A stretch of DNA of 64,000 nt from Alphaproteobacteria bacterium (GTDB lineage: Bacteria; Pseudomonadota; Alphaproteobacteria; Micavibrionales; Micavibrionaceae): contig NVTV01000002.1 of assembly GCA_002401695.1 (NCBI GenBank), positions 434,001 through 498,000 on the forward strand, in the 5' to 3' direction. The notes under the pieces are model-generated. The model was not told the DNA's origin, searched no databases, and saw only the letters and a list, made by a program, of their open reading frames with translations. Below, piece by piece: positions 1-64,000 of this stretch. The translations under genes and the position numbers were made by a program. Each line of letters opens with the position of its first letter. Within the stretch, counting starts at the first letter, position 1.

Positions 1-1
1 T

Positions 2-862
2 ATTCCTGATATCGAGAAAATTTGCTCTCACTTGCCGCCTATTCGCCAGACATTGCTGTTTTCTGCAACAATGGCGCCGGAGATTAAGAAGCTGACCGAG
101 AAATTCTTGATCAACCCCAGAGAAGTGGCCGTTTCTCCGCCTGCTTCGACGGCTGTTACCGTTCAGCAATTTCGGGTGAATGTTTCACCAAAGGGCAAAA
201 ATGCTGTTTTAGAAAAAATTATCAAACAAGAAAAAGTGAAAACTGCATTTATCTTCTGTAATCGTAAGCGCGATGTTGATTCTTTAAGTAAGTGGCTGCA
301 AGGCAGAGGCCATGATGCTCGTCCATTGCATGGTGATATGGCACAGGTCTCGCGGACGAAGACGCTGGAAGAATTCAAAGCCGGTAAAATACCGTTGCTT
401 GTGTGCAGTGACGTTGCCGCGCGCGGTATCGATGTTGCGTCGGTTTCCCACGTGTTTAACTATGACGTGCCTGGTGCACCTGATGATTATGTGCATCGTG
501 TTGGGCGGACAGGTCGCGCCGGTGAAACGGGCCGCGCATGGATGCTGGTAACGAAATATGATGATAAGCAATTGAACGCAGTGATTAAGCGCATAGGTAA
601 AGAGATCGAAGTCGTTGATATGGGCGGCGAGCGTTCGGAGCCAAGAACAACATCGAAAGATGGGGCGGGGAAAGATGGCTCAGGTTCAAAAGAGCGTTCA
701 AAACCTCAATCAAAGCCAAGGGTTTCGGCTTCGAAACCCGCACATTCCGCGCCGAAATCGCCGAATGTACCGCAAAAGAAAGCGCCGCGTACACATGATA
801 CGTCGAATGATCGCGCCGACTCTGCGGGTTTTGGTGATGATGTTCCTGACTTTTTCAAATAA
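2..862 (+). CDS. DEAD-box ATP-dependent RNA helicase, C-terminal part (5' end outside window)
   Basis: The frame is open from base 2, so the N-terminal Walker A region lies upstream of the window. What remains starts just before motif III (LLFSATM). It then carries the helicase C domain with FIFCNRKRDVD, motif V (CSDVAARGIDV) and motif VI (HRVGRTGRAG). After the helicase core comes a basic, Ser/Lys/Pro-rich low-complexity tail of about 70 residues ending at DDVPDFFK, as is common in RhlE-like proteins, where such tails bind RNA. The family unwinds short RNA duplexes using ATP during ribosome assembly or mRNA turnover. The RhlE-like assignment comes from the overall pattern and the exact paralogue is not certain. 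Confidence 0.9.
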   Translation: MPDIEKICSHLPPIRQTLLFSATMAPEIKKLTEKFLINPREVAVSPPASTAVTVQQFRVNVSPKGKNAVLEKIIKQEKVKTAFIFCNRKRDVDSLSKWLQGRGHDARPLHGDMAQVSRTKTLEEFKAGKIPLLVCSDVAARGIDVASVSHVFNYDVPGAPDDYVHRVGRTGRAGETGRAWMLVTKYDDKQLNAVIKRIGKEIEVVDMGGERSEPRTTSKDGAGKDGSGSKERSKPQSKPRVSASKPAHSAPKSPNVPQKKAPRTHDTSNDRADSAGFGDDVPDFFK

Positions 863-960
863 TGATAAGGCTGTGAATATCTGTGTGGGTTAATTGCCCA
901 TCTATTGACTTTATGGGATGAAAACTCAAAACTGTATGTCTGGAGTCTGATGTAGATTCT

Positions 961-3219
961 ATGGAAATGCTGGCTAACCCTATGATACAAAAATCACATA
1001 CATTATTTTCTGTGCGCAGACTTCTCATTGCAGGGGTAAGCTGTTTTTCCCTTCTGTTTTTGTCGCATTCTGTTTCCGCTGCCGAAGGCAGAGAATCACC
1101 CGTTGATTTGCAAGCGGATAAATTGATTCATGATGATGGCGGGCAGATTGTAACCGCGTCCGGTGATGTGGTTTTGATACAGGATGGTAAAACTGTTAAG
1201 GCCGATGAAATTGTTTATAATCTAATGCAAGATACTGTTGTTGCGACAGGCCATGTTGAATTTACAGACGTCAATGGTGACAAGCATTATGCAGATCGCG
1301 CAGAGTTTAATAATGCGTTGAAAGATGGCTTTGTTGAGGGGCTTAAAACATTTCTGGTCGATGGCTCGCGGTTTAAGGCATCAAATGGTCGCCATGTGGG
1401 CGGTAACTCTACGATTATGAAGGATGCGTTCTATACGCCCTGTGAGTCTTGCAAGGATAACCCTGATGAAGCGCCCTTGTGGCAAATTCGCGCCTCTGAA
1501 GTGGAACATGATAAAGAAAACAAGGTTATCCGTTATCGTAACGCTCGTTTTGAGGTAAAGGGCGTGCCAATTGCCTATTTACCTTATTTTGCGCATCCCG
1601 ATGGTTCTGTGAAGCGTAAGAGTGGCTTTCTAACGCCCTCCGCTGGATTTAAAAGCGATTTAGGCGCTTTTGTACAGAGCAGCTATTACTGGAATATCGC
1701 ACCGAATAAAGATTTAACCACCGGATTAATGGTGATGACGGATGCTGCGCCGATGGCAATGGCGCAATGGCGGCAACGTTGGGCAAAGGCGTCTTTGATT
1801 GTAGATGGTAGTGTTACCTATTCCAAACGCACCGAAAGAGACTCTGGGCAAAATGTTGAAAGAGACAGGGAATTCAGAGGAAATCTTTCTGTCGATGGTG
1901 TCTGGGATATTAATGATAAATGGCGTAGCGGTCTAAAAATTGATGTTGCTTCGGATGATCAGTATTTACGTCAATATGATTTTGACAGCGATGATGTTCT
2001 TGAAAATGAGCTGTATGTCGAGCGTTTCTCAGGGCGCAACTATGCTGTCGGACGTTTGTTGGCGTTTCAGGATTTGCGTATTGAAGAAAATAAAGAGGAC
2101 CAGCCGCATGTTTTACCTGAAATACAGGCGAGTTTCTTAGGCGAACCGGGACAAGTGCCGATCATTGGTGGGCGGTGGAGTGTTGACGCGTCTTTGCTTG
2201 GTTTGTTGCGTGATAATGGTGAGCAAGATATGAATAGGGTGCATACTGCGCTTGGCTGGAAAAGACGCTTTGTCTCTGATTATGGGTTCGTTTCTGTTCT
2301 GGATGCTAATGCGCAAGGGACACTCTATTACGTGAATGATCGTACGGGCTCTGCCGGTAATAGTTTGATTGACGGGAATTCCAGAGAATCTCGCGCCTTT
2401 GGTTATATTAATTCTTTCACTAGTTATCCGATTGCAAAAGAATTCGAAACATCACAAATGGTGATTGAACCGATGGTGTCTCTTACCTTTGCCCCTAATA
2501 TTAATATTGATGATGATATCCCTAATGAAGACAGTCAGGATGTGCAAATTGATACATTGAATGTATTTGAAGCAGACCGTTTCCCTGGCGTTGATCGTGT
2601 CGAAGATCAGTCCCATATCACCTATGGTTTAAGAACCGGATTATATGGTAACGGTGGCAGTTATGGTGAGGTTTTCCTTGGTCGGAGTTATCGTTTTCAG
2701 GAAGACGATAATCCGTTTACACGGGGCTCAGGGCTGGATGATCGTGATTCAGACGTCGTTGGACAAATTTCAGGGAGCTATCAGAGGGATTATACGCTGG
2801 ATTATCGCTTTCAGCTGGATAATAAGAGCCTGCATTCCCAACGCCATGAGGTTGATGCATCGGCAAGTATCGGTGATTTAACATTGTCGTCGCGTTACTT
2901 GTATGCAAAAGGGTTGGGCGGCACTGATATTAATGAAACTCGCGAACAAATCCGCAATTCTGCATCCTATTATATCAATGATAAATGGCGTATTTTTGGT
3001 TCGGCGCGCCATGATCTTGGTGATAACCCCGGTCTTCGTAAGGCGGATTTCGGTATAGATTATATCGGTCAATGTATTTCCCTTTCTATGATTGGGCAAA
3101 GAACACTTACCGATGATTCCTCGGGAGACAGCGGAACAGAAGTCATGTTTCGTATAGGGCTTAAAAATCTAGGCGAATTTGAAACTTCGGGGGTTCAAAT
3201 TGGTGGTGGTGAAGAATAA
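961..3219 (+). CDS. lptD: LPS-assembly protein LptD, outer-membrane beta-barrel
   Basis: The protein has 752 residues. It opens with a signal peptide (hydrophobic stretch ending near HSVSAAEG), followed by an OstA/LptA-like beta-jellyroll with the repeated pattern of residues such as ADKLIHDDGG and ASGDVVLIQDG. The rest is a long barrel domain. The Cys pair in YTPCESCKDNPD and the segment around VPIAYLPYFAHPDGSVKRKSGFL fit LptD, which together with LptE inserts lipopolysaccharide into the outer leaflet. Only one Cys is visible near the C-terminus (IGQCISL). Start codons at 961, 967 and 982 are all possible and no strong ribosome-binding site decides between them. The usual neighbours surA and pdxA are absent; an anion transporter gene follows. 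Confidence 0.9.
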   Translation: MEMLANPMIQKSHTLFSVRRLLIAGVSCFSLLFLSHSVSAAEGRESPVDLQADKLIHDDGGQIVTASGDVVLIQDGKTVKADEIVYNLMQDTVVATGHVEFTDVNGDKHYADRAEFNNALKDGFVEGLKTFLVDGSRFKASNGRHVGGNSTIMKDAFYTPCESCKDNPDEAPLWQIRASEVEHDKENKVIRYRNARFEVKGVPIAYLPYFAHPDGSVKRKSGFLTPSAGFKSDLGAFVQSSYYWNIAPNKDLTTGLMVMTDAAPMAMAQWRQRWAKASLIVDGSVTYSKRTERDSGQNVERDREFRGNLSVDGVWDINDKWRSGLKIDVASDDQYLRQYDFDSDDVLENELYVERFSGRNYAVGRLLAFQDLRIEENKEDQPHVLPEIQASFLGEPGQVPIIGGRWSVDASLLGLLRDNGEQDMNRVHTALGWKRRFVSDYGFVSVLDANAQGTLYYVNDRTGSAGNSLIDGNSRESRAFGYINSFTSYPIAKEFETSQMVIEPMVSLTFAPNINIDDDIPNEDSQDVQIDTLNVFEADRFPGVDRVEDQSHITYGLRTGLYGNGGSYGEVFLGRSYRFQEDDNPFTRGSGLDDRDSDVVGQISGSYQRDYTLDYRFQLDNKSLHSQRHEVDASASIGDLTLSSRYLYAKGLGGTDINETREQIRNSASYYINDKWRIFGSARHDLGDNPGLRKADFGIDYIGQCISLSMIGQRTLTDDSSGDSGTEVMFRIGLKNLGEFETSGVQIGGGEE

Positions 3220-3292
3220 ACCCAATTTAGATTTTCTACATTTGCCCAAAATAGAGTATACTCCTGCTTCGATAATCTAATGAGGAATAGTC

Positions 3293-5191
3293 TTGGGCTT
3301 TGTAATAGATTCCAGTTTTCATATGTGGTTTATGTTGTTCCTGACAGGTGGTGCAGTCTACGCGTTTGTACGTGAGAAATTCCCACTGGAAGTGACAAGC
3401 GTTTTCCTGATGACGATTTTGCTGCTTTATGGGCAAGTATTCTCGATTGTTGACGAAAATCAGAATAACCTGTTAGACCCGTCGATTATTCTCGCTGGCT
3501 TTGCAAACCCGTCATTGATTGCCGTTCTGGCTTTGCTGGTGATGGGGCAGGCGATGATTCATACGGATTCATTACGCTTTCTAACCAATCTCTTCGTTTT
3601 CGAGAACAAAAAATATGCATGGCTGTCTGTTTTTGCGATTCTGGTTTTCGTGATGGTTTTAAGTGCTTTCATGAACAACACGCCTTTGGTTATTATTGCG
3701 ATACCGGTGATGCAAGCGGTTCTTCACTCTGTCGGGACGCCCGCCAGCCGAATGATGATGCCCCTCAGTTTTGTTGCTATTTTGGGCGGTATGGTGACGT
3801 TGGTTGGTTCTTCAACCAATATGCTTGTCTCCAGTTCTATGGTCGAAGTCGGGTACGCGCCTCTTGGCTTTTTTGATTTTGCGATTCCCGGTGCAATGTT
3901 GGCGAGCGTCGGGTTTATCTACGTCATTTTAGTCGTACCGCGCACTTTACCAAATCGCGCATCCATTAAGGAAGAGCTGGTTGGTGGGGAAACCGAATTT
4001 GTGGCTGAGCTAGATATTGCAGAGGACAGCAAACTTGTTGGCGCGGAATGTGTCGATGGGAAATTCTCCGCGTTAAAAGATATGAATGTGAAGCTGATCC
4101 AGCGCGGGGGACATTTGATATTGCCGCCATTCGAAGGGCATCGCATTCACAGTGGCGATATCCTGATTGTTGCTGCAACGCGTCAGACCTTAGGATCTTT
4201 ATTGATGCAATATCCCGGTTTCCTATTGTCGGAGGAAGAGGCTGAAATCATAGATGGTGATGATAATCTTGATGATGAGGGCGGCGAAGGCTCCGCTATA
4301 CAAGCGGCGGAAACGCGCGTTCTTGCAAAGATAATGATTACGCCGGCATCGCGTATGATTGATATGTCGCTCGACCATGTGAGCTTTCATAAAAGATTTG
4401 GTGCTATCGTCTTGGGAATACAACGCCGTGCGCGTGTTGTGCGCCGCCGTTTAGGGCGCATCAGGTTGGAGGCAGGTGATGTTTTGCTGATTGCCGGAAA
4501 GCATAACCGCATTAATAACCTGCGCCGTAATCCTGATTTTATCGTTTTATCAGGATCTAAAAAAGATTTGCCTGTTCCGGGAAAGGCGCCAATCGCGATT
4601 GTTATCTTTCTTGCGACGATAAGCAGTGCAGCCCTTGGCTTTCTAACAATACCTGTTGCGGCCTTTACGGGGGCTGTTGCAATGATTGGAACGGGGTGTC
4701 TAAATATTCGTCAGGCAACGCGCGCGATTGATCGTAAAATATTTTTATTAGTTGGATCGATGCTTGCACTTGGCGTTGCGTTGCAGGTGACAGGCGGCGC
4801 AAACTATATTGCTGATTTGATTTTGCATTCTCCGTTTTCTTCCTCTCCTTTATTGTTGGCGTCGTTACTGTTCATCATTGTGGCCATTACGACGAATATT
4901 TTAACCAATAATGCGTGTGCGATTTTATTCACGCCAATTGCGTTGAACCTTGCCGCGCAAATCGAAACACCCCCGGATCTTGAGTTTGATTTATCTTATA
5001 TTTTCGCAGTCACCGTTGTTTTTGCCGCAAATTGTTCTTTTGCTTCACCGATTGGATACCAAACGAATTTATTGGTTATGGGGCCGGGGCAGTATAAATT
5101 CAGCGATTTTATAAAAGCAGGCGTTCCCCTTGTTCTTGTTATTTGGGTTGCGTATATTTTTGTGGCTAAATATTATTTTGGACTTTCTTAG
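3293..5191 (+). CDS. SLC13/DASS-family permease with two central TrkA-C domains
   Basis: This 632-residue membrane protein begins at a TTG codon preceded by a GAGG ribosome-binding site seven bases upstream. N-terminal transmembrane segments include MNNTPLVIIAIPV and GSSTNMLVSSSM. Two RCK/TrkA-C-like regulatory domains follow (about residues 220-305 and 345-420), and then a second membrane half with LTNNACAILFTPIAL and ASPIGYQTNLLVMGPG. The paired Asn-rich hairpins are typical of the SLC13/CitM-type sodium or proton symporters for dicarboxylates or sulfate. TrkA-C domains usually bind a small ligand that gates transport. The substrate cannot be read from the sequence. Confidence 0.85.
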   Translation: MGFVIDSSFHMWFMLFLTGGAVYAFVREKFPLEVTSVFLMTILLLYGQVFSIVDENQNNLLDPSIILAGFANPSLIAVLALLVMGQAMIHTDSLRFLTNLFVFENKKYAWLSVFAILVFVMVLSAFMNNTPLVIIAIPVMQAVLHSVGTPASRMMMPLSFVAILGGMVTLVGSSTNMLVSSSMVEVGYAPLGFFDFAIPGAMLASVGFIYVILVVPRTLPNRASIKEELVGGETEFVAELDIAEDSKLVGAECVDGKFSALKDMNVKLIQRGGHLILPPFEGHRIHSGDILIVAATRQTLGSLLMQYPGFLLSEEEAEIIDGDDNLDDEGGEGSAIQAAETRVLAKIMITPASRMIDMSLDHVSFHKRFGAIVLGIQRRARVVRRRLGRIRLEAGDVLLIAGKHNRINNLRRNPDFIVLSGSKKDLPVPGKAPIAIVIFLATISSAALGFLTIPVAAFTGAVAMIGTGCLNIRQATRAIDRKIFLLVGSMLALGVALQVTGGANYIADLILHSPFSSSPLLLASLLFIIVAITTNILTNNACAILFTPIALNLAAQIETPPDLEFDLSYIFAVTVVFAANCSFASPIGYQTNLLVMGPGQYKFSDFIKAGVPLVLVIWVAYIFVAKYYFGLS

Positions 5192-5212
5192 AATGAGGTA
5201 AGACGAAAATTA

Positions 5213-5935
5213 ATGAGTTTTTCGAGTTATAATCCCAATGATCGATATCGCCAACGCAGTGCGCGTAGAACAAGCGGTATTTTGACATTTATGTTTGTCT
5301 TCTTTTCCATATTTGGTGCAGGGTATTGGGTTGGCGGCGTGCGGTCACAACAAAGAATATATATCTTACAAGAGGAAAAACGTATCCTTGGTGAGGAAAG
5401 TACCAATGGACAAAATGCAATGATTGAGCTTCGCGCAGAAGCACAAACAGCCAGTGTTCGTTTGGAACAAATTCGTGCAAGCTATGATGAGTTACTATCC
5501 GATGGGGCTATGCGCGATTTGGTGACGCTGGTTCGCAAGCAAATAGATCAGGGTGTGGGTGCAGAGCGCCTTGAATCTGTGATCTTATCTGCCCGCCCGC
5601 CGCAAAATTGCAGTGATCCGGAGAATAAGCGTTTTGTCGTGATAACACCGGTTTATAACGGGCCAAGCAGTAAGGCCTTCATACGGGGTGGAATATCTGT
5701 TTTTGGTAAAGGCGTCTCGTCCAAAAACAGTAAAGGTAAAAAAGAAGCATGGTTTGACCCAAGCCAACCTGTCGAGGTTACATTTCAAGTAAAAGGGCAA
5801 ACGCCGACAACGAAAAAAGGCGTTTTGCCTATCCATAATTCTATGGTTGTTGGGAATAAAGAGTATCGCTTTACAGTAACCGCAGGCGCAAAATCATTCG
5901 TTAAGGTTACATTTGATCATTGTGATTACCCTTAA
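5213..5935 (+). CDS. Membrane-anchored coiled-coil protein of unknown function
   Basis: The 240-residue product has a short basic N-terminus rich in Arg and Ser, one transmembrane helix (about residues 23-42, GILTFMFVFFSIFGAGYWVG), then a likely coiled coil (about 48-100) that continues outside the membrane. The C-terminal half is beta-rich and contains two Cys (in PQNCSDPEN and FDHCDYP) that could form a disulfide in the periplasm. It starts 21 bases after the SLC13 permease and may be co-transcribed with it. I do not recognise the family with confidence; DUF6776-like proteins have a similar layout. The next gene is convergent and only nine bases away. Confidence 0.7.
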   Translation: MSFSSYNPNDRYRQRSARRTSGILTFMFVFFSIFGAGYWVGGVRSQQRIYILQEEKRILGEESTNGQNAMIELRAEAQTASVRLEQIRASYDELLSDGAMRDLVTLVRKQIDQGVGAERLESVILSARPPQNCSDPENKRFVVITPVYNGPSSKAFIRGGISVFGKGVSSKNSKGKKEAWFDPSQPVEVTFQVKGQTPTTKKGVLPIHNSMVVGNKEYRFTVTAGAKSFVKVTFDHCDYP

Positions 5936-5944
5936 AGGACATCC

Positions 5945-7915
5945 TTATTTTAGAAGGTTTTTAAAGAGCAGAGAAATTTGCGTTTCAATTTGAAGACTTA
6001 AACCTACAGGATATTTATCATTGCTCAGCGGGTCATAACCTTGTGCTTTCAAGGTCATCATCACGCGCCCGTTCAAATCACCATCAAGACGGATTTCGAA
6101 ATAGTCATAGTAATAATTTTCCAGCGCATTCCTAATACGGAACATCTTGCGGCTTTGCCCGGGGAATAATCCGGCAATCACATTTTTGGGAAGTTTAATA
6201 ATGCCGCCATCCTGACTTTGCAATATGCCGCCGCTAACAGTCATTTTCCCTTTGTCCATCTTTAATGGAATGACCCCGCCTAGTTGCCCTGTAATGAGAA
6301 TATTCCTAAAGCCGGAATCATGGAAGAGTTGCGCGATATTAATATCTGAAACAATTAATTTATTCTCTTTTGCCAACACACCATTTTTTGAAAGAGGAGC
6401 CTGCGTTTTAATGCGTCCGCCATAGATATCTAGCTGTATAGATTTTAGAAGCGGTGCGTCTTCGTCAAATAGATTAAGGTTAATCCGTCCCTTTTGTAAA
6501 ATATTGTTTTTAAGAGGTAGCTTAAAATTCAAATATTTTCTTGTTTTTTTAAATGTATTTGAGTCATACAAAATTTTTGCATGTATATTGGGTATTTTCA
6601 ACGCGCCGTAATCGAGAATGCCATCATCGATTTTCGTGGTGACAGACCACGTTAGCGCAGGCATCGTTGACATGTTATTAATACTAAACTCACCTGATGC
6701 TGATATTTGGAATTGTGTAGGAACATTTTGTGTTTGACCGTCATTCGCAGATGTTACTTGTGTTTCGTTAATAGAGAAAAGCCCAAGAACGTTTCCACTT
6801 TTATTCATTGTTGAAAAACTACCCCCAATTTCAAAATTAGGATCGTTAATAAGCAGCTTAAAATCGCCGTCAGTGACATCGTTATTTGCTGTTGTGTTTA
6901 TGGAAAATGTGGGTTGTTTGAAGTCTAAAATAAACGCAGGAAAATTTTCTTGTTTTTCTAAATGGTTATTCCTTTGTAAGAAGGAGAATAACGCCGCGAT
7001 GCTTGTTGGTGTTATTGTGCTTTTGGTTTCTGTTATGCCGTTAACGCGACTAATATGGGTTTCCCAATCGATTTTCTCTGTGCCAAAAATTTTTCCATAT
7101 GCCAATAGAGTATAATTATTATTGTCACTTTTCTCTAGGGTGGCGTGGACATCACGTAAAGGCATGTTTTTCCAATTCACCGATGCGATATCTGTTTCAA
7201 CAGACATATCTGATGTTGAATCTTGGGTGCTATGGGTGAAATTCAGTTTTGCCGCGCCGCGCCGGATGCTTATATGTTTGTGGGTGATGGATATCTGTTC
7301 CAACTCGGTTAATACGGATAATTCACCGGAGGCAGATAGCGTGCTGTCTATTTTGGCGTTAAACGCCAGATTCTTTTGTTTGCTGGTGGCGCGCGCCTTA
7401 ATGATGATGTTTTGGGCATTGGATAGTTGCACTTGTGCATCAAAGTTAATTTTTATGCCGCCAAATTGATCGGATAAAAGATTGATACTGCTATCTTCTA
7501 TACTAATCATTGCTGCGGGGATGCTTCTGAATTTCTGTAAGAAATCCTTATCATCAATCCAACCGGAAATTGTTATGTTTAAATCGTCGGATAATTCGCC
7601 TGTGAGATCCAGTTGGCGAATAGATATTTTCTGTGCGTGATCGGGGTTAATCAGAAATTTAAACAAAGAGAAACGGACGCTGATTTCTTTGATTGTACTG
7701 AAATTCTGTTTGTCCAAAGAGATGTCAGAAAATAGGATTTCACCGCTTTTGCGTGTTATCTTTCCGAAACTGGGGTTTTCAAAACCAAAGGCATTGAAAT
7801 TATCGATGATTTTTTGTTCCATTTTTTCGGGGATATAAATGAAGTAGGCATAAGAGCCTGCCCCGCCTAGTATGAGGGCAAAAACAACAACGAAAATGGA
7901 TAGTAATGTCTTCAT
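5945..7915 (-). CDS. YdbH-like AsmA-clan protein, probable intermembrane lipid transport
   Basis: The protein has 656 residues with an N-terminal signal-anchor (LLSIFVVVFALILGGAGSYAYF) followed by a long, mostly beta periplasmic region. The C-terminal 150 residues contain the pattern found in YdbH: GQLGGVIPLKMDKGKMTVSGG, a GGIIKLPK loop, an ALENYYYDYFEIRLDGDLNG strand pair and a final SLQIETQISLL strand. In E. coli YdbH acts with TamB and YhdP in moving phospholipid to the outer membrane. The domain was earlier misnamed a dicarboxylate transport domain. The gene is convergent with the preceding one and lies 40 bases downstream of parE on the same strand, so read-through from parE is plausible. 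Confidence 0.7.
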   Translation of the reverse strand: MKTLLSIFVVVFALILGGAGSYAYFIYIPEKMEQKIIDNFNAFGFENPSFGKITRKSGEILFSDISLDKQNFSTIKEISVRFSLFKFLINPDHAQKISIRQLDLTGELSDDLNITISGWIDDKDFLQKFRSIPAAMISIEDSSINLLSDQFGGIKINFDAQVQLSNAQNIIIKARATSKQKNLAFNAKIDSTLSASGELSVLTELEQISITHKHISIRRGAAKLNFTHSTQDSTSDMSVETDIASVNWKNMPLRDVHATLEKSDNNNYTLLAYGKIFGTEKIDWETHISRVNGITETKSTITPTSIAALFSFLQRNNHLEKQENFPAFILDFKQPTFSINTTANNDVTDGDFKLLINDPNFEIGGSFSTMNKSGNVLGLFSINETQVTSANDGQTQNVPTQFQISASGEFSINNMSTMPALTWSVTTKIDDGILDYGALKIPNIHAKILYDSNTFKKTRKYLNFKLPLKNNILQKGRINLNLFDEDAPLLKSIQLDIYGGRIKTQAPLSKNGVLAKENKLIVSDINIAQLFHDSGFRNILITGQLGGVIPLKMDKGKMTVSGGILQSQDGGIIKLPKNVIAGLFPGQSRKMFRIRNALENYYYDYFEIRLDGDLNGRVMMTLKAQGYDPLSNDKYPVGLSLQIETQISLLFKNLLK

Positions 7916-7955
7916 AGTTTTGAGTTTGTGTTTTTGAAATTGCGTTTACTTACGT

Positions 7956-9953
7956 TTATACGTCTATATCTTCAACGAATTGGGCATTATCTTGAATGAA
8001 ACGATATCTGGCATCTGCATTTTTTCCCATCAGCCGTTCAACAAGGTCATCGACCTCTGATAATGGTGATGGGGCAGAGGTATAATCATCTTCCATCAAT
8101 TCATCGGCGTTCAGGCCTAATGCCGCAATGGCGTCAGGCAATGTAACGCGCAGCAAGATACGGGATTTAGGATCCATCGTTGTTTCTTTAAGTTGCGCCG
8201 CGGGCATTTCTCCCAGTCCTTTAAAGCGCGAGACTTCAATTTTATTTTTCCCTTTGAACAGTGTGTCCATTAACTCGTCTTTATGCTCGTCATCACGTGC
8301 ATACGCGCTTAACGTACCGCTGACCAGTCTGTAGAGTGGGGGTTGCGCGATGAAGAGGTGGCCGTGCTCGATCAACGGTTTCATTTGTGTATAGAAAAAT
8401 GTGACAAGTAGCGCGGCAATATGCGCCCCGTCAACATCCGCATCTGTCATGATGATGACGCGTTCATATCTTAGGTTGTCAAGGTTAAAGTCTTTACCTG
8501 CGCCACAGCCCAGAGCAAGGATGAGATCCTGAATTTCATTATTGGCACGAATTTTATCGCGTGACGCGCTGACAACGTTCAATATTTTTCCGCGTAGCGG
8601 TAGTATCGCTTGGGTTTTACGGTTACGTCCTTGCTTGGCTGATCCGCCCGCACTGTCTCCCTCAACAATGAAAATCTCTGTATCGCTGGCATCTGTTTGG
8701 CTACAATCGGCGAGTTTACCGGGCAGGCGTAGCCTCTTTGTTGCACTTTTACGCGCCATGGCGCGGTCATCCTTGCGGCGGAGGCGTTCTTCTGCCTTTT
8801 CAATAATGCTGTTCAGCAATTTTGTGCTGGATGCAGGATCTTTTGACAGCCAAAGATCGAAATAATCTTTTACCGCGGTATCAATCCATTTTGTAACATC
8901 TGTGTTGACCAGCTTTTCTTTCGTTTGCCCTTGGAATTGTGGTTCTGAAATAAAGACGGACAGTAAAATTGTTGCCCCTGACATAATATCCTCAGTCGAG
9001 ATAACAGATGATTTTTTGACACCCGTCATATCGCCGTAACCACGCAGCCCCTTGGACAGGGCCGTACGCAGGCCGCTTTCATGGGTTCCGCCCAGTGGTG
9101 TTGGCACAGTGTTACAATAAGAATTCACAAAGCCGTCGCCATCTTCCGGCCAATCAATGGCAAGTTCCACGCGTCCAAGATTATCAGGCAACTTTATATT
9201 GCCGTGGAACGCATTACTCGTGATGGTCGGTCTGTTCTTTAACGTCGTCTCTAAATAATCAAGTAAGCCATTAGGGAATTTAAACACGGCCTCCGGTGTG
9301 ACGGCACTCTCCGGTTTTATAAGGGACGGATCGCATTTCCATCTGATTTCGACGCCGGAATAGAGATAGGCCTTGGAGCGCAACATTTGGAATAGCCACG
9401 CCGGTTTAAACCCGATTTTGCCCCCGAATATTTCAGGGTCAGGGTGAAAGCAAACCGTTGTGCCGCGGCGATTATGAATGGCGCCAAGGTTTTCCAGCTT
9501 TGAAACCGCTTTTCCTTTTGAAAAGTTTTGCTTATATAAGATTTTGTCACGGGCAACCTCAATCCACATCACATCGGAAAGGGCGTTCACCACAGATATG
9601 CCAACACCATGCAACCCACCAGAGGTTTGATAAGCCTTGTTAGAAAATTTTCCGCCCGAATGCAGCGTTGTCATGATGACTTCAAGTGCAGATTTTCCGG
9701 GGAATTTGGGATGTTCATCAACGGGAATACCACGGCCATTGTCACGAATGGTAATGATATTGCCGACATCAAGAGAAAATTCGATCCAGTCGGCATGACC
9801 TGCAACCGCTTCATCCATCGAGTTATCAAGGATTTCCCCGACAAGATGGTGATAGGAACGTTCATCCGTTCCACCGATATACATACCGGGGCGTTTACGG
9901 ACAGGCTCAAGCCCTTCAAGGACTTCAATATCAGAGGCATTATAGTTGGACAT
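7956..9953 (-). CDS. parE: DNA topoisomerase IV subunit B
   Basis: This 665-residue GHKL ATPase subunit partners with ParC to decatenate daughter chromosomes. Visible motifs are RKRPGMYIGGTDE, the ATP-binding EILDNSMDEAVAG, DNGRGIP and GLHGVGISVVNALS. The TOPRIM domain has EGDSAGGSAKQGRN and the metal-binding DADVDGAHI, and the C-terminus is of normal length. Features that favour ParE over GyrB are its length below 700 residues, the VLEGLEPVRKRPGMYIGGTDE start and its place next to glnA and nnrD, which is a known alphaproteobacterial arrangement. The ATG at 9953 has no strong Shine-Dalgarno sequence. Confidence 0.95.
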   Translation of the reverse strand: MSNYNASDIEVLEGLEPVRKRPGMYIGGTDERSYHHLVGEILDNSMDEAVAGHADWIEFSLDVGNIITIRDNGRGIPVDEHPKFPGKSALEVIMTTLHSGGKFSNKAYQTSGGLHGVGISVVNALSDVMWIEVARDKILYKQNFSKGKAVSKLENLGAIHNRRGTTVCFHPDPEIFGGKIGFKPAWLFQMLRSKAYLYSGVEIRWKCDPSLIKPESAVTPEAVFKFPNGLLDYLETTLKNRPTITSNAFHGNIKLPDNLGRVELAIDWPEDGDGFVNSYCNTVPTPLGGTHESGLRTALSKGLRGYGDMTGVKKSSVISTEDIMSGATILLSVFISEPQFQGQTKEKLVNTDVTKWIDTAVKDYFDLWLSKDPASSTKLLNSIIEKAEERLRRKDDRAMARKSATKRLRLPGKLADCSQTDASDTEIFIVEGDSAGGSAKQGRNRKTQAILPLRGKILNVVSASRDKIRANNEIQDLILALGCGAGKDFNLDNLRYERVIIMTDADVDGAHIAALLVTFFYTQMKPLIEHGHLFIAQPPLYRLVSGTLSAYARDDEHKDELMDTLFKGKNKIEVSRFKGLGEMPAAQLKETTMDPKSRILLRVTLPDAIAALGLNADELMEDDYTSAPSPLSEVDDLVERLMGKNADARYRFIQDNAQFVEDIDV

Positions 9954-10158
9954 TTTTTAACACTAATCTTTTTTTATCTTAAAATAAATATCTAGAGCTT
10001 CTATTCCTTAACGTTATGCACGGTTTGAATCAATTTATTTATTTTGGTCAAGGCAAAACAATCCTTGTCTGTATTTGCTAATAAAGGATATAATGACCAG
10101 TGAATGTATTTTAGGTGCATTGGCATAGTATGTTTCTTTTGAAGAGAGTTCGTTTCTG

Positions 10159-11364
10159 ATGATGGTTAAAGTTTTTTCAAATCTTCGCTTCCTTGTTTTA
10201 TTATTAACTCTGGTTTCCTTTACGTTGCATTCGCCGCACACATTTGCTGCGGGGGCAGAGGATATTTTTACGCGTTTCAAAAAGGCGATGCCTAAAGTTA
10301 ATAAGCTAAGTGATGAAGAGTTCGAGAAGGCTACAAAATCCGTCAAAAAGAAACCTTACGGGGAGAAGGCCCTTGCTTACAATCTCAGGATACCAGAAGA
10401 TTGGACTGAAAAAGATAGCGGCAGTTCTAGTAACTTTGTGTTAAGTTCAAAGCTGTTTCAGGAGCTTAACGTATTCTATGGCAAGCCAACAGTTTATGGA
10501 CGTAGCCGTCTGACCATTGATGTGCTGAAATTAGAGGGGAATTTAACAGCAGAGCAATGGTATTTGAAATATATTCTGGAGGGCGGCTTTACCACCGTGG
10601 GGTTTGTTGTTCACAATGAGAAAAGAGTAGAATCTCTTATGGTCTTTTTAGAAAAAGACAGATCCTTTTACGTTAGGACGGTTGTTCTCTTTAACGGGGA
10701 TAATGTTATTATGGTGCGTTTTTATGTTCCGGTGGCCAATATTGCGGTAGAGGCTGCGATGCAGGCACAAGTGATTGAATCCTTCACTTTGTTATATGAA
10801 GTGGAAAAACCTGCCGTTGAAATGATGACATATAGCTTTTTGGATATTATTGATTTGAAATATCCAAAGGGCTGGAGAGTGTATACAAAGCCTGTGCGCG
10901 ATCTTGATCGTATGACTGTAACCTTGATGAATACGAAAGAATTTTTGAATAAGTATGGGCTGATCGAATCTTCTTCTACCCAAGCAAAGATGGATGTTAC
11001 CGTTGTTTCCTCTTCAAGTCAAAGCACGCTGGTTGAAGAGGTCGCCAAGTACAAGCAAAAGATGGAACGTGATGGTATGCTTATCGGTAAAAAACTAGAA
11101 ACGGATGATGCGTTTATTTATAATGAAAATATAGACTTTGCTTTAACGGAAATTTATGAGGGGGGTGACGCTAGCAATGAGTTCAGTGAATATGAGTTCT
11201 GGTTTACCGTCATGGTCGGTGGGAATTATTATTATTTCTTGATGTTGTTAACACCATCTCGAAACGACAGATTTGGCATTTGGGCAGAAAACACACAAAA
11301 TTATAAAAGAATTGTTGAGGAAATTTCTCCGATGGCCGGTGCCTTTTTGGAGAGAGATTACTAA
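10159..11364 (+). CDS. Secreted protein of unknown function
   Basis: The product has 401 residues. It starts with a clear signal peptide (LRFLVLLLTLVSFTLHSPHTFA followed by AGAED), so the mature protein is exported. The mature part is rich in Lys, Phe and Tyr, has no Cys pairs and no transmembrane helix, and contains two similar halves. Each half carries a YNLRIPEDWTEKD-like or IDLKYPKGWRVYTK-like strand followed by predicted mixed alpha/beta segments, which suggests an internal duplication. Neighbours are parE (divergent) and glnA (convergent, 29 bases away). I do not recognise the family and no function is proposed. The ATGATG start at 10159 is chosen because it gives a normal signal peptide. 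Confidence 0.75.
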   Translation: MMVKVFSNLRFLVLLLTLVSFTLHSPHTFAAGAEDIFTRFKKAMPKVNKLSDEEFEKATKSVKKKPYGEKALAYNLRIPEDWTEKDSGSSSNFVLSSKLFQELNVFYGKPTVYGRSRLTIDVLKLEGNLTAEQWYLKYILEGGFTTVGFVVHNEKRVESLMVFLEKDRSFYVRTVVLFNGDNVIMVRFYVPVANIAVEAAMQAQVIESFTLLYEVEKPAVEMMTYSFLDIIDLKYPKGWRVYTKPVRDLDRMTVTLMNTKEFLNKYGLIESSSTQAKMDVTVVSSSSQSTLVEEVAKYKQKMERDGMLIGKKLETDDAFIYNENIDFALTEIYEGGDASNEFSEYEFWFTVMVGGNYYYFLMLLTPSRNDRFGIWAENTQNYKRIVEEISPMAGAFLERDY

Positions 11365-11393
11365 TAATTTCTCTATTGGTCTTATCTTAAATA

Positions 11394-12824
11394 TTATCCA
11401 GAGTAATACATATCGACTTCAACGGGATGTACCATTGTTTCGTATCGTTCAATTTCCTGTATTTTCAAAGCGATGAATGTTTCGATCAAGTCGTGTGTGA
11501 ATACATCCCCCTTTAATAGAAAATCATGGTCGTCACTCAATTCATCAAGAGCCTCCATCAAAGAGCCACAGAGTTGCGGAACTTTAAGCTGCTCTTCATT
11601 TGAAAGTGCGTAGATGTCTGTATCCGTCGCATCACCAGGGTGGATTTTATTCTCTATGCCATCCAAGCCGGCCATTAACATTGCAGAAAATGCTAGATAA
11701 GGGTTCGCTAATGGATCCGGAAAACGTACTTCAATACGGCGTTCCTTGGGGGCGTTCGTATGCGGGATACGGCATGCCGCCGATCTGTTTAAAGCAGAGT
11801 AGGTCAGTGATACGGGGGCTTCGAATCCTGTGATAAGTCGTTTATAACTGTTTGTTGTCGGGTTGGTAAAGGCGTTAAGCGCGCGTGCATGTTTCAAGAT
11901 GCCACCAATATAATAGAGCGCAGTTTCTGATAAATCAGCATACCCTTTACCAGCAAACAGAGGCTTACCCGACTTCCATAAGGATTGATGCACATGCATG
12001 CCGGAGCCATTATCACCATTAATCGGCTTGGGCATAAATGTTGCGGTCTTGCCATAGCTGTGTGCAACGTTATGTACCGCGTGTTTATACAGCTGTACGT
12101 TATCGGCGGCTTCTAATAATGAAGCGAACTTGATGCCAAGCTCACATTGCGCGGGGGCAACCTCATGATGATGCTTCTCCACGGGAACGCCCATGCTTTC
12201 AATAACGGTCAGCATTTCTGCTCTGATATCAGACAGGCTATCAACCGGACTTTCGGGCAAATACCCGCCTTTAGGCTGCGGACGGTGGCCCATATTACCT
12301 GTTGGGTAATCGCGGCCTTTGTTATACGCGCCTTCTTCACTGTCCAGCATATAAGATACGTGGTTTGTCTCTGTATGAATTTTAATATCATCGAAAATAA
12401 AGAATTCCGGCTCCGGTCCGAAATAGGCCGTGTCGCCCAGTTTCGACTTCCTTAAATAGCTTTCTGCTGCTTTGGCAACGGATCGTGGATCACGGTTATA
12501 GGGCTTCTTTGTTGCAGGCTCGTAAATGTCACAAAATATCTTGATTGTTTTTTGTGCGGCAAAAGGGTCATACGTGACGCGTGCAATATCCGGCTTGATA
12601 ATCATGTCGGATTTATGAATATCAGACCATCCGGCAATAGACGAGCCATCAAAACTGGCACCATTTTCTATCAGTTCTTTTGTAAATGCACTGGCATGTT
12701 GTGTTGTATGTTGCCATTTTCCGCGGATATCTGTGAAATTAAGATCAATGAATTGAATATCCTGTTCTTCAATGTATTTCAGAATTTCTGCAGGAGATTT
12801 AAATGACAATGCATATTTATTCAC
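11394..12824 (-). CDS. glnA: Type I glutamine synthetase
   Basis: The enzyme makes glutamine from glutamate, ammonia and ATP. The 476-residue length and the motifs fit type I: FDGSSIAGW near residue 60, the metal/glutamate-binding FGPEPEFFIFDD, HHEVAPAQCELG, the ATP-site NGSGMHVHQS, SYKRLITGFEAPV and the adenylylation-loop region TDIYALSNEE with its Tyr. The loop differs from the common NLYDLPPEE form, so regulation by adenylylation is likely but not certain. In many alphaproteobacteria glnB lies immediately upstream of glnA. Here no glnB is found; tRNA-His lies upstream on the opposite strand. Confidence 0.95.
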   Translation of the reverse strand: MNKYALSFKSPAEILKYIEEQDIQFIDLNFTDIRGKWQHTTQHASAFTKELIENGASFDGSSIAGWSDIHKSDMIIKPDIARVTYDPFAAQKTIKIFCDIYEPATKKPYNRDPRSVAKAAESYLRKSKLGDTAYFGPEPEFFIFDDIKIHTETNHVSYMLDSEEGAYNKGRDYPTGNMGHRPQPKGGYLPESPVDSLSDIRAEMLTVIESMGVPVEKHHHEVAPAQCELGIKFASLLEAADNVQLYKHAVHNVAHSYGKTATFMPKPINGDNGSGMHVHQSLWKSGKPLFAGKGYADLSETALYYIGGILKHARALNAFTNPTTNSYKRLITGFEAPVSLTYSALNRSAACRIPHTNAPKERRIEVRFPDPLANPYLAFSAMLMAGLDGIENKIHPGDATDTDIYALSNEEQLKVPQLCGSLMEALDELSDDHDFLLKGDVFTHDLIETFIALKIQEIERYETMVHPVEVDMYYSG

Positions 12825-12920
12825 GTGAAAACTTTCTTCTTATATAACCTAGTTCAAGTTCTACCATGGAGGAATTAGTGCGACAAGTTCTGATTGTTGT
12901 AGAATTTGTTTATAATATCC

Positions 12921-12948
12921 TTGACCAGAGTGGATGATATATTATAGA
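12921..12948 (+). promoter_or_regulatory. Probable sigma-70 promoter of tRNA-His
   Basis: TTGACC (12921-12926) and TATAGA (12943-12948) are separated by 16 bases. The tRNA begins 20 bases further on, which fits a short 5' leader. The match is good by eye, but no transcript data are available. Confidence 0.5.
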
Positions 12949-12967
12949 CAATACTACCTGTTCTTGT

Positions 12968-13044
12968 GGCGGTCGTAGCTCAGTTGGTAGAGCCCTCGGT
13001 TGTGATCCGAGTGGTCGCGGGTTCAAATCCCGTCGATCGCCCCA
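12968..13044 (+). tRNA. tRNA-His (GTG anticodon)
   Basis: The 77-base gene folds as a cloverleaf. The acceptor stem GCGGTCG pairs with CGATCGC, with the extra G-1 that is diagnostic of tRNA-His facing C73. It has the D-arm GCTCAGTTGGTAGAGC, an anticodon loop TTGTGAT containing GTG, the T-arm GCGGGTTCAAATCCCGT and an encoded CCA. Its last 26 bases are repeated twice downstream as part of a tandem array. Confidence 0.95.
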
Positions 13045-13354
13045 TTTCCTCCATGTTTATGTATCTTAGAAATATTTGCCACGAGTGCGGTGGAGCCCAC
13101 CCGCGTTTATTAAAGGTATTCGCGGGAGCGAATAGGGTTCAAATCCCGTCGATCGCCCCATTTCCCTCATGTTTGTGTATCTTAGAAATATTTACCACGA
13201 GTGCGGTGGAGCCCACCCGCGTTTATTAAAGGTATTCGCGGGAGCGAATAGGGTTCAAATCCCGTCGATCGCTCCATTTTCCCCATGTTTAGATATCTGA
13301 AGAATGTTTGCCGCCAGCGCGGTGGAGTCTGCTCGCATGCATTAAACGACTTTC
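13019..13354 (+). repeat. 116-bp tandem repeat carrying the 3' end of tRNA-His (two near-identical units plus one degenerate unit)
   Basis: Unit 1 (13019-13134) begins inside tRNA-His at the T-arm GGGTTC. Unit 2 (13135-13250) differs from it at only four visible positions. Unit 3 starts at 13251 and is degenerate, and homology fades around 13354. Each unit holds the T-arm, acceptor 3' strand and CCA (or TCCA), then about 90 bases of spacer. In units 1 and 2 the spacer carries a CCCGCG/CGCGGG inverted pair that could form a hairpin just before the next T-arm. The layout resembles the E. coli tyrT locus, where 178-bp repeats contain the 3' end of tRNA-Tyr and give rtT RNA. The 116-bp period is not a multiple of three, so a repeated coding function is unlikely. 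Confidence 0.9.
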
Positions 13355-13386
13355 GCTTTTTGAATGGTTTCGTTACACTCACTTTT

Positions 13387-14259
13387 ATGAAGAATGAACC
13401 GTCCTTATGGATTGAAAATTTCCCATCGCCACAAGCCAATGATCATAAATACAATCGTGGTCAAGTTGCTGTTCTTGGCGGCGTGGATATGACAGGTGCA
13501 GCGTGCCTTTCCGCTGAATCTGCTGCGCGTATAGGGGCAGGGGTCGTCACGATTATCAGCCCACATCTGACAGTGTTCCAAAGAATGAAAATACTTGATC
13601 CATTGTTGGTTTATAGGGCGTTTAAGCCTTATATCATCGCACGCAATGATATTTCGATGAATGATTTTGTTAAAAAGGCAAAGCTTAAAGGCTGTGTCTG
13701 TCCGGTGATTGGCCCGGGGCTGGGTGATAAAGAGTATTCTGTTGCGCGTTCTATTGTTTTGTCTGTATTGGATCAAGGTGTGCCAATCGTTTTAGATGCG
13801 GATGGGTTGAATGCATTTGAAGGGCATCAGGGTTCTCTGTGGGCGCATACGCATGAAAATGTTGTCTTAACGCCGCATGATGGCGAATTTAAAAAGCTAT
13901 TTCCGGGTGTTTTAAAAGAGGATCGTGCGGTGGCTGCCATAGAGGCCGCAAAAATCTCTAATTCTATTATCGTGTTAAAAGGTGCTAACAGCATCATTGC
14001 TGCGCCTGATGGAGAGGCCGTTGTGAATAATAACGCCTTACCTTATCTCGCAACGGCTGGATCGGGGGATGTTTTATCGGGTATGATTGCAGGGCTGGTG
14101 TCGCAAGGTATGCCAGCGTTTGAGGCCGCATGTGCCGCAGTTTGGATACATGGTCGAGCCTCGGAAATAATTGGCTGTGGGCTTGTTGCAAGTGATATCA
14201 TCGAAATAATTCCAAAAATTTTAAAAGAAATACTTGGAATTCGTGAAAAACTAGGGTAG
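13387..14259 (+). CDS. nnrD: ADP-dependent NAD(P)H-hydrate dehydratase, dehydratase domain only
   Basis: The enzyme repairs hydrated NAD(P)H. The YjeF C-terminal (ribokinase-like) fold is shown by ARIGAGVVTIISP, VIGPGLGDKE, VLDADGLNAFEG, LTPHDGEFKKLF and the signature ATAGSGDVLSGMIAGL near the end. The 290-residue form has no YjeF N-terminal epimerase domain, whereas the usual bacterial protein is a two-domain fusion of about 500 residues. The open frame extends up to 13285, but those extra residues lie mostly in the degenerate third tRNA-tail repeat. The ATG at 13387 (KNEPSLWIENF) is therefore preferred. An NnrE epimerase would have to be encoded elsewhere. Confidence 0.88.
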   Translation: MKNEPSLWIENFPSPQANDHKYNRGQVAVLGGVDMTGAACLSAESAARIGAGVVTIISPHLTVFQRMKILDPLLVYRAFKPYIIARNDISMNDFVKKAKLKGCVCPVIGPGLGDKEYSVARSIVLSVLDQGVPIVLDADGLNAFEGHQGSLWAHTHENVVLTPHDGEFKKLFPGVLKEDRAVAAIEAAKISNSIIVLKGANSIIAAPDGEAVVNNNALPYLATAGSGDVLSGMIAGLVSQGMPAFEAACAAVWIHGRASEIIGCGLVASDIIEIIPKILKEILGIREKLG

Positions 14260-14303
14260 AAACGCGCATTAAGTTCGAATGAGGGCTTACGATATATACC
14301 TGT

Positions 14304-14389
14304 GCGGATGTGGCGAAATTGGTAGACGCGCTAGATTTAGGTTCTAGTTTCCTTTGGAAGTGGGGGTTCAAGTCCCTTCATCCGCACCA
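14304..14389 (+). tRNA. tRNA-Leu (TAG anticodon)
   Basis: The 86-base class II tRNA has the acceptor GCGGATG pairing with CATCCGC, the anticodon stem-loop CTAGA-TTTAGGT-TCTAG with anticodon TAG, a long variable arm (TTTCCTTTGGAAGT) and an encoded CCA. It reads CUN leucine codons. It lies between nnrD and tig and is followed closely by a hairpin with a T-run. Confidence 0.95.
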
Positions 14390-14400
14390 TTTTAAAATTT

Positions 14401-14427
14401 AAGCCGAATGATACGGCTTTTTTTTTC
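14401..14427 (+). terminator. Rho-independent terminator after tRNA-Leu
   Basis: AAGCCG (14401-14406) pairs with CGGCTT (14414-14419) around a seven-base loop and runs into nine T residues. It lies 11 bases after the tRNA 3' end, so tig needs its own promoter in the short gap that follows. Confidence 0.85.
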
Positions 14428-14473
14428 ATTAGAATTTTTAGATTATAAACAGACATAAGAGAAGAGCATCACA

Positions 14474-15934
14474 ATGCAAGTAAAACAGCTTAAGCAAGAC
14501 GGTCTAAACCATGAACTTGAAGTGACTGTGGGCGCAGATGAAATCGCGAACCATGTCGATACACGCTTATCAGAGTTGAGCAAGACAGTTAAAATACCGG
14601 GTTTCCGCCCAGGTAAAGTGCCGATGTCTCTTATGAAACAAAAATACGGTAAGGCCGTTATGGGCGAAGTGCTTGAAAGCGCAGTGAATGACAGTTCGCT
14701 ACAAGCAATGAAGGATCAAGAGATCACACCGGCATTACAGCCAAAAATCGAAGTTAAATCCTTTGATGAAGGCAAAGACCTTATTTACACAATGAACATT
14801 GAAGTTCTTCCGAAAATAAAAATTAAAGATTACAAAGGCTTTAAGCTAACCAAACAGGTTGCAAAAGCAGATGACGCAGCAATTGATGAAGCATTAGGGC
14901 GCATTACCTCTATGCGTAAATCAAGCAAGCCAATTGAAGGTAAACGCGCGGCAAAATCCGGCGATACTGTTGTAATTGATTTTGATGGCCGCACGGCTGA
15001 TGATGATGTGAAGCAACCGGGTATGGCTGCAGAAGGTCATAACTTAGAGCTTGGTAGTAATTCATTCATTCCAGGTTTTGAAGAGCAACTTGTTGGCAAA
15101 AAAGCCGGTGATAAAGTTGAAGTCAAAGTTCAGTTCCCCGAAGAATACGGTTCTGCGGAGCTTGCAGGGCGTGATGCAATTTTTGATGTTGAAATTCACG
15201 AAATCCGTGAAACCGTTGACGCAGAAATTGATGATGAATTCGCAAAATCTTTAGGTATGGATGATTTGGAAGCCCTTCGTAAAGCCGTCGCCGAGCAAAC
15301 AAACCAAGAGTTCGACAGCCATAGTCGCCTGAAGTTGAAAAAAGAATTATTGGATCAACTTGATGAAGGACATCAGTTTGAAATCCCACAAGGCATGAAG
15401 GATTTAGAATTACAAAACATCCTTCAACAAGTGAAAATGGATAACCAACAACGCGGCGTTGATGAAGAGCCAACAGAAGAAGAAACAGCCGAGCTGACAG
15501 ACATCGCAGGTCGCCGTGTTCGTCTAGGTCTTGTTTTGTCCGAAATTGGTAAAGAGAACAACATTCAGGTTGCAGATGCAGAATTGCAAAAAGCTGTAAT
15601 CACCGAAGCCCAGAAATATCCGGGTCAGGAAAAAGAAGTTTTCGATTACTTTGCGAAAAACCGTGAAGCATTAGAATCACTTCGTGCGCCGATTTATGAG
15701 GACAAGGTCGTTGATTTCATTCTTGAACTGGCAACAGTAACGGAAAAAGAAGTCACGGTTGAAGAACTGACAGCCGATGAAGATGCAGATGACGCGCCAA
15801 AGGCAAAGAAAAAGCCGGCGGCGAAAAAGAAGGCTGCACCAAAGAAAGATGACAAAGCATCTGACGACAAGCCTGCGGCCAAAAAGGCGCCTGCTGAGAA
15901 GAAAAAAGCGGCTCCTAAGAAAAAAGCATCTTAG
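14474..15934 (+). CDS. tig: Trigger factor with Lys/Ala-rich C-terminal tail
   Basis: Trigger factor is the ribosome-bound chaperone and prolyl isomerase that meets nascent chains at the exit tunnel. The 486-residue protein has the ribosome-docking signature IPGFRPGKVP (about residues 38-47), an FKBP-like PPIase domain with GDTVVIDFDGR and ELGSNSFIPGFEEQL, and an alpha-helical chaperone C-domain. The last 45 residues or so are a basic Lys/Ala/Pro tail that is not part of the core fold and resembles histone H1-like tails. The gene is monocistronic by appearance: a terminator precedes it and a hairpin follows it. Confidence 0.97.
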   Translation: MQVKQLKQDGLNHELEVTVGADEIANHVDTRLSELSKTVKIPGFRPGKVPMSLMKQKYGKAVMGEVLESAVNDSSLQAMKDQEITPALQPKIEVKSFDEGKDLIYTMNIEVLPKIKIKDYKGFKLTKQVAKADDAAIDEALGRITSMRKSSKPIEGKRAAKSGDTVVIDFDGRTADDDVKQPGMAAEGHNLELGSNSFIPGFEEQLVGKKAGDKVEVKVQFPEEYGSAELAGRDAIFDVEIHEIRETVDAEIDDEFAKSLGMDDLEALRKAVAEQTNQEFDSHSRLKLKKELLDQLDEGHQFEIPQGMKDLELQNILQQVKMDNQQRGVDEEPTEEETAELTDIAGRRVRLGLVLSEIGKENNIQVADAELQKAVITEAQKYPGQEKEVFDYFAKNREALESLRAPIYEDKVVDFILELATVTEKEVTVEELTADEDADDAPKAKKKPAAKKKAAPKKDDKASDDKPAAKKAPAEKKKAAPKKKAS

Positions 15935-15964
15935 TAGAAATAAAATATTTATATAAAATTCTTG

Positions 15965-15998
15965 AACAAGCCGTGCACAGTGGGTACGGTTTGTTTTG
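15965..15998 (+). terminator. Probable terminator of tig
   Basis: AACAAGCCGT (15965-15974) pairs fully, with one G-U, with ACGGTTTGTT (15986-15995) across an 11-base loop. The following T-tract is short (TTTTG), so termination may be partial. Confidence 0.55.
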
Positions 15999-16001
15999 AC
16001 T

Positions 16002-16032
16002 CTTGCGTTTGGGCGTGTGAGTCGTATTCAAT
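16002..16032 (+). promoter_or_regulatory. Candidate heat-shock (RpoH-type) promoter of clpP
   Basis: CTTGCG at 16002 is followed, 17 bases after the CTTG core, by CGTATTCAATCG. This resembles the alphaproteobacterial sigma-32 pattern CTTG-N17-CYTATNT, allowing one mismatch. clpP is a classic heat-shock gene and begins about 35 bases later. The match is visual and not unique. Confidence 0.3.
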
Positions 16033-16067
16033 CGAATAACCCTGTAATTTAGAAACTGTGAGCAAAT

Positions 16068-16715
16068 ATGTTTGATTCAAATCCAATTGATACCTATATG
16101 AACCATCTTGTCCCGACTGTGATTGAGCAGACGAACCGCGGGGAGCGTGCATTCGATATCTATTCGAGACTATTGAAGGAGCGTATTATCTTTCTGACAG
16201 GCGAAGTGAATGACTATGTGTCTTCCGTGATCTGTGCGCAGTTCTTGTTTTTGGAATCAGAAAATCCGAATAAAGAGATTTCCTTTTATATTAACTCTCC
16301 GGGCGGCGTTGTTACAGCTGGCTTGGCGATGTATGACACCATGCAATATATCCGCCCTAAGATTTCAACCGTATGTGTAGGGCAGGCGGCGTCTATGGGC
16401 TCTCTCTTGCTTATGGCGGGGGAAGAGGGGCTGCGTTATTCTTTGCCGAACTCACGGATTATGATTCACCAACCTTCGGGCGGTGCGCGTGGGCAGGCCA
16501 CTGATATTGAAATCCAAGCGAAAGAAATTTTACGTTTACGTCAAAGCTTGAACGATATCTATGTAAAACATACAGGCCAAAAATTGAAGGTTGTGGAAGA
16601 AGCAATGGATCGCGATAACTTCATGAGCGCGCAAGAAGCCAAAGACTGGGGGCTTATCGATCACGTCGTTGAATCAAAGCCTGTTCCGGACGATGAAGAT
16701 GATAAGAAAAAATAA
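16068..16715 (+). CDS. clpP: ATP-dependent Clp protease proteolytic subunit
   Basis: ClpP forms the 14-mer serine protease chamber used by ClpX or ClpA. The catalytic triad can be placed by spacing as Ser109 (QAASMGS), His134 (IMIHQPSGG) and Asp183 (DRDNFMSA), with the same 25- and 49-residue intervals as E. coli. The 215-residue length is typical and the acidic C-terminal tail (PDDEDDKKK) is ordinary. clpX is usually adjacent but is absent here; lon follows directly after 176 bases. Confidence 0.97.
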
Positions 16716-16891
16716 ACTTTTATCTGCGTAATATAGAAACGTTGATATTTTGCATTCTTCTTTTTATAGCTTTTGCTTGTATATTAAGAATGCTTTCAAC
16801 ATTATCAGCGTAGAATGGATGAAAATGCCTTTAAAACGGCACTTTCTCCTGTATATAGTAGACGCGTTATTGAAATGTAAGGACTTATTGA

Positions 16892-19303
16892 ATGTCAGAT
16901 ACAAAGAACACTCCATATGCTGTTCTCCCCCTAAGAGATATCGTTGTTTTCCCACATATGATTGTACCGCTTTTTGTTGGACGGGATAAGTCTGTTCAGG
17001 CGCTAGAGCATGTAATGCATGCCGATAAGAAAATTGTTCTGGTTACGCAAAAAACGCCATCGGAAGATGATCCTGGGCCGGAGGATCTCTATTCCGTCGG
17101 AACAATGGGCACGATTCTTCAGCTTCTGAAATTACCTGACGGAACAGTTAAGGTTCTTGTCGAGGGCGGCGCGCGCGTTCGCCTTTCTAAGTTGGTGGAT
17201 AAAAATGGTTATATTGAAGCCAATATAACGGACATTGTTGATACGACTGTTGGCGATGAAGAGTTGGAAGCGCTATCTCGCGCCGCAATGACGCAGTTTG
17301 AGCAATATGTGAAGCTGAACAAAAAAATACCACCAGAGGTTATTGTCTCGATTAACCAAATTGATGAACCATCTAAAATGGTTGATACCATTGCGTCTCA
17401 CTTGGCATTGAAAATCGACCAAAAGCAGGATTTGCTCGAACTCGCCACAACAGCCGAGCGGTTGGAGCGTATCTATTCCTTTATGGAAGGGGAGATCGGC
17501 GTTCTTCAAGTTGAAAAACGTGTGCGCAGCCGTGTGAAACGCCAAATGGAAAAGACGCAGCGCGAATATTATTTGAACGAACAAATGAAAGCGATCCAAA
17601 AAGAGCTTGGCGACGGTGAAGACGGCCTTGATGAATTGGGTGAGCTGGATAAGAAAATCGAAGAAACCAAGATGCCTAAGGAAGTGCGCGAGCGTTCCAA
17701 AGCAGAAATGAAAAAACTTCGCCAGATGAGCCCTATGTCCGCAGAGGCCACAGTGGTGCGTAACTATCTTGACTGGATTTTATGTGTGCCGTGGCATAAG
17801 AAATCTCGCGTGAAGAAAGATATAAAAGCCGCGCAAGCGATCCTCGATAAAGATCACTACGGCTTGGAAAAAGTTAAAGAACGTATATTGGAATATCTCG
17901 CGGTTCAGCAGCGTACGAAAAAAGTGCGCGGTACGATCCTTTGTTTGGCAGGGCCGCCGGGTGTTGGTAAAACATCTTTGGGTAAATCCATTGCCAGAGC
18001 AACAAACCGTAATTTTGTGCGCATGTCTTTGGGCGGCGTTCGTGACGAGAGCGAAATTCGCGGTCATCGCCGCACTTATATTGGTGCGATGCCGGGAAAA
18101 ATCATTCAAGGTATGAAAAAAGCGAAGACCGTTAACCCTCTATTCTTGCTGGATGAGATTGATAAACTTGGCTCTGATTTCCGCGGCGACCCTAGCTCCG
18201 CATTGCTGGAAGTTCTCGATCCGGAACAAAATGATAAGTTCCAAGATCACTATTTGGAAATGGACTTTGATTTGTCCGATGTGATGTTTGTGTGTACGGC
18301 GAATAATATTTCAAATATGTCACGTCCATTGCTGGATCGTATGGAAATCATTCGTATCTCTGGCTATACCGAGGATGAAAAAGTTCAAATCGCAAGACGC
18401 CATTTGTTGAAAAAGCAAATGAAAATGGCAGGACTAAAGCGTGATGAATTTACCATTAGTGATACAGCTATCCGTGATCTTATCCGCTATTACACACGCG
18501 AAGCGGGTGTCCGTGGATTAGAGCGTGAGCTGGCAAATCTTTGTCGTAAAGCGATTAAAGATATATTGATGAAGGGGAAGGAGAAAATCTCTATCACCCC
18601 GCGTGGCCTTGAAAAATATGCAGGTGTTAAAAAATGTCGTTATGGTGAAATTGAAGAATTTGACCGCGTTGGCGTGGTTAATGGCTTGGCCTATACGGAA
18701 AGTGGTGGCGATTTATTGTCCATCGAGGCTGTGACAATGCCGGGTAAAGACTGTAAAGTTTCAACAACTGGTAACTTAAAAGACGTCATGCGGGAATCTA
18801 TTACCGTGGCGGAGATGTTAACCAAATCTCGTGCGGCACAATATGGTCTGGATTATGAAATCCTGAAGAAACAGCAAGTCCACGTGCATGTTCCGGAAGG
18901 GGCCACGCCCAAAGACGGGCCATCTGCTGGCGCGGCGATGGTAACGGCAATTATATCTGCATTATCGGGCATTGAGATTCGTAGAGATATCGCGATGACA
19001 GGTGAAGTGAACTTGCGTGGTAATGTTACGGCAATCGGTGGTTTAAAAGAAAAACTGCTGGCGGCGCTTCGCGGAGGCATAAAAACAGTACTGATTCCCC
19101 AAGATAATGAGAAAGATTTAGCCGATATTCCGAAAAATGTTCTCAAAGGTTTGAAGATTATTCCCGTTAGAACCATTGATGAGGTGCTTTCACACGCCCT
19201 TTTACACATGCCGGAACCTCTGGAATCACTAAAAAATGGAGAATTAGACAAAATTTCGTCAGAAACTGCAGAAAACAAGGGAGAAAGAGTGATTCACCAT
19301 TGA
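16892..19303 (+). CDS. lon: ATP-dependent protease La (Lon)
   Basis: The 803-residue protein has the N-terminal substrate-binding LON domain, a AAA+ module with Walker A GPPGVGKTSLGKS and Walker B LFLLDEIDKLG, and the C-terminal protease domain. The catalytic dyad is Ser678 (KDGPSAGAAM) and Lys721 (GGLKEKLL), spaced 43 residues apart as in E. coli Lon. It degrades misfolded proteins and short-lived regulators in the cytoplasm. The 176-base gap after clpP contains a TATATA (16852-16857) that could be the -10 element of a separate promoter. Confidence 0.98.
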   Translation: MSDTKNTPYAVLPLRDIVVFPHMIVPLFVGRDKSVQALEHVMHADKKIVLVTQKTPSEDDPGPEDLYSVGTMGTILQLLKLPDGTVKVLVEGGARVRLSKLVDKNGYIEANITDIVDTTVGDEELEALSRAAMTQFEQYVKLNKKIPPEVIVSINQIDEPSKMVDTIASHLALKIDQKQDLLELATTAERLERIYSFMEGEIGVLQVEKRVRSRVKRQMEKTQREYYLNEQMKAIQKELGDGEDGLDELGELDKKIEETKMPKEVRERSKAEMKKLRQMSPMSAEATVVRNYLDWILCVPWHKKSRVKKDIKAAQAILDKDHYGLEKVKERILEYLAVQQRTKKVRGTILCLAGPPGVGKTSLGKSIARATNRNFVRMSLGGVRDESEIRGHRRTYIGAMPGKIIQGMKKAKTVNPLFLLDEIDKLGSDFRGDPSSALLEVLDPEQNDKFQDHYLEMDFDLSDVMFVCTANNISNMSRPLLDRMEIIRISGYTEDEKVQIARRHLLKKQMKMAGLKRDEFTISDTAIRDLIRYYTREAGVRGLERELANLCRKAIKDILMKGKEKISITPRGLEKYAGVKKCRYGEIEEFDRVGVVNGLAYTESGGDLLSIEAVTMPGKDCKVSTTGNLKDVMRESITVAEMLTKSRAAQYGLDYEILKKQQVHVHVPEGATPKDGPSAGAAMVTAIISALSGIEIRRDIAMTGEVNLRGNVTAIGGLKEKLLAALRGGIKTVLIPQDNEKDLADIPKNVLKGLKIIPVRTIDEVLSHALLHMPEPLESLKNGELDKISSETAENKGERVIHH

Positions 19304-19473
19304 ACCTTTTGCGAAAAAGGCTTACAAAGGAATCACTTAAAATGATTGCAACCGCGCACTGGGTAAGTGTTTCGCATTTTATTATGTATTTTGGTTTCAG
19401 TCGTTTTCAGACTGCCTGCGGAATGGTTTCGGGGGCAGTATGGCTTTTAACTTAAACGTAAAGGGAATTCCTT

Positions 19474-19761
19474 ATGAACAAGCAAGATCTTGTATCAAAA
19501 GTAGCTGCTTCTGCAGATATGTCTAAACAAAAAGCAGCATCCGCTGTTGACGCCGTTATTGACGCAATCAAAGGCAGCCTTAAAGTTGGTGAAGATGTTC
19601 GTCTAGTAGGTTTTGGTACTTTTTCAGTATCCGACCGCGCTGCGACAACTGGCCGTAACCCACGCACTGGTGAGCCAATTCAAATTCCGGCTTCTAAGCA
19701 ACCTAAATTCAAAGCTGGTAAAGAGCTTAAAGAAGCTGTAAACGGTAAGAAAAAGAAGTAA
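19474..19761 (+). CDS. hupB: DNA-binding protein HU
   Basis: This 95-residue nucleoid protein has the HU fold, with N-terminal helices, [18 protein letters not shown] forming the saddle strand and DNA-binding arm, and a basic C-terminus (NGKKKK). The [15 protein letters not shown] arm contains the intercalating Pro. It dimerises and bends DNA. It sits downstream of lon as in many proteobacteria and is followed by a strong terminator. Confidence 0.97.
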
Positions 19762-19791
19762 TTCTGCCTTTTCAGATTTATAAATATTATG

Positions 19792-19830
19792 TTTGGCCGC
19801 CCTTATTATATGTGCGGCCGAATTTTTTTT
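19792..19830 (+). terminator. Rho-independent terminator after hupB
   Basis: TTTGGCCGC (19792-19800) pairs with GCGGCCGAA (19814-19822, one G-U) and is followed by eight T residues. It lies 30 bases after the hupB stop. Confidence 0.9.
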
Positions 19831-19850
19831 ATAAATATTGAATTCTGTTC

Positions 19851-19879
19851 TTGCTTTTTGTCGCGGGACTTATTAGATA
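19851..19879 (+). promoter_or_regulatory. Probable promoter of tRNA-Val
   Basis: TTGCTT (19851-19856), a 17-base spacer and TAGATA (19874-19879) lie 18 bases before the tRNA. The -35 match is good and the -10 is moderate. Confidence 0.4.
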
Positions 19880-19897
19880 TATGCCATCGATTGGTTA

Positions 19898-19973
19898 GGG
19901 TGATTAGCTCAGCTGGGAGAGCATCTCGTTTACACCGAGAGGGTCGGCGGTTCGATCCCGTCATCACCCACCA
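19898..19973 (+). tRNA. tRNA-Val (TAC anticodon)
   Basis: The 76-base gene has the acceptor GGGTGAT/ATCACCC, the D-arm GCTCAGCTGGGAGAGC, an anticodon stem TCTCG/CGAGA with loop TTTACAC (anticodon TAC), the T-arm GGCGGTTCGATCCCGTC and an encoded CCA. No tRNA-tail repeat is visible downstream, in contrast to tRNA-His. Confidence 0.95.
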
Positions 19974-20016
19974 ATCGCTTCTTTCCCTTATTTGTAAAAT
20001 GTTTCGACGAGCCTGT

Positions 20017-20265
20017 CTAAATGCTTGGAGTCGTGATTTTTGTTCGTTCTTCTATGATCTCATTCGATATACGTATGATGGCTCGTTCTCTGATGGCAAG
20101 CTCTTCAAGTTGGGTGCAATCTTGTACTTCCGCATCGCTTAATGCGTCTGGGCCATATAAGGCGTCGCTTGTACTGTCGAAGGTTTCTTGTAAGGCAATA
20201 TCGCTTAACGATTCCAGTTCTTGGCGAAGCTTATTGTCGTCAATATTAAAGGTTTCTCGTGCCAT
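20017..20265 (-). CDS. Small acidic protein of unknown function
   Basis: The 82-residue product (ARETFNIDDNKLRQELESL...) is acidic and predicted mostly alpha-helical, with no membrane segment and no Cys motif. It starts at ATG 20265, reads towards tRNA-Val, and has an AGACGGAA stretch as a weak ribosome-binding site. I do not recognise it. It is divergent from the nuoA region, so the 180 bases between them probably hold promoters for both directions. Confidence 0.5.
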   Translation of the reverse strand: MARETFNIDDNKLRQELESLSDIALQETFDSTSDALYGPDALSDAEVQDCTQLEELAIRERAIIRISNEIIEERTKITTPSI

Positions 20266-20347
20266 TTTTATTCCGTCTCTATTCTGTGTGTGTCCAGATT
20301 ACACTGTTGGTGAAACAATGCAAAATTGTCGCGTAATAAATTGTTGT

Positions 20348-20627
20348 TTTCTTATAAAAAAAATGAAAACATCGGTTAAGGGTGTTTTCAACGTGCCTAT
20401 AAGCTGTTAGAGCTTAGAAGAAGAATCGTCTTGAAAGAATAACACTTATGGCGCCGCAAGAATTACTCATTGAATACCTTCCCATCCTCGTCTTTATAGC
20501 CATCGCCGGAGGCATGTCTGTGGCGATGATTGCCGGATCTATTTTGGCCGGTGTGCGTAAGCCTGATGCGGAGAAATTATCTGTCTATGAATGTGGGTTT
20601 GATGCATTTTCGGATGTGCGCGGTAAG
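20348..20627 (+). repeat. Direct repeat, copy 1: upstream region and first 60 codons of nuoA
   Basis: This stretch matches 23312-23593. The first 120 coding bases are almost identical between copies, while the leader and the distal codons differ more, mostly at silent positions. After codon 60 (RGK) the copy loses all similarity to nuoA. The repeats bracket the acyltransferase/esterase pair. Confidence 0.9.
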
Positions 20628-20669
20628 GAAATACAAACAATGATCGGGGCGCTATCAGTTGTTGGATAA
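20448..20669 (+). pseudogene. Truncated duplicate of nuoA
   Basis: The first 60 residues repeat those of the intact NuoA at 23414 with three substitutions (DAEKLSV for DPEKLSA, and DV for DA). The frame then passes into 13 unrelated residues (EIQTMIGALSVVG) and stops. It keeps only the first of the three NuoA transmembrane helices, so it cannot work as a complex I subunit. The upstream leader is also duplicated, so it may still be transcribed and could drive the acyltransferase genes just downstream. Confidence 0.9.
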
Positions 20670-20706
20670 ACCCCCATTTATGCCGAAGCTTGTGCGTTAA
20701 TATTTT

Positions 20707-22200
20707 ATGTTATTTAACTCTCAAATTTTTATTTATGGATTTTTGCCCATTGTTTTGGCGGTCTATGTCCTTTGGGGGCGTCGCTCGATCAAGCAACAGA
20801 GGGGTAATCTTGCCGTTGTATTCTTGGTGCTTGCGTCACTGTTCTTTTATGGATGCTGGAATGTGCATTATTTGGCACTGATCGTGCCGCTCACGGTTGT
20901 TAATTTTTATTTTGGGTATCTGCTTTCAGTGACACGCTCGCGGTGGTTGCTTGTCTTCGCACTTGGATTCAATCTTCTGGTGCTGGCTTATTTTAAATAT
21001 GCGGAGTTTTTGACGCATAATGTCTTGCAACCACTCGGTTTTGGATGGGATGCAGGCACTGTTGTTCTGCCGCTTGGAATTTCGTTCTTTATTTTTCAGA
21101 TCATTGCCTATCTGGTTGATTCCTATAAGGGGGAAGTCAGGGATAAACGGTTTTGGCATTTCAGTTTATTTGTGACGTTCTTTCCGCAACTGGTTGCCGG
21201 TCCTATTGTGCATCATAAGGATATTATCCCGCAGTTTGATAAAGTTCAAATGCGTTCATTTCTGGATAATTTAACGGTTGGTTTGACTATTTTTATTTTC
21301 GGCCTGTTTAAAAAAGTCATTTTAGCAGATGGTGTTGCGGAATATTCGACGCCGGTTTTCGAGGCCGCTGCGCATGGCGAGGTTCTGGGCTTTGCGGATG
21401 CTTGGGGGGCGGCGCTGGCTTTTACGCTTCAGATTTATTTTGATTTTTCGGGGTATTCCGATATGGCTGTTGGCTTGGCGCGGATGTTTGGTATTGTGCT
21501 GCCGCTTAACTTCTTTTCACCGTATCAGGCGGGCAGTATTGTTGAGTTTTGGCGGCGATGGCATATGACACTTTCATGTTTTTTGCGGGATTATCTTTAT
21601 ATCCCACTTGGCGGGAATAGGGGCGGGCGCTGGAAACAACTCAGGAACTTGATGGTGACGATGTTGCTCGGCGGTCTGTGGCATGGTGCGGCGTGGACGT
21701 TCGTTGTTTGGGGCGCGTTGCATGGTGTATATTTGGTCATTAACCACATGTGGCAGCGCATGTTCGCATCTTCGGTGGCACAGGTGACGGGCGGCGCGCG
21801 GTATCTGGTGCGTGGCGGCGGGTGGTTGGTGACATTTATGGCTGTTGTTATCGCTTGGGTTGTCTTTCGGGCCGATAATTTGGGTGTTGCACTTCATATG
21901 CTGGAAAGCATGGCCGGCTTGCATGGTGTAAGTGTTTTGCAGGACGGCAATCCTTATTTCTACGGGGCGGCGCAAGTTGTGTTTACGGGGGGCTTGTTGC
22001 TGATCGTATTATTTGCCCCGAATTCAATGACGATTATGCGCAGTTATCGCCCTGCTCTTTGGACCGATGCGCATAAATCTGTGGTCGGACCCTTTCAATG
22101 GAAGCCAAATTTGAGGTGGGCTTTTATTGTTGGAGGGATGGCGGTTGCTGCGTTAATATCGTTGAATAATCCCAACGAATTTCTTTATTTTAATTTTTAG
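20707..22200 (+). CDS. MBOAT-family membrane O-acyltransferase (AlgI/DltB-like)
   Basis: The 497-residue multi-pass protein has about 10-12 hydrophobic segments and the family signature: FSGYSDMAVGLARMFGIVLP, SPYQAGSIVEFWRRWHMTLS, FLRDYLYIPLGGNRGG and the catalytic-His segment LLGGLWHGAAWTFVVWG. AlgI, PatA and DltB relatives carry acyl groups across the membrane for O-acetylation of exopolysaccharide or peptidoglycan, or for D-alanylation. The next gene, an SGNH protein, is the normal partner in such systems. The coding sequence looks more G-rich than the nuo genes around it, and it lies between the two nuoA copies, which suggests acquisition. Confidence 0.92.
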   Translation: MLFNSQIFIYGFLPIVLAVYVLWGRRSIKQQRGNLAVVFLVLASLFFYGCWNVHYLALIVPLTVVNFYFGYLLSVTRSRWLLVFALGFNLLVLAYFKYAEFLTHNVLQPLGFGWDAGTVVLPLGISFFIFQIIAYLVDSYKGEVRDKRFWHFSLFVTFFPQLVAGPIVHHKDIIPQFDKVQMRSFLDNLTVGLTIFIFGLFKKVILADGVAEYSTPVFEAAAHGEVLGFADAWGAALAFTLQIYFDFSGYSDMAVGLARMFGIVLPLNFFSPYQAGSIVEFWRRWHMTLSCFLRDYLYIPLGGNRGGRWKQLRNLMVTMLLGGLWHGAAWTFVVWGALHGVYLVINHMWQRMFASSVAQVTGGARYLVRGGGWLVTFMAVVIAWVVFRADNLGVALHMLESMAGLHGVSVLQDGNPYFYGAAQVVFTGGLLLIVLFAPNSMTIMRSYRPALWTDAHKSVVGPFQWKPNLRWAFIVGGMAVAALISLNNPNEFLYFNF

Positions 22201-22209
22201 GCTCCGCAC

Positions 22210-23172
22210 ATGACAAAGCGTTATTTAGTTTCACTTTTTCTGGTTATATGTTTGGCACTTCTGTGCTCTGAAATTGTGATCCGTGGTTATGTTATGACGT
22301 ATCATCGGCTCGCGCAACAGGTTTACACGATTTTGAACGAGGATAAAGCCGGCGTTATTATCGGCGATTCACATACAAAGGCTGCCTTCACCAATTTACC
22401 GGAAAACTTCGCCAATCTTTCGGTTGAGGGGATGAATGTGTTGATGTTTGATTCGGTCGTGCGTTCTTATGCCTCGCGCAATAGAATTGAAAAAATCATC
22501 ATTCTGGCCAGTCCGCATATTTTTTCACAATATCGCATTGATGGTAACGTGGGGATTTATGCGAGTCTGCCTGTGCGGGCGTTGGATTGGCGGGATGATA
22601 TTTATGTGTTTAACAATGTGTATCAGGCGGCGCTCCATGACACTGTGAAGTGGAAAATTCTGAATGTGCTGCAAGCCAAAAATCCGATTGGGCTTTTGAA
22701 AACGCGGGTGATGCAGGCCCTGCACCTATCACCGCCGCGTGTAAAGGCGGAGGAGCAACGGAGGGGGCGTGTGCTGTGGGCTGAGCAGTCCATGAGCCAG
22801 AAAACAGAGAAAACCGTGCGGCAATTGCGGGATCATGCGCCGGCGGAGGATTTTCAGAACCATATGTTCGCAATCCGGTATAAAGAGATGATTTCTAACC
22901 TGATGAATTCCGGTGCGCAAATCTGTCTTGTGCGTCCGCCCGTGTCGGAAATATATAACCGGATATATGCTGATAAATTTTCAATGGCCCCGATGGAACG
23001 TTTTTTTGAGGGAATTGTTAAGGATGAAGGGCGCGGCGGTCACATTAAATATGTGGATTACAGGGATTTGGGGATATCATTTGCGGATGATGTTCTCATA
23101 AACACAGATCATTTGAACGAGCAGGGCGCGCAGATCTATACTCCCGCGATCATGAAGGCGTGCTTTGGATAG
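22210..23172 (+). CDS. SGNH/GDSL-like membrane-anchored protein, partner of the MBOAT acyltransferase
   Basis: The 320-residue protein has an N-terminal anchor (YLVSLFLVICLALLCSEIVI) and a periplasmic domain with the block I motif IIGDSHTKAAF, an FANLSVEGMN segment at the block II position, and a C-terminal NTDHLNEQGAQ that would give the catalytic Asp/His. This matches the AlgJ/AlgX/DltD-type proteins that complete acyl transfer to an extracellular polymer. It starts nine bases after the MBOAT gene, so the two are likely translated from one mRNA. The polymer that is modified is not known. Confidence 0.75.
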   Translation: MTKRYLVSLFLVICLALLCSEIVIRGYVMTYHRLAQQVYTILNEDKAGVIIGDSHTKAAFTNLPENFANLSVEGMNVLMFDSVVRSYASRNRIEKIIILASPHIFSQYRIDGNVGIYASLPVRALDWRDDIYVFNNVYQAALHDTVKWKILNVLQAKNPIGLLKTRVMQALHLSPPRVKAEEQRRGRVLWAEQSMSQKTEKTVRQLRDHAPAEDFQNHMFAIRYKEMISNLMNSGAQICLVRPPVSEIYNRIYADKFSMAPMERFFEGIVKDEGRGGHIKYVDYRDLGISFADDVLINTDHLNEQGAQIYTPAIMKACFG

Positions 23173-23201
23173 CGATGTGCAGGACGAATATATGCCCCTA
23201 G

Positions 23202-23369
23202 CCCCCTGATTGGCATGGGTATATCGAAAGTGAAAAATCTATTCACGCAGGTCTGCCCCCTAATCCTGAATGGGAAGCGCTTCTTGTCTCTTATGTGGCT
23301 CTATGGGGCGATTTTCTTGTTAAAAATATTGAAAAACATCGGTTAAGGGTATTTTCAACGCGTCTATAA
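23202..23369 (+). pseudogene. Possible gene remnant without a start codon
   Basis: An open frame of 55 codons follows a TAG and reads PPDWHGYIESEK, then LPPNPEWEALLVSY and WGDFLVKNIEKHR before TAA at 23367. It has protein-like composition but no ATG, GTG or TTG near its beginning, so it looks like the tail of a gene cut by rearrangement. It runs across the left edge of the second nuoA repeat. The family is not recognised and the frame could be chance. Confidence 0.3.
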
Positions 23370-23593
23370 GCTGTTAGAACTTAGGATAAGAATCGTCTTG
23401 AAAGAATATGCTTATGGCGCCGCAAGAATTACTCATTGAATACCTTCCCATCCTCGTCTTTATAGCCATCGCCGGAGGCATGTCTGTCGCGATGATTGCC
23501 GGATCTATTTTGGCCGGTGTACGTAAGCCTGATCCTGAAAAGCTGTCTGCCTATGAATGTGGTTTTGATGCGTTTTCTGATGCGCGTGGCAAA
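23312..23593 (+). repeat. Direct repeat, copy 2: upstream region and first 60 codons of nuoA
   Basis: This copy is continuous with the functional nuoA. It matches 20348-20627, and the two copies are offset by 2,966 bases measured at the shared ATG. See the truncated copy for the pattern of divergence. Confidence 0.9.
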
Positions 23594-23785
23594 TTTGATG
23601 TGCGTTTTTATCTGGTCACATTATTATTCATTATTTTTGATTTAGAGATCGCATTTTTATTCCCATGGGCTATAACTCTTGGCAAAATTGGTGTCTTTGG
23701 TTTCTGGTCTATGATTGTCTTTCTTTCTGTTCTGACTGTTGGTTTTGTCTATGAATGGAAAAAGGGCGGACTTGAGTGGGAATGA
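23414..23785 (+). CDS. nuoA: NADH-quinone oxidoreductase subunit A
   Basis: NuoA is a small membrane subunit of complex I near the quinone site. The protein has three transmembrane helices, the loop [21 protein letters not shown] that carries the conserved Cys, and the acidic [10 protein letters not shown] helix. The ATG at 23414 is chosen over 23408 because the duplicated leader at 20448 conserves only the former. It is the first gene of the nuo cluster and is followed by nuoB after 33 bases. Confidence 0.97.
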
Positions 23786-23818
23786 AGAAGCGGGAATTAA
23801 GGGTAAGAGAGCTGTAAT

Positions 23819-24394
23819 ATGAGCCACGATAAAAAAATTATAACCGCGCCGAACTATATGCAGGAAGCGCGCGCGCCTTTTCCACCAGCGTTAGAGCAGG
23901 ATATTGTGCCTGCCGCGATTTCAAAAACGCTTGATGAAAAAGGCTTTCTTCTGACAAATACAGATAAGCTGTTCGATTGGGCACGGACAGGATCGCTTTG
24001 GCCGATGACCTTCGGTTTGGCTTGCTGCGCGGTGGAAATGATCCACGGGTATATGAGTCGCTATGACCTTGATCGCTTCGGTATTATTCCACGCCCCAGC
24101 CCGCGCCAATCCGATGTTATGATTGTGGCTGGGACACTGACCAATAAAATGGCGCCTGCGCTGCGTCGTGTTTATGACCAGATGCCAGAGCCGCGTTGGG
24201 TTGTTTCTATGGGCTCGTGCGCGAATGGCGGCGGGTATTATCATTACTCCTATTCTGTCGTGCGTGGGTGCGATCGTATTGTGCCTGTGGATATCTATAT
24301 TCCCGGTTGTCCACCAACGGCAGAGGCTATGATTTATGGTCTGATGCAGCTTCAAAAGAAAATTCAAAGAGAGGATACCCGCATTGCCCGATGA
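23819..24394 (+). CDS. nuoB: NADH-quinone oxidoreductase subunit B (cluster N2)
   Basis: The 191-residue subunit holds the terminal 4Fe-4S cluster N2 that reduces quinone. Its four ligands are visible as the tandem Cys pair in [13 protein letters not shown], the Cys in [11 protein letters not shown] and the Cys in [11 protein letters not shown]. The fold and length are standard. Its last 11 bases overlap the start of nuoC, which suggests translational coupling. Confidence 0.98.
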
Positions 24395-25061
24395 TTCCCT
24401 CAAAGATTTGGCCGATTACATATCGGAAAAAATGGAAAAGCACGTAATAGGGTATGTCTTTGAAAAGGACGAGCTTGTTGTGCAGGTCAAACCCGATGAT
24501 ATCGCGGCGGTGTTGCAATTCCTTCGTGACGACCGTGAGTGTGAGTATACGACACTGATTGATTTATGTGGTGTTGATTACCCTGAACGTCCCGAGCGTT
24601 TCGATGTTGTTTATTGCTTGTTGTCTATGCGTCAAAATAGCCGTGTCCGTATTAAAATCGCCGTGGAGGAGGATCAAATTGTCCCGACGGTTACGGGCGT
24701 ATTCAGCGTCGCAGGTTGGCTGGAGCGTGAAACATGGGATATGTACGGGATCTTGTTCGCAGGCAATCCTGATCTTCGCCGCATTTTGACTGATTATGGT
24801 TTTGAAGGCCATCCACAGCGTAAAGACTTTCCGCTGACGGGCTATGTAGAGCTGCGCTATGACGAAGAGCAAAAGCGCGTGGTTTACGAGCCAGTGACGC
24901 TGACGCAGGATTATCGCTCCTTTGATTACCTCAGCCCGTGGGAGGGTATGACTGATATGCAAAATGCGGGCGATGGCAAGGGTTCTGTTCCGTTTGGATG
25001 GAAGGGCATCATCGACGATGCTAAGGATACGGAGGGCCAAGATAATGCCTCTGAAGGATAG
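24384..25061 (+). CDS. nuoC: NADH-quinone oxidoreductase subunit C
   Basis: This is a 225-residue peripheral subunit of the quinone-binding module. The TTG at 24384 is taken as the start because a GAGAGGA ribosome-binding site precedes it by nine bases. The family signature occurs as [20 protein letters not shown] followed by [20 protein letters not shown]. The protein has a hydrophilic C-terminal tail after the core. Its end overlaps nuoD by 17 bases. Confidence 0.96.
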
Positions 25062-26265
25062 AATAGACACACCCGATGTGGTGATTGGCGAAGAAACACA
25101 GATCAAGCCCTTCACAATGAATTTCGGGCCACAGCATCCCGCTGCGCATGGCGTGTTGCGCTTGGTGCTTGAGATGGAAGGCGAAATTGTTGAGCGCGCC
25201 GATCCGCATATTGGCTTGTTGCACCGTGGTACGGAAAAGCTGATCGAATATAAGACCTATATGCAGGCTTTACCGTATTTTGATCGTCTGGATTATGTTT
25301 GCCCGATGAATCAGGAACATGTTTTCGCGATGGCGATTGAAAAGTTACTGGGGATTACTGTGCCGCGCCGTGGTCAGTATATTCGGGTTTTATTTTGTGA
25401 ATTAGGGCGTGTTTTAAGCCATATTTTGAATATCACAACCTTTGCCCTTGATGTCGGTGCGATTACGCCCGCGCTTTGGGGATTTGAAGAGCGTGAAAAA
25501 GGCATGGAGTTTTATGAGCGCATTTGCGGCGCACGGCTTCACGCCAACTATTTCCGTCCGGGCGGCGTGGCGCAAGATATGCCTGCCGGCCTTGCAGAAG
25601 ATATGATGGATTGGTGTGATAATTTCCCTAAATTCTTGACTGACCTTGAAAGTCTGCTGACTGAAAACCGTATTTTCAAGCAACGCACCGTGGATATTGG
25701 CGTTGTATCGCCTGAAGATGCACAGGATTGGGGCTTTACCGGCGCAATGCTGCGTGGTTCGGGTATCGCTTGGGATTTGCGTAAGTCTCAACCTTATGAA
25801 GTTTATGACGAACTGGATTTCGATATTCCAATCGGTAAAACGGGCGATTGTTATGCGCGTTACCTTGTGCGGATGGAAGAAATGTATCAATCGATCCATA
25901 TTATGAAGCAATGTTTGGAAAAAATGCCTGACGGGTATGTGCGCTCCAATGATTATAAAGTGACACCGCCGCCGCGCGCGGAGATGAAAAGCTCTATGGA
26001 GGCGTTGATTCATCACTTTAAACTCTACACTGAAGGCTTCCACGTGCCTGCGGGTGAAACTTATACCGCTGTTGAAGCGCCCAAAGGTGAGTTTGGTGTG
26101 TATCTGGTCAGTGATGGCACAAACAAGCCTTATCGTTGCCGCATCCGCGCCCCGGGCTTTCCGCATTTACAAGCGCTCGATTTCATGAGCAGAGGCCATC
26201 AACTGGCGGATACTGTCTCTATTATTGGCTCTCTTGATATCGTGTTTGGAGAGATTGACCGATGA
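25045..26265 (+). CDS. nuoD: NADH-quinone oxidoreductase subunit D
   Basis: The 406-residue subunit is related to the [NiFe]-hydrogenase large subunit and forms the quinone pocket with NuoB. Motifs include [40 protein letters not shown] and the C-terminal DIVFGEIDR. The open frame extends upstream, but ATG 25045 with a GGAGG site at 25031-25035 gives the normal N-terminus. Its stop overlaps the start of the next gene (ATGA). Confidence 0.98.
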
Positions 26266-26681
26266 AAAAAATAGGGCTGCTGTTTTCTGCTGTTGTCATG
26301 TGCGTGTCTTTTCAGGTGCAGGCAAATGACAAATTGGATGCTTTCGCGCAGGATATTATTCATGTGTTTGCTTCCGGTGATATGAAACAATATATGGGAA
26401 TACTTCATCCCGATTGCCCCGCGCCCAATCCTGATCGCCTTGCATGGCAAATGTCAAAGACTTGGCTTGCCGATAAGGTGGATATCCGTTTTAAGGATGT
26501 AGCAGAATCATATGACCGCAAGAAACTTGATTTTGCGGTAGAGCCTGAGAGTGTTATTGGATTCCAGGTCTGGACGATTGATAGTGATGGTGAAAAGAGT
26601 GAACTTGTCACATCTTATCCAATTGCCACATATAAAACGGGCTTTAAAATTTTAGATTACCCGTGTTTTAAACCTAAATAA
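26262..26681 (+). CDS. Small exported protein inside the nuo cluster, unknown function
   Basis: The product has 139 residues with a typical signal peptide ([20 protein letters not shown] cleaved before NDK). The mature part is about 117 residues and has two Cys (HPDCPAP and DYPCFKP), which suits a disulfide-bonded periplasmic protein. The start overlaps the nuoD stop by four bases, which implies translational coupling with complex I. I do not recognise the family. Complex I has no known periplasmic accessory subunit of this kind in model alphaproteobacteria, so its role is open. Confidence 0.8.
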
Positions 26682-26702
26682 TAATAACCAGTTGAAAATA
26701 TA

Positions 26703-27362
26703 ATGAAAAAGCCATTTGATTTACATGCAGACTATCAGCCGGAGAGTTTTGAATTCAACAAAACCTTTAAAAAAGCTGTGAAGGAAATGATTGCTCGCTA
26801 TCCAAAGGGAAAGCAGCAGTCCGCCGTTATGCCGCTGCTTGATTTAACGCAGCGTCAGGTCGCAGAAGAGGGCGCAAAGCAACACCCGCCCTATGGAGGA
26901 TGGATACCGCGCGCAGCAATGGATCATATTGCTGAATTGCTGGGTATGCATAAAGTTAAGGTCTATGAGGTCGCCAGTTTTTACTCCATGTATAATACTG
27001 CGCCTGTTGGAAAATATTTGGTGCAATGCTGTACCACCACGCCGTGTTGGCTGCGTGGCTCTGATAAAATCGTTGCGGCGACCACAAAACATTTGGGGAT
27101 CGGCATGGGGGAAACCACGGAGGATGGTAAATTTTCCCTTATGGAAGTTGAATGTTTGGGCGCATGTGTGAACGCACCAATGGTTCAGATAAACGATGAT
27201 TATTATGAAGATTTGACACCTGAGAACATGATGGCAGTTCTGGATACTCTGTCACAGGACATTCAAGCGACAGTCGGCTCTCAAACAGGACGTAGGGCCT
27301 CTATGCCAAGCTCAGGCCCCACAACAATGCAAGATCGTGCAAAGAAGGCGAAGGTTGTTTGA
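26703..27362 (+). CDS. nuoE: NADH-quinone oxidoreductase subunit E (cluster N1a)
   Basis: This 219-residue subunit of the NADH-dehydrogenase module has thioredoxin-like 2Fe-2S ligands in [12 protein letters not shown] and [11 protein letters not shown]. The N-terminal helical domain carries the [20 protein letters not shown] stretch. A Ser/Pro/Lys-rich tail of about 40 residues follows the iron-sulfur domain, as in other alphaproteobacteria. Its TGA overlaps the ATG of nuoF by one base. Confidence 0.97.
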
Positions 27363-28642
27363 TGCTTAATGATAAAGACAGAATATTTACAAATCTCTAT
27401 GGCTGGGAGAGTTTTACTCTCAAGGCTGCGCAAAAACGTGGGGATTGGGATAATACTAAAGCGATTCTTAAAAAGGGCCGCGAATGGATTATTGACGAAA
27501 TGAAGGCATCAGGCTTACGTGGTCGCGGTGGTGCAGGTTTCCCAACAGGGCTGAAATGGTCGTTCATGCCCAAAGAGGTTGGCGATAAGCCACATTATTT
27601 GGTGATTAACGCGGATGAGTCGGAGCCGGGCACGTGTAAAGATCGTGATATCTTGCGCAATGATCCACATAAATTGATTGAAGGCGCACTGATTGCGGGC
27701 TTTGCGATGGGCGCGCATGCGGCCTATATTTACGTTCGTGGAGAGTTCTATAACGAGAGTTCCTCTCTTTCTGTAGCAATCCATGAGGCGTATGATGCGG
27801 GGCTGCTCGGTAAAAATGCGGCTGGATCGGGTTGGGATTTTGATATAATTGTGCATCGCGGTGCGGGCGCATATATTTGCGGTGAAGAAACCGCGTTGAT
27901 TGAATCAATTGAGGGTAAAAAAGGGCAACCTAGAAACAAACCACCTTTCCCTGCTATGGCGGGGCTGTATTCATGCCCAACCACTGTGAATAATGTGGAG
28001 ACGATTGCTGTTGTCCCGACAATTTTGCGCCGTGGAGGCTCTTGGTTCGCAGGGCTTGGTCGTGATGAGAAAAACGCAGGAACGAAGCTGTTTTGTATTT
28101 CTGGTCATGTCGTAAACCCCTGTAATGTTGAAGAAGAAATGGGCATTCCGTTAAAAGATCTGATTGAGAAACATTGCGGCGGTGTAATCGGTGGTTGGGA
28201 TAATTTATTGGCGATTATTCCAGGTGGGTCATCAACGCCGATGTTGCCCAAGGAAACATGCGATCATATCCGTATGGATTTTGATTCTTTGCGTGAGGTT
28301 GGTACAGGCCTTGGAACGGCTGGTGTCATTGTCATGGATAAATCCACTGATATTATTCAGGCAATTTGCCGTTTATCACAATTTTATATGCATGAGAGTT
28401 GCGGCCAATGCACACCATGTCGTGAGGGTACAGGCTGGCTTTGGCGGATGATGAAACGCATGGTGCAGGGCAATGCAACCGTTGACGAAATTGACCAACT
28501 ATTTGAAATAACAAAGGAAATTGAGGGGCAGACGATCTGCGCCCTTGGTGACGCGGCGGCATGGCCGGTTCAGGGCTTGATTAAGCATTTCCGCCCTGAA
28601 ATGGAAAAGCGCATCATGGAATACCGTAAAATGGCTGCGTAA
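27362..28642 (+). CDS. nuoF: NADH-quinone oxidoreductase subunit F (FMN, NADH, cluster N3)
   Basis: The 426-residue catalytic subunit oxidises NADH. It shows the nucleotide-binding [17 protein letters not shown], the FMN-site [31 protein letters not shown] and the N3 4Fe-4S ligands in [12 protein letters not shown] with a later Cys in [12 protein letters not shown] 27362 overlaps the nuoE stop. This is the last gene before a 5.7-kb interruption of the nuo cluster. Confidence 0.98.
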
Positions 28643-28645
28643 ATA

Positions 28646-28969
28646 ATGGTTTTTATTATTACGGATATTTTAAATATTGACCCTTGTGCGTTAGAGTTCA
28701 GCGGCGAGGACAACGTTACCGTTTTTCCATCTGCGGCTTATGAAATTTTAGGCACATTAGACGGTAAAAAAATCGAGACGTATGGCGTTGTTTGGCAGAA
28801 CGATAATCAGTCGCCCGGTTGTTTCTTAAGTGAGGAGCTGGACGACTTTCTAAGCGAAAATCACGCAGACCTCTATACAGAAGCAGCCGCCCATAAAATA
28901 TCATCGCTTATCTTCCAAAAATTTATGGACGAAGATGTTGATTTACCCTTGGTTATTTGGGGTTTTTAG
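28646..28969 (+). CDS. Small protein of unknown function downstream of nuoF
   Basis: The 107-residue protein starts three bases after the nuoF stop, so it is probably translated from the nuo mRNA. It is acidic, with a Trp in a VVWQND strand and a final LVIWGF, and has no signal peptide or membrane segment. I do not recognise it. The tight spacing to nuoF and the reasonable codon pattern support a real gene. Confidence 0.55.
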   Translation: MVFIITDILNIDPCALEFSGEDNVTVFPSAAYEILGTLDGKKIETYGVVWQNDNQSPGCFLSEELDDFLSENHADLYTEAAAHKISSLIFQKFMDEDVDLPLVIWGF

Positions 28970-29015
28970 GCGTTTATTCTTTTGACATAACTTATAAGCT
29001 GAGCTATTCTGCCCC

Positions 29016-29756
29016 ATGGTTAAAGACATTAAAGATATTCAAAAAGAGGTGGAAACAGTGTTCAATGCGCGCGTTGATCATTGCGCTTTTATACGTCCAT
29101 TTGTACTTGAGGTTAAATTCGCGGAGCTCACAGATATCTTTGATACAAAAACCAAAGGTTATCCGAAAACTATGTTTCCAAAAGCCAAACGGTCTGAAAT
29201 TATTGCTTTGCAAGCCAGTGCGCCTGTTGTAATCCTGAGAAATTGTTATATTTCCTCTGCTGACGCAGAAAAGAATCTGAGTGATAATTTGTACGAAGAT
29301 CGTAAAATCGGGTCACATTTTTTCCATAAAGATTTTTTTGGCTTTGGTGGGGGAGAGGATGCGCCATCAACTGTCTTGTTTAATCCGTTGAATGTGCACC
29401 GTGATGCCCCAACATATTATGCGTTGGTTGACAGTGTCAAAGAGGCTGTTACAAAGTTGTCGAACACGCCATCATACAGCGGTGAGAGTCATAAATTAGG
29501 TTTTGAGGAGTTATCTGCCTATCAGTATATGTCTGCAGATTCTGATTTTCAAATCATGCATTTTGTAAATGCAACGTTAGGGCAGCAATTCACGCAGGTT
29601 GTTTTCGATCAAATAAAAGACGAGGACAAAATTTCGATTGATTGGAAAAAAGATGGGAATGTCGTTGTTTTGCACTCTAATTTTTCAGATGTTGCTCATG
29701 CACGTCCGGCTATGGGTGATAATATAAATAATATGTCGGCGATTGATCTGGTCTAG
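29016..29756 (+). CDS. Possible TauD/TfdA-like Fe(II)/2-oxoglutarate dioxygenase
   Basis: The 246-residue protein is not a confident family match. The arrangement of residues fits a TauD-type jelly roll: His104-x-Asp106 in SHFFHKDFFGF, a DAPTYYAL segment resembling the Asp-Thr strand that follows it, and distal His228 with Arg230 in VAHARPAMGD, 122 residues after the first pair. Those would be the iron ligands and the 2-oxoglutarate-binding Arg. It has no signal peptide. It follows nuoF and the small gene on the same strand and precedes a short gene with a similar C-terminal segment. The substrate is unknown. Confidence 0.5.
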   Translation: MVKDIKDIQKEVETVFNARVDHCAFIRPFVLEVKFAELTDIFDTKTKGYPKTMFPKAKRSEIIALQASAPVVILRNCYISSADAEKNLSDNLYEDRKIGSHFFHKDFFGFGGGEDAPSTVLFNPLNVHRDAPTYYALVDSVKEAVTKLSNTPSYSGESHKLGFEELSAYQYMSADSDFQIMHFVNATLGQQFTQVVFDQIKDEDKISIDWKKDGNVVVLHSNFSDVAHARPAMGDNINNMSAIDLV

Positions 29757-29797
29757 GTGATTTTGTTGTGATCGAAATAAATTATTAGAATGTTGTG

Positions 29798-30052
29798 ATG
29801 AGTATAAGCCAAAAACATGGTGATCCGCAGGCTCGGGTTGAAGACATATTCCAAAGATCTCTATCATCATGTACAAGGCAGGCGCCAACATATTTTTCTC
29901 TACCGGATGATCTTTTTAAAGAACTTTCAATCGAGGGAAAATTCTTGCGCACATGGCACAAAGATGTTGATACCGTCACCATGCACAGTAATGATGGGGC
30001 AAATTGTTACATGCTCGCGGGGCATCAACGACTGATGTTAACAATAAAATAA
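29798..30052 (+). CDS. Short protein resembling the C-terminal segment of its neighbour
   Basis: This 84-residue frame contains TWHKDVDTVTMHSNDG, which aligns with DWKKDGNVVVLHSNFS of the dioxygenase-like gene upstream (shared W-x-K-D, V and H-S-N). It has no iron-binding His-x-Asp motif of its own. It may be a fragment of a second copy or an independent small gene. No clear ribosome-binding site is present. It is convergent with purQ, 18 bases away. Confidence 0.35.
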   Translation: MSISQKHGDPQARVEDIFQRSLSSCTRQAPTYFSLPDDLFKELSIEGKFLRTWHKDVDTVTMHSNDGANCYMLAGHQRLMLTIK

Positions 30053-30070
30053 TGGCCTGTGATCTCTATC

Positions 30071-30871
30071 CTAGCTAGAAAAGTACGCCGCCGCATTCTT
30101 GAAGATTTGTAGACCGTCTGATTCATCTGATAAATTCACACCTTCGCGCTGCGCCGCATCCTTTATCTCATGATAGTCATCGCGTTGCCATGTGAACATA
30201 CCGCGTTCAGGGTGAGGCATTATCGCCAGGATACGACCTGTTTTGTCGGTCATTGCAGCAATGTCGTATACAGAGCCATTAGGGTTATGCGGGAATTCAC
30301 CCTCTGCCGCCGTGCCATCAGGCGTTACAAAACGCGCAGCAATTTGTCCGTTTTCTTTCAGAGCAGAGAGCGTATCGTCTTCCATCATGAAACGACCTTC
30401 GCCATGTGCCACAGGAATGTGCAGGCTGTCGATATCTTTAAGCCACGGAGAAGCACTCTCCACCGCTAAATCGATCCAGCGACATTGGTATCGTGCAGAG
30501 GCATTGTAAGTAACTGCGACATCGCGCTCCCCATACTCATTAAGGGCAGGGACAAGGCCGAGATTGACCAGTATTTGACAGCCATTACAAATACCAATGG
30601 TCAGCGTATCACGCGCCACAAACGCTTTCAGTGCATCCCAAAGGGCAAGCTTCATTTTCTGCGCAAACGCATTACCCGATCCGGTGTCATCACCATAAGA
30701 AAACCCACCGGGAATGGCGAGTATGTTATAGGCGCTCAGCGTATCAGGCTTTTCGATCAGATCGTTAATGTGAACAATATCACCCTCAACACCACTTTGT
30801 TCAAAAGCATGCAGTAACTCTTCTTCCGAATTCAGGCCATAGCCACTTAAAACGATTACTTTTGCTGACAT
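30071..30871 (-). CDS. purQ: Phosphoribosylformylglycinamidine synthase, glutaminase subunit
   Basis: PurQ supplies ammonia from glutamine for FGAM synthesis, step four of purine biosynthesis. The class I amidotransferase motif with the nucleophile Cys95 is GICNGCQ, and the catalytic His/Glu occur in IMPHPERGMF. The length of 266 residues exceeds the approximately 220-230 of the small PurQ found with PurS. It resembles the C-terminal glutaminase domain of the large fused PurL. It is read from the minus strand inside the nuo cluster, with a small membrane gene between it and purL. Confidence 0.95.
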   Translation of the reverse strand: MSAKVIVLSGYGLNSEEELLHAFEQSGVEGDIVHINDLIEKPDTLSAYNILAIPGGFSYGDDTGSGNAFAQKMKLALWDALKAFVARDTLTIGICNGCQILVNLGLVPALNEYGERDVAVTYNASARYQCRWIDLAVESASPWLKDIDSLHIPVAHGEGRFMMEDDTLSALKENGQIAARFVTPDGTAAEGEFPHNPNGSVYDIAAMTDKTGRILAIMPHPERGMFTWQRDDYHEIKDAAQREGVNLSDESDGLQIFKNAAAYFSS

Positions 30872-30872
30872 T

Positions 30873-31340
30873 TTATGTTCCGTTCTTAATATGGGCTTTA
30901 TATATTCGATCTTTCAAATCTTCAAATATATTATTTTTTATAAAGGATTTACGCTCTGGTAAAAACTGTATTTTCGAGCCAAATTTACTCTCTTTTACAA
31001 GTTCCAAGATAAGACATCCCGAGTAAGCACTATAACCAATATGCTTAATATCGTTAAGATGAATGATTTCTTGGGTTTTCCGTCTTTTTATTAGCAACGA
31101 GTCATTTTGATCTTCCACGTAATTTGCGTAGCCTAGATTACAGAAGAATCCGAATAATGTTGTTATAAACATTATAAAAATGTACATTTCCGAAAAGAAG
31201 ATATTAGCGCCTACATCTTTATATAATTGATTATGCAGGCTGATTAGAATGACAAGCCAAGCAAAGAATAGCACTGCGCCCATTCCTAAAAGGACTCGAA
31301 ATAAATACAGTAAGTATGAGGAAATTCGAATTCCTTGCAC
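30873..31340 (-). CDS. Two-helix membrane protein with a possible PH-like domain
   Basis: The 155-residue product starts at GTG one base after the purL stop and ends one base before the purQ frame, so all three are probably one mRNA. Two transmembrane helices (about residues 10-32 and 48-70) are followed by a soluble part with strands DSLLIKRR, EIIHLNDIKHIGY and CLILELVKE, a pattern like the bacterial PH-type domains of small membrane proteins. I do not recognise a specific family. No link to purine synthesis is known. Confidence 0.65.
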   Translation of the reverse strand: MQGIRISSYLLYLFRVLLGMGAVLFFAWLVILISLHNQLYKDVGANIFFSEMYIFIMFITTLFGFFCNLGYANYVEDQNDSLLIKRRKTQEIIHLNDIKHIGYSAYSGCLILELVKESKFGSKIQFLPERKSFIKNNIFEDLKDRIYKAHIKNGT

Positions 31341-31341
31341 T

Positions 31342-34257
31342 TTAATAATCCCTTAATGGCGCTTTGTATGCTTCATCTAATGTCTTAATGTCGAGTGTTA
31401 AGATGTCGCGAATAAGCAGATTTTCGCTATATGATACACTGCCGATATAATGGCAGTGTTCAAATCCTTTAAAGTTTCTTTCGAACGATTTTTTGTTCTT
31501 TGGCGCAACGGTAACGATGATACGGCCTGTGCTTTCGGAGAATAGCATTTTATCACTGCGTAATTCAAAGCCTGAAAGGTCGATATCCAGACCAAATTGC
31601 CCTGCAATCGTTTTCTTCGCCAATGTTACACCAAGGCCGCCATAACCAACCGCCAGCGCGGAAGAGATCAAGCAATCACGGCTTGCGCGGGCATAGAGTT
31701 TATAGAGGCGTAAATTCTGGTGCGCATCGGTTTCCGGCACGTTTGAGCCCAGATGCCCAAGCTCATCATAATATTCGGACGCACCAAGCTCATCCTTGGT
31801 TTCACCCAAGATGTAAACGCTGTCCCCTGCGGCTTTCGGCGCAAGAGATATAGAGTGCTTCGTATGTGGCATAATACCGATACTGGAAACCAGCAGAGTA
31901 GGCGGCGCAGAAATTTTAATCGCCTGACCGTTCTCGTCATAACCTTTAAAGTCGTTGAACATGCTGTCTTTGCCGGAGATAAATGGCGTTTGATATTTAA
32001 CGGCTATATCATAAATGGTTTCAACAGCGCGCTTAAGCTGGCCTAAACGCTCCGGCTCATCCGAAGAACACCAGCAGAAATTATCCAACAATGCGAGGCG
32101 AGAGAAATCAACACCCGCCGCAACCGCGTTACGCACCGCCATATCCATTCCTGCTGCGGCCATCGCCGCGGTATCAATATCACTGTAACGGGGAAATAAT
32201 CCTTGAGACAGCACAACGGCTTTCGGAGAATCCAGAGCAGGGCGCGTCACACTGACATCGCCATAAACGCGGCCTTTCCCTTGTAATGGGCCAAGCACAG
32301 CCGTGCCTTGAACGTTATGGTCATACTGCGTTGCGATGAATTCTTTTGAACAGATATTCAAACGCCCCAACATGGTCAGCATTGCGTCTTCGTAATTGTC
32401 AGGCTCCGCCAAATCAGGCTCCGCCTCGCCGCCGCGCGTGAATGTGGTGGTCAGCGGGGTTTCAGGGTTTCCGTCATGAAGAAAATCCATTTCAAGATCC
32501 ATAATCACATCATCATGCCATGATATTTTTGCACGTCCCGAATCGGTGTATGTGCCAATCACCGTTGCTTCAACGCCGCGTTTGGCGAAAAATGCGATCA
32601 GTTTATCTGTGTTTTCAGGGGGCACGGAAAAAGTCATGCGCTCCTGACTTTCAGAAATCCAGATTTCCCATGGAGACAAGCCCGGATATTTCAGTGGCAC
32701 TGTTTCAAGCTCTAAATGAAAGCCACCTGACCCTTCGGCCATTTCTCCGACAGAGGATGATAAACCGCCCGCGCCGTTATCTGTAATGGCGCTATACCAG
32801 CCAAAGTCGCGAATCTCTTTGATGATTGCGTCGGACATTTTCTTTTGCGTAATTGGGTCGCCAATTTGCACCGCCGTTGCGGGAGAACCTTCATCCAACG
32901 CAACTGATGAGAATGTCGCACCATGAATACCGTCCGCACCAACGCGCCCACCAGCGACAACGATTTTATCGCCGGGCTGCGCGCATTTTTCATGGGCTGG
33001 CTTACCGTTAATTTCACGCGGCATAAGGCCAATCGTGCCAACAAAGACCAGAGGCTTACCCGCAAAGCGATCATCAAAATACACAAACCCTGAAGGCGTT
33101 GGTATGCCAGAGCAATTGCCACCGGCTTCAACACCTGCAATAACGCCGTTCATAATATTGGAAGGCGGCAGAAGTGCATCTGTACATTTTGCATCACGGA
33201 AATAATTTGGCGTTTTACGCGGGTCAGCAAGGCAAAATCCATAGCGATTAACCACAGGCTTTGCGCCTTGACCAAAGCCCATACAATCGCGGTTTACACC
33301 AACAATACCTGTAATCGCACCACCAAAGGGGTCTAGCGCAGAAGGGGAGTTATGTGTTTCGACTTTATCTGTAATCAGGTAATTATCATCAAAAATAATC
33401 CCGCCCGCATTGTCGGAGAATACGGATACACAGATATCCTGATCGCCGCGTTCGGCACGTATTTCTTTGGTCGCCCGCTGAATATAATGCTTGTAGAGAC
33501 CCTTTGCTACATCATCAATTGGTGAAGCAAAAATCGTGTGTTTACAATGCTCTGACCAAGTTTGAGCCAGTGTTTCTAGCTCAATATCTGTGGCCTCGCG
33601 CCCTTCTTTTTTGAAGTACGCTTGTATGGCTTTTAGATATACGAGAGGCAGACCCAACGGCCCGCGCTTTGAACCATCAGCGTTTGGAATGCCATATTTA
33701 CTAAGGGTTTCCAGCGCCGCATCGTCTATATCAAGATTAACGTTATCGGCAATAACATCGTTTTGCTCCAATACGACTTTAGGAATAACAACATCCATTC
33801 CGCCGTCACGTGCGTATTCATCATTGCTCTTAATAGAGATGCGCTGAATTAATTTATTCGAAATGATCGCGGAGAGTTTTTCGATATCATCACGCTGCGC
33901 TTCGCCTTTGATAAGATATAAACGTGAGGAAAAGCATTCCTGATCCGCGTCATCATTATCATTTTGCGCGGAGAGCTTTAACAGCTCGGATGTCGTGTGT
34001 CCGACATTATCCGTAACACCGGGCAGAAAACCAATTTCCAGTGCCCAATCAAAATCTGTGGGTGTTTGATTTACTTTTTGGGTCACGGGGTTGGCCAAAC
34101 TCTGTGCAAAAGAATCTTTTTGCGCATCTACGCTGGCTGACGAATACACGTCAACGGCGCGGACACAGGCCTTTATCCCCATAGAATCAAGGGTTTTTTC
34201 GATCTGATGTGCCCGACCATCATCTTTATGGGCTAGAATTTCTATTCGAGTATGCAT
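31342..34257 (-). CDS. purL: Phosphoribosylformylglycinamidine synthase, large synthetase subunit
   Basis: The 971-residue subunit converts FGAR to FGAM using ATP and ammonia from PurQ. It begins with a PurS-like ferredoxin-fold segment (RIEILAHKDDGRAHQIEKTL), followed by a linker with TWSEHCKHTIF, then two AIRS-like halves with VETHNSPSALDPFGGA and SGKDSMFNDFKG. It lacks the glutaminase domain. This is the long type, equivalent to the first 970 residues of the 1,295-residue E. coli enzyme, with the glutaminase encoded separately. Typical alphaproteobacteria use a PurL of about 740 residues plus PurS and short PurQ, so this pair looks acquired. It lies antisense between nuoF and nuoG. Confidence 0.95.
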   Translation of the reverse strand: MHTRIEILAHKDDGRAHQIEKTLDSMGIKACVRAVDVYSSASVDAQKDSFAQSLANPVTQKVNQTPTDFDWALEIGFLPGVTDNVGHTTSELLKLSAQNDNDDADQECFSSRLYLIKGEAQRDDIEKLSAIISNKLIQRISIKSNDEYARDGGMDVVIPKVVLEQNDVIADNVNLDIDDAALETLSKYGIPNADGSKRGPLGLPLVYLKAIQAYFKKEGREATDIELETLAQTWSEHCKHTIFASPIDDVAKGLYKHYIQRATKEIRAERGDQDICVSVFSDNAGGIIFDDNYLITDKVETHNSPSALDPFGGAITGIVGVNRDCMGFGQGAKPVVNRYGFCLADPRKTPNYFRDAKCTDALLPPSNIMNGVIAGVEAGGNCSGIPTPSGFVYFDDRFAGKPLVFVGTIGLMPREINGKPAHEKCAQPGDKIVVAGGRVGADGIHGATFSSVALDEGSPATAVQIGDPITQKKMSDAIIKEIRDFGWYSAITDNGAGGLSSSVGEMAEGSGGFHLELETVPLKYPGLSPWEIWISESQERMTFSVPPENTDKLIAFFAKRGVEATVIGTYTDSGRAKISWHDDVIMDLEMDFLHDGNPETPLTTTFTRGGEAEPDLAEPDNYEDAMLTMLGRLNICSKEFIATQYDHNVQGTAVLGPLQGKGRVYGDVSVTRPALDSPKAVVLSQGLFPRYSDIDTAAMAAAGMDMAVRNAVAAGVDFSRLALLDNFCWCSSDEPERLGQLKRAVETIYDIAVKYQTPFISGKDSMFNDFKGYDENGQAIKISAPPTLLVSSIGIMPHTKHSISLAPKAAGDSVYILGETKDELGASEYYDELGHLGSNVPETDAHQNLRLYKLYARASRDCLISSALAVGYGGLGVTLAKKTIAGQFGLDIDLSGFELRSDKMLFSESTGRIIVTVAPKNKKSFERNFKGFEHCHYIGSVSYSENLLIRDILTLDIKTLDEAYKAPLRDY

Positions 34258-34362
34258 ATAATTATCAAGTAACTGTTGATCTTCATCGTCGCGCAGATTA
34301 AATAGTAGTCCGAGATATAATTCAATACTCTAATTTACCGATTAACGCGGAAATAGAAACAA

Positions 34363-36429
34363 ATGCCTAAAATTACAATCAATGACATGGAAATCGAAGT
34401 CGAAGCAGGGACCAGCATATTGCAGGCCGCCGAGCAGCTAGGCATTGAAATTCCACGCTTTTGCTATCATGACAAGCTATCCGTTCCGGCAAATTGCCGT
34501 ATGTGCCTTGTCGAAGTTGAGGGTGGCCCGCCAAAGCCTGCTGCATCCTGCGCAATAGCTTGCGGCGATGGCATGGTTGTTCATACCGAATCAGAGATGG
34601 TTAAAAAGGCACGTAAAGGCGTTATGGAGATGCTTCTTATCAACCATCCGCTTGATTGTCCGATTTGTGATCAGGGCGGCGAGTGTGACTTACAGGATCA
34701 AGCGGTCTCTTATGGTTTTGACCGCTCCCGTTATCATGAGGATAAGCGCACGGTTTCGAACAAAGACCTCGGCCCTTTAATAGGCACGGAAATGACGCGC
34801 TGTATCAATTGTACGCGCTGTGTTCGTTTTGCAGAGGAAATCGCGGGAACGCCCGTCCTTGGACAGTTTAACCGTGGCGAAGATTCTGAAATCGGTACGT
34901 TTATTGGTGAAATTGTAGATACGGAGCTGTCTGGCAATCTTGTTGATATTTGTCCCGTTGGCGCATTGACCTCTAAACCTTATGCTTATAGTGCCAGAAG
35001 TTGGGAACTGACTAAGACCGAGACCATTGATGTGCATGATTCTCTGGGCTGTAACATCCGTGTTGATTCGCGTGGACGTGAAGTGATGCGTATTTTGCCG
35101 CGCCTAAACGAAGATATTAATGAAGAGTGGATCGATGATCGCGCGCGTTTTTCTTGTGATGGGCTTGCGGCAGGGCGTATTGATCGCCCCTATATCCGCG
35201 ATGAGGAAAGCGGCAAGCTGGTTGAGGCCGAGTGGTCAGAGGCTTTCGTATATATTAAAAAGAAGCTGTCAGGTGTTAAAGGCGATAAAATTGCTGCGCT
35301 TGCTGGTGATCTTGTCGATGTTGAAGCTATGGTAGCCATGAAAGACCTTATGAATGCCTTGGGCAGCCCTAATATGGATTGCCGCACCGATAGTGGTGTA
35401 TTCAATACGGATAACAGAGCATCATATTTATTCAATTCAACAATCGCAGGCATTGATGAGGCGGACGCGATATTGCTTGTCGGTGTTGATCCGCGCCACG
35501 AAGCAACAATGATTAATGCGCGCATTCGTAAAAATTGGCTGGAAAAGAAAATCCCGATTTCATTGATTGGTGAAGCTGTTGATTTAACCTACCCGTATGA
35601 ACATATGGGAACGGGGCCGAAGGATTTAGAAAAACTGGTCAAGCAATATGCCGGTAAAGTGAAAGCAAAAAAGCCAATGATGATTGTTGGCTCCGGCGTT
35701 TTTCGTCGTGATGATGGTATGGCAATTCATGCGCTTCTTCATGAAGCAGCAGAGGCATTAGGCATTGTTAAGAAAAACTGGAACGGCTTTAATATTTTGC
35801 ACGGCGCCGCGTCACGCGTTGGCGGCCTTGAGGTTGGGTTTTTACCGCAAAAGAACGGTTTGAACTTTTCCGAAATTATTTCCGGAACAAAAGATGGCTC
35901 GATCGAGGCTCTATTCTTACTCGGCGCAGATGAATTTAATGCGCGGGTACATATTGGATGGAAAACCTTTGTTGTTTATCAAGGCCATCATGGCGATCAC
36001 GCGGCAGAGCGTGCAGATGTTATTCTGCCTGCTGCGGCTTATACTGAAAAAGATGGTCTTTATGTGAATACAGAAGGCCGCCCGCAACTGGCAAAGCGCG
36101 CCGTAACACCGCCGGGCGATGCGAAAGAAGACTGGGCGATTTTGCGTGCAATGTCAGAGCATATCTGCAGAAAGCCATTGCCGTATAACTCACAGTTAGA
36201 GCTGCGGACGCGTATCCAAAAGGAATGGCCAATCTTTAAAAAGATAAATGAAGTTGCGCCCGCCAAGTGGGTGAAACCCTCCATGAAGGGGCGGATTTTA
36301 AAAGATTCGTTTATTCTACCCGTGCCAAATTATTATTTAAACAACCCGATTTGTCGTGCTTCTAAAACAATGAAAACATGTACTGAGGCATTTACCAATC
36401 AAAATGACTTTCAGGAGGCCGCCGAATAA
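34363..36429 (+). CDS. nuoG: NADH-quinone oxidoreductase subunit G
   Basis: The 688-residue NADH-module subunit carries several clusters. The N-terminal ferredoxin domain has a 2Fe-2S cluster (CYHDKLSVPANCRMC), a His-coordinated 4Fe-4S site (HPLDCPICDQGGECDLQDQ) and a further cluster in CINCTRCVRFAEE with DICPVGALTSKPY. The rest is a molybdopterin-oxidoreductase-like domain that has lost the cofactor. The length matches the mitochondrial-type 75-kDa subunit. The purL gene diverges 105 bases upstream, so nuoG probably has its own promoter in this gap. Confidence 0.97.
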   Translation: MPKITINDMEIEVEAGTSILQAAEQLGIEIPRFCYHDKLSVPANCRMCLVEVEGGPPKPAASCAIACGDGMVVHTESEMVKKARKGVMEMLLINHPLDCPICDQGGECDLQDQAVSYGFDRSRYHEDKRTVSNKDLGPLIGTEMTRCINCTRCVRFAEEIAGTPVLGQFNRGEDSEIGTFIGEIVDTELSGNLVDICPVGALTSKPYAYSARSWELTKTETIDVHDSLGCNIRVDSRGREVMRILPRLNEDINEEWIDDRARFSCDGLAAGRIDRPYIRDEESGKLVEAEWSEAFVYIKKKLSGVKGDKIAALAGDLVDVEAMVAMKDLMNALGSPNMDCRTDSGVFNTDNRASYLFNSTIAGIDEADAILLVGVDPRHEATMINARIRKNWLEKKIPISLIGEAVDLTYPYEHMGTGPKDLEKLVKQYAGKVKAKKPMMIVGSGVFRRDDGMAIHALLHEAAEALGIVKKNWNGFNILHGAASRVGGLEVGFLPQKNGLNFSEIISGTKDGSIEALFLLGADEFNARVHIGWKTFVVYQGHHGDHAAERADVILPAAAYTEKDGLYVNTEGRPQLAKRAVTPPGDAKEDWAILRAMSEHICRKPLPYNSQLELRTRIQKEWPIFKKINEVAPAKWVKPSMKGRILKDSFILPVPNYYLNNPICRASKTMKTCTEAFTNQNDFQEAAE

Positions 36430-36839
36430 TGAGCGAGCAAAAAACAACATTAGATCAGGTTCAGGAATTCCATGAAACATATGGTTTACCTGTTTTAAAC
36501 GCGCCGCATATTTCGGATGAAAAGACTAATGAGCTGCGCATAAATTTACTCGCTGAAGAGTTGGACGAGCTTAGGGAAGCCTTAGAGCAGGGCGATATGG
36601 TGGAAACACTGGATGCGCTTATTGATCTGCAATATGTTTTGGATGGTGCATTTTTATCCCTTGGCATGGCGCATCTTAAAACTCCTGCATTTGATGAAGT
36701 ACACCGCTCTAACATGAGCAAACTGGGCGCGGACGGTAAACCAATCCGCCGCGAATCCGATGGTAAAGTCTTAAAAGGGCCTGATTATTTTAAGCCCGAT
36801 ATGGCACAGTTTGTTGCGAATAAAGAGGAAGCCGCCTAG
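36429..36839 (+). CDS. MazG-like NTP pyrophosphohydrolase within the nuo cluster
   Basis: The 136-residue all-alpha protein has the metal-binding EELDELREALEQGD and the following ETLDALIDLQYVLDGAF, the E-E-x-x-E and D-x-x-D pattern of the MazG/phosphoribosyl-ATP pyrophosphohydrolase superfamily. Members hydrolyse NTPs or nucleotide conjugates to the monophosphate and pyrophosphate. A GPDYFKPDMAQFV tail follows the core, as in small housekeeping or phage-type members. The start overlaps the nuoG stop (TAATG) and the stop is immediately followed by nuoH, so it is embedded in the operon. The physiological substrate is unknown. Confidence 0.82.
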   Translation: MSEQKTTLDQVQEFHETYGLPVLNAPHISDEKTNELRINLLAEELDELREALEQGDMVETLDALIDLQYVLDGAFLSLGMAHLKTPAFDEVHRSNMSKLGADGKPIRRESDGKVLKGPDYFKPDMAQFVANKEEAA

Positions 36840-37961
36840 ATGGAGCTTTTATACGAATTTTTATCAGACCCGTGGAGCTTTTGGATCCTTAGAACTGTGG
36901 TCTATACCTTGATCGTGGTGATCGGGTTGTTGATTGCCGTTGCTTATATGACCTATGCGGAGCGTAAGGTCATGGGCGCGATGCAACGCAGACAAGGCCC
37001 GATGACCGTTGGGCCATTTGGTTTGTTGCAACCGATTGCCGATGGTATCAAACTGTTCTCGAAAGAAACAATCATTCCCTCACAGGCACACCGCGTTGTG
37101 TTTCTGCTGGCGCCGATGTTACTGTTTGCTTTGTCCTTGATTGCGTGGGTGGTTATTCCGTTCGATAAGGGCTGGGTCTTGGCGAACCTTAATGTCGGTA
37201 TTTTGTATTTATTCGCAATTTCATCTATGGGCGTTTATGGTGTTTTGATGGCTGGTTGGGCGTCTAACTCGCGCTATGCATTCCTTGGGGGGCTACGTTC
37301 TGCTTCGCAAATGATTTCCTACGAAGTGTCTATGGGCTTGATTATTGTTTGTGTGTTACTGGTGACAGGTTCTTTGAATCTACAGGAAATTGTTTTGGCG
37401 CCACGTCCTATATGGGTGCAAATCATGCTGTTTCCTATGTTGATTGTGTTCTTGATTTCCATTCTGGCGGAGACGAATCGCTGTCCTTTTGATTTGCCCG
37501 AGGGCGAATCAGAAATTACAGGCGGATTTATGGTGGAATATTCGGCCATGACCTATGCGTTGTTCTTCCTAGGTGAATACGCGAATATGATTTTGATGAG
37601 CGCAATGACGACCATTTTGTTCTTGGGCGGTTGGTTGCCCCCATTCGGCTTAGAGCCGATCAGCTTTATCCCCGGTATCATCTGGTTTGCTTTGAAAACA
37701 TGCTCTGTCTTATTCTTCTACATTTGGGCGCGGGCGACATTGCCACGTTTTAGATACGATCAATTGATGCGTCTCGGCTGGAAAGTGTTTTTGCCTTTCA
37801 CTTTGACTTGGGTTGTTCTTGTCGCGGGTACGCTTATGACGTTTAACGCTCTGCCGGGACAGCGTGATGCTGTTGCTGCCGTAAAAGCTGAACATGTCAT
37901 TGTTATGAATGCTGTGATTGATGTTGATGTCACTGAAGCGGATAAGAAGGAAGCCGAATAA
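36840..37961 (+). CDS. nuoH: NADH-quinone oxidoreductase subunit H
   Basis: The 373-residue membrane subunit forms the quinone chamber and links the peripheral arm to the proton-pumping arm. It has about eight transmembrane helices and the conserved loops [50 protein letters not shown] and [19 protein letters not shown] short hydrophilic C-terminal tail follows the last helix. The ATG directly abuts the preceding stop, and TAATG links it to nuoI. Confidence 0.98.
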
Positions 37962-38443
37962 TGGATAGACTTGCACGTGCGTTTTTCTTAACCGAAATTG
38001 TGAAAGGGTTCTTATTAACCCTGAAATATATGTTTTTCGTTCCCAAGGTAACGATTAACTACCCTTACGAAAAAGGACCTATTTCTCCGCGTTTTCGTGG
38101 AGAGCACGCTTTGCGCCGATATCCCAATGGTGAGGAACGCTGCATTGCTTGTAAGTTATGCGAAGCAATTTGCCCTGCTTTGGCGATAACAATCGAAGCA
38201 GAACCACGCGAAGATGGGTCTCGCCGCACTACGAAATATGATATCGATATGACCAAATGTATTTATTGCGGTCTGTGTCAGGAAGCTTGCCCCGTTGATG
38301 CCATTGTTGAGGGGCCTAATTTCGAATTCGCAACAGAAACCCGTGAAGAGCTTTACTACAATAAAGAAAAGCTGCTGGATAATGGTGATCGTTGGGAAGC
38401 ACAAATCGCGGCAAACATCGTTGCCGATGCGCCATATCGCTAA
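37961..38443 (+). CDS. nuoI: NADH-quinone oxidoreductase subunit I (clusters N6a, N6b)
   Basis: The 160-residue ferredoxin-like subunit carries two 4Fe-4S clusters, with ligands in [17 protein letters not shown] and [17 protein letters not shown]. The N-terminal amphipathic segment and the [20 protein letters not shown] stretch are typical of the alphaproteobacterial and mitochondrial protein. It ends two bases before the stop of a minus-strand gene that breaks the nuo cluster. Confidence 0.98.
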
Positions 38444-38445
38444 TT

Positions 38446-38778
38446 CTACATATTTGGTTCGTCTAGAAATTCGAAGGTCACCGGCTTTTGAGATTCTCTG
38501 ATACCGATTTTTATCTCTTCGTTAGGAATACCATATTTTTCCATGTTTTCTGCATTCGTGGCTTCCAGTGCTTGCTGGGCTGCTTCGAATGTTAACGTAA
38601 CAGATTGTTCAATGGCATCTGAGGAAAATACAATATCATTGCCGGATGCTTTTTGTGTTGCAAGTTCGTTGTACTGTAACGTGCAGGCTTCTCTAACTTT
38701 GATACGATTTTCAGCGGCTTCGTACTCATCCATATCAATTTCTATTACTTCTATTCCGCTGTCTTGATTATCTGTCAT
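38446..38778 (-). CDS. Small acidic protein of unknown function between nuoI and nuoJ
   Basis: The 110-residue product (TDNQDSGIEVIEIDMDEYEA...) is very acidic, predicted mostly helical, and has no membrane segment. ATG 38778 is preferred over longer forms because an AGGG stands eight bases upstream. It is read against the nuo genes. I do not recognise it. Its acidity is comparable to the small protein at 20017-20265, but no sequence motif is shared. Confidence 0.55.
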   Translation of the reverse strand: MTDNQDSGIEVIEIDMDEYEAAENRIKVREACTLQYNELATQKASGNDIVFSSDAIEQSVTLTFEAAQQALEATNAENMEKYGIPNEEIKIGIRESQKPVTFEFLDEPNM

Positions 38779-39100
38779 TATCTTTTCCCTATTCATTTTG
38801 CGCAAAGATTAAACATAAAGTTGCAAACTGTCAAATTTGCCACTTTAAAAAGCATTCAGATGAACACAATGCTCGTGATGAATTCGCCTTTTATTATTTA
38901 TTCTACGGTAGATTGATAGGAAATTAAGCGGAAAAGTTCTCTGCATTTATATAATCAGTGAGTATTAAGAAAATACCGAGTCTTTTTACTTGATAATTCA
39001 ACATAAAAAGCAAAAATAGGTAATGTTTTTTAATTTCTGACCTTGCGGTAATGCTAAGAAAAGACTAGAAAATAAGACGAATAAGAATAGAGACATTTCG
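38779..39100. other. AT-rich intergenic region dividing nuoI from nuoJ
   Basis: About 320 bases without a convincing reading frame. It separates the divergent small minus-strand gene and nuoJ, so it probably holds promoters for both. Apart from the candidate promoter listed separately I see no repeat, RNA gene or terminator here. Confidence 0.6.
39043..39071 (+). promoter_or_regulatory. Candidate promoter for nuoJ-N
   Basis: TTGCGG (39043-39048), a 17-base spacer and TAGAAA (39066-39071) lie 29 bases before the nuoJ start. The -10 is imperfect. A promoter here is expected because the small minus-strand gene isolates nuoJ from nuoI. Confidence 0.35.
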
Positions 39101-39715
39101 ATGGTCATACAGGCACTCGCCTTTTATTTATTTGCAGGAATTTTAGTTGTAAGCGCTTTGATGGTTGTTACAGCGCGTAATCCTGTACATTCTGTTTTGT
39201 TTTTGATCCTCGGTTTTTTCAATGCTGCGGGGATATTCATTCTTTTAGGCGCGGAATTTATCGCGATGATCCTTATTATTGTCTATGTCGGCGCGGTTGC
39301 TGTGTTGTTTCTATTCGTTGTTATGATGCTCGATATTAATTTTGCGGATTTGCGCAAGGGCGGTATGCAATATATCCCTCTGGGGGTCATTATTGGCGGA
39401 ATATTGTTATTTGAACTTGTAACCATTTACACTTATTGGCAATTCTCTCCTGAAGCTGCGCAGAATCTTGCTCTTCCTATTACGTCCTTTGGTGATGCAC
39501 AAAATTCAGAGGCTTTGGGCTTGGTGCTTTACACCGACTATATTTTCCCGTTCCAGATGTCCGGCTTGATATTGTTTGTGGCAATGATCGGCGCGATTGT
39601 TTTGACTCACCGGACACGCCCGGGGATCCGCAAGCAAAAAGTATCAGATCAACATGCAAGAAAAGCGTCCGATGTTTTAGAAGTTAAGAAAATATCATCG
39701 GGAACAGGGGCATAA
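39101..39715 (+). CDS. nuoJ: NADH-quinone oxidoreductase subunit J
   Basis: The 204-residue membrane subunit has five transmembrane helices and the conserved third-helix segment [20 protein letters not shown], which contains the pi-bulge involved in coupling. The N-terminal [20 protein letters not shown] is also typical. It begins the third nuo block, J to N, whose genes overlap or nearly touch. Confidence 0.96.
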
Positions 39716-39717
39716 AT

Positions 39718-40038
39718 ATGGAGACGTTTATAAATATCGGTATGACGCATTTCCTTATTCTCGCAGGGATTATCTTTACGATTGGTGTGTTCGGCATATT
39801 TTTGAACCGAAAAAATGTTATTGTTATATTGATGTCTATTGAACTTATGCTGTTGGCGGTTAATATAAATTTCATCACATTTTCTGCTTATCTTGATGAT
39901 TTAGTGGGGCAGGTTTTCGTGATGTTTATCCTAACCGTTGCCGCAGCAGAGGCGGCAATTGGCCTTGCAATATTGGTTGTATTCTTCCGTAATAAAGGCT
40001 CTATCGCCGTGGAAGATTTATCAGAGATGAAGGGGTAG
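39718..40038 (+). CDS. nuoK: NADH-quinone oxidoreductase subunit K
   Basis: The 106-residue antiporter-like subunit has three helices. The conserved Glu residues lie in [15 protein letters not shown] and [13 protein letters not shown], which carry protons between NuoJ and NuoN. It starts two bases after the nuoJ stop. Confidence 0.97.
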
Positions 40039-40041
40039 ATT

Positions 40042-42159
40042 ATGGAGCTATTAGCAGTTTTCCCTCCTTTCTTCGCTTTTTTGATTGCCGGATTGTTTGG
40101 TAAAAATATTGGCGACAAGGGCTGTCAGCTTATTACCTGCGCTGCGGTTATTGTTGCGGCATTGTCTTCTGTCGCGCTGTTCTTTGATGTTATTTTGACT
40201 GAGAATATGGCGGATGGGTCGTATCGGACAATTCTTGCCGATTGGATAACATCGGGTGATTTCACCGTCCAGTGGGCATTGAAAATTGATCAACTTGCTG
40301 TGGTTATGATGTGCGTCGTCAATATCGTCTCGGCATGTGTACATGTCTATTCCGTCGGATATATGAGCCACGACCCATGTAAGGGCCGGTTCATGGCGTA
40401 TCTTAGCCTGTTTACCTTCGCGATGTTGATGTTGGTGACATCGGATAATTTGCTGCAGTTATTCTTTGGTTGGGAAGGTGTCGGTGTTGCCTCTTATCTT
40501 CTTATTGGGTTCTGGAATCATAAGCATTCCGCCAATGCGGCGGCGCAAAAAGCATTCGTTGTGAACCGTATCGGTGACTTTGGATTGGCTCTTGGTATTA
40601 TGGCGATCTTCGTGGTGTTCGGCAGTGTTGAGTTTGACACTATTTTTGAAAATGCTCCGCAATATGCTGATGCGACGATGAATTTCCTTGGCTTTGAGCT
40701 GCATGCTCTGACAGTGATCTGTTTATTGCTGTTTGTCGGTGCTATGGGTAAATCGGCGCAGCTTGGCTTGCATACATGGTTGCCTGATGCGATGGAGGGG
40801 CCAACGCCCGTCTCTGCGCTTATCCATGCCGCGACGATGGTTACGGCGGGTGTGTTCCTTGTTGCGCGGTTCTCGCCGGTATTTGAATATGCGCCTATTG
40901 CTTCGATGGTTGTGGCTGTTGTTGGTGCAACGACGGCCTTTGTCGCGGCGACAATTGCTCTGACGCAAAATGATATTAAGCGCGTTATCGCTTATTCAAC
41001 GATGAGCCAGCTTGGCTATATGTTCTTTGCGCTTGGTGTTTCTGCTTATGGCGCAGCGATTTTTCATCTGATGACCCATGCGTTCTTTAAAGCATTATTA
41101 TTTCTTGGCGCGGGGTCGGTTATTCACGCTATGTCGGATGAGCAGGATATGCGCAATATGGGTGGCCTTTGGAAAAAGATTCCTGTGACCTATGCAATGA
41201 TGTGGATCGGTTCGCTGGCTTTGGCTGGTGTATGGCCGTTTGCGGGGTATTTCTCGAAGGATATGATTCTTGAATCGGCCTGGGCAGATCATACTTGGTT
41301 TGGTGAATATGCCTATTGGATGGGGATTGCCGCGGCGTTTATGACGGCATTCTATAGTTGGCGTTTGATTATAATGACGTTCCATGGTGCGCCGCGAGCC
41401 AGTGACGAGGTGATGAGCCACGTCCATGAATCGCCTTCTATTATGTTGATGCCTTTGTTTATCTTGGCTACAGGCTCGATGCTTGCGGGGGTTGTCTTCT
41501 ATGGTGGCTTTGTCGGATCATCAATGGGTCATCATGACGCGGGGGCAATTCACGCGGATATATCCAGTAATCACGAATCAGACGAACAGGGAAATGATGA
41601 CGCTCATGAAACGGCTCGTCATGGATCATCTCTCGACGTTAATGTCTGGTCAAAAGAATATTTCTGGCACGATGCAATCAAAGTCTTGCCACACAATGAT
41701 ACCGTAGAGGCCGCGCACTCCGTGCCATTCTGGGTCAAAAAAATGCCGACTGTCGTTGGCGCGTTGGGTATCTTGTTGGCTTATCTGATCTATATGATAA
41801 AGCCGGGCTGCGCCGCGATAATCGTACGTATCTTTAAGCCATTACATGTGCTGTTCTTCAATAAATGGTTCTTTGACCCGATTTATCATTTTCTTGTTGT
41901 AACAAAGTCTTTGGCTTTGGGGCGTCTTTTCTGGCGCAGTGATAAGGCGATCATTGATCGCATAGGCGCAGATGGTGTTGCCGCCGCTTCCTCACGTTTT
42001 GCCAAGGGGCTTTCCAAGTTCCAAAGTGGCTATGTTTACCAATATGCGCTTGTCATGATTATTGCCTTTATCACGATTATTACATGGTTCGTGTTAAAAG
42101 CTGACCCGTCATTTTATTCCGTTGCTAACATACAAAATGTAGAGGGCTTGATACGATGA
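40042..42159 (+). CDS. nuoL: NADH-quinone oxidoreductase subunit L
   Basis: The 705-residue proton-pumping subunit has about 16 transmembrane helices, with FFGWEGVGVASYLLIGFW, KSAQLGLHTWLPDAMEGPTP and the lateral amphipathic helix near the C-terminus. A His/Asp-rich hydrophilic loop (about residues 490-535, including GHHDAGAIHAD) is longer than usual. The stop overlaps the nuoM start by four bases. Confidence 0.98.
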   Translation: MELLAVFPPFFAFLIAGLFGKNIGDKGCQLITCAAVIVAALSSVALFFDVILTENMADGSYRTILADWITSGDFTVQWALKIDQLAVVMMCVVNIVSACVHVYSVGYMSHDPCKGRFMAYLSLFTFAMLMLVTSDNLLQLFFGWEGVGVASYLLIGFWNHKHSANAAAQKAFVVNRIGDFGLALGIMAIFVVFGSVEFDTIFENAPQYADATMNFLGFELHALTVICLLLFVGAMGKSAQLGLHTWLPDAMEGPTPVSALIHAATMVTAGVFLVARFSPVFEYAPIASMVVAVVGATTAFVAATIALTQNDIKRVIAYSTMSQLGYMFFALGVSAYGAAIFHLMTHAFFKALLFLGAGSVIHAMSDEQDMRNMGGLWKKIPVTYAMMWIGSLALAGVWPFAGYFSKDMILESAWADHTWFGEYAYWMGIAAAFMTAFYSWRLIIMTFHGAPRASDEVMSHVHESPSIMLMPLFILATGSMLAGVVFYGGFVGSSMGHHDAGAIHADISSNHESDEQGNDDAHETARHGSSLDVNVWSKEYFWHDAIKVLPHNDTVEAAHSVPFWVKKMPTVVGALGILLAYLIYMIKPGCAAIIVRIFKPLHVLFFNKWFFDPIYHFLVVTKSLALGRLFWRSDKAIIDRIGADGVAAASSRFAKGLSKFQSGYVYQYALVMIIAFITIITWFVLKADPSFYSVANIQNVEGLIR

Positions 42160-43712
42160 ATATGCCTCCTATTCTCTCTATTATGATTTTCTTGCCGCTT
42201 ATTTGCGCTGCGATGGTGGCGTTGGTTCGTGGTGAAAAAGGTGAAGAAGAGATTGTCGAGAAGAATATCAAACATCTATCCTTGTTTGGCTCGCTCTTTA
42301 CTCTCGCTTTCGGTTTGTTCATGTATCAAAATTTTGATCCCAAAGCATCCGGCTTTCAATTTGAAGAGCAATATACATGGTTTCAAAGTGCTGGGATCAG
42401 CTATCACCTTGGTATTGACGGTATTTCCGTATTCTTCATTCTGCTTTCGGTCTTCCTGACACCGATTTGTATTCTGGCGAGTTGGAACAGCGTGAAAACC
42501 CGTATCAAAGAATATATGATCGCGTTTCTTGTGCTTGAAAGTTTCATGATCGGGACGTTCGCGGCGCTGGATTCTATTCTATTCTACGTGTTCTTTGAGG
42601 GCGTCTTGATCCCGATGTTCTTGATTATCGGGATTTGGGGTGGAAAGAACCGTGTTTATGCGTCCTATAAGTTTTTCCTCTATACGTTGCTTGGCTCAGT
42701 TTTGATGCTGTTGGCGTTGTTGATGCTTTATGTTCAAACAGGGACGACGGATATTCCAACTTTGATTGAAAATCCTGTCGGGTTCGAGATGCAAAAATGG
42801 ATATGGCTGGCGTTCTTTGCGAGTTTCGCGGTGAAAATGCCAATGTGGCCGGTTCATACTTGGCTACCCGATGCCCACGTGGAGGCTCCAACTGCGGGTT
42901 CTGTTATCTTGGCGGGTGTGTTGTTGAAAATGGGGGGGTATGGATTTTTGCGCTTCTCTGTGCCGATGCTGCCCGAGGCCAGCATCTATTACGCTGAATT
43001 CGTTATGTGGTTTAGTGTAATCGCAATTATTTACACATCACTTGTCGCGCTTGTGCAAGAAGATATGAAAAAGCTGATTGCTTATTCTTCTGTGGCGCAT
43101 ATGGGTTTTGTTACGCTCGGTATTTTCTCTTTCACTCAACAAGGTCTTGAAGGCGCGGTTTTTCAAATGATTAGCCACGGCGTTATCTCTGCCGCGTTGT
43201 TCCTATGTGTTGGCGTTGTTTATGATCGTCTGCATACACGTGAAATTGGACGTTATGGCGGTCTTGTGAAAAACATGCCTGTCTATGCGATGTTCTTTAT
43301 GATCTTCACTCTTGGTTCTGTCGGTCTGCCGGGGACGAGTGGTTTTGTCGGTGAATTCCTGTCATTGCTTGGTACATTCCAAGCGAACACTGTGATTGCG
43401 GCCTTTGCGACAACAGGCATTGTTTTGGGCGCTGCCTATATGTTGGTTCTTTATAGACGCGTTATTTTTGGCCCGCAGGATAATCAAGACGCTGCAGAAA
43501 TGAAGGATTTAACCTTGATGGAAAAGTCGATTTTCATTCCATTGGCAATCTTGGTTTTCTATCTTGGTGTGTTCCCGAATGTCGTTCTTAGTCGAGTGTC
43601 GCCGGCGGTTACTGAAATTGTATCAATGTATGAAGCCATAGAGGCTGCGCCGGAGCAAGCCTACTACTTTGGCCCTGAGAACATAAATATTGAAGAAGAG
43701 GAGGGTGAATAA
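42156..43712 (+). CDS. nuoM: NADH-quinone oxidoreductase subunit M
   Basis: The 518-residue antiporter-like proton pump has 14 helices, with the conserved Glu in the FFEGVLIPMFLIIGIWGG helix, the Lys in FFASFAVKMPMWPVHTWLPD and AHVEAPTAGSVILAGVLLKMG. An acidic tail (NIEEEEGE) ends the protein. TAATG joins it to nuoN. Confidence 0.98.
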   Translation: MNMPPILSIMIFLPLICAAMVALVRGEKGEEEIVEKNIKHLSLFGSLFTLAFGLFMYQNFDPKASGFQFEEQYTWFQSAGISYHLGIDGISVFFILLSVFLTPICILASWNSVKTRIKEYMIAFLVLESFMIGTFAALDSILFYVFFEGVLIPMFLIIGIWGGKNRVYASYKFFLYTLLGSVLMLLALLMLYVQTGTTDIPTLIENPVGFEMQKWIWLAFFASFAVKMPMWPVHTWLPDAHVEAPTAGSVILAGVLLKMGGYGFLRFSVPMLPEASIYYAEFVMWFSVIAIIYTSLVALVQEDMKKLIAYSSVAHMGFVTLGIFSFTQQGLEGAVFQMISHGVISAALFLCVGVVYDRLHTREIGRYGGLVKNMPVYAMFFMIFTLGSVGLPGTSGFVGEFLSLLGTFQANTVIAAFATTGIVLGAAYMLVLYRRVIFGPQDNQDAAEMKDLTLMEKSIFIPLAILVFYLGVFPNVVLSRVSPAVTEIVSMYEAIEAAPEQAYYFGPENINIEEEEGE

Positions 43713-45148
43713 TGGGTGATTTAAACATCATGTTGATTCTTCCCGAGATTTTCCTTGCTCTGACTGGGATGGGCTTTCTGATGCTCGGTGTTTTTCAAGG
43801 TAACCGTAGTACGGATGTGATTTGTTGGTCTGCCTGTGCCAGCTTTGTTATCGCGGCGGTCCTTCTGATGGAAGGTGATTGGAGCACACAATATATTCTC
43901 AATGATATGTTGGTGATGGATCAGTTCGCCGGCGTTATGAAGTTACTGATTCTATTGGGATTAATAGCGTCGTTGGCTTTGTCTGTTCAGTATTTATATC
44001 AAGAACGCATTGCTCGTTTTGAATATCCTGTGTTAGTTGTGTTCGCTGGCATTGGCATGATGTTGATGGTTTCAGCGAATAATTTCCTAAGCCTTTATAT
44101 GGCGTTGGAGCTGCAATCCTTGGCACTCTATGTTCTCGCAGCATTCCATAGAAATTCTCTGCGTTCAGGTGAGGCGGCAACAAAGTACTTTATTTTGGGC
44201 GCGCTTTCCTCGGGGATGTTGTTGTTTGGCATATCACTGATTTACGGTTTTGTTGGCTCTGTTGATTTTATAACGGTGCAAAATACTCTGGCTAATCTGC
44301 CGATGATCCCACCGGGCGTTGTGGTGGGTATGGTGTTTGTACTGGTAGCGATGGCATTTAAAATATCTGCTGTTCCCTTCCATATGTGGACACCCGATGT
44401 GTATGAGGGCGCACCAACGTGTGTGACGGCTTTCTTCGCGATTGTTCCTAAGATTGCGGCGTTGGGCTTGTTAATGCGTTTGCTCTTCGGGCCATTCGCT
44501 CCTGCGGCGGATCAATGGATGCAAATTTTATACTTCATGTCGATTGCCTCGCTGGTTGTCGGGTCATTTGCCGCAATCGCACAGGATAATATCAAACGCC
44601 TGTTTGCATACAGCTCAATTGGGAATATGGGCTATGCGCTGATTGGTATTGTTGCTGGAACATCGCAAGGTGTTGGCGCGGTTATTGTGTTCCTGTTTAT
44701 CTATCTGGCGATGACGGCAGGCTCTTTCTCTATTATCTTATTCATGCGCAGGAACGGCATCGCGGTTGAGAAAATCAGTGATCTCTCCGGTTTTGCGAAG
44801 AATAACCCCGTTCTGGCCTATTCAATGGCTGTGCTTATGTTCTCGATGAGTGGTATTCCACCATTGGCAGGCTTCTTTGGTAAGTTATTCATTTTCCAAG
44901 CCGCAATTGAAAGTGAGCTTTATGTGCTTGCAACCCTTGGTATATTGGCCTCTGTTGTGGCGGCGTATTATTATCTACGGATTATCAAAGTCATGTTCTT
45001 TGATGATGCCGCTGATCCATTTGATGAAGGCATGAATTTTGGAAAGCGTGTTGTTCTATTGGTTTCAATGTCGTTGGTTTTCGGCTTTATTTTCTACCCG
45101 AATACAATTTTAGATGGCGCGATGATTGCGGCGACGTCCTTGTTTTAG
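43712..45148 (+). CDS. nuoN: NADH-quinone oxidoreductase subunit N
   Basis: The 478-residue antiporter-like pump is the last complex I gene. It contains SLYMALELQSLALYVLAAF with the conserved Glu, FKISAVPFHMWTPDVYEGAP with the Lys, and SMSGIPPLAGFFGKLFIF. It is followed after 12 bases by birA, an order common in alphaproteobacteria. Confidence 0.98.
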   Translation: MGDLNIMLILPEIFLALTGMGFLMLGVFQGNRSTDVICWSACASFVIAAVLLMEGDWSTQYILNDMLVMDQFAGVMKLLILLGLIASLALSVQYLYQERIARFEYPVLVVFAGIGMMLMVSANNFLSLYMALELQSLALYVLAAFHRNSLRSGEAATKYFILGALSSGMLLFGISLIYGFVGSVDFITVQNTLANLPMIPPGVVVGMVFVLVAMAFKISAVPFHMWTPDVYEGAPTCVTAFFAIVPKIAALGLLMRLLFGPFAPAADQWMQILYFMSIASLVVGSFAAIAQDNIKRLFAYSSIGNMGYALIGIVAGTSQGVGAVIVFLFIYLAMTAGSFSIILFMRRNGIAVEKISDLSGFAKNNPVLAYSMAVLMFSMSGIPPLAGFFGKLFIFQAAIESELYVLATLGILASVVAAYYYLRIIKVMFFDDAADPFDEGMNFGKRVVLLVSMSLVFGFIFYPNTILDGAMIAATSLF

Positions 45149-45160
45149 GAATGCTTGCCC

Positions 45161-45898
45161 ATGGCAATTAATTGGCTGATTCAGACATATGACCAACTTC
45201 CCTCTACGCAAGACCGTCTTAAAGAGGCGGTTGCTGATAATCCTGATTTAGCCGAAGGAACGGTCATTCACGCGCTTCATCAAGAAAGCGGTTATGGCCG
45301 CCATGGTCGCATTTGGCAGAGTGATCCCGATAATTTAACCTTTTCTATCCTTATAAAACCTAATTGCGCGATTAATCGTGTAGGGCAAATCGCGATCTTA
45401 AGTGGTCTATCGATAGCCAAAGCCATTGATGATGTCATCGCACCAGAGCATAGCAGCACCTTAAAATGGCCGAATGATATTTTGATTGATAATCGAAAGT
45501 GCTGTGGCATTCTTATTGATGCCGCGCCGATAAAAGACAATAAAGTCCCGTATTTCATTATTGGGATTGGTATTAATATTGCCTCCGCACCGCTGGAGAC
45601 TGCGACGTTCTTGCAAGATCACACAAAGATGACAGTTGATCGCGATAAATTTATGAAAGGTGTATTATTTTCTTTTTCTACCCTCTACACGCAATGGCAA
45701 AATAATGGGTTTGACGATATCCGCGCGCAGTGGCTAAGCAAGACATATGATGTTGGCTGTGACATTGGCGTGAAAATTGATACGCATCATATTCAGGGTA
45801 GGTTCGACACGATTGATATGTTGGGTAACTTGGTTATAACGTGCGGAAAAAACGATGAAAAAAGGAAAATAACCTCAGGCGAGGTGTTTTTACTGTGA
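45161..45898 (+). CDS. birA: Biotin-[acetyl-CoA carboxylase] ligase, catalytic domain only
   Basis: The 245-residue enzyme attaches biotin to carrier protein. Motifs are the biotin-AMP loop GYGRHGRIWQSD, KWPNDILIDNRKCCGILID and the C-terminal SH3-like domain. It has no N-terminal helix-turn-helix, so it should not act as a repressor. ATG 45161 is chosen over the in-frame TTG 45155 because it sits ten bases from an AGGA site. It lies between nuoN and coaX as in other alphaproteobacteria. Confidence 0.95.
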   Translation: MAINWLIQTYDQLPSTQDRLKEAVADNPDLAEGTVIHALHQESGYGRHGRIWQSDPDNLTFSILIKPNCAINRVGQIAILSGLSIAKAIDDVIAPEHSSTLKWPNDILIDNRKCCGILIDAAPIKDNKVPYFIIGIGINIASAPLETATFLQDHTKMTVDRDKFMKGVLFSFSTLYTQWQNNGFDDIRAQWLSKTYDVGCDIGVKIDTHHIQGRFDTIDMLGNLVITCGKNDEKRKITSGEVFLL

Positions 45899-45910
45899 TA
45901 GGATTACGCT

Positions 45911-46705
45911 GTGTATAATAAAGAAGATGAGCAAATGCTGCTAGCCATTGATGTTGGGAATACAAATACTGTTTTTGCGCTGTTTAAGGGCGATATCCTA
46001 CAGCATTCATGGCGTTGCGCCACAGAGGCTTCGCGCTCTGTTGATGAATATGCAGTTTTCCTGAAGCAGCTATTTGATCTGGAAAATATAAAGTGGAGCG
46101 ATATCGGCGACGTTATTATCAGCTCCGTTGTGCCCGATACGGATTTTCATTTGACGGAATTATGCCGCAAGTCTTTCAAGACTGAGCCATTATTCGTCAA
46201 TGCTGCTTTATCCAACATAAAGACCGACCTTGAACAGCCAAACGAGATCGGCGCAGACAGGGTTGCCAGTGTCGTCGCGGTGATCGCACATTATCAACTA
46301 CCCGCGGTGGTTATCGATTTTGGGACGGCAACAACGTTTGATGTGATTGACGATCAAGGTGTCTATCAAGGTGGCATCATTGCCCCCGGTGTTCGCTTAT
46401 CGGTGGAGGCACTGACATTGCGCGCTGCGAAATTGCCCAAGATTAAAATAGAAAAGCCTGATAAGGTTATTGGCAAGAATACGTTGCAAGCCATGCAATC
46501 AGGCATGTATTGGGGCTATATCGGTGTAATTGACACAATTATCGAAAAGATACAAAGTGAACTGGGTAGCGATGTTTTCGTTATCGCAACAGGTGGTTTA
46601 GCGCCCCTGTACACGCAGAGCACAGATAATATACATGAAGTTGATGGTGATCTGATTTTAAAGGGTCTATTGGAAATATATAAAAAAGAAAAAGCTGATG
46701 CGTAA
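45911..46705 (+). CDS. coaX: Type III pantothenate kinase
   Basis: The enzyme makes 4'-phosphopantothenate, the first step to CoA, and belongs to the ASKHA fold. It shows AIDVGNTNTVFALF (phosphate loop), GADRVASVVA, IDFGTATTFDVID and GGIIAPGVRLSVEAL. A GTG at 45911 with TAGGA seven bases before it gives 264 residues; ATG 45935 is an alternative start giving the usual MLLAIDVG N-terminus. It overlaps rnj by eight bases. Confidence 0.96.
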   Translation: MYNKEDEQMLLAIDVGNTNTVFALFKGDILQHSWRCATEASRSVDEYAVFLKQLFDLENIKWSDIGDVIISSVVPDTDFHLTELCRKSFKTEPLFVNAALSNIKTDLEQPNEIGADRVASVVAVIAHYQLPAVVIDFGTATTFDVIDDQGVYQGGIIAPGVRLSVEALTLRAAKLPKIKIEKPDKVIGKNTLQAMQSGMYWGYIGVIDTIIEKIQSELGSDVFVIATGGLAPLYTQSTDNIHEVDGDLILKGLLEIYKKEKADA

Positions 46706-48371
46706 TATTTTTAAAAATAATAAATTTTACTTTGTGCCTTTGGGCGGTAGTGAAGAATTCGGTGCGAATTTCAACCTCTATGTCTGTGATGATGAATATC
46801 TTGTCATTGACTGTGGTATTGGCTTTGCGGATGATCGCTACCCTGGAATAGATTTGCTGTTGCCTGACCCGTCTTTCGTTGCGGCGAACAAAGATAAGCT
46901 GGCAGGCATGGTGATTACACATGCGCATGAGGATCATATCGGCGCGGTAGCCTATCTGTGGGAGCGCATGCAATGCCCGATCTACACAACCGAATTTACT
47001 GCTAATGTTTTGCGCAAAAAATTAAAGCAAGAAGGTGTGGAGGGCGTTCCGATCCATATCATCGGCCAAGATGAAACCGTGGAGATCGGCAATTCGTTTG
47101 CGGTGGAGTTTATTCCCGTATCCCATTCTGTGCCTGACAGCGCGGCTCTGTTAATCCAAACAAAATACGGTAATGTCTTGCATAGCGGGGACTGGAATCT
47201 TGATCCTGCGCCGGTTATTGGCCGTAAAACCGATGAAGCACGTTTCCGTGAAATCGGGGAGCAAGGGGTACTGGCCTATGTTGGTGACTCTACAAATGCG
47301 CAAGTGAACGGCTTTTCAGGCTCAGAGGCAGATGTTGCAAAGGGCTTGGCTGCGGAGTTTAAGAATTGTAAGGGCAAGATCGCCATTACAATGTTCGCCT
47401 CTAATATCGGGCGATTGGTCAGCATTACTAAGGCCGCCAAAGAGGCAGGGCGCAGTGTTGCCATTATCGGGCGTTCATTGCACCGGATGAGCGGCGCGGC
47501 CTATGATTGTGGTTATATGGATGGCGTGGCGGATTTTATTTCCGATGATGAAATTGCCCATATCGCCGATGAAAACCTCGTTCTTGTCCTCACTGGATCT
47601 CAAGGAGAGCATCGCGCCGCCCTTGCCAGAGTTGCGCGCGGCGATCATCGCGGCGTTAAGTTGAACCGTGGAGATACCGTTATATTTTCTTCCCGCGCCA
47701 TTCCGGGGAATGAACGTACAATCAATACCGTCAAAAATAATTTGAGCGCAGGTGGTGTAAACATCGTAACACCAAGCGATACAAAGAATATTATTCATGT
47801 GTCGGGGCATCCGTGCCGTGATGAAATAAGTGCGATGTTACAATGGGTTAGGCCGAATTGTGTGATCCCTGTACATGGTGAGCGGCAACAGCTGGACGCG
47901 CAAGCAGCTCTGGCGAAAGAATGCCAAGTGAACCAGATATTAGTGCCCCAAAACGGGTCAGTGATCCATCTTGCATCTGGTGGTTCTAAAATTGTAGATC
48001 ACGTGGAAACGGCTCTATTGGCGGTGGATCAACGACGGATTATTCCTGCAACCCATCAATCAATCACCGCAAGACGTAAATTACAGTACTCAGGCGCGGT
48101 TCATGCGTCACTGGTTCTGGACGATGATTTACGTCTTTTAGGTAAGATTAAAATCGATACCATTGGTTTGACCTGTAAACGCAGTGATGATTGCATTGCC
48201 GCCGAGCTGGAAAACAACGTTCTTGAGACGTTGGATAATTTGGATGTTGATGTTACATTCAATGAAGATGAAATCGCACGGAAAATAATGAGTGCTTTAC
48301 GCAAATATGTTCAAGAGGTGTTGGGCTTGCGTCCCAAGACGACTGTGCATGTGACGTTGCTCGGTATATAA
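46698..48371 (+). CDS. rnj: Ribonuclease J
   Basis: The 557-residue metallo-beta-lactamase/beta-CASP nuclease trims and degrades RNA. The zinc motif is VITHAHEDHIGA, followed by VPDSAALLIQT, HSGDWNLD and GDSTNAQ, then the beta-CASP region and the C-terminal HVSGHPCRDE and PVHGERQQL. Alphaproteobacteria rely on RNase J for 5'-to-3' decay and rRNA maturation. The start overlaps coaX. Confidence 0.96.
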   Translation: MRNIFKNNKFYFVPLGGSEEFGANFNLYVCDDEYLVIDCGIGFADDRYPGIDLLLPDPSFVAANKDKLAGMVITHAHEDHIGAVAYLWERMQCPIYTTEFTANVLRKKLKQEGVEGVPIHIIGQDETVEIGNSFAVEFIPVSHSVPDSAALLIQTKYGNVLHSGDWNLDPAPVIGRKTDEARFREIGEQGVLAYVGDSTNAQVNGFSGSEADVAKGLAAEFKNCKGKIAITMFASNIGRLVSITKAAKEAGRSVAIIGRSLHRMSGAAYDCGYMDGVADFISDDEIAHIADENLVLVLTGSQGEHRAALARVARGDHRGVKLNRGDTVIFSSRAIPGNERTINTVKNNLSAGGVNIVTPSDTKNIIHVSGHPCRDEISAMLQWVRPNCVIPVHGERQQLDAQAALAKECQVNQILVPQNGSVIHLASGGSKIVDHVETALLAVDQRRIIPATHQSITARRKLQYSGAVHASLVLDDDLRLLGKIKIDTIGLTCKRSDDCIAAELENNVLETLDNLDVDVTFNEDEIARKIMSALRKYVQEVLGLRPKTTVHVTLLGI

Positions 48372-48380
48372 GGAAAAGAT

Positions 48381-48641
48381 ATGCATCCTGTATCCATGTT
48401 TATTGTATTTATTATGGTGTGGTGGAGTGTGCTGTTCTGCGTGCTTCCTGTCGGTTTAGCCACAACGTACGAGAATGTCGATGAGGGAGAAGAAAACAGT
48501 GCCCCCGGTGCGCCCAAAACCTTGAACATGAAAAAAAAGCTCAAGATAACGACGATGATTTCTTTTGTATTGTGGACTATCATTTGCTTGGTTATTGAAT
48601 CCGATGTTATTGATTTTAAGGCGTGGGCATTGCAAGACTAA
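48381..48641 (+). CDS. DUF1467-family small membrane protein
   Basis: The 86-residue product has two transmembrane helices (about residues 4-27 and 56-74) around a loop with EEGEENSAPGAPKTLNMKKK. The VWWSVLFCVLPVG first helix and the PGAP-KTLNMKKKL segment are the DUF1467 pattern, found almost only in alphaproteobacteria and usually placed between rnj and proS, as here. Its function is unknown. Confidence 0.85.
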   Translation: MHPVSMFIVFIMVWWSVLFCVLPVGLATTYENVDEGEENSAPGAPKTLNMKKKLKITTMISFVLWTIICLVIESDVIDFKAWALQD

Positions 48642-48661
48642 AAAGGAAAAAGGTAAGTTAA

Positions 48662-49165
48662 ATGAAAAGGTTATTTAGGGTTTTAGGGCTTGTCTTTGTT
48701 TTTTCATCACCTGTATATGCCGCCGATAAAACTGATATTCCCGCACTTTGCCGTCAGATGGATGATTTTAAAAACAGCGCCGAATATGTGCCCAATGTTG
48801 ATGTTCACGGAAAACATGTTACCCCCGCAGATGTCAGTATGAGTAGCTCTCAATACATAAACAATCCCATCGTTATACCGATAGAAATAGACCTTATAGA
48901 TCGCTTTGGCTTAAGTTTGCCCACGGAAATATCGTTAAAGCCAACAATTGCCAGCCTGAAAATATACCAAGATGGGCGGGTTAAATATAATGATGAAGAC
49001 GTAACAGAGCGTACCTTGTCTTTATGCAAAGACAAGCAAGAAATAACACAAATTCCGCAATCAGAGCATGGACAGCGCGCGCACAATCCCTTACCCTCTA
49101 GCGACAAAATTGAAGGGCAGTATCCCGATGATCGCAAATCGCATACGCCGCATTATAATGAATAA
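48662..49165 (+). CDS. Exported protein of unknown function
   Basis: The 167-residue product has a signal peptide (KRLFRVLGLVFVFSSPVYAA) and a mature domain of about 146 residues with two Cys (ALCRQMDD and LSLCKDKQ) that could form a disulfide. The C-terminal 40 residues are polar and probably unfolded (HNPLPSSDKIEGQYPDD). An AGGAAAAAGG region provides a ribosome-binding site. I do not recognise the family. It separates the DUF1467 gene from proS. Confidence 0.7.
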   Translation: MKRLFRVLGLVFVFSSPVYAADKTDIPALCRQMDDFKNSAEYVPNVDVHGKHVTPADVSMSSSQYINNPIVIPIEIDLIDRFGLSLPTEISLKPTIASLKIYQDGRVKYNDEDVTERTLSLCKDKQEITQIPQSEHGQRAHNPLPSSDKIEGQYPDDRKSHTPHYNE

Positions 49166-49186
49166 TTCTACGGAGTATAAAAGACT

Positions 49187-50638
49187 ATGGGTAAGAAGCA
49201 ACGCACCGCAATAACGCCAACACGCGCAGAAGATTTTCCAGAGTGGTATCAGCAGGTTATCAAGGCCGCTGATATGGCCGAAAATTCACCTGTGCGTGGG
49301 TGCATGATTATTAAGCCCTATGGATTTGCTCTGTGGGAAAATATGCAGGGTGTTTTTGATGGTATGATTAAAGATCATGACGTAGAAAATGTTTATTTCC
49401 CACTCCTCATTCCTCTCAGTTTTATGAGCCGTGAAGCCGACCATGTTGAGGGTTTTGCAAAGGAATGTGCCGTTGTTACTCACCATAGATTAGAAGCAAG
49501 TGATGATGGCCTTGTTCCGGCTGGTAAGTTGGAAGAACCCTATGTTATTCGCCCGACTTCGGAAATGATTATCGGCGATGCGATGGCGCGTTGGATACAA
49601 TCCTATCGTGATCTGCCTATGAAGCTGAACCAATGGTGTAACGTAATGCGTTGGGAAATGCGTACACGTCTATTCCTGCGTACGTCTGAATTCTTGTGGC
49701 AAGAGGGACATAACGCCTTTGAAACAGCAGAAGAGGCGCAAGAGGACTCACTTAAAATGTTAGAAGCCTATCGCGTTTTCGTGGAGGATTATCTGGCGTT
49801 GCCTGTGATTACAGGTGAAAAAACCGAGGATGAACGTTTCCCCGGCGCGGATGCAACTTATACGATTGAGGCTATGATGCAAGATGGTAAGGCTTTACAG
49901 GCTGGAACATCGCATAATCTAGGACAGAATTTCTCAAAATCTATTGGTATTAAATTCCAAGGTCGCGAGGGCGACGAAGAGTTTGCCCATACTACAAGTT
50001 GGGGTATTTCCACGCGCCTAATTGGTGGAATGATTATGACGCACGGTGATGATGACGGTATGATTATGCCGCCGCGCGTTGCCCCGCATCAAGTTATTAT
50101 TATTCCGATTGTTAGGGATGGGCAGGACGCATCGACAATTAATACATATATTGACGATTTTGTGGCGAAATTAAAGGCTGTAGGTATCCGCGTGAAAGTT
50201 GATAATCGTGAGGAACGTACACCAAATAAAATGTGGGATGCGATTAAAAAAGGCGCGCCAATTCGTGTTGAAATTGGTGGACGTGAAGTTGATGATGGCG
50301 TTTTAACCTATATCCGCCGTGATATTGGTAAAGATTCTAAAACTACATGCTCTGTTGCGGATTTTGTCAGTGATGTTCAAGGTGTTTTGGAAAGCATTCA
50401 TGATGATATGTTTAATCGTGCAAAAACGTTCCGTGATGAAAATATAAAGGATGTAGATTCGTTAATCGACATTACGGATTATTTCAGTCACGATGCCAAT
50501 ATCGGATTTGTTCGCGTGGACACATCTATAATGGATTTACCGGGGTTCGAAAAAGCTTTGAAGTCGCATTCTTTGACGACGCGCTGTATGCCGTTTGCAA
50601 ATGATGGTAAAAAGGTTCTAATCGGAAAGGCTTACTAA
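49187..50638 (+). CDS. proS: Prolyl-tRNA synthetase of the archaeal/eukaryal type
   Basis: The class II synthetase charges tRNA-Pro. The sequence shows ENSPVRGCMIIKPYGFALW, VIRPTSEMIIGDAMARWI, NVMRWEMRTRLFLRTSEFLW, TSHNLGQNFSK and HTTSWGISTRLIGGMIMTHG, and it ends in KAY. This is the archaeal/eukaryal (ProS type 3) form also found in some bacteria. Most alphaproteobacteria have a short bacterial-type ProRS of about 440 residues. The 483-residue protein lacks the bacterial INS editing insertion, and its C-terminal domain lacks the Cys residues that bind zinc in archaeal enzymes. It occupies the usual rnj-proS-lolC locus, so an ancestral gene was probably replaced in place. Confidence 0.93.
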   Translation: MGKKQRTAITPTRAEDFPEWYQQVIKAADMAENSPVRGCMIIKPYGFALWENMQGVFDGMIKDHDVENVYFPLLIPLSFMSREADHVEGFAKECAVVTHHRLEASDDGLVPAGKLEEPYVIRPTSEMIIGDAMARWIQSYRDLPMKLNQWCNVMRWEMRTRLFLRTSEFLWQEGHNAFETAEEAQEDSLKMLEAYRVFVEDYLALPVITGEKTEDERFPGADATYTIEAMMQDGKALQAGTSHNLGQNFSKSIGIKFQGREGDEEFAHTTSWGISTRLIGGMIMTHGDDDGMIMPPRVAPHQVIIIPIVRDGQDASTINTYIDDFVAKLKAVGIRVKVDNREERTPNKMWDAIKKGAPIRVEIGGREVDDGVLTYIRRDIGKDSKTTCSVADFVSDVQGVLESIHDDMFNRAKTFRDENIKDVDSLIDITDYFSHDANIGFVRVDTSIMDLPGFEKALKSHSLTTRCMPFANDGKKVLIGKAY

Positions 50639-50642
50639 TTCG

Positions 50643-51884
50643 ATGATATCCAAGTTTGAACGTACCGTTGCATGGCGTTATTTGCGCTCTAAAAAAGCAG
50701 AAGGCTTTGTCTCTGTTATTGCCGGATTTTCGTTCGCGGGTATTATGCTGGGTGTGGCAACGCTGATTATCGTGATGAGTGTGATGAACGGTTTTCGGCA
50801 TGAATTATTCAGCCGTATTCTGGGTATGGGCGGGCATATGAATGCGTATTCGCAAGTGGGTGAATTGTATGATTATATGCCGTTGAGCAAAGCCATTAAA
50901 TCTGTGCCGGGTGTTGCTTCTGTGACCCCTGTAATTGAAGGGCAAACTTTGCTGTCTTTTCATTCCTCTGCCAGTGGTGTGATGGTGCGCGGTATTTCGC
51001 AGGCAGATTTTATTGCGCGGGATATTTTGTATAATGGTATTCGTCAGGGGAGCATCGAAGATTTCAGAGGCTTTAAAATTGCCATCGGCAATGTTCTAGC
51101 AAAGAGATTACATATTAATATCGGCGATAAAATTACGCTGACCTCTCCCAAATTAAAGAGTACGCCTTTTGGCACTGTTCCGACGCAACGCTCTTTTGAG
51201 ATTGCCATGATATTTGATGTAGAGATGTATGAGTATAATAATGGCTTTGTCTTTATGCCCTTACCGGCGGCGCAAAAGTTCTTCCAATTCAAAGATAGTG
51301 TCAGTGCAATTGAAATATTTTTGAGCGAGCCGGAAAAAATTGATACGATCCGCCATGCTGTTGAAATAGAGATTAATGGTCGCGCAGGGATTTATGATTG
51401 GCGTGATATGAACAAAAGTTTCTTTAACGCCTTAGAAGTTGAGCGTAATGTTATGTTCTTGATTTTGAGCATGATTATTATTGTCGCCGCATTTAATATT
51501 ATCTCCTCTATGATTATGTTGGTGAAAGATAAGGGGCATGATATTGCGATTATGCGCACGATGGGGGCAACGCGCGGTAATATGATGCGTATCTTTATGC
51601 TTACGGGGGCAAGTATTGGCTTTATTGGCACAATATTAGGGGCTATATTGGGGGTGTCTTTCGCACTGAATATAGAAACTATACGTAAGGTGATAGAGGG
51701 TTTTACAGGCACAGTTTTGTGGGACGAGGAAATTCGTTTTCTATCCGAAATACCGGCTGAGCTGGATTGGAATGAGGTCTCTACAGTGGTTGTTATGGCT
51801 TTTTCCCTTTCTATTATTGCGACAATTTATCCGGCGTGGCGTGCGGCAAGGCTCGATCCGGTAGAGGCTTTGCGCTATGAATAA
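50643..51884 (+). CDS. lolC: Lipoprotein-releasing system transmembrane protein LolC/LolE
   Basis: The 413-residue permease has an N-terminal helix (GVATLIIVMSVMNGFRHEL), a periplasmic MacB-like domain and three C-terminal FtsX-type helices with NIISSMIMLVKDKGHDIAIM and RTMGATRGNMMRIFML. The arrangement with lolD shows that it extracts lipoproteins from the inner membrane for LolA. Only one permease gene is present, which is normal for alphaproteobacteria (a homodimer). Confidence 0.95.
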   Translation: MISKFERTVAWRYLRSKKAEGFVSVIAGFSFAGIMLGVATLIIVMSVMNGFRHELFSRILGMGGHMNAYSQVGELYDYMPLSKAIKSVPGVASVTPVIEGQTLLSFHSSASGVMVRGISQADFIARDILYNGIRQGSIEDFRGFKIAIGNVLAKRLHINIGDKITLTSPKLKSTPFGTVPTQRSFEIAMIFDVEMYEYNNGFVFMPLPAAQKFFQFKDSVSAIEIFLSEPEKIDTIRHAVEIEINGRAGIYDWRDMNKSFFNALEVERNVMFLILSMIIIVAAFNIISSMIMLVKDKGHDIAIMRTMGATRGNMMRIFMLTGASIGFIGTILGAILGVSFALNIETIRKVIEGFTGTVLWDEEIRFLSEIPAELDWNEVSTVVVMAFSLSIIATIYPAWRAARLDPVEALRYE

Positions 51885-51914
51885 TGCCGTGAATAATAAT
51901 GACAGATATTGATA

Positions 51915-52817
51915 ATGGACATACGATTAATGGATATCTTTGAAAAATATAGTTTTCCGGATGCTGATGCAGCTTCTGGTAAGGATAACTATTTCATGCC
52001 TGTACCTGACACATACGAAGAGGAAGAGGATGACTTTGCTCTTGATGAGAATGAGAGCGAAGATCCTCTGGATGATCAGGAAATCGAATTGGATGCATTA
52101 TCTGACGATATTCAAGATGATGAAGATTTACGAGCGGAAGGGAATCTTCTGCTAATGGTACGGGGGTTGAGCAAATATTTCGTTCAGGGTAACAATAAAT
52201 TACAAATCCTCAATAACGTGGATTTACGGCTTTATTCAGGTGAAATTGTTGCTCTTATCGGGCCTAGTGGTTCTGGAAAATCAACATTGCTCCAAATTTT
52301 GGGGTTGCTGGATGCGCCGAGCTCAGGACAAATAATGATCGGGGAGCGTGAAAGCTCTCGACTTTCTGATCGGGAGCGCACAAAGCTGCGCAATGGTTAT
52401 ATTGGGTTTGTGTATCAGTTTCATCACCTTTTGCCGGAATTTACAGCATTGGAAAATGTTGCTTTGCCACAGATTATTGCAGGCGTTAAACAAAAAGATG
52501 CAGAAGATAAAGCCGCAGATTTGTTGGAGCAATTAGGGCTCGATCATCGCCTAAAGCATCGCCCTGCAACTTTATCAGGTGGAGAACAACAACGCGTTGC
52601 GATTGCCAGAGCATTGATAAATGATCCCTATCTTTTATTCGCGGATGAGCCGACAGGAAATCTTGATCCTGAAACTTCGGAAGAGGTCTTTGAAATTTTG
52701 CTAAAACAAGTGCGTAACCGTGGCATTGGCGCCTTAATCGCAACGCATAACATGACGTTGGCCAATGAAATGGATCGTATTTTGGAAGTTAAATCAGGGC
52801 GTGTACTGCCTTATTAA
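51915..52817 (+). CDS. lolD: Lipoprotein-releasing ATPase LolD with an acidic N-terminal extension
   Basis: The ATPase core has Walker A GPSGSGKST, the Q-loop YQFHHLLPEF, the signature LSGGEQQRVAIARAL, Walker B LLFADEPTGNLD and the H-loop ATHNMT. It powers LolC. Ahead of the usual start lie about 80 extra residues that are highly acidic (for example YEEEEDDFALDENESEDPL) and in frame without a stop. Alternative starts are TTG 51909, ATG 51915 and ATG 51930; none has a strong ribosome-binding site. The normal protein is about 225-230 residues. Confidence 0.95.
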   Translation: MDIRLMDIFEKYSFPDADAASGKDNYFMPVPDTYEEEEDDFALDENESEDPLDDQEIELDALSDDIQDDEDLRAEGNLLLMVRGLSKYFVQGNNKLQILNNVDLRLYSGEIVALIGPSGSGKSTLLQILGLLDAPSSGQIMIGERESSRLSDRERTKLRNGYIGFVYQFHHLLPEFTALENVALPQIIAGVKQKDAEDKAADLLEQLGLDHRLKHRPATLSGGEQQRVAIARALINDPYLLFADEPTGNLDPETSEEVFEILLKQVRNRGIGALIATHNMTLANEMDRILEVKSGRVLPY

Positions 52818-52903
52818 GGCAGCCTTTATCTGTCTGTAATTTGACAGGTTTATTGCTGATGAGGTAACTATATTATAGTTGATTCTTTGGTGGGATAAGA
52901 TTA

Positions 52904-53308
52904 ATGGTCGCAAAAAATTATATTGATGAAGATACTGCAGGCAGCGATATCTCTGAAAGTGGTATAAGAATATCACCTATGGGGCAAGAAAGAGAAGTTG
53001 CAGAAGTACTTCATCGTGTCCTACATTCTCATTCGAACCTTTTTGGTGACCATTATCTTGATCCGGACAATCGTAAAAATGGGCCTGTTACGCATATAAA
53101 ACCGGACGAAAATGGCACTCTTGTTCATGTTGGCACTATTGAGGTGGAAGAGATATCTCGCCGTGAAGAGGCGCGCTCCAAATACACTTTTAATCAAATG
53201 TCAGGGGATACCGATGATACGGTAGGGGTGTTAAATTACTCCGATGAAGAAGAGGATGTCGAGATAGAACACGACAACGATATGCTGCCCGTTTCATCGC
53301 TTGATTAA
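52904..53308 (+). CDS. Acidic protein of unknown function upstream of dnaE
   Basis: The 134-residue product is acidic, with an EEEDVEIEHDNDM C-terminal stretch and a GQEREVAEVLHRVLHSHSNLF helix near residue 30. It has no signal peptide or membrane helix. It lies alone between lolD and dnaE. I do not recognise it. The coding potential is fair, but the start has no strong ribosome-binding site. Confidence 0.5.
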   Translation: MVAKNYIDEDTAGSDISESGIRISPMGQEREVAEVLHRVLHSHSNLFGDHYLDPDNRKNGPVTHIKPDENGTLVHVGTIEVEEISRREEARSKYTFNQMSGDTDDTVGVLNYSDEEEDVEIEHDNDMLPVSSLD

Positions 53309-53382
53309 TATTTCTAAAAATTTATACAGACGAAAAATATTTTCAGCGTGAAAAGATATTTTTTAACTGCTAATCTTTGCGC

Positions 53383-56300
53383 ATGAAACAACAATTTGTG
53401 CATCTCCATTTGCACTCTGCCTATTCTCTGGCGGAGGGGGCAATCAAGATCAATGATCTTATCGCATTATGCGTGGGGCAATCGATGCCTGCTGTGGCAG
53501 TGACGGATTCAAATAACCTGTTCGGGGCAATGGAGTTTGCATTAAGTGCGTCAAAGGCCGGCGTACAGCCGATATTCGGGTGTCAGCTTACCGTGGGCAG
53601 TGACGAACATCAGTTGGTTTTGCTCGCGCAAAGTGAAATCGGCTATAAGAACCTCTGCAAAATAGTCAGTGCCTCATACATTAACGATAATGAAAATGCA
53701 GAAGTGACCGCGACGTATGAAACGCTGGAAACTTACGCAAAGGGCATCATTTGTTTGAGCGGCGGCATGAAAGGCGCGATTGCGCAGGCCGTATTACATG
53801 GGCAAAAGGATAGAGCCGAGCAAGAAGTAACACGCCTCAACACAATTTTCAAAGATGCTTTCTATATAGAGCTACAACGCCATGGCCTACCTGATGAGGA
53901 TAAAGCCGAAGAAGGGCTGATCGACTTGGCCTATGCGCATGATATTCCTCTGGTTGCGACAAATGATTGTTATTTCAGGGATATTGGCGCGTATGAAGCG
54001 CATGACGCGTTGCTCTGTATTGCGGAGGGGCGCTATATCAGTGAAGAAGATCGTCGTAAAGTCACGCCGCAACATTACTTTAAATCCGCCCGTGAAATGA
54101 TTGCTCTGTTCGAGGATATCCCCGAAGCGATCCAGAATACCGTGGTGATCGCGCAGCGTTGCTCTTACCTGTTGAAAACCATTGATCCGATTCTGCCGCC
54201 CTTTGAGACAGAGAGTAAACGCCCCGAAACAGAAGAATTGGCCGTTCAGTCAAAAGACGGTTTGCAGTGGCGCTTAGATAAATTCGTGTTCAAAGAAGGC
54301 ATGAGTAAAGCCGAGCAAAAAGAGGCCGCCAAACCTTATTGGGATCGTCTGGATTTTGAGCTGGGCATTATCAATCAAATGGGTTTTCCGGGCTATTTCC
54401 TGATTTGTTCCGACTTCATTAAATGGTCAAAAGAACAAAGCATTCCCGTTGGCCCGGGCAGGGGATCAGGCGCTGGCTCGATCGTTGCTTGGTCATTACA
54501 AATCACCGACCTTGACCCGCTGGAACTTGGCCTGCTGTTTGAACGGTTTTTGAATCCTGAACGTGTGTCTATGCCTGACTTTGACGTGGATTTTTGTCAG
54601 GATCGCCGTGATGAGGTGATTAAGTACGTACAGGAACGCTATGGCCACGACCACGTTGCGCAGATTATAACCTTCGGAAAGCTGCAAGCGCGTGCGGTTG
54701 TGCGGGACGTCGGGCGGGTGCTACAAATGTCCTATGGGCAGGTGGATCGTATTGCCAAGATGATCCCGAATAACCCCGCCGCGCCGATGACATTACAAGA
54801 GGCACTAAATGCCGACCCTGACCTGCGATTAGAGCGTAAGAAGGACGAAACCCAAGGCAAGCTTATTGATATTGCGCTTCAGCTAGAGGGGCTTTATCGC
54901 CATGCCTCGACCCATGCTGCGGGCGTTGTGATTGGGGATAGGCCGTTGGATGAACTTGTGCCGCTCTATCGTGATGCGCGTTCTGACATGCCTGTGACGC
55001 AATATAATATGAAATATGTGGAGCAAGCGGGTCTTGTAAAGTTCGACTTTTTGGGCTTGAAAACCATGACCGTGGTGCAAAAAACCCTCAATATTATCAA
55101 GGAGGAAACAGGCGAGGAAATTGACGCGCTGGAAATTCCCATTGATGATCCCAAGGCGTATGAGCTTATGGCGCGCGGTGACACGGTTGGCGTGTTCCAA
55201 TTGGAGAGTGCAGGTATGCGCGACATGCTGCGCAAGGTGAAGCCAACACGATTTGAAGATATTATTGCCCTTGTCTCCCTTTATCGGCCAGGCCCAATGG
55301 ACAATATCCCAAAATATATCAGCGTTAAAGAAGGACGCGAAGAGCCTGACTATATGCACCCTGTTCTGAAACCATTTTTGGAAGAGACGTACGGCCTGAT
55401 GATCTATCAGGAGCAGGTCATGCAAGCCGCGCAGAGCCTTGCAGGCTATACACTCGGCGGTGCGGATTTATTGCGACGTGCGATGGGTAAAAAAATCAAA
55501 GCGGAAATGGATGATCAGCGCAAAATGTTTGTTGATGGCGCAAAAGAACATAATAATGTGCCGGAAAAGCTATCATCTGAAATTTTCGATCAGATTGCCA
55601 AATTCGCAGGCTACGGTTTCAACAAATCTCATGCGGCAGCTTATGCATTGATTGCCTATTGGACGGCATGGCTAAAGGCGAATTACCCCGTTGAATTTAT
55701 GACTGCCTCTATGACGTTAGACCTCGGTAACACGGAAAAACTTAGCGTTTTTAAGCAAGATATCGATAAAATGGGGATGAAACTGTTAACGCCAGATGTC
55801 AATAAATCTCATGCTGATTTTAAGGTGGAGAAGGGCGCTGTACGTTATGCTCTTGCAGCGTTAAAAGGCGTCGGTGAGCAAGCTATGGAGCAGCTTATCG
55901 ATGAACGTGAGGAAAATGGCGTATACAAAAACCTAGAGGACTTTGCCCAACGCCTTGACCCTAAAGCCATGAATAAACGCCAGTTCGAGCAACTGGTCTG
56001 CTCGGGGGCTTTCGATAGTTTGTACGAAAACCGCGCAGAGATGAGCGGCGGCGCAGAAACGATTCTGCGTTATGCGCAAAGCCTACAAGAAGAACGCAAT
56101 TCAGGACAGGTCAGCCTGTTTGGTGATGAAGGCGGCGGCGGTGGCCTCGGTTTGCCGGATTTACCCGCCGCGAAAAATTGGGATCCATTGGAAAAGTTGG
56201 CGCGGGAATTCAAGGCGGTTGGTTTTTACCTCTCCGCCCATCCGCTCGATACCCGTCAGGCGCAATTTGAACGTATGAAAATTGTGTCTTTGTCTCACGT

Positions 56301-56811
56301 TGAAGAGGATATAAAAAATAAACAAAAAGCGGCATATTTAATGGCAGGTGTGTTGTTGAAAAAGCAGGAAAAAATGTCGCAAAAGGGTAATAAATATGCC
56401 TTTCTTCAGCTTTCTGATCCCACAGGAATTTTCGAGGTCACGATATTTTCTGAAACGCTGGTCAATGCCAGAGAATATCTGGTCGCAGGGACGGCATTGC
56501 TTTTAAATGTCGAGGTTGAGCAAACAGAAGACCAAATGCGCTATACCTCTCATAAGGTACAGCCACTGGAGGATGCTCTGGAAGGCAAAATTCACGAAAT
56601 TCATATCCACTTATCAACCGGCGATGCTGCGCCGAAAATCAAAGAATTTATGGATCAGAGCGGCAAAGGGCGTTCTAAAATTACCATTTTTGCGCATCTG
56701 GACAATGATCGCCGTGCGCAAATTGATATCCCTGGGCATTGGTCTTTAAACGCCGCAGCGCGTAATGAAATACGCTCCGAAAAAGGCGTTATTGATATAT
56801 CGGAGCTGTAA
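53383..56811 (+). CDS. dnaE: DNA polymerase III alpha subunit
   Basis: This is the replicative polymerase. The 1,142-residue protein has an N-terminal PHP domain (VHLHLHSAYSLAEGAIKI), the polymerase palm with PGRGSGAGSIVAW and the catalytic Asp pair in MPDFDVDFCQDRRDE, then GYGFNKSHAAAYA, a helix-hairpin-helix region and a C-terminal OB fold (about 995-1080). The lolD-dnaE order is typical of alphaproteobacteria. ATG 53383 is preferred over the upstream TTG 53377; neither has an obvious ribosome-binding site. Confidence 0.98.
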   Translation: MKQQFVHLHLHSAYSLAEGAIKINDLIALCVGQSMPAVAVTDSNNLFGAMEFALSASKAGVQPIFGCQLTVGSDEHQLVLLAQSEIGYKNLCKIVSASYINDNENAEVTATYETLETYAKGIICLSGGMKGAIAQAVLHGQKDRAEQEVTRLNTIFKDAFYIELQRHGLPDEDKAEEGLIDLAYAHDIPLVATNDCYFRDIGAYEAHDALLCIAEGRYISEEDRRKVTPQHYFKSAREMIALFEDIPEAIQNTVVIAQRCSYLLKTIDPILPPFETESKRPETEELAVQSKDGLQWRLDKFVFKEGMSKAEQKEAAKPYWDRLDFELGIINQMGFPGYFLICSDFIKWSKEQSIPVGPGRGSGAGSIVAWSLQITDLDPLELGLLFERFLNPERVSMPDFDVDFCQDRRDEVIKYVQERYGHDHVAQIITFGKLQARAVVRDVGRVLQMSYGQVDRIAKMIPNNPAAPMTLQEALNADPDLRLERKKDETQGKLIDIALQLEGLYRHASTHAAGVVIGDRPLDELVPLYRDARSDMPVTQYNMKYVEQAGLVKFDFLGLKTMTVVQKTLNIIKEETGEEIDALEIPIDDPKAYELMARGDTVGVFQLESAGMRDMLRKVKPTRFEDIIALVSLYRPGPMDNIPKYISVKEGREEPDYMHPVLKPFLEETYGLMIYQEQVMQAAQSLAGYTLGGADLLRRAMGKKIKAEMDDQRKMFVDGAKEHNNVPEKLSSEIFDQIAKFAGYGFNKSHAAAYALIAYWTAWLKANYPVEFMTASMTLDLGNTEKLSVFKQDIDKMGMKLLTPDVNKSHADFKVEKGAVRYALAALKGVGEQAMEQLIDEREENGVYKNLEDFAQRLDPKAMNKRQFEQLVCSGAFDSLYENRAEMSGGAETILRYAQSLQEERNSGQVSLFGDEGGGGGLGLPDLPAAKNWDPLEKLAREFKAVGFYLSAHPLDTRQAQFERMKIVSLSHVEEDIKNKQKAAYLMAGVLLKKQEKMSQKGNKYAFLQLSDPTGIFEVTIFSETLVNAREYLVAGTALLLNVEVEQTEDQMRYTSHKVQPLEDALEGKIHEIHIHLSTGDAAPKIKEFMDQSGKGRSKITIFAHLDNDRRAQIDIPGHWSLNAAARNEIRSEKGVIDISEL

Positions 56812-56844
56812 CGGGCATTTTTATGCTGTTTCGTGCTGTTTTTC

Positions 56845-56872
56845 CTTGCAATCCCTAGCGTTTCCCTATAAA
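56845..56872 (+). promoter_or_regulatory. Candidate promoter of the rpsB operon
   Basis: CTTGCA (56845-56850), a 16-base spacer and TATAAA (56867-56872) lie about 100 bases before rpsB. The leader that follows is long enough to hold an autoregulatory structure for S2, but I cannot assign a specific fold. An AGGAG site precedes the rpsB ATG. Confidence 0.45.
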
Positions 56873-56970
56873 AATCACCCAACTTAAATTCACATGTAAG
56901 TTCCTTAACCAGTGTTTGATGATCAAACCGAGGCTTACAGAGGTATAACTGGAAATATAGGAGAATTAAA

Positions 56971-57915
56971 ATGGCAGTACCTGAATTCACAATGCGTCAA
57001 CTACTAGAGGCTGGCGTTCACTTTGGACATCACACACGTCGCTGGAACCCAAAGATGCGTCAATATATCTTTGGTGTACGTAACGGCGTTCATATTCTTG
57101 ACCTACAACAAACACAGCCAATGTTGGCAACGGCACTGACAGAGATTCGTAATATCGTTTCTAAAGGTGGACGTATCCTTTTTGTTGGTACAAAGCGTCA
57201 GGCACAAAATTCTATCGCAGAAAGCGCAAATCGTTGCGGTCAATACTATGTTAATCACCGCTGGCTTGGTGGGATGATGACAAATTGGAAAACAATTACA
57301 TCATCAATTGCACGCCTGCGCGATCTTGAGAAAATTTTTAAAGGTGACCAATCTGGTTTCACGAAAAAAGAACTTCTTATGATGACACGTCAACATGACA
57401 AACTTGTTTTGGCTATCGGCGGTATCAAAGATATGGGCGGACAGCCTGATGCGTTGTTTGTTATTGATACAAACAAAGAAGAAATCGCAATTAAAGAAGC
57501 AAATAAACTCGGTATTCCTGTTTTTGCTATCGTTGATAGTAACTCTAATACGGATGGTATTGACTACGTTATTCCTGGTAATGACGATTCATTGCGCGCG
57601 ATTGATTTGTACTGTGAACTTGTTTCCGGTGCGGTTCTTGATGGTTTGCAAGCTGAGCTGAAATCTGTTGATCATGATGCCGGTTCGGATGTTGATGTGA
57701 AAGTTGACCTTCCGAAAGAAAAAGCATCTAAGAAAGACAAAAAAGAAGCTAAGCCCGTAGCTAAAGTAGCAAAAAAGGATGACGCTAAAGCAGCAACAAA
57801 AAAGGACGAAGAAAAAGCGTCTGAAAAGCCTGCTGAAAAAGAAAAGGCTAAGCCTGCTGCGAAAAAAGCTGAAAAAACTGACAGTAAAACAGAAAAAAAG
57901 GCAGCATCGGCATAA
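56971..57915 (+). CDS. rpsB: 30S ribosomal protein S2 with Lys/Ala-rich C-terminal tail
   Basis: S2 binds the 30S body near the head. The 314-residue protein has the normal core ([44 protein letters not shown]) of about 235 residues. It is followed by roughly 80 residues made almost only of Lys, Ala, Glu, Asp and Pro, so it is longer than the usual 240-260. It heads the rpsB-tsf-pyrH-frr-uppS-cdsA-dxr-rseP block. Confidence 0.97.
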
Positions 57916-57988
57916 TCGCCGGTGCTCTGCACTTCTGATTGCTTTTCATTATAAAACTTACGTTTAATTATATTAAGAGGATATAGAT

Positions 57989-58906
57989 ATGGCTGATGTT
58001 ACAGCATCAATGGTTAAAGAACTTCGCACAAGCACAGGCGTTGGCATGATGGATGCCAAAAAAGCGCTTGTTGCAAATGATGGTGACATGGAAAAGTCTG
58101 TTGACTGGCTCCGTACACAAGGTCTTTCAAAAGCAGAAAAGAAAGCTGGACGTACTGCGGCTGAGGGCTTAGTCGGTGTGGTTACGGAAGGTGCAGCAGG
58201 TTCTGTTGTTGAAGTGAACTCGGAAACTGACTTCGTTTCACGTAACGAAGAATTCCAAAGCTTTGTAAGAGAAATTGTTAATGTTGCTAAAACTGTGGAC
58301 AGCGTTGAAGCGTTGGCTGCGGCTGACCTTGGTGGCAAGTCTGTAGAAGACGCTATCACAAGCAAAATCGCAACAATTGGGGAGCATATGTCTCTTCGCC
58401 GCATGACAACATTGAAAGTGTCTGAGGGCGCGGTTGTTGGCTACGTTCATAGTGCCTTGGCTGACGGTCTTGGTAAAATCGGCGTATTGGTTGCGCTGGA
58501 ATCTTCCGCAAGTGATGACGCGCTTCAAGCGATTGGTAAGCAAATTGCAATGCATATTGCCGCATCTAACCCACGTTTTCTTGGTAAAGATGATGTTGCA
58601 GCAGATGTTCTTGAGCGTGAACGCGCGGTTTTGAAAGAGCAAGCAATTGCCTCCGGTAAGCCGCCTGAAATTGCAGAAAAAATGGTTGATGGTCGTATCC
58701 GTAAATTCTATGGAGAGATTTGCTTGACCGAGCAAATGTTCATCATGGATACAGATAAAACTGTTGCTGAAGCTGTTGCTGCTGCTGGTAAAGATGCCGG
58801 CACAGAAATCAAGCTAGTTGCATTTACCCGCGTTCAACTTGGTGAAGGTATCGAGAAAAAAGAAGAAGACTTTGCTGCTGAAGTTGCTGCTGTTGCAAAC
58901 GGCTGA
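57989..58906 (+). CDS. tsf: Elongation factor Ts
   Basis: EF-Ts exchanges GDP for GTP on EF-Tu. The 305-residue protein has the UBA-like N-terminus VKELRTSTGVGMMDAKKAL, followed by the GLVGVVTEGAAGSVVEVNSE and ETDFVSRNEEF signature, a dimerisation region and a C-terminal module. It follows rpsB after 73 bases. Confidence 0.98.
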   Translation: MADVTASMVKELRTSTGVGMMDAKKALVANDGDMEKSVDWLRTQGLSKAEKKAGRTAAEGLVGVVTEGAAGSVVEVNSETDFVSRNEEFQSFVREIVNVAKTVDSVEALAAADLGGKSVEDAITSKIATIGEHMSLRRMTTLKVSEGAVVGYVHSALADGLGKIGVLVALESSASDDALQAIGKQIAMHIAASNPRFLGKDDVAADVLERERAVLKEQAIASGKPPEIAEKMVDGRIRKFYGEICLTEQMFIMDTDKTVAEAVAAAGKDAGTEIKLVAFTRVQLGEGIEKKEEDFAAEVAAVANG

Positions 58907-58989
58907 TAACTTTCTTCTGTAAATTGGGGATATATCTATCTTATATTCACGGTACAAATTTAAGTTTTTATATTTATAAAAGATATGAA

Positions 58990-59009
58990 CAAGCCCTTTT
59001 TTGGGCTTG
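58990..59009. other. Stable hairpin between tsf and pyrH
   Basis: CAAGCCC (58990-58996) and GGGCTTG (59003-59009) pair around a T6 loop. No T-run follows on either strand, so it is not a classical terminator. It may end or partly end the rpsB-tsf transcript or protect its 3' end. Confidence 0.4.
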
Positions 59010-59064
59010 CTTCGATGTGTGAGTGTCACTATATTCAGTGGCAGTCATTTTAGTTGAGTAGAAA

Positions 59065-59838
59065 ATGGAGCCCGTGGGAATGACCGTCCTTAAAAACGCA
59101 AAAAATCAAGACGCAAACCTTACATCGAAAAATCCGTACAAGCGCGTTATGCTTAAAATGTCCGGTGAAGTTTTGATGGGCGATAAAGAATTCGGGCTTG
59201 ATCCTGATACAGTTAAGCGTGTTGCTAATGACATTAAACAAGTCGTTGATTTAGGCATAGAGGTCTGCGTTGTTGTTGGCGCGGGAAACATTTTTCGCGG
59301 TGTTGCCGGTGCGGCAGATGGTATGGATCGGACAACGGCAGATTATATGGGTATGCTTGGTATTGTTATTAATGCGCTAGCCCTTCAAAATGCGCTGGAG
59401 CATATGGACGTTGATACACGTGTGCAATCAGCCATTCGTATGGATGCGATTTGTGAACCCTATATTCGTCGTAAAGCGATGCGCCATATGGCAAAAGGGC
59501 GTGTGGTTATTTTTGCTGCGGGCACAGGTAATCCTTACTTCACAACCGATACAGGCGCGGCATTGCGGGCCTCTGAAATGAATTGTGATGTGATTATGAA
59601 GGGTACGAAAGTTGATGGCATCTACAGCGCCGATCCTAAGTTAGATCCGGATGCAGAGCATTATGCGCATATTACGTATATTGATGTTTTGACTAAAGAT
59701 TTAAAGGTTATGGATGCCACGGCGATTTCTTTGGCGCGTGAGAACGATATTCCGATTATTGTGTTTTCGATCATGGAAAAAGGAAACTTTGCCACAGTTG
59801 CACGATCCGGTGGGAAATTCACCGTTGTTACAAATTAA
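59065..59838 (+). CDS. pyrH: Uridylate kinase
   Basis: The enzyme phosphorylates UMP to UDP and belongs to the amino-acid-kinase fold. The 257-residue protein has [47 protein letters not shown] and [20 protein letters not shown]. The N-terminal 20 residues or so ([17 protein letters not shown]) precede the usual start; ATG 59080 is an alternative. UTP and GTP usually regulate this hexamer. Confidence 0.97.
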
Positions 59839-59858
59839 ACAAGATAGAGGTATTTGAT

Positions 59859-60413
59859 ATGTCATATGATAAGCAGGATTTGAAACGACGCATGGATGGT
59901 GCGTTGGATGTTCTTAAGAAAGAATTCTCCGGTTTGCGCACCGGGCGAGCATCCGTTAATCTTCTTGATACTGTTATGGTTGATATGTACGGCAGTAAAA
60001 TGCCTCTTAATCAAGTTGGTACAGTCAGTGTGCCGGAGCCGCGTCTATTATCTGTTCAAGTTTGGGATGGTGCTGCGATTAAGACCGTTGAGAAAGCGAT
60101 CCGTGATTCAGGCTTGGGGCTTAATCCTATGCCTGATGGTAATAATATCCGCATTCCTGTTCCTGATCTTAATGAGGAGCGGCGTCTGGAACTTACGAAA
60201 ATTGCAGGGAAAATTGCGGAAAGCACACGTGTGGCTGTGCGCAATGTTCGCCGTGATGGTATGGACAGCGTTAAGAAAATGGAAAAAGCAGGGGATATAT
60301 CAGAGGATGATCTCAAACGTTTTTCTGATGAGATTCAGAAGTTGACGGATGACACTATAAAATCTGTCGATACCTCTTTGACTGATAAAGAAAAAGATAT
60401 TATGACGGTTTAA
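59859..60413 (+). CDS. frr: Ribosome recycling factor
   Basis: The 184-residue tRNA-mimic splits post-termination ribosomes together with EF-G. The core shows [49 protein letters not shown] and [15 protein letters not shown]. Length and order after pyrH are standard. Confidence 0.98.
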
Positions 60414-60419
60414 TTTTTT

Positions 60420-61166
60420 ATGGCAGATTCTTCGGAAATACAGAAAAATCATAATCTACCAGAGCATGTTGCCGTTATTATGGATGGGAATGGGCGATGG
60501 GCGCGTAGACGTGGCTTACCAAGAAGTCTAGGTCACAAAAAAGGCTCAGAAGCGGCGCGGGATATTGTCAGAAATGCTGCAAAGGCAGGGATAAAATATC
60601 TAACGCTGTTTGGCTTTTCATCAGAAAACTGGAATAGGCCGCAAGATGAGATTAAAGAGCTGATGAAGCTTTTGCGTCATTACTTACGCTCTCAAACTGC
60701 TGATCTTCATAAAAATAATGTACGCCTTTCTGTTATTGGCGCGCGCAGCGCATTTGATGATGATATTGTTGCTCTTATTGATAATGCGGAAAATTTAACC
60801 AAAGATAATGATAAAATTCACGTTATTATTGCTCTTAATTATGGTGGGCGCGGCGATATTGCGCAGGCAACACAAGTGCTTATCGAACAGGCGTTGAAAA
60901 CAGGTAATGTGCCTGATGTTAAAGATATCGAGGCCGAGCTCTCAAATTCATTACTGACCGCTGGTATTCCTGATCCTGATCTTTTAATCCGCACCAGCGG
61001 AGAACAACGCATTAGTAATTTCCTCTTGTGGCAATGTGCTTATACGGAAATGGTGTTTACGCAAACATTATGGCCTGATTTTAATGAGAAAGACCTAAGT
61101 GACGCGCTTAATGAATATGCTGAGCGTGACCGTCGCTTTGGTGCATTAAAGCAGTCCGAAGGCTAG
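60420..61166 (+). CDS. uppS: Undecaprenyl diphosphate synthase
   Basis: The cis-prenyltransferase makes the C55 lipid carrier for peptidoglycan and LPS. The 248-residue protein has VIMDGNGRWARRRGLPRSLG, with the catalytic Asp, followed by GFSSENWNRP, ALNYGGRGDIAQA and the C-terminal PDPDLLIRTSGEQRISNFLL. It starts six bases after frr. Confidence 0.98.
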   Translation: MADSSEIQKNHNLPEHVAVIMDGNGRWARRRGLPRSLGHKKGSEAARDIVRNAAKAGIKYLTLFGFSSENWNRPQDEIKELMKLLRHYLRSQTADLHKNNVRLSVIGARSAFDDDIVALIDNAENLTKDNDKIHVIIALNYGGRGDIAQATQVLIEQALKTGNVPDVKDIEAELSNSLLTAGIPDPDLLIRTSGEQRISNFLLWQCAYTEMVFTQTLWPDFNEKDLSDALNEYAERDRRFGALKQSEG

Positions 61167-61183
61167 GGTAGGTGATTAAAAAC

Positions 61184-61861
61184 ATGTCATCATCATTACT
61201 TAAAAGAATTCTGTCTGCCGTGATTCTTGCGCCATGTTTCATTTTCGCGATTAAGTTTGGTGGAACTCCGTTACAAATTTTGCTGTTTATCGCATTTCTT
61301 ATCTCTCTGTATGAATGGTTTTTCCTTTCCAAAAATTTGGAGTATTTTGCGCCGACAATGTTGCTCGGCTTGATTTATATGGCCATATCATTTGGCAGTT
61401 TTCTGGCTCTGCGCGAGGTTTACTCAACCAATGTCCTGATTATCCTTATTGGCATGATCTGGTCCAGCGATATTGGCGCTTATTTTGTTGGAAAAACCTT
61501 TGGTGGTCCTAAGCTTATTAAGGAAATCAGCCCGAATAAAACATGGTCTGGCTTTGGCGGTGCGCTGTTCTTTCCTGCTTTATTTGCTGTGATATGGATA
61601 TGGGCGTTTGGTTTTCATGACGTTTTTAACCATAATCCTTGGTATGTATTATTGCCGATTGCCGCCATTCTTGGTGTAACAATAGGGTGCGTCGGACAGG
61701 CCGGTGATTTAATGATTTCCTTCGTAAAGCGTCTGGCCAATGTAAAGGATACCGGCACACTTATTCCGGGGCATGGTGGCTTGCTTGATCGTATCGATTC
61801 AATGCTACTGGGCGCGCCGGTTTATTTAATTCTGATTACGTTGTTATCCTATGTCTTCTAA
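61184..61861 (+). CDS. cdsA: Phosphatidate cytidylyltransferase
   Basis: The enzyme forms CDP-diacylglycerol from CTP and phosphatidate, the branch point to all phospholipids. The 225-residue membrane protein has about six helices and the family signature near the C-terminus, IPGHGGLLDRIDSML, plus SPNKTWSGFGGAL. ATG 61184 fits the AGGGTAGG site better than the in-frame GTG 61172. It is shorter than E. coli CdsA (about 285) but normal for alphaproteobacteria. It overlaps dxr by 11 bases. Confidence 0.95.
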   Translation: MSSSLLKRILSAVILAPCFIFAIKFGGTPLQILLFIAFLISLYEWFFLSKNLEYFAPTMLLGLIYMAISFGSFLALREVYSTNVLIILIGMIWSSDIGAYFVGKTFGGPKLIKEISPNKTWSGFGGALFFPALFAVIWIWAFGFHDVFNHNPWYVLLPIAAILGVTIGCVGQAGDLMISFVKRLANVKDTGTLIPGHGGLLDRIDSMLLGAPVYLILITLLSYVF

Positions 61862-63020
61862 AAAGAAAATCACGATACTTGGCGTGACTGGATCGATCGG
61901 GCAGAGCACAATGGATGTGATTCTATCTGCCCCCGATATGTTTGACGTACAGGCCGTCAGCGCCCATAAAAATGTCACGCGCTTGGCAGAGGCCGCGATA
62001 AAATTGCAAGCCAAGCAAGCGATTATTGCGGATGAAACGCAGGAACCCGCGTTACGAAATTTATTGAAATCACATGATATAGAGGTTTTAGCGGGAGCCA
62101 AAGCCATAGAAGAGGCGGCACGTACATCCGTCGATTTGGTTATGGCGGCAATTATGGGATTCGCAGGCTTGCGTCCTATTCTATGTGCGTTAGAGCAAGG
62201 CACAAATGTTGCCATTGCGAATAAAGAACCGCTTGTTGCCGCAGGCGCGCTTATCATGGAAACAGCGCGTAAGAATAACGCAAAAATACTTCCTGTTGAT
62301 AGCGAGCATAATGCGATATTCCAAGTACTTGAAGAGCATAACAGGACGTCCATTGATAAAATCATCCTGACCGCATCAGGTGGCCCTTTCCTGAATTGGA
62401 GCGTAAAAGACATCGCCGCCGCAACGCCGGAGCAAGCAATTGCCCACCCCAACTGGACAATGGGCAAAAAAATATCAGTAGACAGTGCAACAATGATGAA
62501 TAAAGCTCTGGAAATCATCGAGGCCGTACATCTGTTTAATATGCCGCCTGATATGATAGATGTGTTGATTCACCCGCAATCGACAATCCATTCCATGGTG
62601 TCTTATATTGACGGTTCTATCCTCTCGCAAATGGGGGCGAGCGATATGCGTACACCTATCGCTTACGCCCTCGCATGGCCGCAACGTATGGACAGTGCAG
62701 GCAATAAACTGGATCTAAAAACCTTATCCGAATTAACATTCCAGCAACCGGATTTTGAAAAATTCCCAGCACTCAGTTATGCTTATAAATGTGTGAAGCT
62801 GGGGCAGGGTGCATGTATTACTCTGAACGCTGCGAATGAAGTTGCTGTTGATCAGTTTCTAAACGGAAAGATAGGTTTCGCGGATATTATGAAGAGCGTC
62901 GCCTACGCTGTTGATGAATTCTATCCGGAGATATCGACAATTACGCTAAAAACGGTTGAAGATATAGAAGAATTAGATAACACTGTGCGGCAAGCTGTCG
63001 AACGTTATAATCAAGTATAA
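61851..63020 (+). CDS. dxr: 1-deoxy-D-xylulose 5-phosphate reductoisomerase
   Basis: This enzyme catalyses the second step of the MEP isoprenoid pathway. The 389-residue NADPH-dependent protein shows GVTGSIGQSTMDVI, AIANKEPLVAAGALIM, PVDSEHNAIFQ, LTASGGPF and HPNWTMGKKISVDSATMMNK, plus VLIHPQSTIHSMV. Its substrate flow leads to the UppS gene two positions upstream, so the cluster joins isoprenoid supply to the lipid carrier. Confidence 0.98.
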   Translation: MSSKKKITILGVTGSIGQSTMDVILSAPDMFDVQAVSAHKNVTRLAEAAIKLQAKQAIIADETQEPALRNLLKSHDIEVLAGAKAIEEAARTSVDLVMAAIMGFAGLRPILCALEQGTNVAIANKEPLVAAGALIMETARKNNAKILPVDSEHNAIFQVLEEHNRTSIDKIILTASGGPFLNWSVKDIAAATPEQAIAHPNWTMGKKISVDSATMMNKALEIIEAVHLFNMPPDMIDVLIHPQSTIHSMVSYIDGSILSQMGASDMRTPIAYALAWPQRMDSAGNKLDLKTLSELTFQQPDFEKFPALSYAYKCVKLGQGACITLNAANEVAVDQFLNGKIGFADIMKSVAYAVDEFYPEISTITLKTVEDIEELDNTVRQAVERYNQV

Positions 63021-63042
63021 TGATAAGGGAATAAATTAAGCC

Positions 63043-64000
63043 ATGGATATTTTGAGTCTTCTTCAAGAAACCGGACAGAATATATGGATCTACGGTGGAG
63101 CGTTTATCATCGTTCTCAGTATTCTCGTTTTTGTGCATGAGTGGGGGCACTATATCGTCGCGCGTATGTGCGGGGTGCATGTTAATATGTTCTCTATTGG
63201 CTTTGGTCGAGAGATTTGGGGTTTTAACGATAAATCCGGCACGCGGTGGAAACTGTCTTTGATCCCTTTGGGTGGCTATGTACAGCTTTTCGGGGACACT
63301 GATCCGGCCAGTGCAGGACACAGCGATTCTGTGGAAGGCGAAGATGGCGAAGTCCGTGAAATGACGCAGGCGGAAAAAGAAATGGCTTTCTTCACTAAAC
63401 CGTTATGGCAACGCGCTGCGGTTGTTTTTGCAGGGCCTGCTATTAACTATATTTTTGCGGTTATTTTGTTGACCGGCCTCTATGTTGCACATGGAAAACC
63501 GATCTCTCCGCCAACTGCCGCCGCCATTATTGGAGAGAGCAGCGCAGATAAACACGGCTTTATGCCGCATGATATTATTGTTTCAATTGATGGCAAGCGT
63601 ATAGATTCTTTCGGCGATATCCGTCGTGAAATGATGGTTGCTTTGGATGAAGAAAGGCATTTTGTTATCAAGCGTGGTGATGAACGTGTCGATATACATG
63701 CAAGACCCGAACGTATGGCAATGGAGGATCGCTTTGGCTTTAAAAGCTCCATTGGTCTTTTGGGCTTAATCAGTGCAGAGCAAGGTATTTTGATCAGCAG
63801 GATCACACATGTGAACGGTGTCGCTGTTAACAGCCCCGAAGCCGCCTTGACCGAAATCGAAAATCGTTTGGACACGACCTTCATCATTAGCATGAAGCGC
63901 GGTGATGATACGCAGAACTTAACCATCAGTCCGGTTTCCAGCATGAACCAACATTTGGGAACAGCGGCAAGCGTGGAAGAAGAGGCGCTCTATCTTTCTA
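63043..64000 (+). CDS. rseP: Site-2 protease RseP, N-terminal part (runs past the window end)
   Basis: The frame starts at ATG 63043 and remains open to base 64000 (about 319 residues). It has the membrane zinc-protease motif VFVHEWGHYIVAR (His32, Glu33, His36), followed by FSIGFGREIWGF and SLIPLGGYVQLFGD. A PDZ domain with HGFMPHDIIVSIDGKRIDSF follows and a second PDZ has begun. RseP-type proteases cut anti-sigma factors and signal-peptide remnants within the membrane. The second metal motif (NxxPxxxLDGG) would lie beyond the window. Confidence 0.96.
   Translation, partial: MDILSLLQETGQNIWIYGGAFIIVLSILVFVHEWGHYIVARMCGVHVNMFSIGFGREIWGFNDKSGTRWKLSLIPLGGYVQLFGDTDPASAGHSDSVEGEDGEVREMTQAEKEMAFFTKPLWQRAAVVFAGPAINYIFAVILLTGLYVAHGKPISPPTAAAIIGESSADKHGFMPHDIIVSIDGKRIDSFGDIRREMMVALDEERHFVIKRGDERVDIHARPERMAMEDRFGFKSSIGLLGLISAEQGILISRITHVNGVAVNSPEAALTEIENRLDTTFIISMKRGDDTQNLTISPVSSMNQHLGTAASVEEEALYLS

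Follow-up and report, generated by a model that had tools for sequence, protein, structure and literature searches.

A gene pair for an MBOAT acyltransferase and an SGNH-fold partner enclosed by a truncated and an intact nuoA: a probable scar of horizontal transfer

RESULTS

Duplication of the nuoA 5' region

In the window analyzed in this study, i.e., the whole stretch of 64 kb, a 261-bp block consisting of the nuoA leader and the first 60 codons of nuoA occurs twice (20366-20626 and 23333-23592) on either side of an MBOAT and SGNH gene pair, and the locus is probably the scar of one horizontal-transfer event from a related strain that used the homology of the nuoA 5' region. The observation is real and of an already known kind; it is not a new mechanism. 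A previous sequence-only reading had described the doubled block, the truncation of the left copy and the intactness of the right copy, and the enclosed gene pair, all of which were recovered here (Table 1), with the MBOAT recognized by its Pfam domain and the SGNH protein by its motifs and fold. A homologous repeat with one copy truncated and the other intact is the pattern of a single-crossover insertion.

Table 1. Features at the nuoA locus (positions in the window)
Feature	Position	Strand	Basis
tRNA-Val(tac)	19898..19973	+	ARAGORN; final conserved gene on the left side of the insertion
Left nuoA leader copy	20366..20447	+	Repeat search; promoter-like GTTTTC (20384-20389), 17 nt, TTAGAG (20407-20412)
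Truncated nuoA	20448..20669	+	ORF of 73 aa: NuoA 1-60, then 13 unrelated codons and a stop
MBOAT membrane O-acyltransferase (DltB/PatA/AlgI type)	20707..22200	+	497 aa; PF03062, 2.9e-28, 99.6 bits
SGNH-fold acyltransferase/esterase partner	22210..23172	+	320 aa; alignment, structure model, fold matches; N-terminal helix
Stretch with short open frame, possible remnant	23173..23332	+	Translation; frame runs into the right leader
Right nuoA leader copy	23333..23407	+	Repeat search and leader alignment; promoter-like ATTTTC (23351-23356), 17 nt, TTAGAA (23374-23379)
Intact nuoA	23408..23785	+	125 aa; PF00507, 2.7e-38; nuoB next

The two copies differ at 24 of 261 aligned columns, one of which is a 1-nt gap, and align in segments of 76 nt (20366-20441 and 23333-23408) and 182 nt (20445-20626 and 23411-23592), both with 92% identity. 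The only other direct repeat of at least 60 nt in the window (14-nt seed) is a 116-nt tandem array at 13.0 kb, and thus the nuoA repeat is not a chance occurrence. The left fragment retains its 60 codons without a stop or frameshift, and its changes relative to the right copy are mostly silent. The true start of the right nuoA is perhaps 23414, an ATG that matches the start of the left copy. A conserved promoter-like element is kept in both leaders, as judged by eye from the alignment, and the insert can therefore probably be transcribed without breaking nuo. A consensus promoter scan flagged neither leader (8 promoters found versus 7.4 expected by chance), so that the promoter assignment is based on the by-eye alignment.

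Divergence between the two copies

The near-identity of the early coding part and the divergence, mostly at silent sites, of the distal part, both noted previously, were mapped as 1 difference in 110 sites (20445-20554) and 14 in 70, respectively; the leaders differ at 8 of 78 sites. Outside 20445-20554, 22 of 148 sites differ, and the contrast with the 1/110 inside gives a Fisher P value of 3e-5, which depends on bounds that were picked after the data were seen. The longest identical run between the copies is 77 nt (permutation P = 0.003). When compared with the nearest species (G004) outside the same stretch, the left copy shows 20/147 differences and the right copy 23/146. Since the divergence between the copies matches the distance of either copy to this species, they look like two alleles joined by recombination rather than an old duplicate.

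In the comparison with G004, too, the stretch 20445-20554 is the best conserved (6/110, versus the values given above for the rest of each copy), and judging from these alignments its low left-right divergence is in part intrinsic; within it, the difference between left-right (1/110) and left-G004 (6/110) is not significant (P = 0.12). It is nevertheless a plausible stretch of exchange between a resident and an incoming allele. At the 24 sites that distinguish the copies, G004 agrees with the left copy at 12 and with the right copy at 8 in an intermixed order, which was counted against transfer and means that the native copy is not assignable site by site. The proposal that part of the left copy came from another strain thus stands insofar as two alleles are seen, whereas native and incoming sites are not separable by using G004.

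Genes between the copies

The MBOAT protein contains a WHG sequence at residues 325 to 327, the histidine of which would be, by resemblance to published MBOATs, the conserved catalytic histidine. Its C-terminal hexapeptide, FLYFNF (residues 492 to 497), fits the FXYXXF motif, which is described in an excerpt of PMC12148441 as the C-terminal acyl-shuttle motif of MBOAT envelope acyltransferases. At least 589 relatives were found in a contig collection, and the best 80 of these have 38 to 56% identity over the best segment; among these 80 loci, 10 of which have no scorable frame, an FXYXXF-type ending is present in 68 of 70 scorable homologues. Assignment to the DltB family of NCBIfam (TIGR04091) was rejected at 176.9 bits against a cutoff of 375, and a PHROGs search gave just a weak MBOAT match (E = 0.094). 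The assembly contains no other MBOAT match, i.e., the protein is its sole MBOAT.

No Pfam or NCBIfam model matched the SGNH protein, which carries GDS at residues 52 to 54 and DH at residues 300 and 301. Gly52-Asp53-Ser54 and His301 are invariant in all five aligned sequences, and Asp300 immediately precedes His301 in four of them; the D-x-x-H spacing was not seen. When a crude pattern was applied to 55 ORFs that follow MBOAT genes, 19 had a GDS-like pattern, 7 had DxxH, and 1 had both. The structure model (pLDDT 63, with a better core) matches E. coli TesA (Z-score = 14.5), Campylobacter jejuni PatB (8tlb; Z-score = 13.9), OatA (6wn9; Z-score = 13.5), and DltD (6pfx; E = 1.4e-3); neither DltD nor AlgX/AlgJ appears in the 50 matches listed by VIA-align, which implies no exclusion of them. 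The pair therefore combines the hallmarks of MBOAT-SGNH systems, namely, an MBOAT domain with WHG, an FXYXXF end, and an adjacent SGNH-fold partner with serine and histidine. As for the gene remnant suspected downstream, an open frame does extend from approximately 23202 into the leader of the right copy, but it has no Pfam match above the cutoff (best E = 0.14) and none in NCBIfam, PHROGs, or the PDB, and the remnant is a doubtful one.

Relatives and the search for a donor

Among 142 genomes of the order (species representatives only, including the present genome; 128 with any nuoA match), an extra 5' piece of nuoA beside an intact nuoA was found in the present genome only; because the set consists of species representatives, strain-level empty sites lie out of its view. 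Six of the 141 other genomes have more than one nuoA match, and the arrangement is not repeated in any of them: in G118 a scaffold gap of N interrupts nuoA, in G100 a contig ends within the gene, two contig ends of G091 share 8.2 kb at 99.5%, the matches of G117 and G029 are distant paralogues (43% and 40%, respectively), and G057 has two poor fragments. A recurrent break at codons 50 to 60, where G100 and G118 break, was dropped because these are assembly gaps.

The cassette is absent from nuoA in 33 relatives' loci, MBOAT and SGNH queries included. The same loci, several of which end at contig ends, did not provide the anticipated arrangement in which an intact nuoA comes right after tRNA-Val. 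Of the 33, 22 have a tRNA-Asp upstream of nuoA, and the interval among tRNA-Val, tRNA-Asp, and nuoA differs in content and length. In the present genome, ispG-ald-tRNA-Asp is located approximately 100 kb from nuoA, and the junction upstream of nuoA has thus been rearranged in any case.

A donor with nuoA beside an MBOAT-SGNH cassette was not found, and the suggested search for the cassette at other loci gave no second copy in the present genome. The SGNH protein, searched against 58 and then 142 genomes, has relatives in 2 of the 141 others (25 to 26% identity) and in G018; the last, a protein downstream of an MBOAT gene (L104), was missed by the 142-genome protein search, and the misses of that search are therefore not proof of absence. 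In the larger contig collection, 30 pattern stretches and no relative were obtained with this protein, and it had no match in plasmids and phages. The cassette DNA gave only partial plasmid matches (60 to 80% identity, 38 records, the best covering 19%). No NuoA match accompanies the best 80 of the at least 589 MBOAT loci or 14 additional MBOAT loci recorded for relatives. The GC content of the cassette (0.47) lies within that of its neighbors (0.42 to 0.51), and its composition is not foreign-looking. There was no published account of a nuoA-bracketed arrangement among the PMC matches listed.

DISCUSSION

Alternative origins of the locus

A tandem duplication of the nuoA 5' region that arose in place, enclosing genes already present upstream, and was followed by divergence of the left copy can also give one truncated and one intact copy, and it gains from the fact that the donor is not known. 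However, the cassette itself is not doubled and occupies this place in none of the 33 relatives' loci, the distance between the copies is about that between two species, and a mostly silent divergence of approximately 9% without stops or frameshifts misfits a useless, drifting copy; we regard this origin as unlikely. It is quite unlikely that the nuoA regions of two strains were joined in the contig by the assembly. A strain mixture could yield two alleles in one contig, and the assembly is in 34 contigs, is 94% complete, and at 3.06 Mb exceeds the size of the 11 genomes of the same genus that were searched (1.6 to 2.8 Mb); contigs also overlap or break at nuoA in G091, G100, and G118 of the order. 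On the other hand, the locus lies inside a 563-kb contig, the window is free of N, the estimated contamination is 1.19%, and the MBOAT-SGNH pair is a coherent two-gene unit. Moreover, the left fragment ends in sequence that is not repeated at the right copy, unlike the shared repeats at which assemblers misjoin.

The sequence-only reading had also offered an element that regenerates its target. That such a dedicated mobile element, or an integrative island, uses the nuoA 5' end or tRNA-Val as its site and restores it is highly improbable. In relatives, tRNA-Val has the look of an integration site, as in G004, where a repeat of the tRNA-Val 3' end and an integrase remnant are located upstream of nuoA, and the assembly contains 12 integrase-domain matches, albeit all on contigs other than C34. 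Against such an element, a scan confined to long sense-strand ORFs gave only the MBOAT and SGNH genes between the copies, with no recombinase or transposase among them. The tRNA-Val 3' end (25 nt, up to 3 mismatches) occurs once in the window and forms no bounding repeat, the insert borders have no inverted repeats (the four pairs found lie elsewhere), and neither a second copy, a second case or close SGNH relative in the 142 genomes, nor an SGNH match on plasmids or phages was found.

Proposed transfer and its consequences

In the transfer from a related strain that we favor, a piece of nuoA would have accompanied the MBOAT-SGNH pair on the incoming DNA, and the homologous 5' region would have served for recombination with the resident gene. 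If the incoming DNA was a circle that carried a truncated nuoA fragment, it would have entered by a single Campbell-type crossover; if it was linear, it would have had homology at one end and have been joined illegitimately at the other, inside the resident nuoA after codon 60. The outcome of both routes would be a left nuoA that is cut short, then the insert, and then a complete right nuoA preceded by a leader of its own. Of the single-crossover integration of a circle proposed earlier, the crossover-type insertion joining two alleles is retained as the best fit, whereas circular and linear DNA are not separable. The left leader would then transcribe nuoA'-MBOAT-SGNH while the right leader keeps nuo running, the MBOAT would transfer an acyl group to the tyrosine of FLYFNF, and the SGNH protein would pass it on to a glycan of the envelope. 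We infer this donor, crossover, transcription, and acylation with its substrate. Occasional loss of the insert by RecA-dependent recombination of the two copies, with restoration of a single nuoA, is predicted. That the locus is a reversible switch, in which the nuo promoter drives the acylation pair, RecA deletion restores nuoA, and the population thereby maintains a cheap on/off variant of the surface under respiratory control, is very unlikely.

Such a transfer would mean that a gene pair can enter the head of a core operon and leave it unbroken, because the homology used for entry also doubles the promoter region and the start of the gene. Through the insertion, the strain would acquire its sole MBOAT-type acylation system in a single step, and the locus, which predicts easy reversal, would be a natural counterpart of single-crossover integration in the laboratory.

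Comparison with known systems

In E. coli experiments described in an excerpt of PMC3240628, single-crossover insertion left partial duplications of the target of 109 to 950 bp. The present locus resembles the Campbell-type and homology-facilitated illegitimate recombination of that excerpt in having truncated and intact target copies, foreign DNA between them, and a duplication of a few hundred base pairs; it differs from the cases given there in that the event is natural, the allele is approximately 9% divergent, and no vector or replication gene was recognized. Homology-facilitated illegitimate recombination has also been invoked for gene arrays in Vibrio, according to an excerpt of PMC5361080. 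As in tRNA-anchored genomic islands, the variable interval starts at a tRNA with the look of an integration site in relatives, whereas it is the 5' end of a protein gene, not the end of a tRNA, that this insertion doubles, and the insertion yielded no integrase.

Besides the systems compared below, AlgI/AlgJ-AlgX is another MBOAT-SGNH envelope acyltransferase system. Unlike PatA/PatB and DltB/DltX/DltD, as presented in the excerpt of PMC12148441, the cassette pair lies between nuoA copies and its SGNH protein lacks a Pfam or NCBIfam match; in common with them, the cassette MBOAT has the conserved histidine and the FXYXXF end. The SGNH fold of PatB, DltD, and OatA resembles that of the cassette partner, which has GDS and a conserved histidine and adjoins the MBOAT.

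Structure of the nuoA repeat

Two nuoA 5' segments, each comprising the leader and 60 codons, flank an MBOAT gene and an SGNH-like gene. The repeat search places the segments in register as two blocks with 92% identity each, and a single alignment across both has 24 differing columns out of 261. In the left copy, NuoA residues 1 to 60 run into 13 residues unrelated to NuoA, with the stop at 20669; the right copy encodes the full NuoA (PF00507, 2.7e-38) and is followed by nuoB. The observation of the sequence-only reading, i.e., a real direct repeat, truncated on the left and intact on the right, around an MBOAT and SGNH-type pair, is confirmed; its interpretation is partly supported.

Locations of the features discussed (window positions unless another locus is named)
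Feature	Location	Strand
tRNA-His	12969-13044	
116-nt unit, three in tandem	13019-13366	
tRNA-Val to left-copy interval	19973-20366	
82-aa open frame	20017-20265	-
Left nuoA copy, two blocks	20366-20441, 20445-20626	
MBOAT gene	20707-22200	+
SGNH-like gene	22210-23172	+
Right nuoA copy, two blocks	23333-23408, 23411-23592	
Integrase N-terminal piece and tRNA-Val 3'-end repeat, G004	L055 139-564 and 1116-1135	
ispG-ald-tRNA-Asp block, window's genome	L100 9566-12169 (G000:C34 about 553.6-556.2 kb)	
Two tRNA-Val 3' ends, G001	L140 944 and 1059	

A search for NuoA across 142 genomes of the order gave matches in 128; a nuoA 5' fragment beside an intact nuoA was found only in the window's genome. 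More than one NuoA match was obtained in six other genomes, none of which is comparable: the multiple matches are assembly ends or gaps in G091, G100, and G118, the second matches in G117 and G029 are distant paralogues, and those in G057 are poor fragments. The cassette, which had been suggested as a target for searches at other loci, occurs once in its own genome, and its MBOAT gene is the only one found in the assembly. In the first search, which took in 37 other genomes, the MBOAT protein was matched in 14 (best matches with 39-51% identity in 13 and 33% in one). Remote relatives of the SGNH protein were found in 2 of 141 other genomes (G092, E 8e-7; G093, E 6e-5), and a third, downstream of an MBOAT gene in G018, was overlooked by that search.

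The tRNA-Val/nuoA junction

Among 33 nuoA loci of relatives, several of which are ended early by contig ends, tRNA-Asp lies upstream of nuoA in 22, with tRNA-Val further out in 13 of these. The tRNA-to-nuoA interval varies in length and content, and its commonest genes form two clusters of 17 and 9 members, which from the look of the sequences we take to be ald and ispG, respectively. Many relatives carry an ispG-ald-tRNA-Asp block between tRNA-Val and nuoA; in the window's genome this block is approximately 100 kb downstream on the same contig, and the junction is therefore already a rearranged place. An 82-aa antisense open frame between tRNA-Val and the left copy gave no convincing family match, nor any match in the 33 loci at E 1e-4.

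In the nearest species, G004 (NuoA 96% identical), several features suggest an island at tRNA-Val. The DNA ahead of nuoA in G004 contains a repeat of the tRNA-Val 3' end and the N-terminal part of an integrase (Arm-DNA-bind_3, 7.9e-29). The tRNA-Val of G004 is near the end of another contig (L138), and the open frame after it resembles an integrase start; we infer that the two contigs adjoin. These features make tRNA-Val a probable integration site in this group. The borders of the insert in the window are nuoA sequence, not tRNA sequence.

The 116-nt tandem units start within the 3' end of tRNA-His, and units 1 and 2 end in the hairpin ATTCGC-GGGA-GCGAAT, just ahead of the next tRNA tail. The two tRNA-Val 3' ends of a relative, G001, are 115 nt apart, with a related spacer and the same hairpin. 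The array is reminiscent of the rtT repeats that follow tyrT in E. coli; in the window at 12800-24000, Rfam at gathering scores returned tRNAs and nothing else.

Origin of the duplication

Mapped along the repeat, as had been proposed, the left-right differences number 8/78 in the leader, 1/110 at 20445-20554, and 14/70 in the distal part. The corresponding counts against G004 are 8/77, 6/110, and 12/70 for the left copy and 9/76, 6/110, and 14/70 for the right copy; by these counts, the copies are roughly as far apart as separate species, except in the middle stretch, where they are nearly identical. The middle stretch differs from its flanks with a Fisher value of 3e-5, for cut points picked after the data were seen, and the longest identical run is 77 nt (permutation p 0.003). 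Since the same stretch also shows the strongest conservation relative to G004 (left copy, p 0.04; right copy, p 0.01), exchange is credited with only part of the contrast; its left-right and left-G004 counts compare at p 0.12. The coding differences are mostly silent, and the 60-codon left fragment is without a stop or frameshift, which speaks against an old, useless duplicate.

A single crossover between the resident nuoA and a nuoA fragment brought by incoming DNA, circular or linear, would account for the features of the locus. This part of the sequence-only reading fits. Neither copy can be named as native, because G004 agrees with the left copy at 12 of the 24 differing sites, with the right at 8, and with neither at 4, in an intermixed order. 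A ComEC-type competence protein encoded in this genome would fit with DNA uptake, though such proteins are common in bacteria (10 of 14 control genomes). The mechanism would not be a new one, and its outcome is instructive. In an E. coli study, among 60 recombinants of one class, obtained with a non-replicating plasmid, 56 gave a PCR product of the duplicated target, and 14 that were sequenced had 109-950 bp duplicated; these were ascribed to crossover with a circular molecule from which some of the homology had been lost, and true homology-facilitated illegitimate recombination was rarer (4/60) (PMC3240628).

Leaders and cargo

In an alignment of the nuoA leaders of 16 relatives and both window copies, read by eye, GTTTTC followed approximately 17 nt on by TTAAAA or TTAGAA is visible in most rows, most clearly in the same genus, and is kept in both copies; a generic promoter scan did not flag it. 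We infer that this element is the nuoA promoter, in which case the left one could drive nuoA'-MBOAT-SGNH and the right one nuo. The boldest reading, in which the nuo promoter would control a reversible acylation switch, is improbable.

The MBOAT protein has a PF03062 match, the WHG histidine, and a C-terminal FLYFNF, which fits FXYXXF, the acyl-shuttle motif described for PatA and DltX (PMC12148441). GDS and H301 of the SGNH partner are invariant across five aligned proteins; three of the four others (from loci L104, L149, and L173) are directly downstream of an MBOAT gene. D300, a possible catalytic Asp, adjoins H301 in four of the five. Among 55 proteins encoded downstream of MBOAT genes, a crude pattern search met GDS together with DxxH in just one. 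The AlphaFold model is of modest quality (pLDDT 63) and is poor at residues 112-198; in structure comparison, its core resembles SGNH hydrolases and transferases, among which E. coli TesA ranks first (Z 14.5) and PatB (Z 13.9) and OatA (Z 13.5) also appear.
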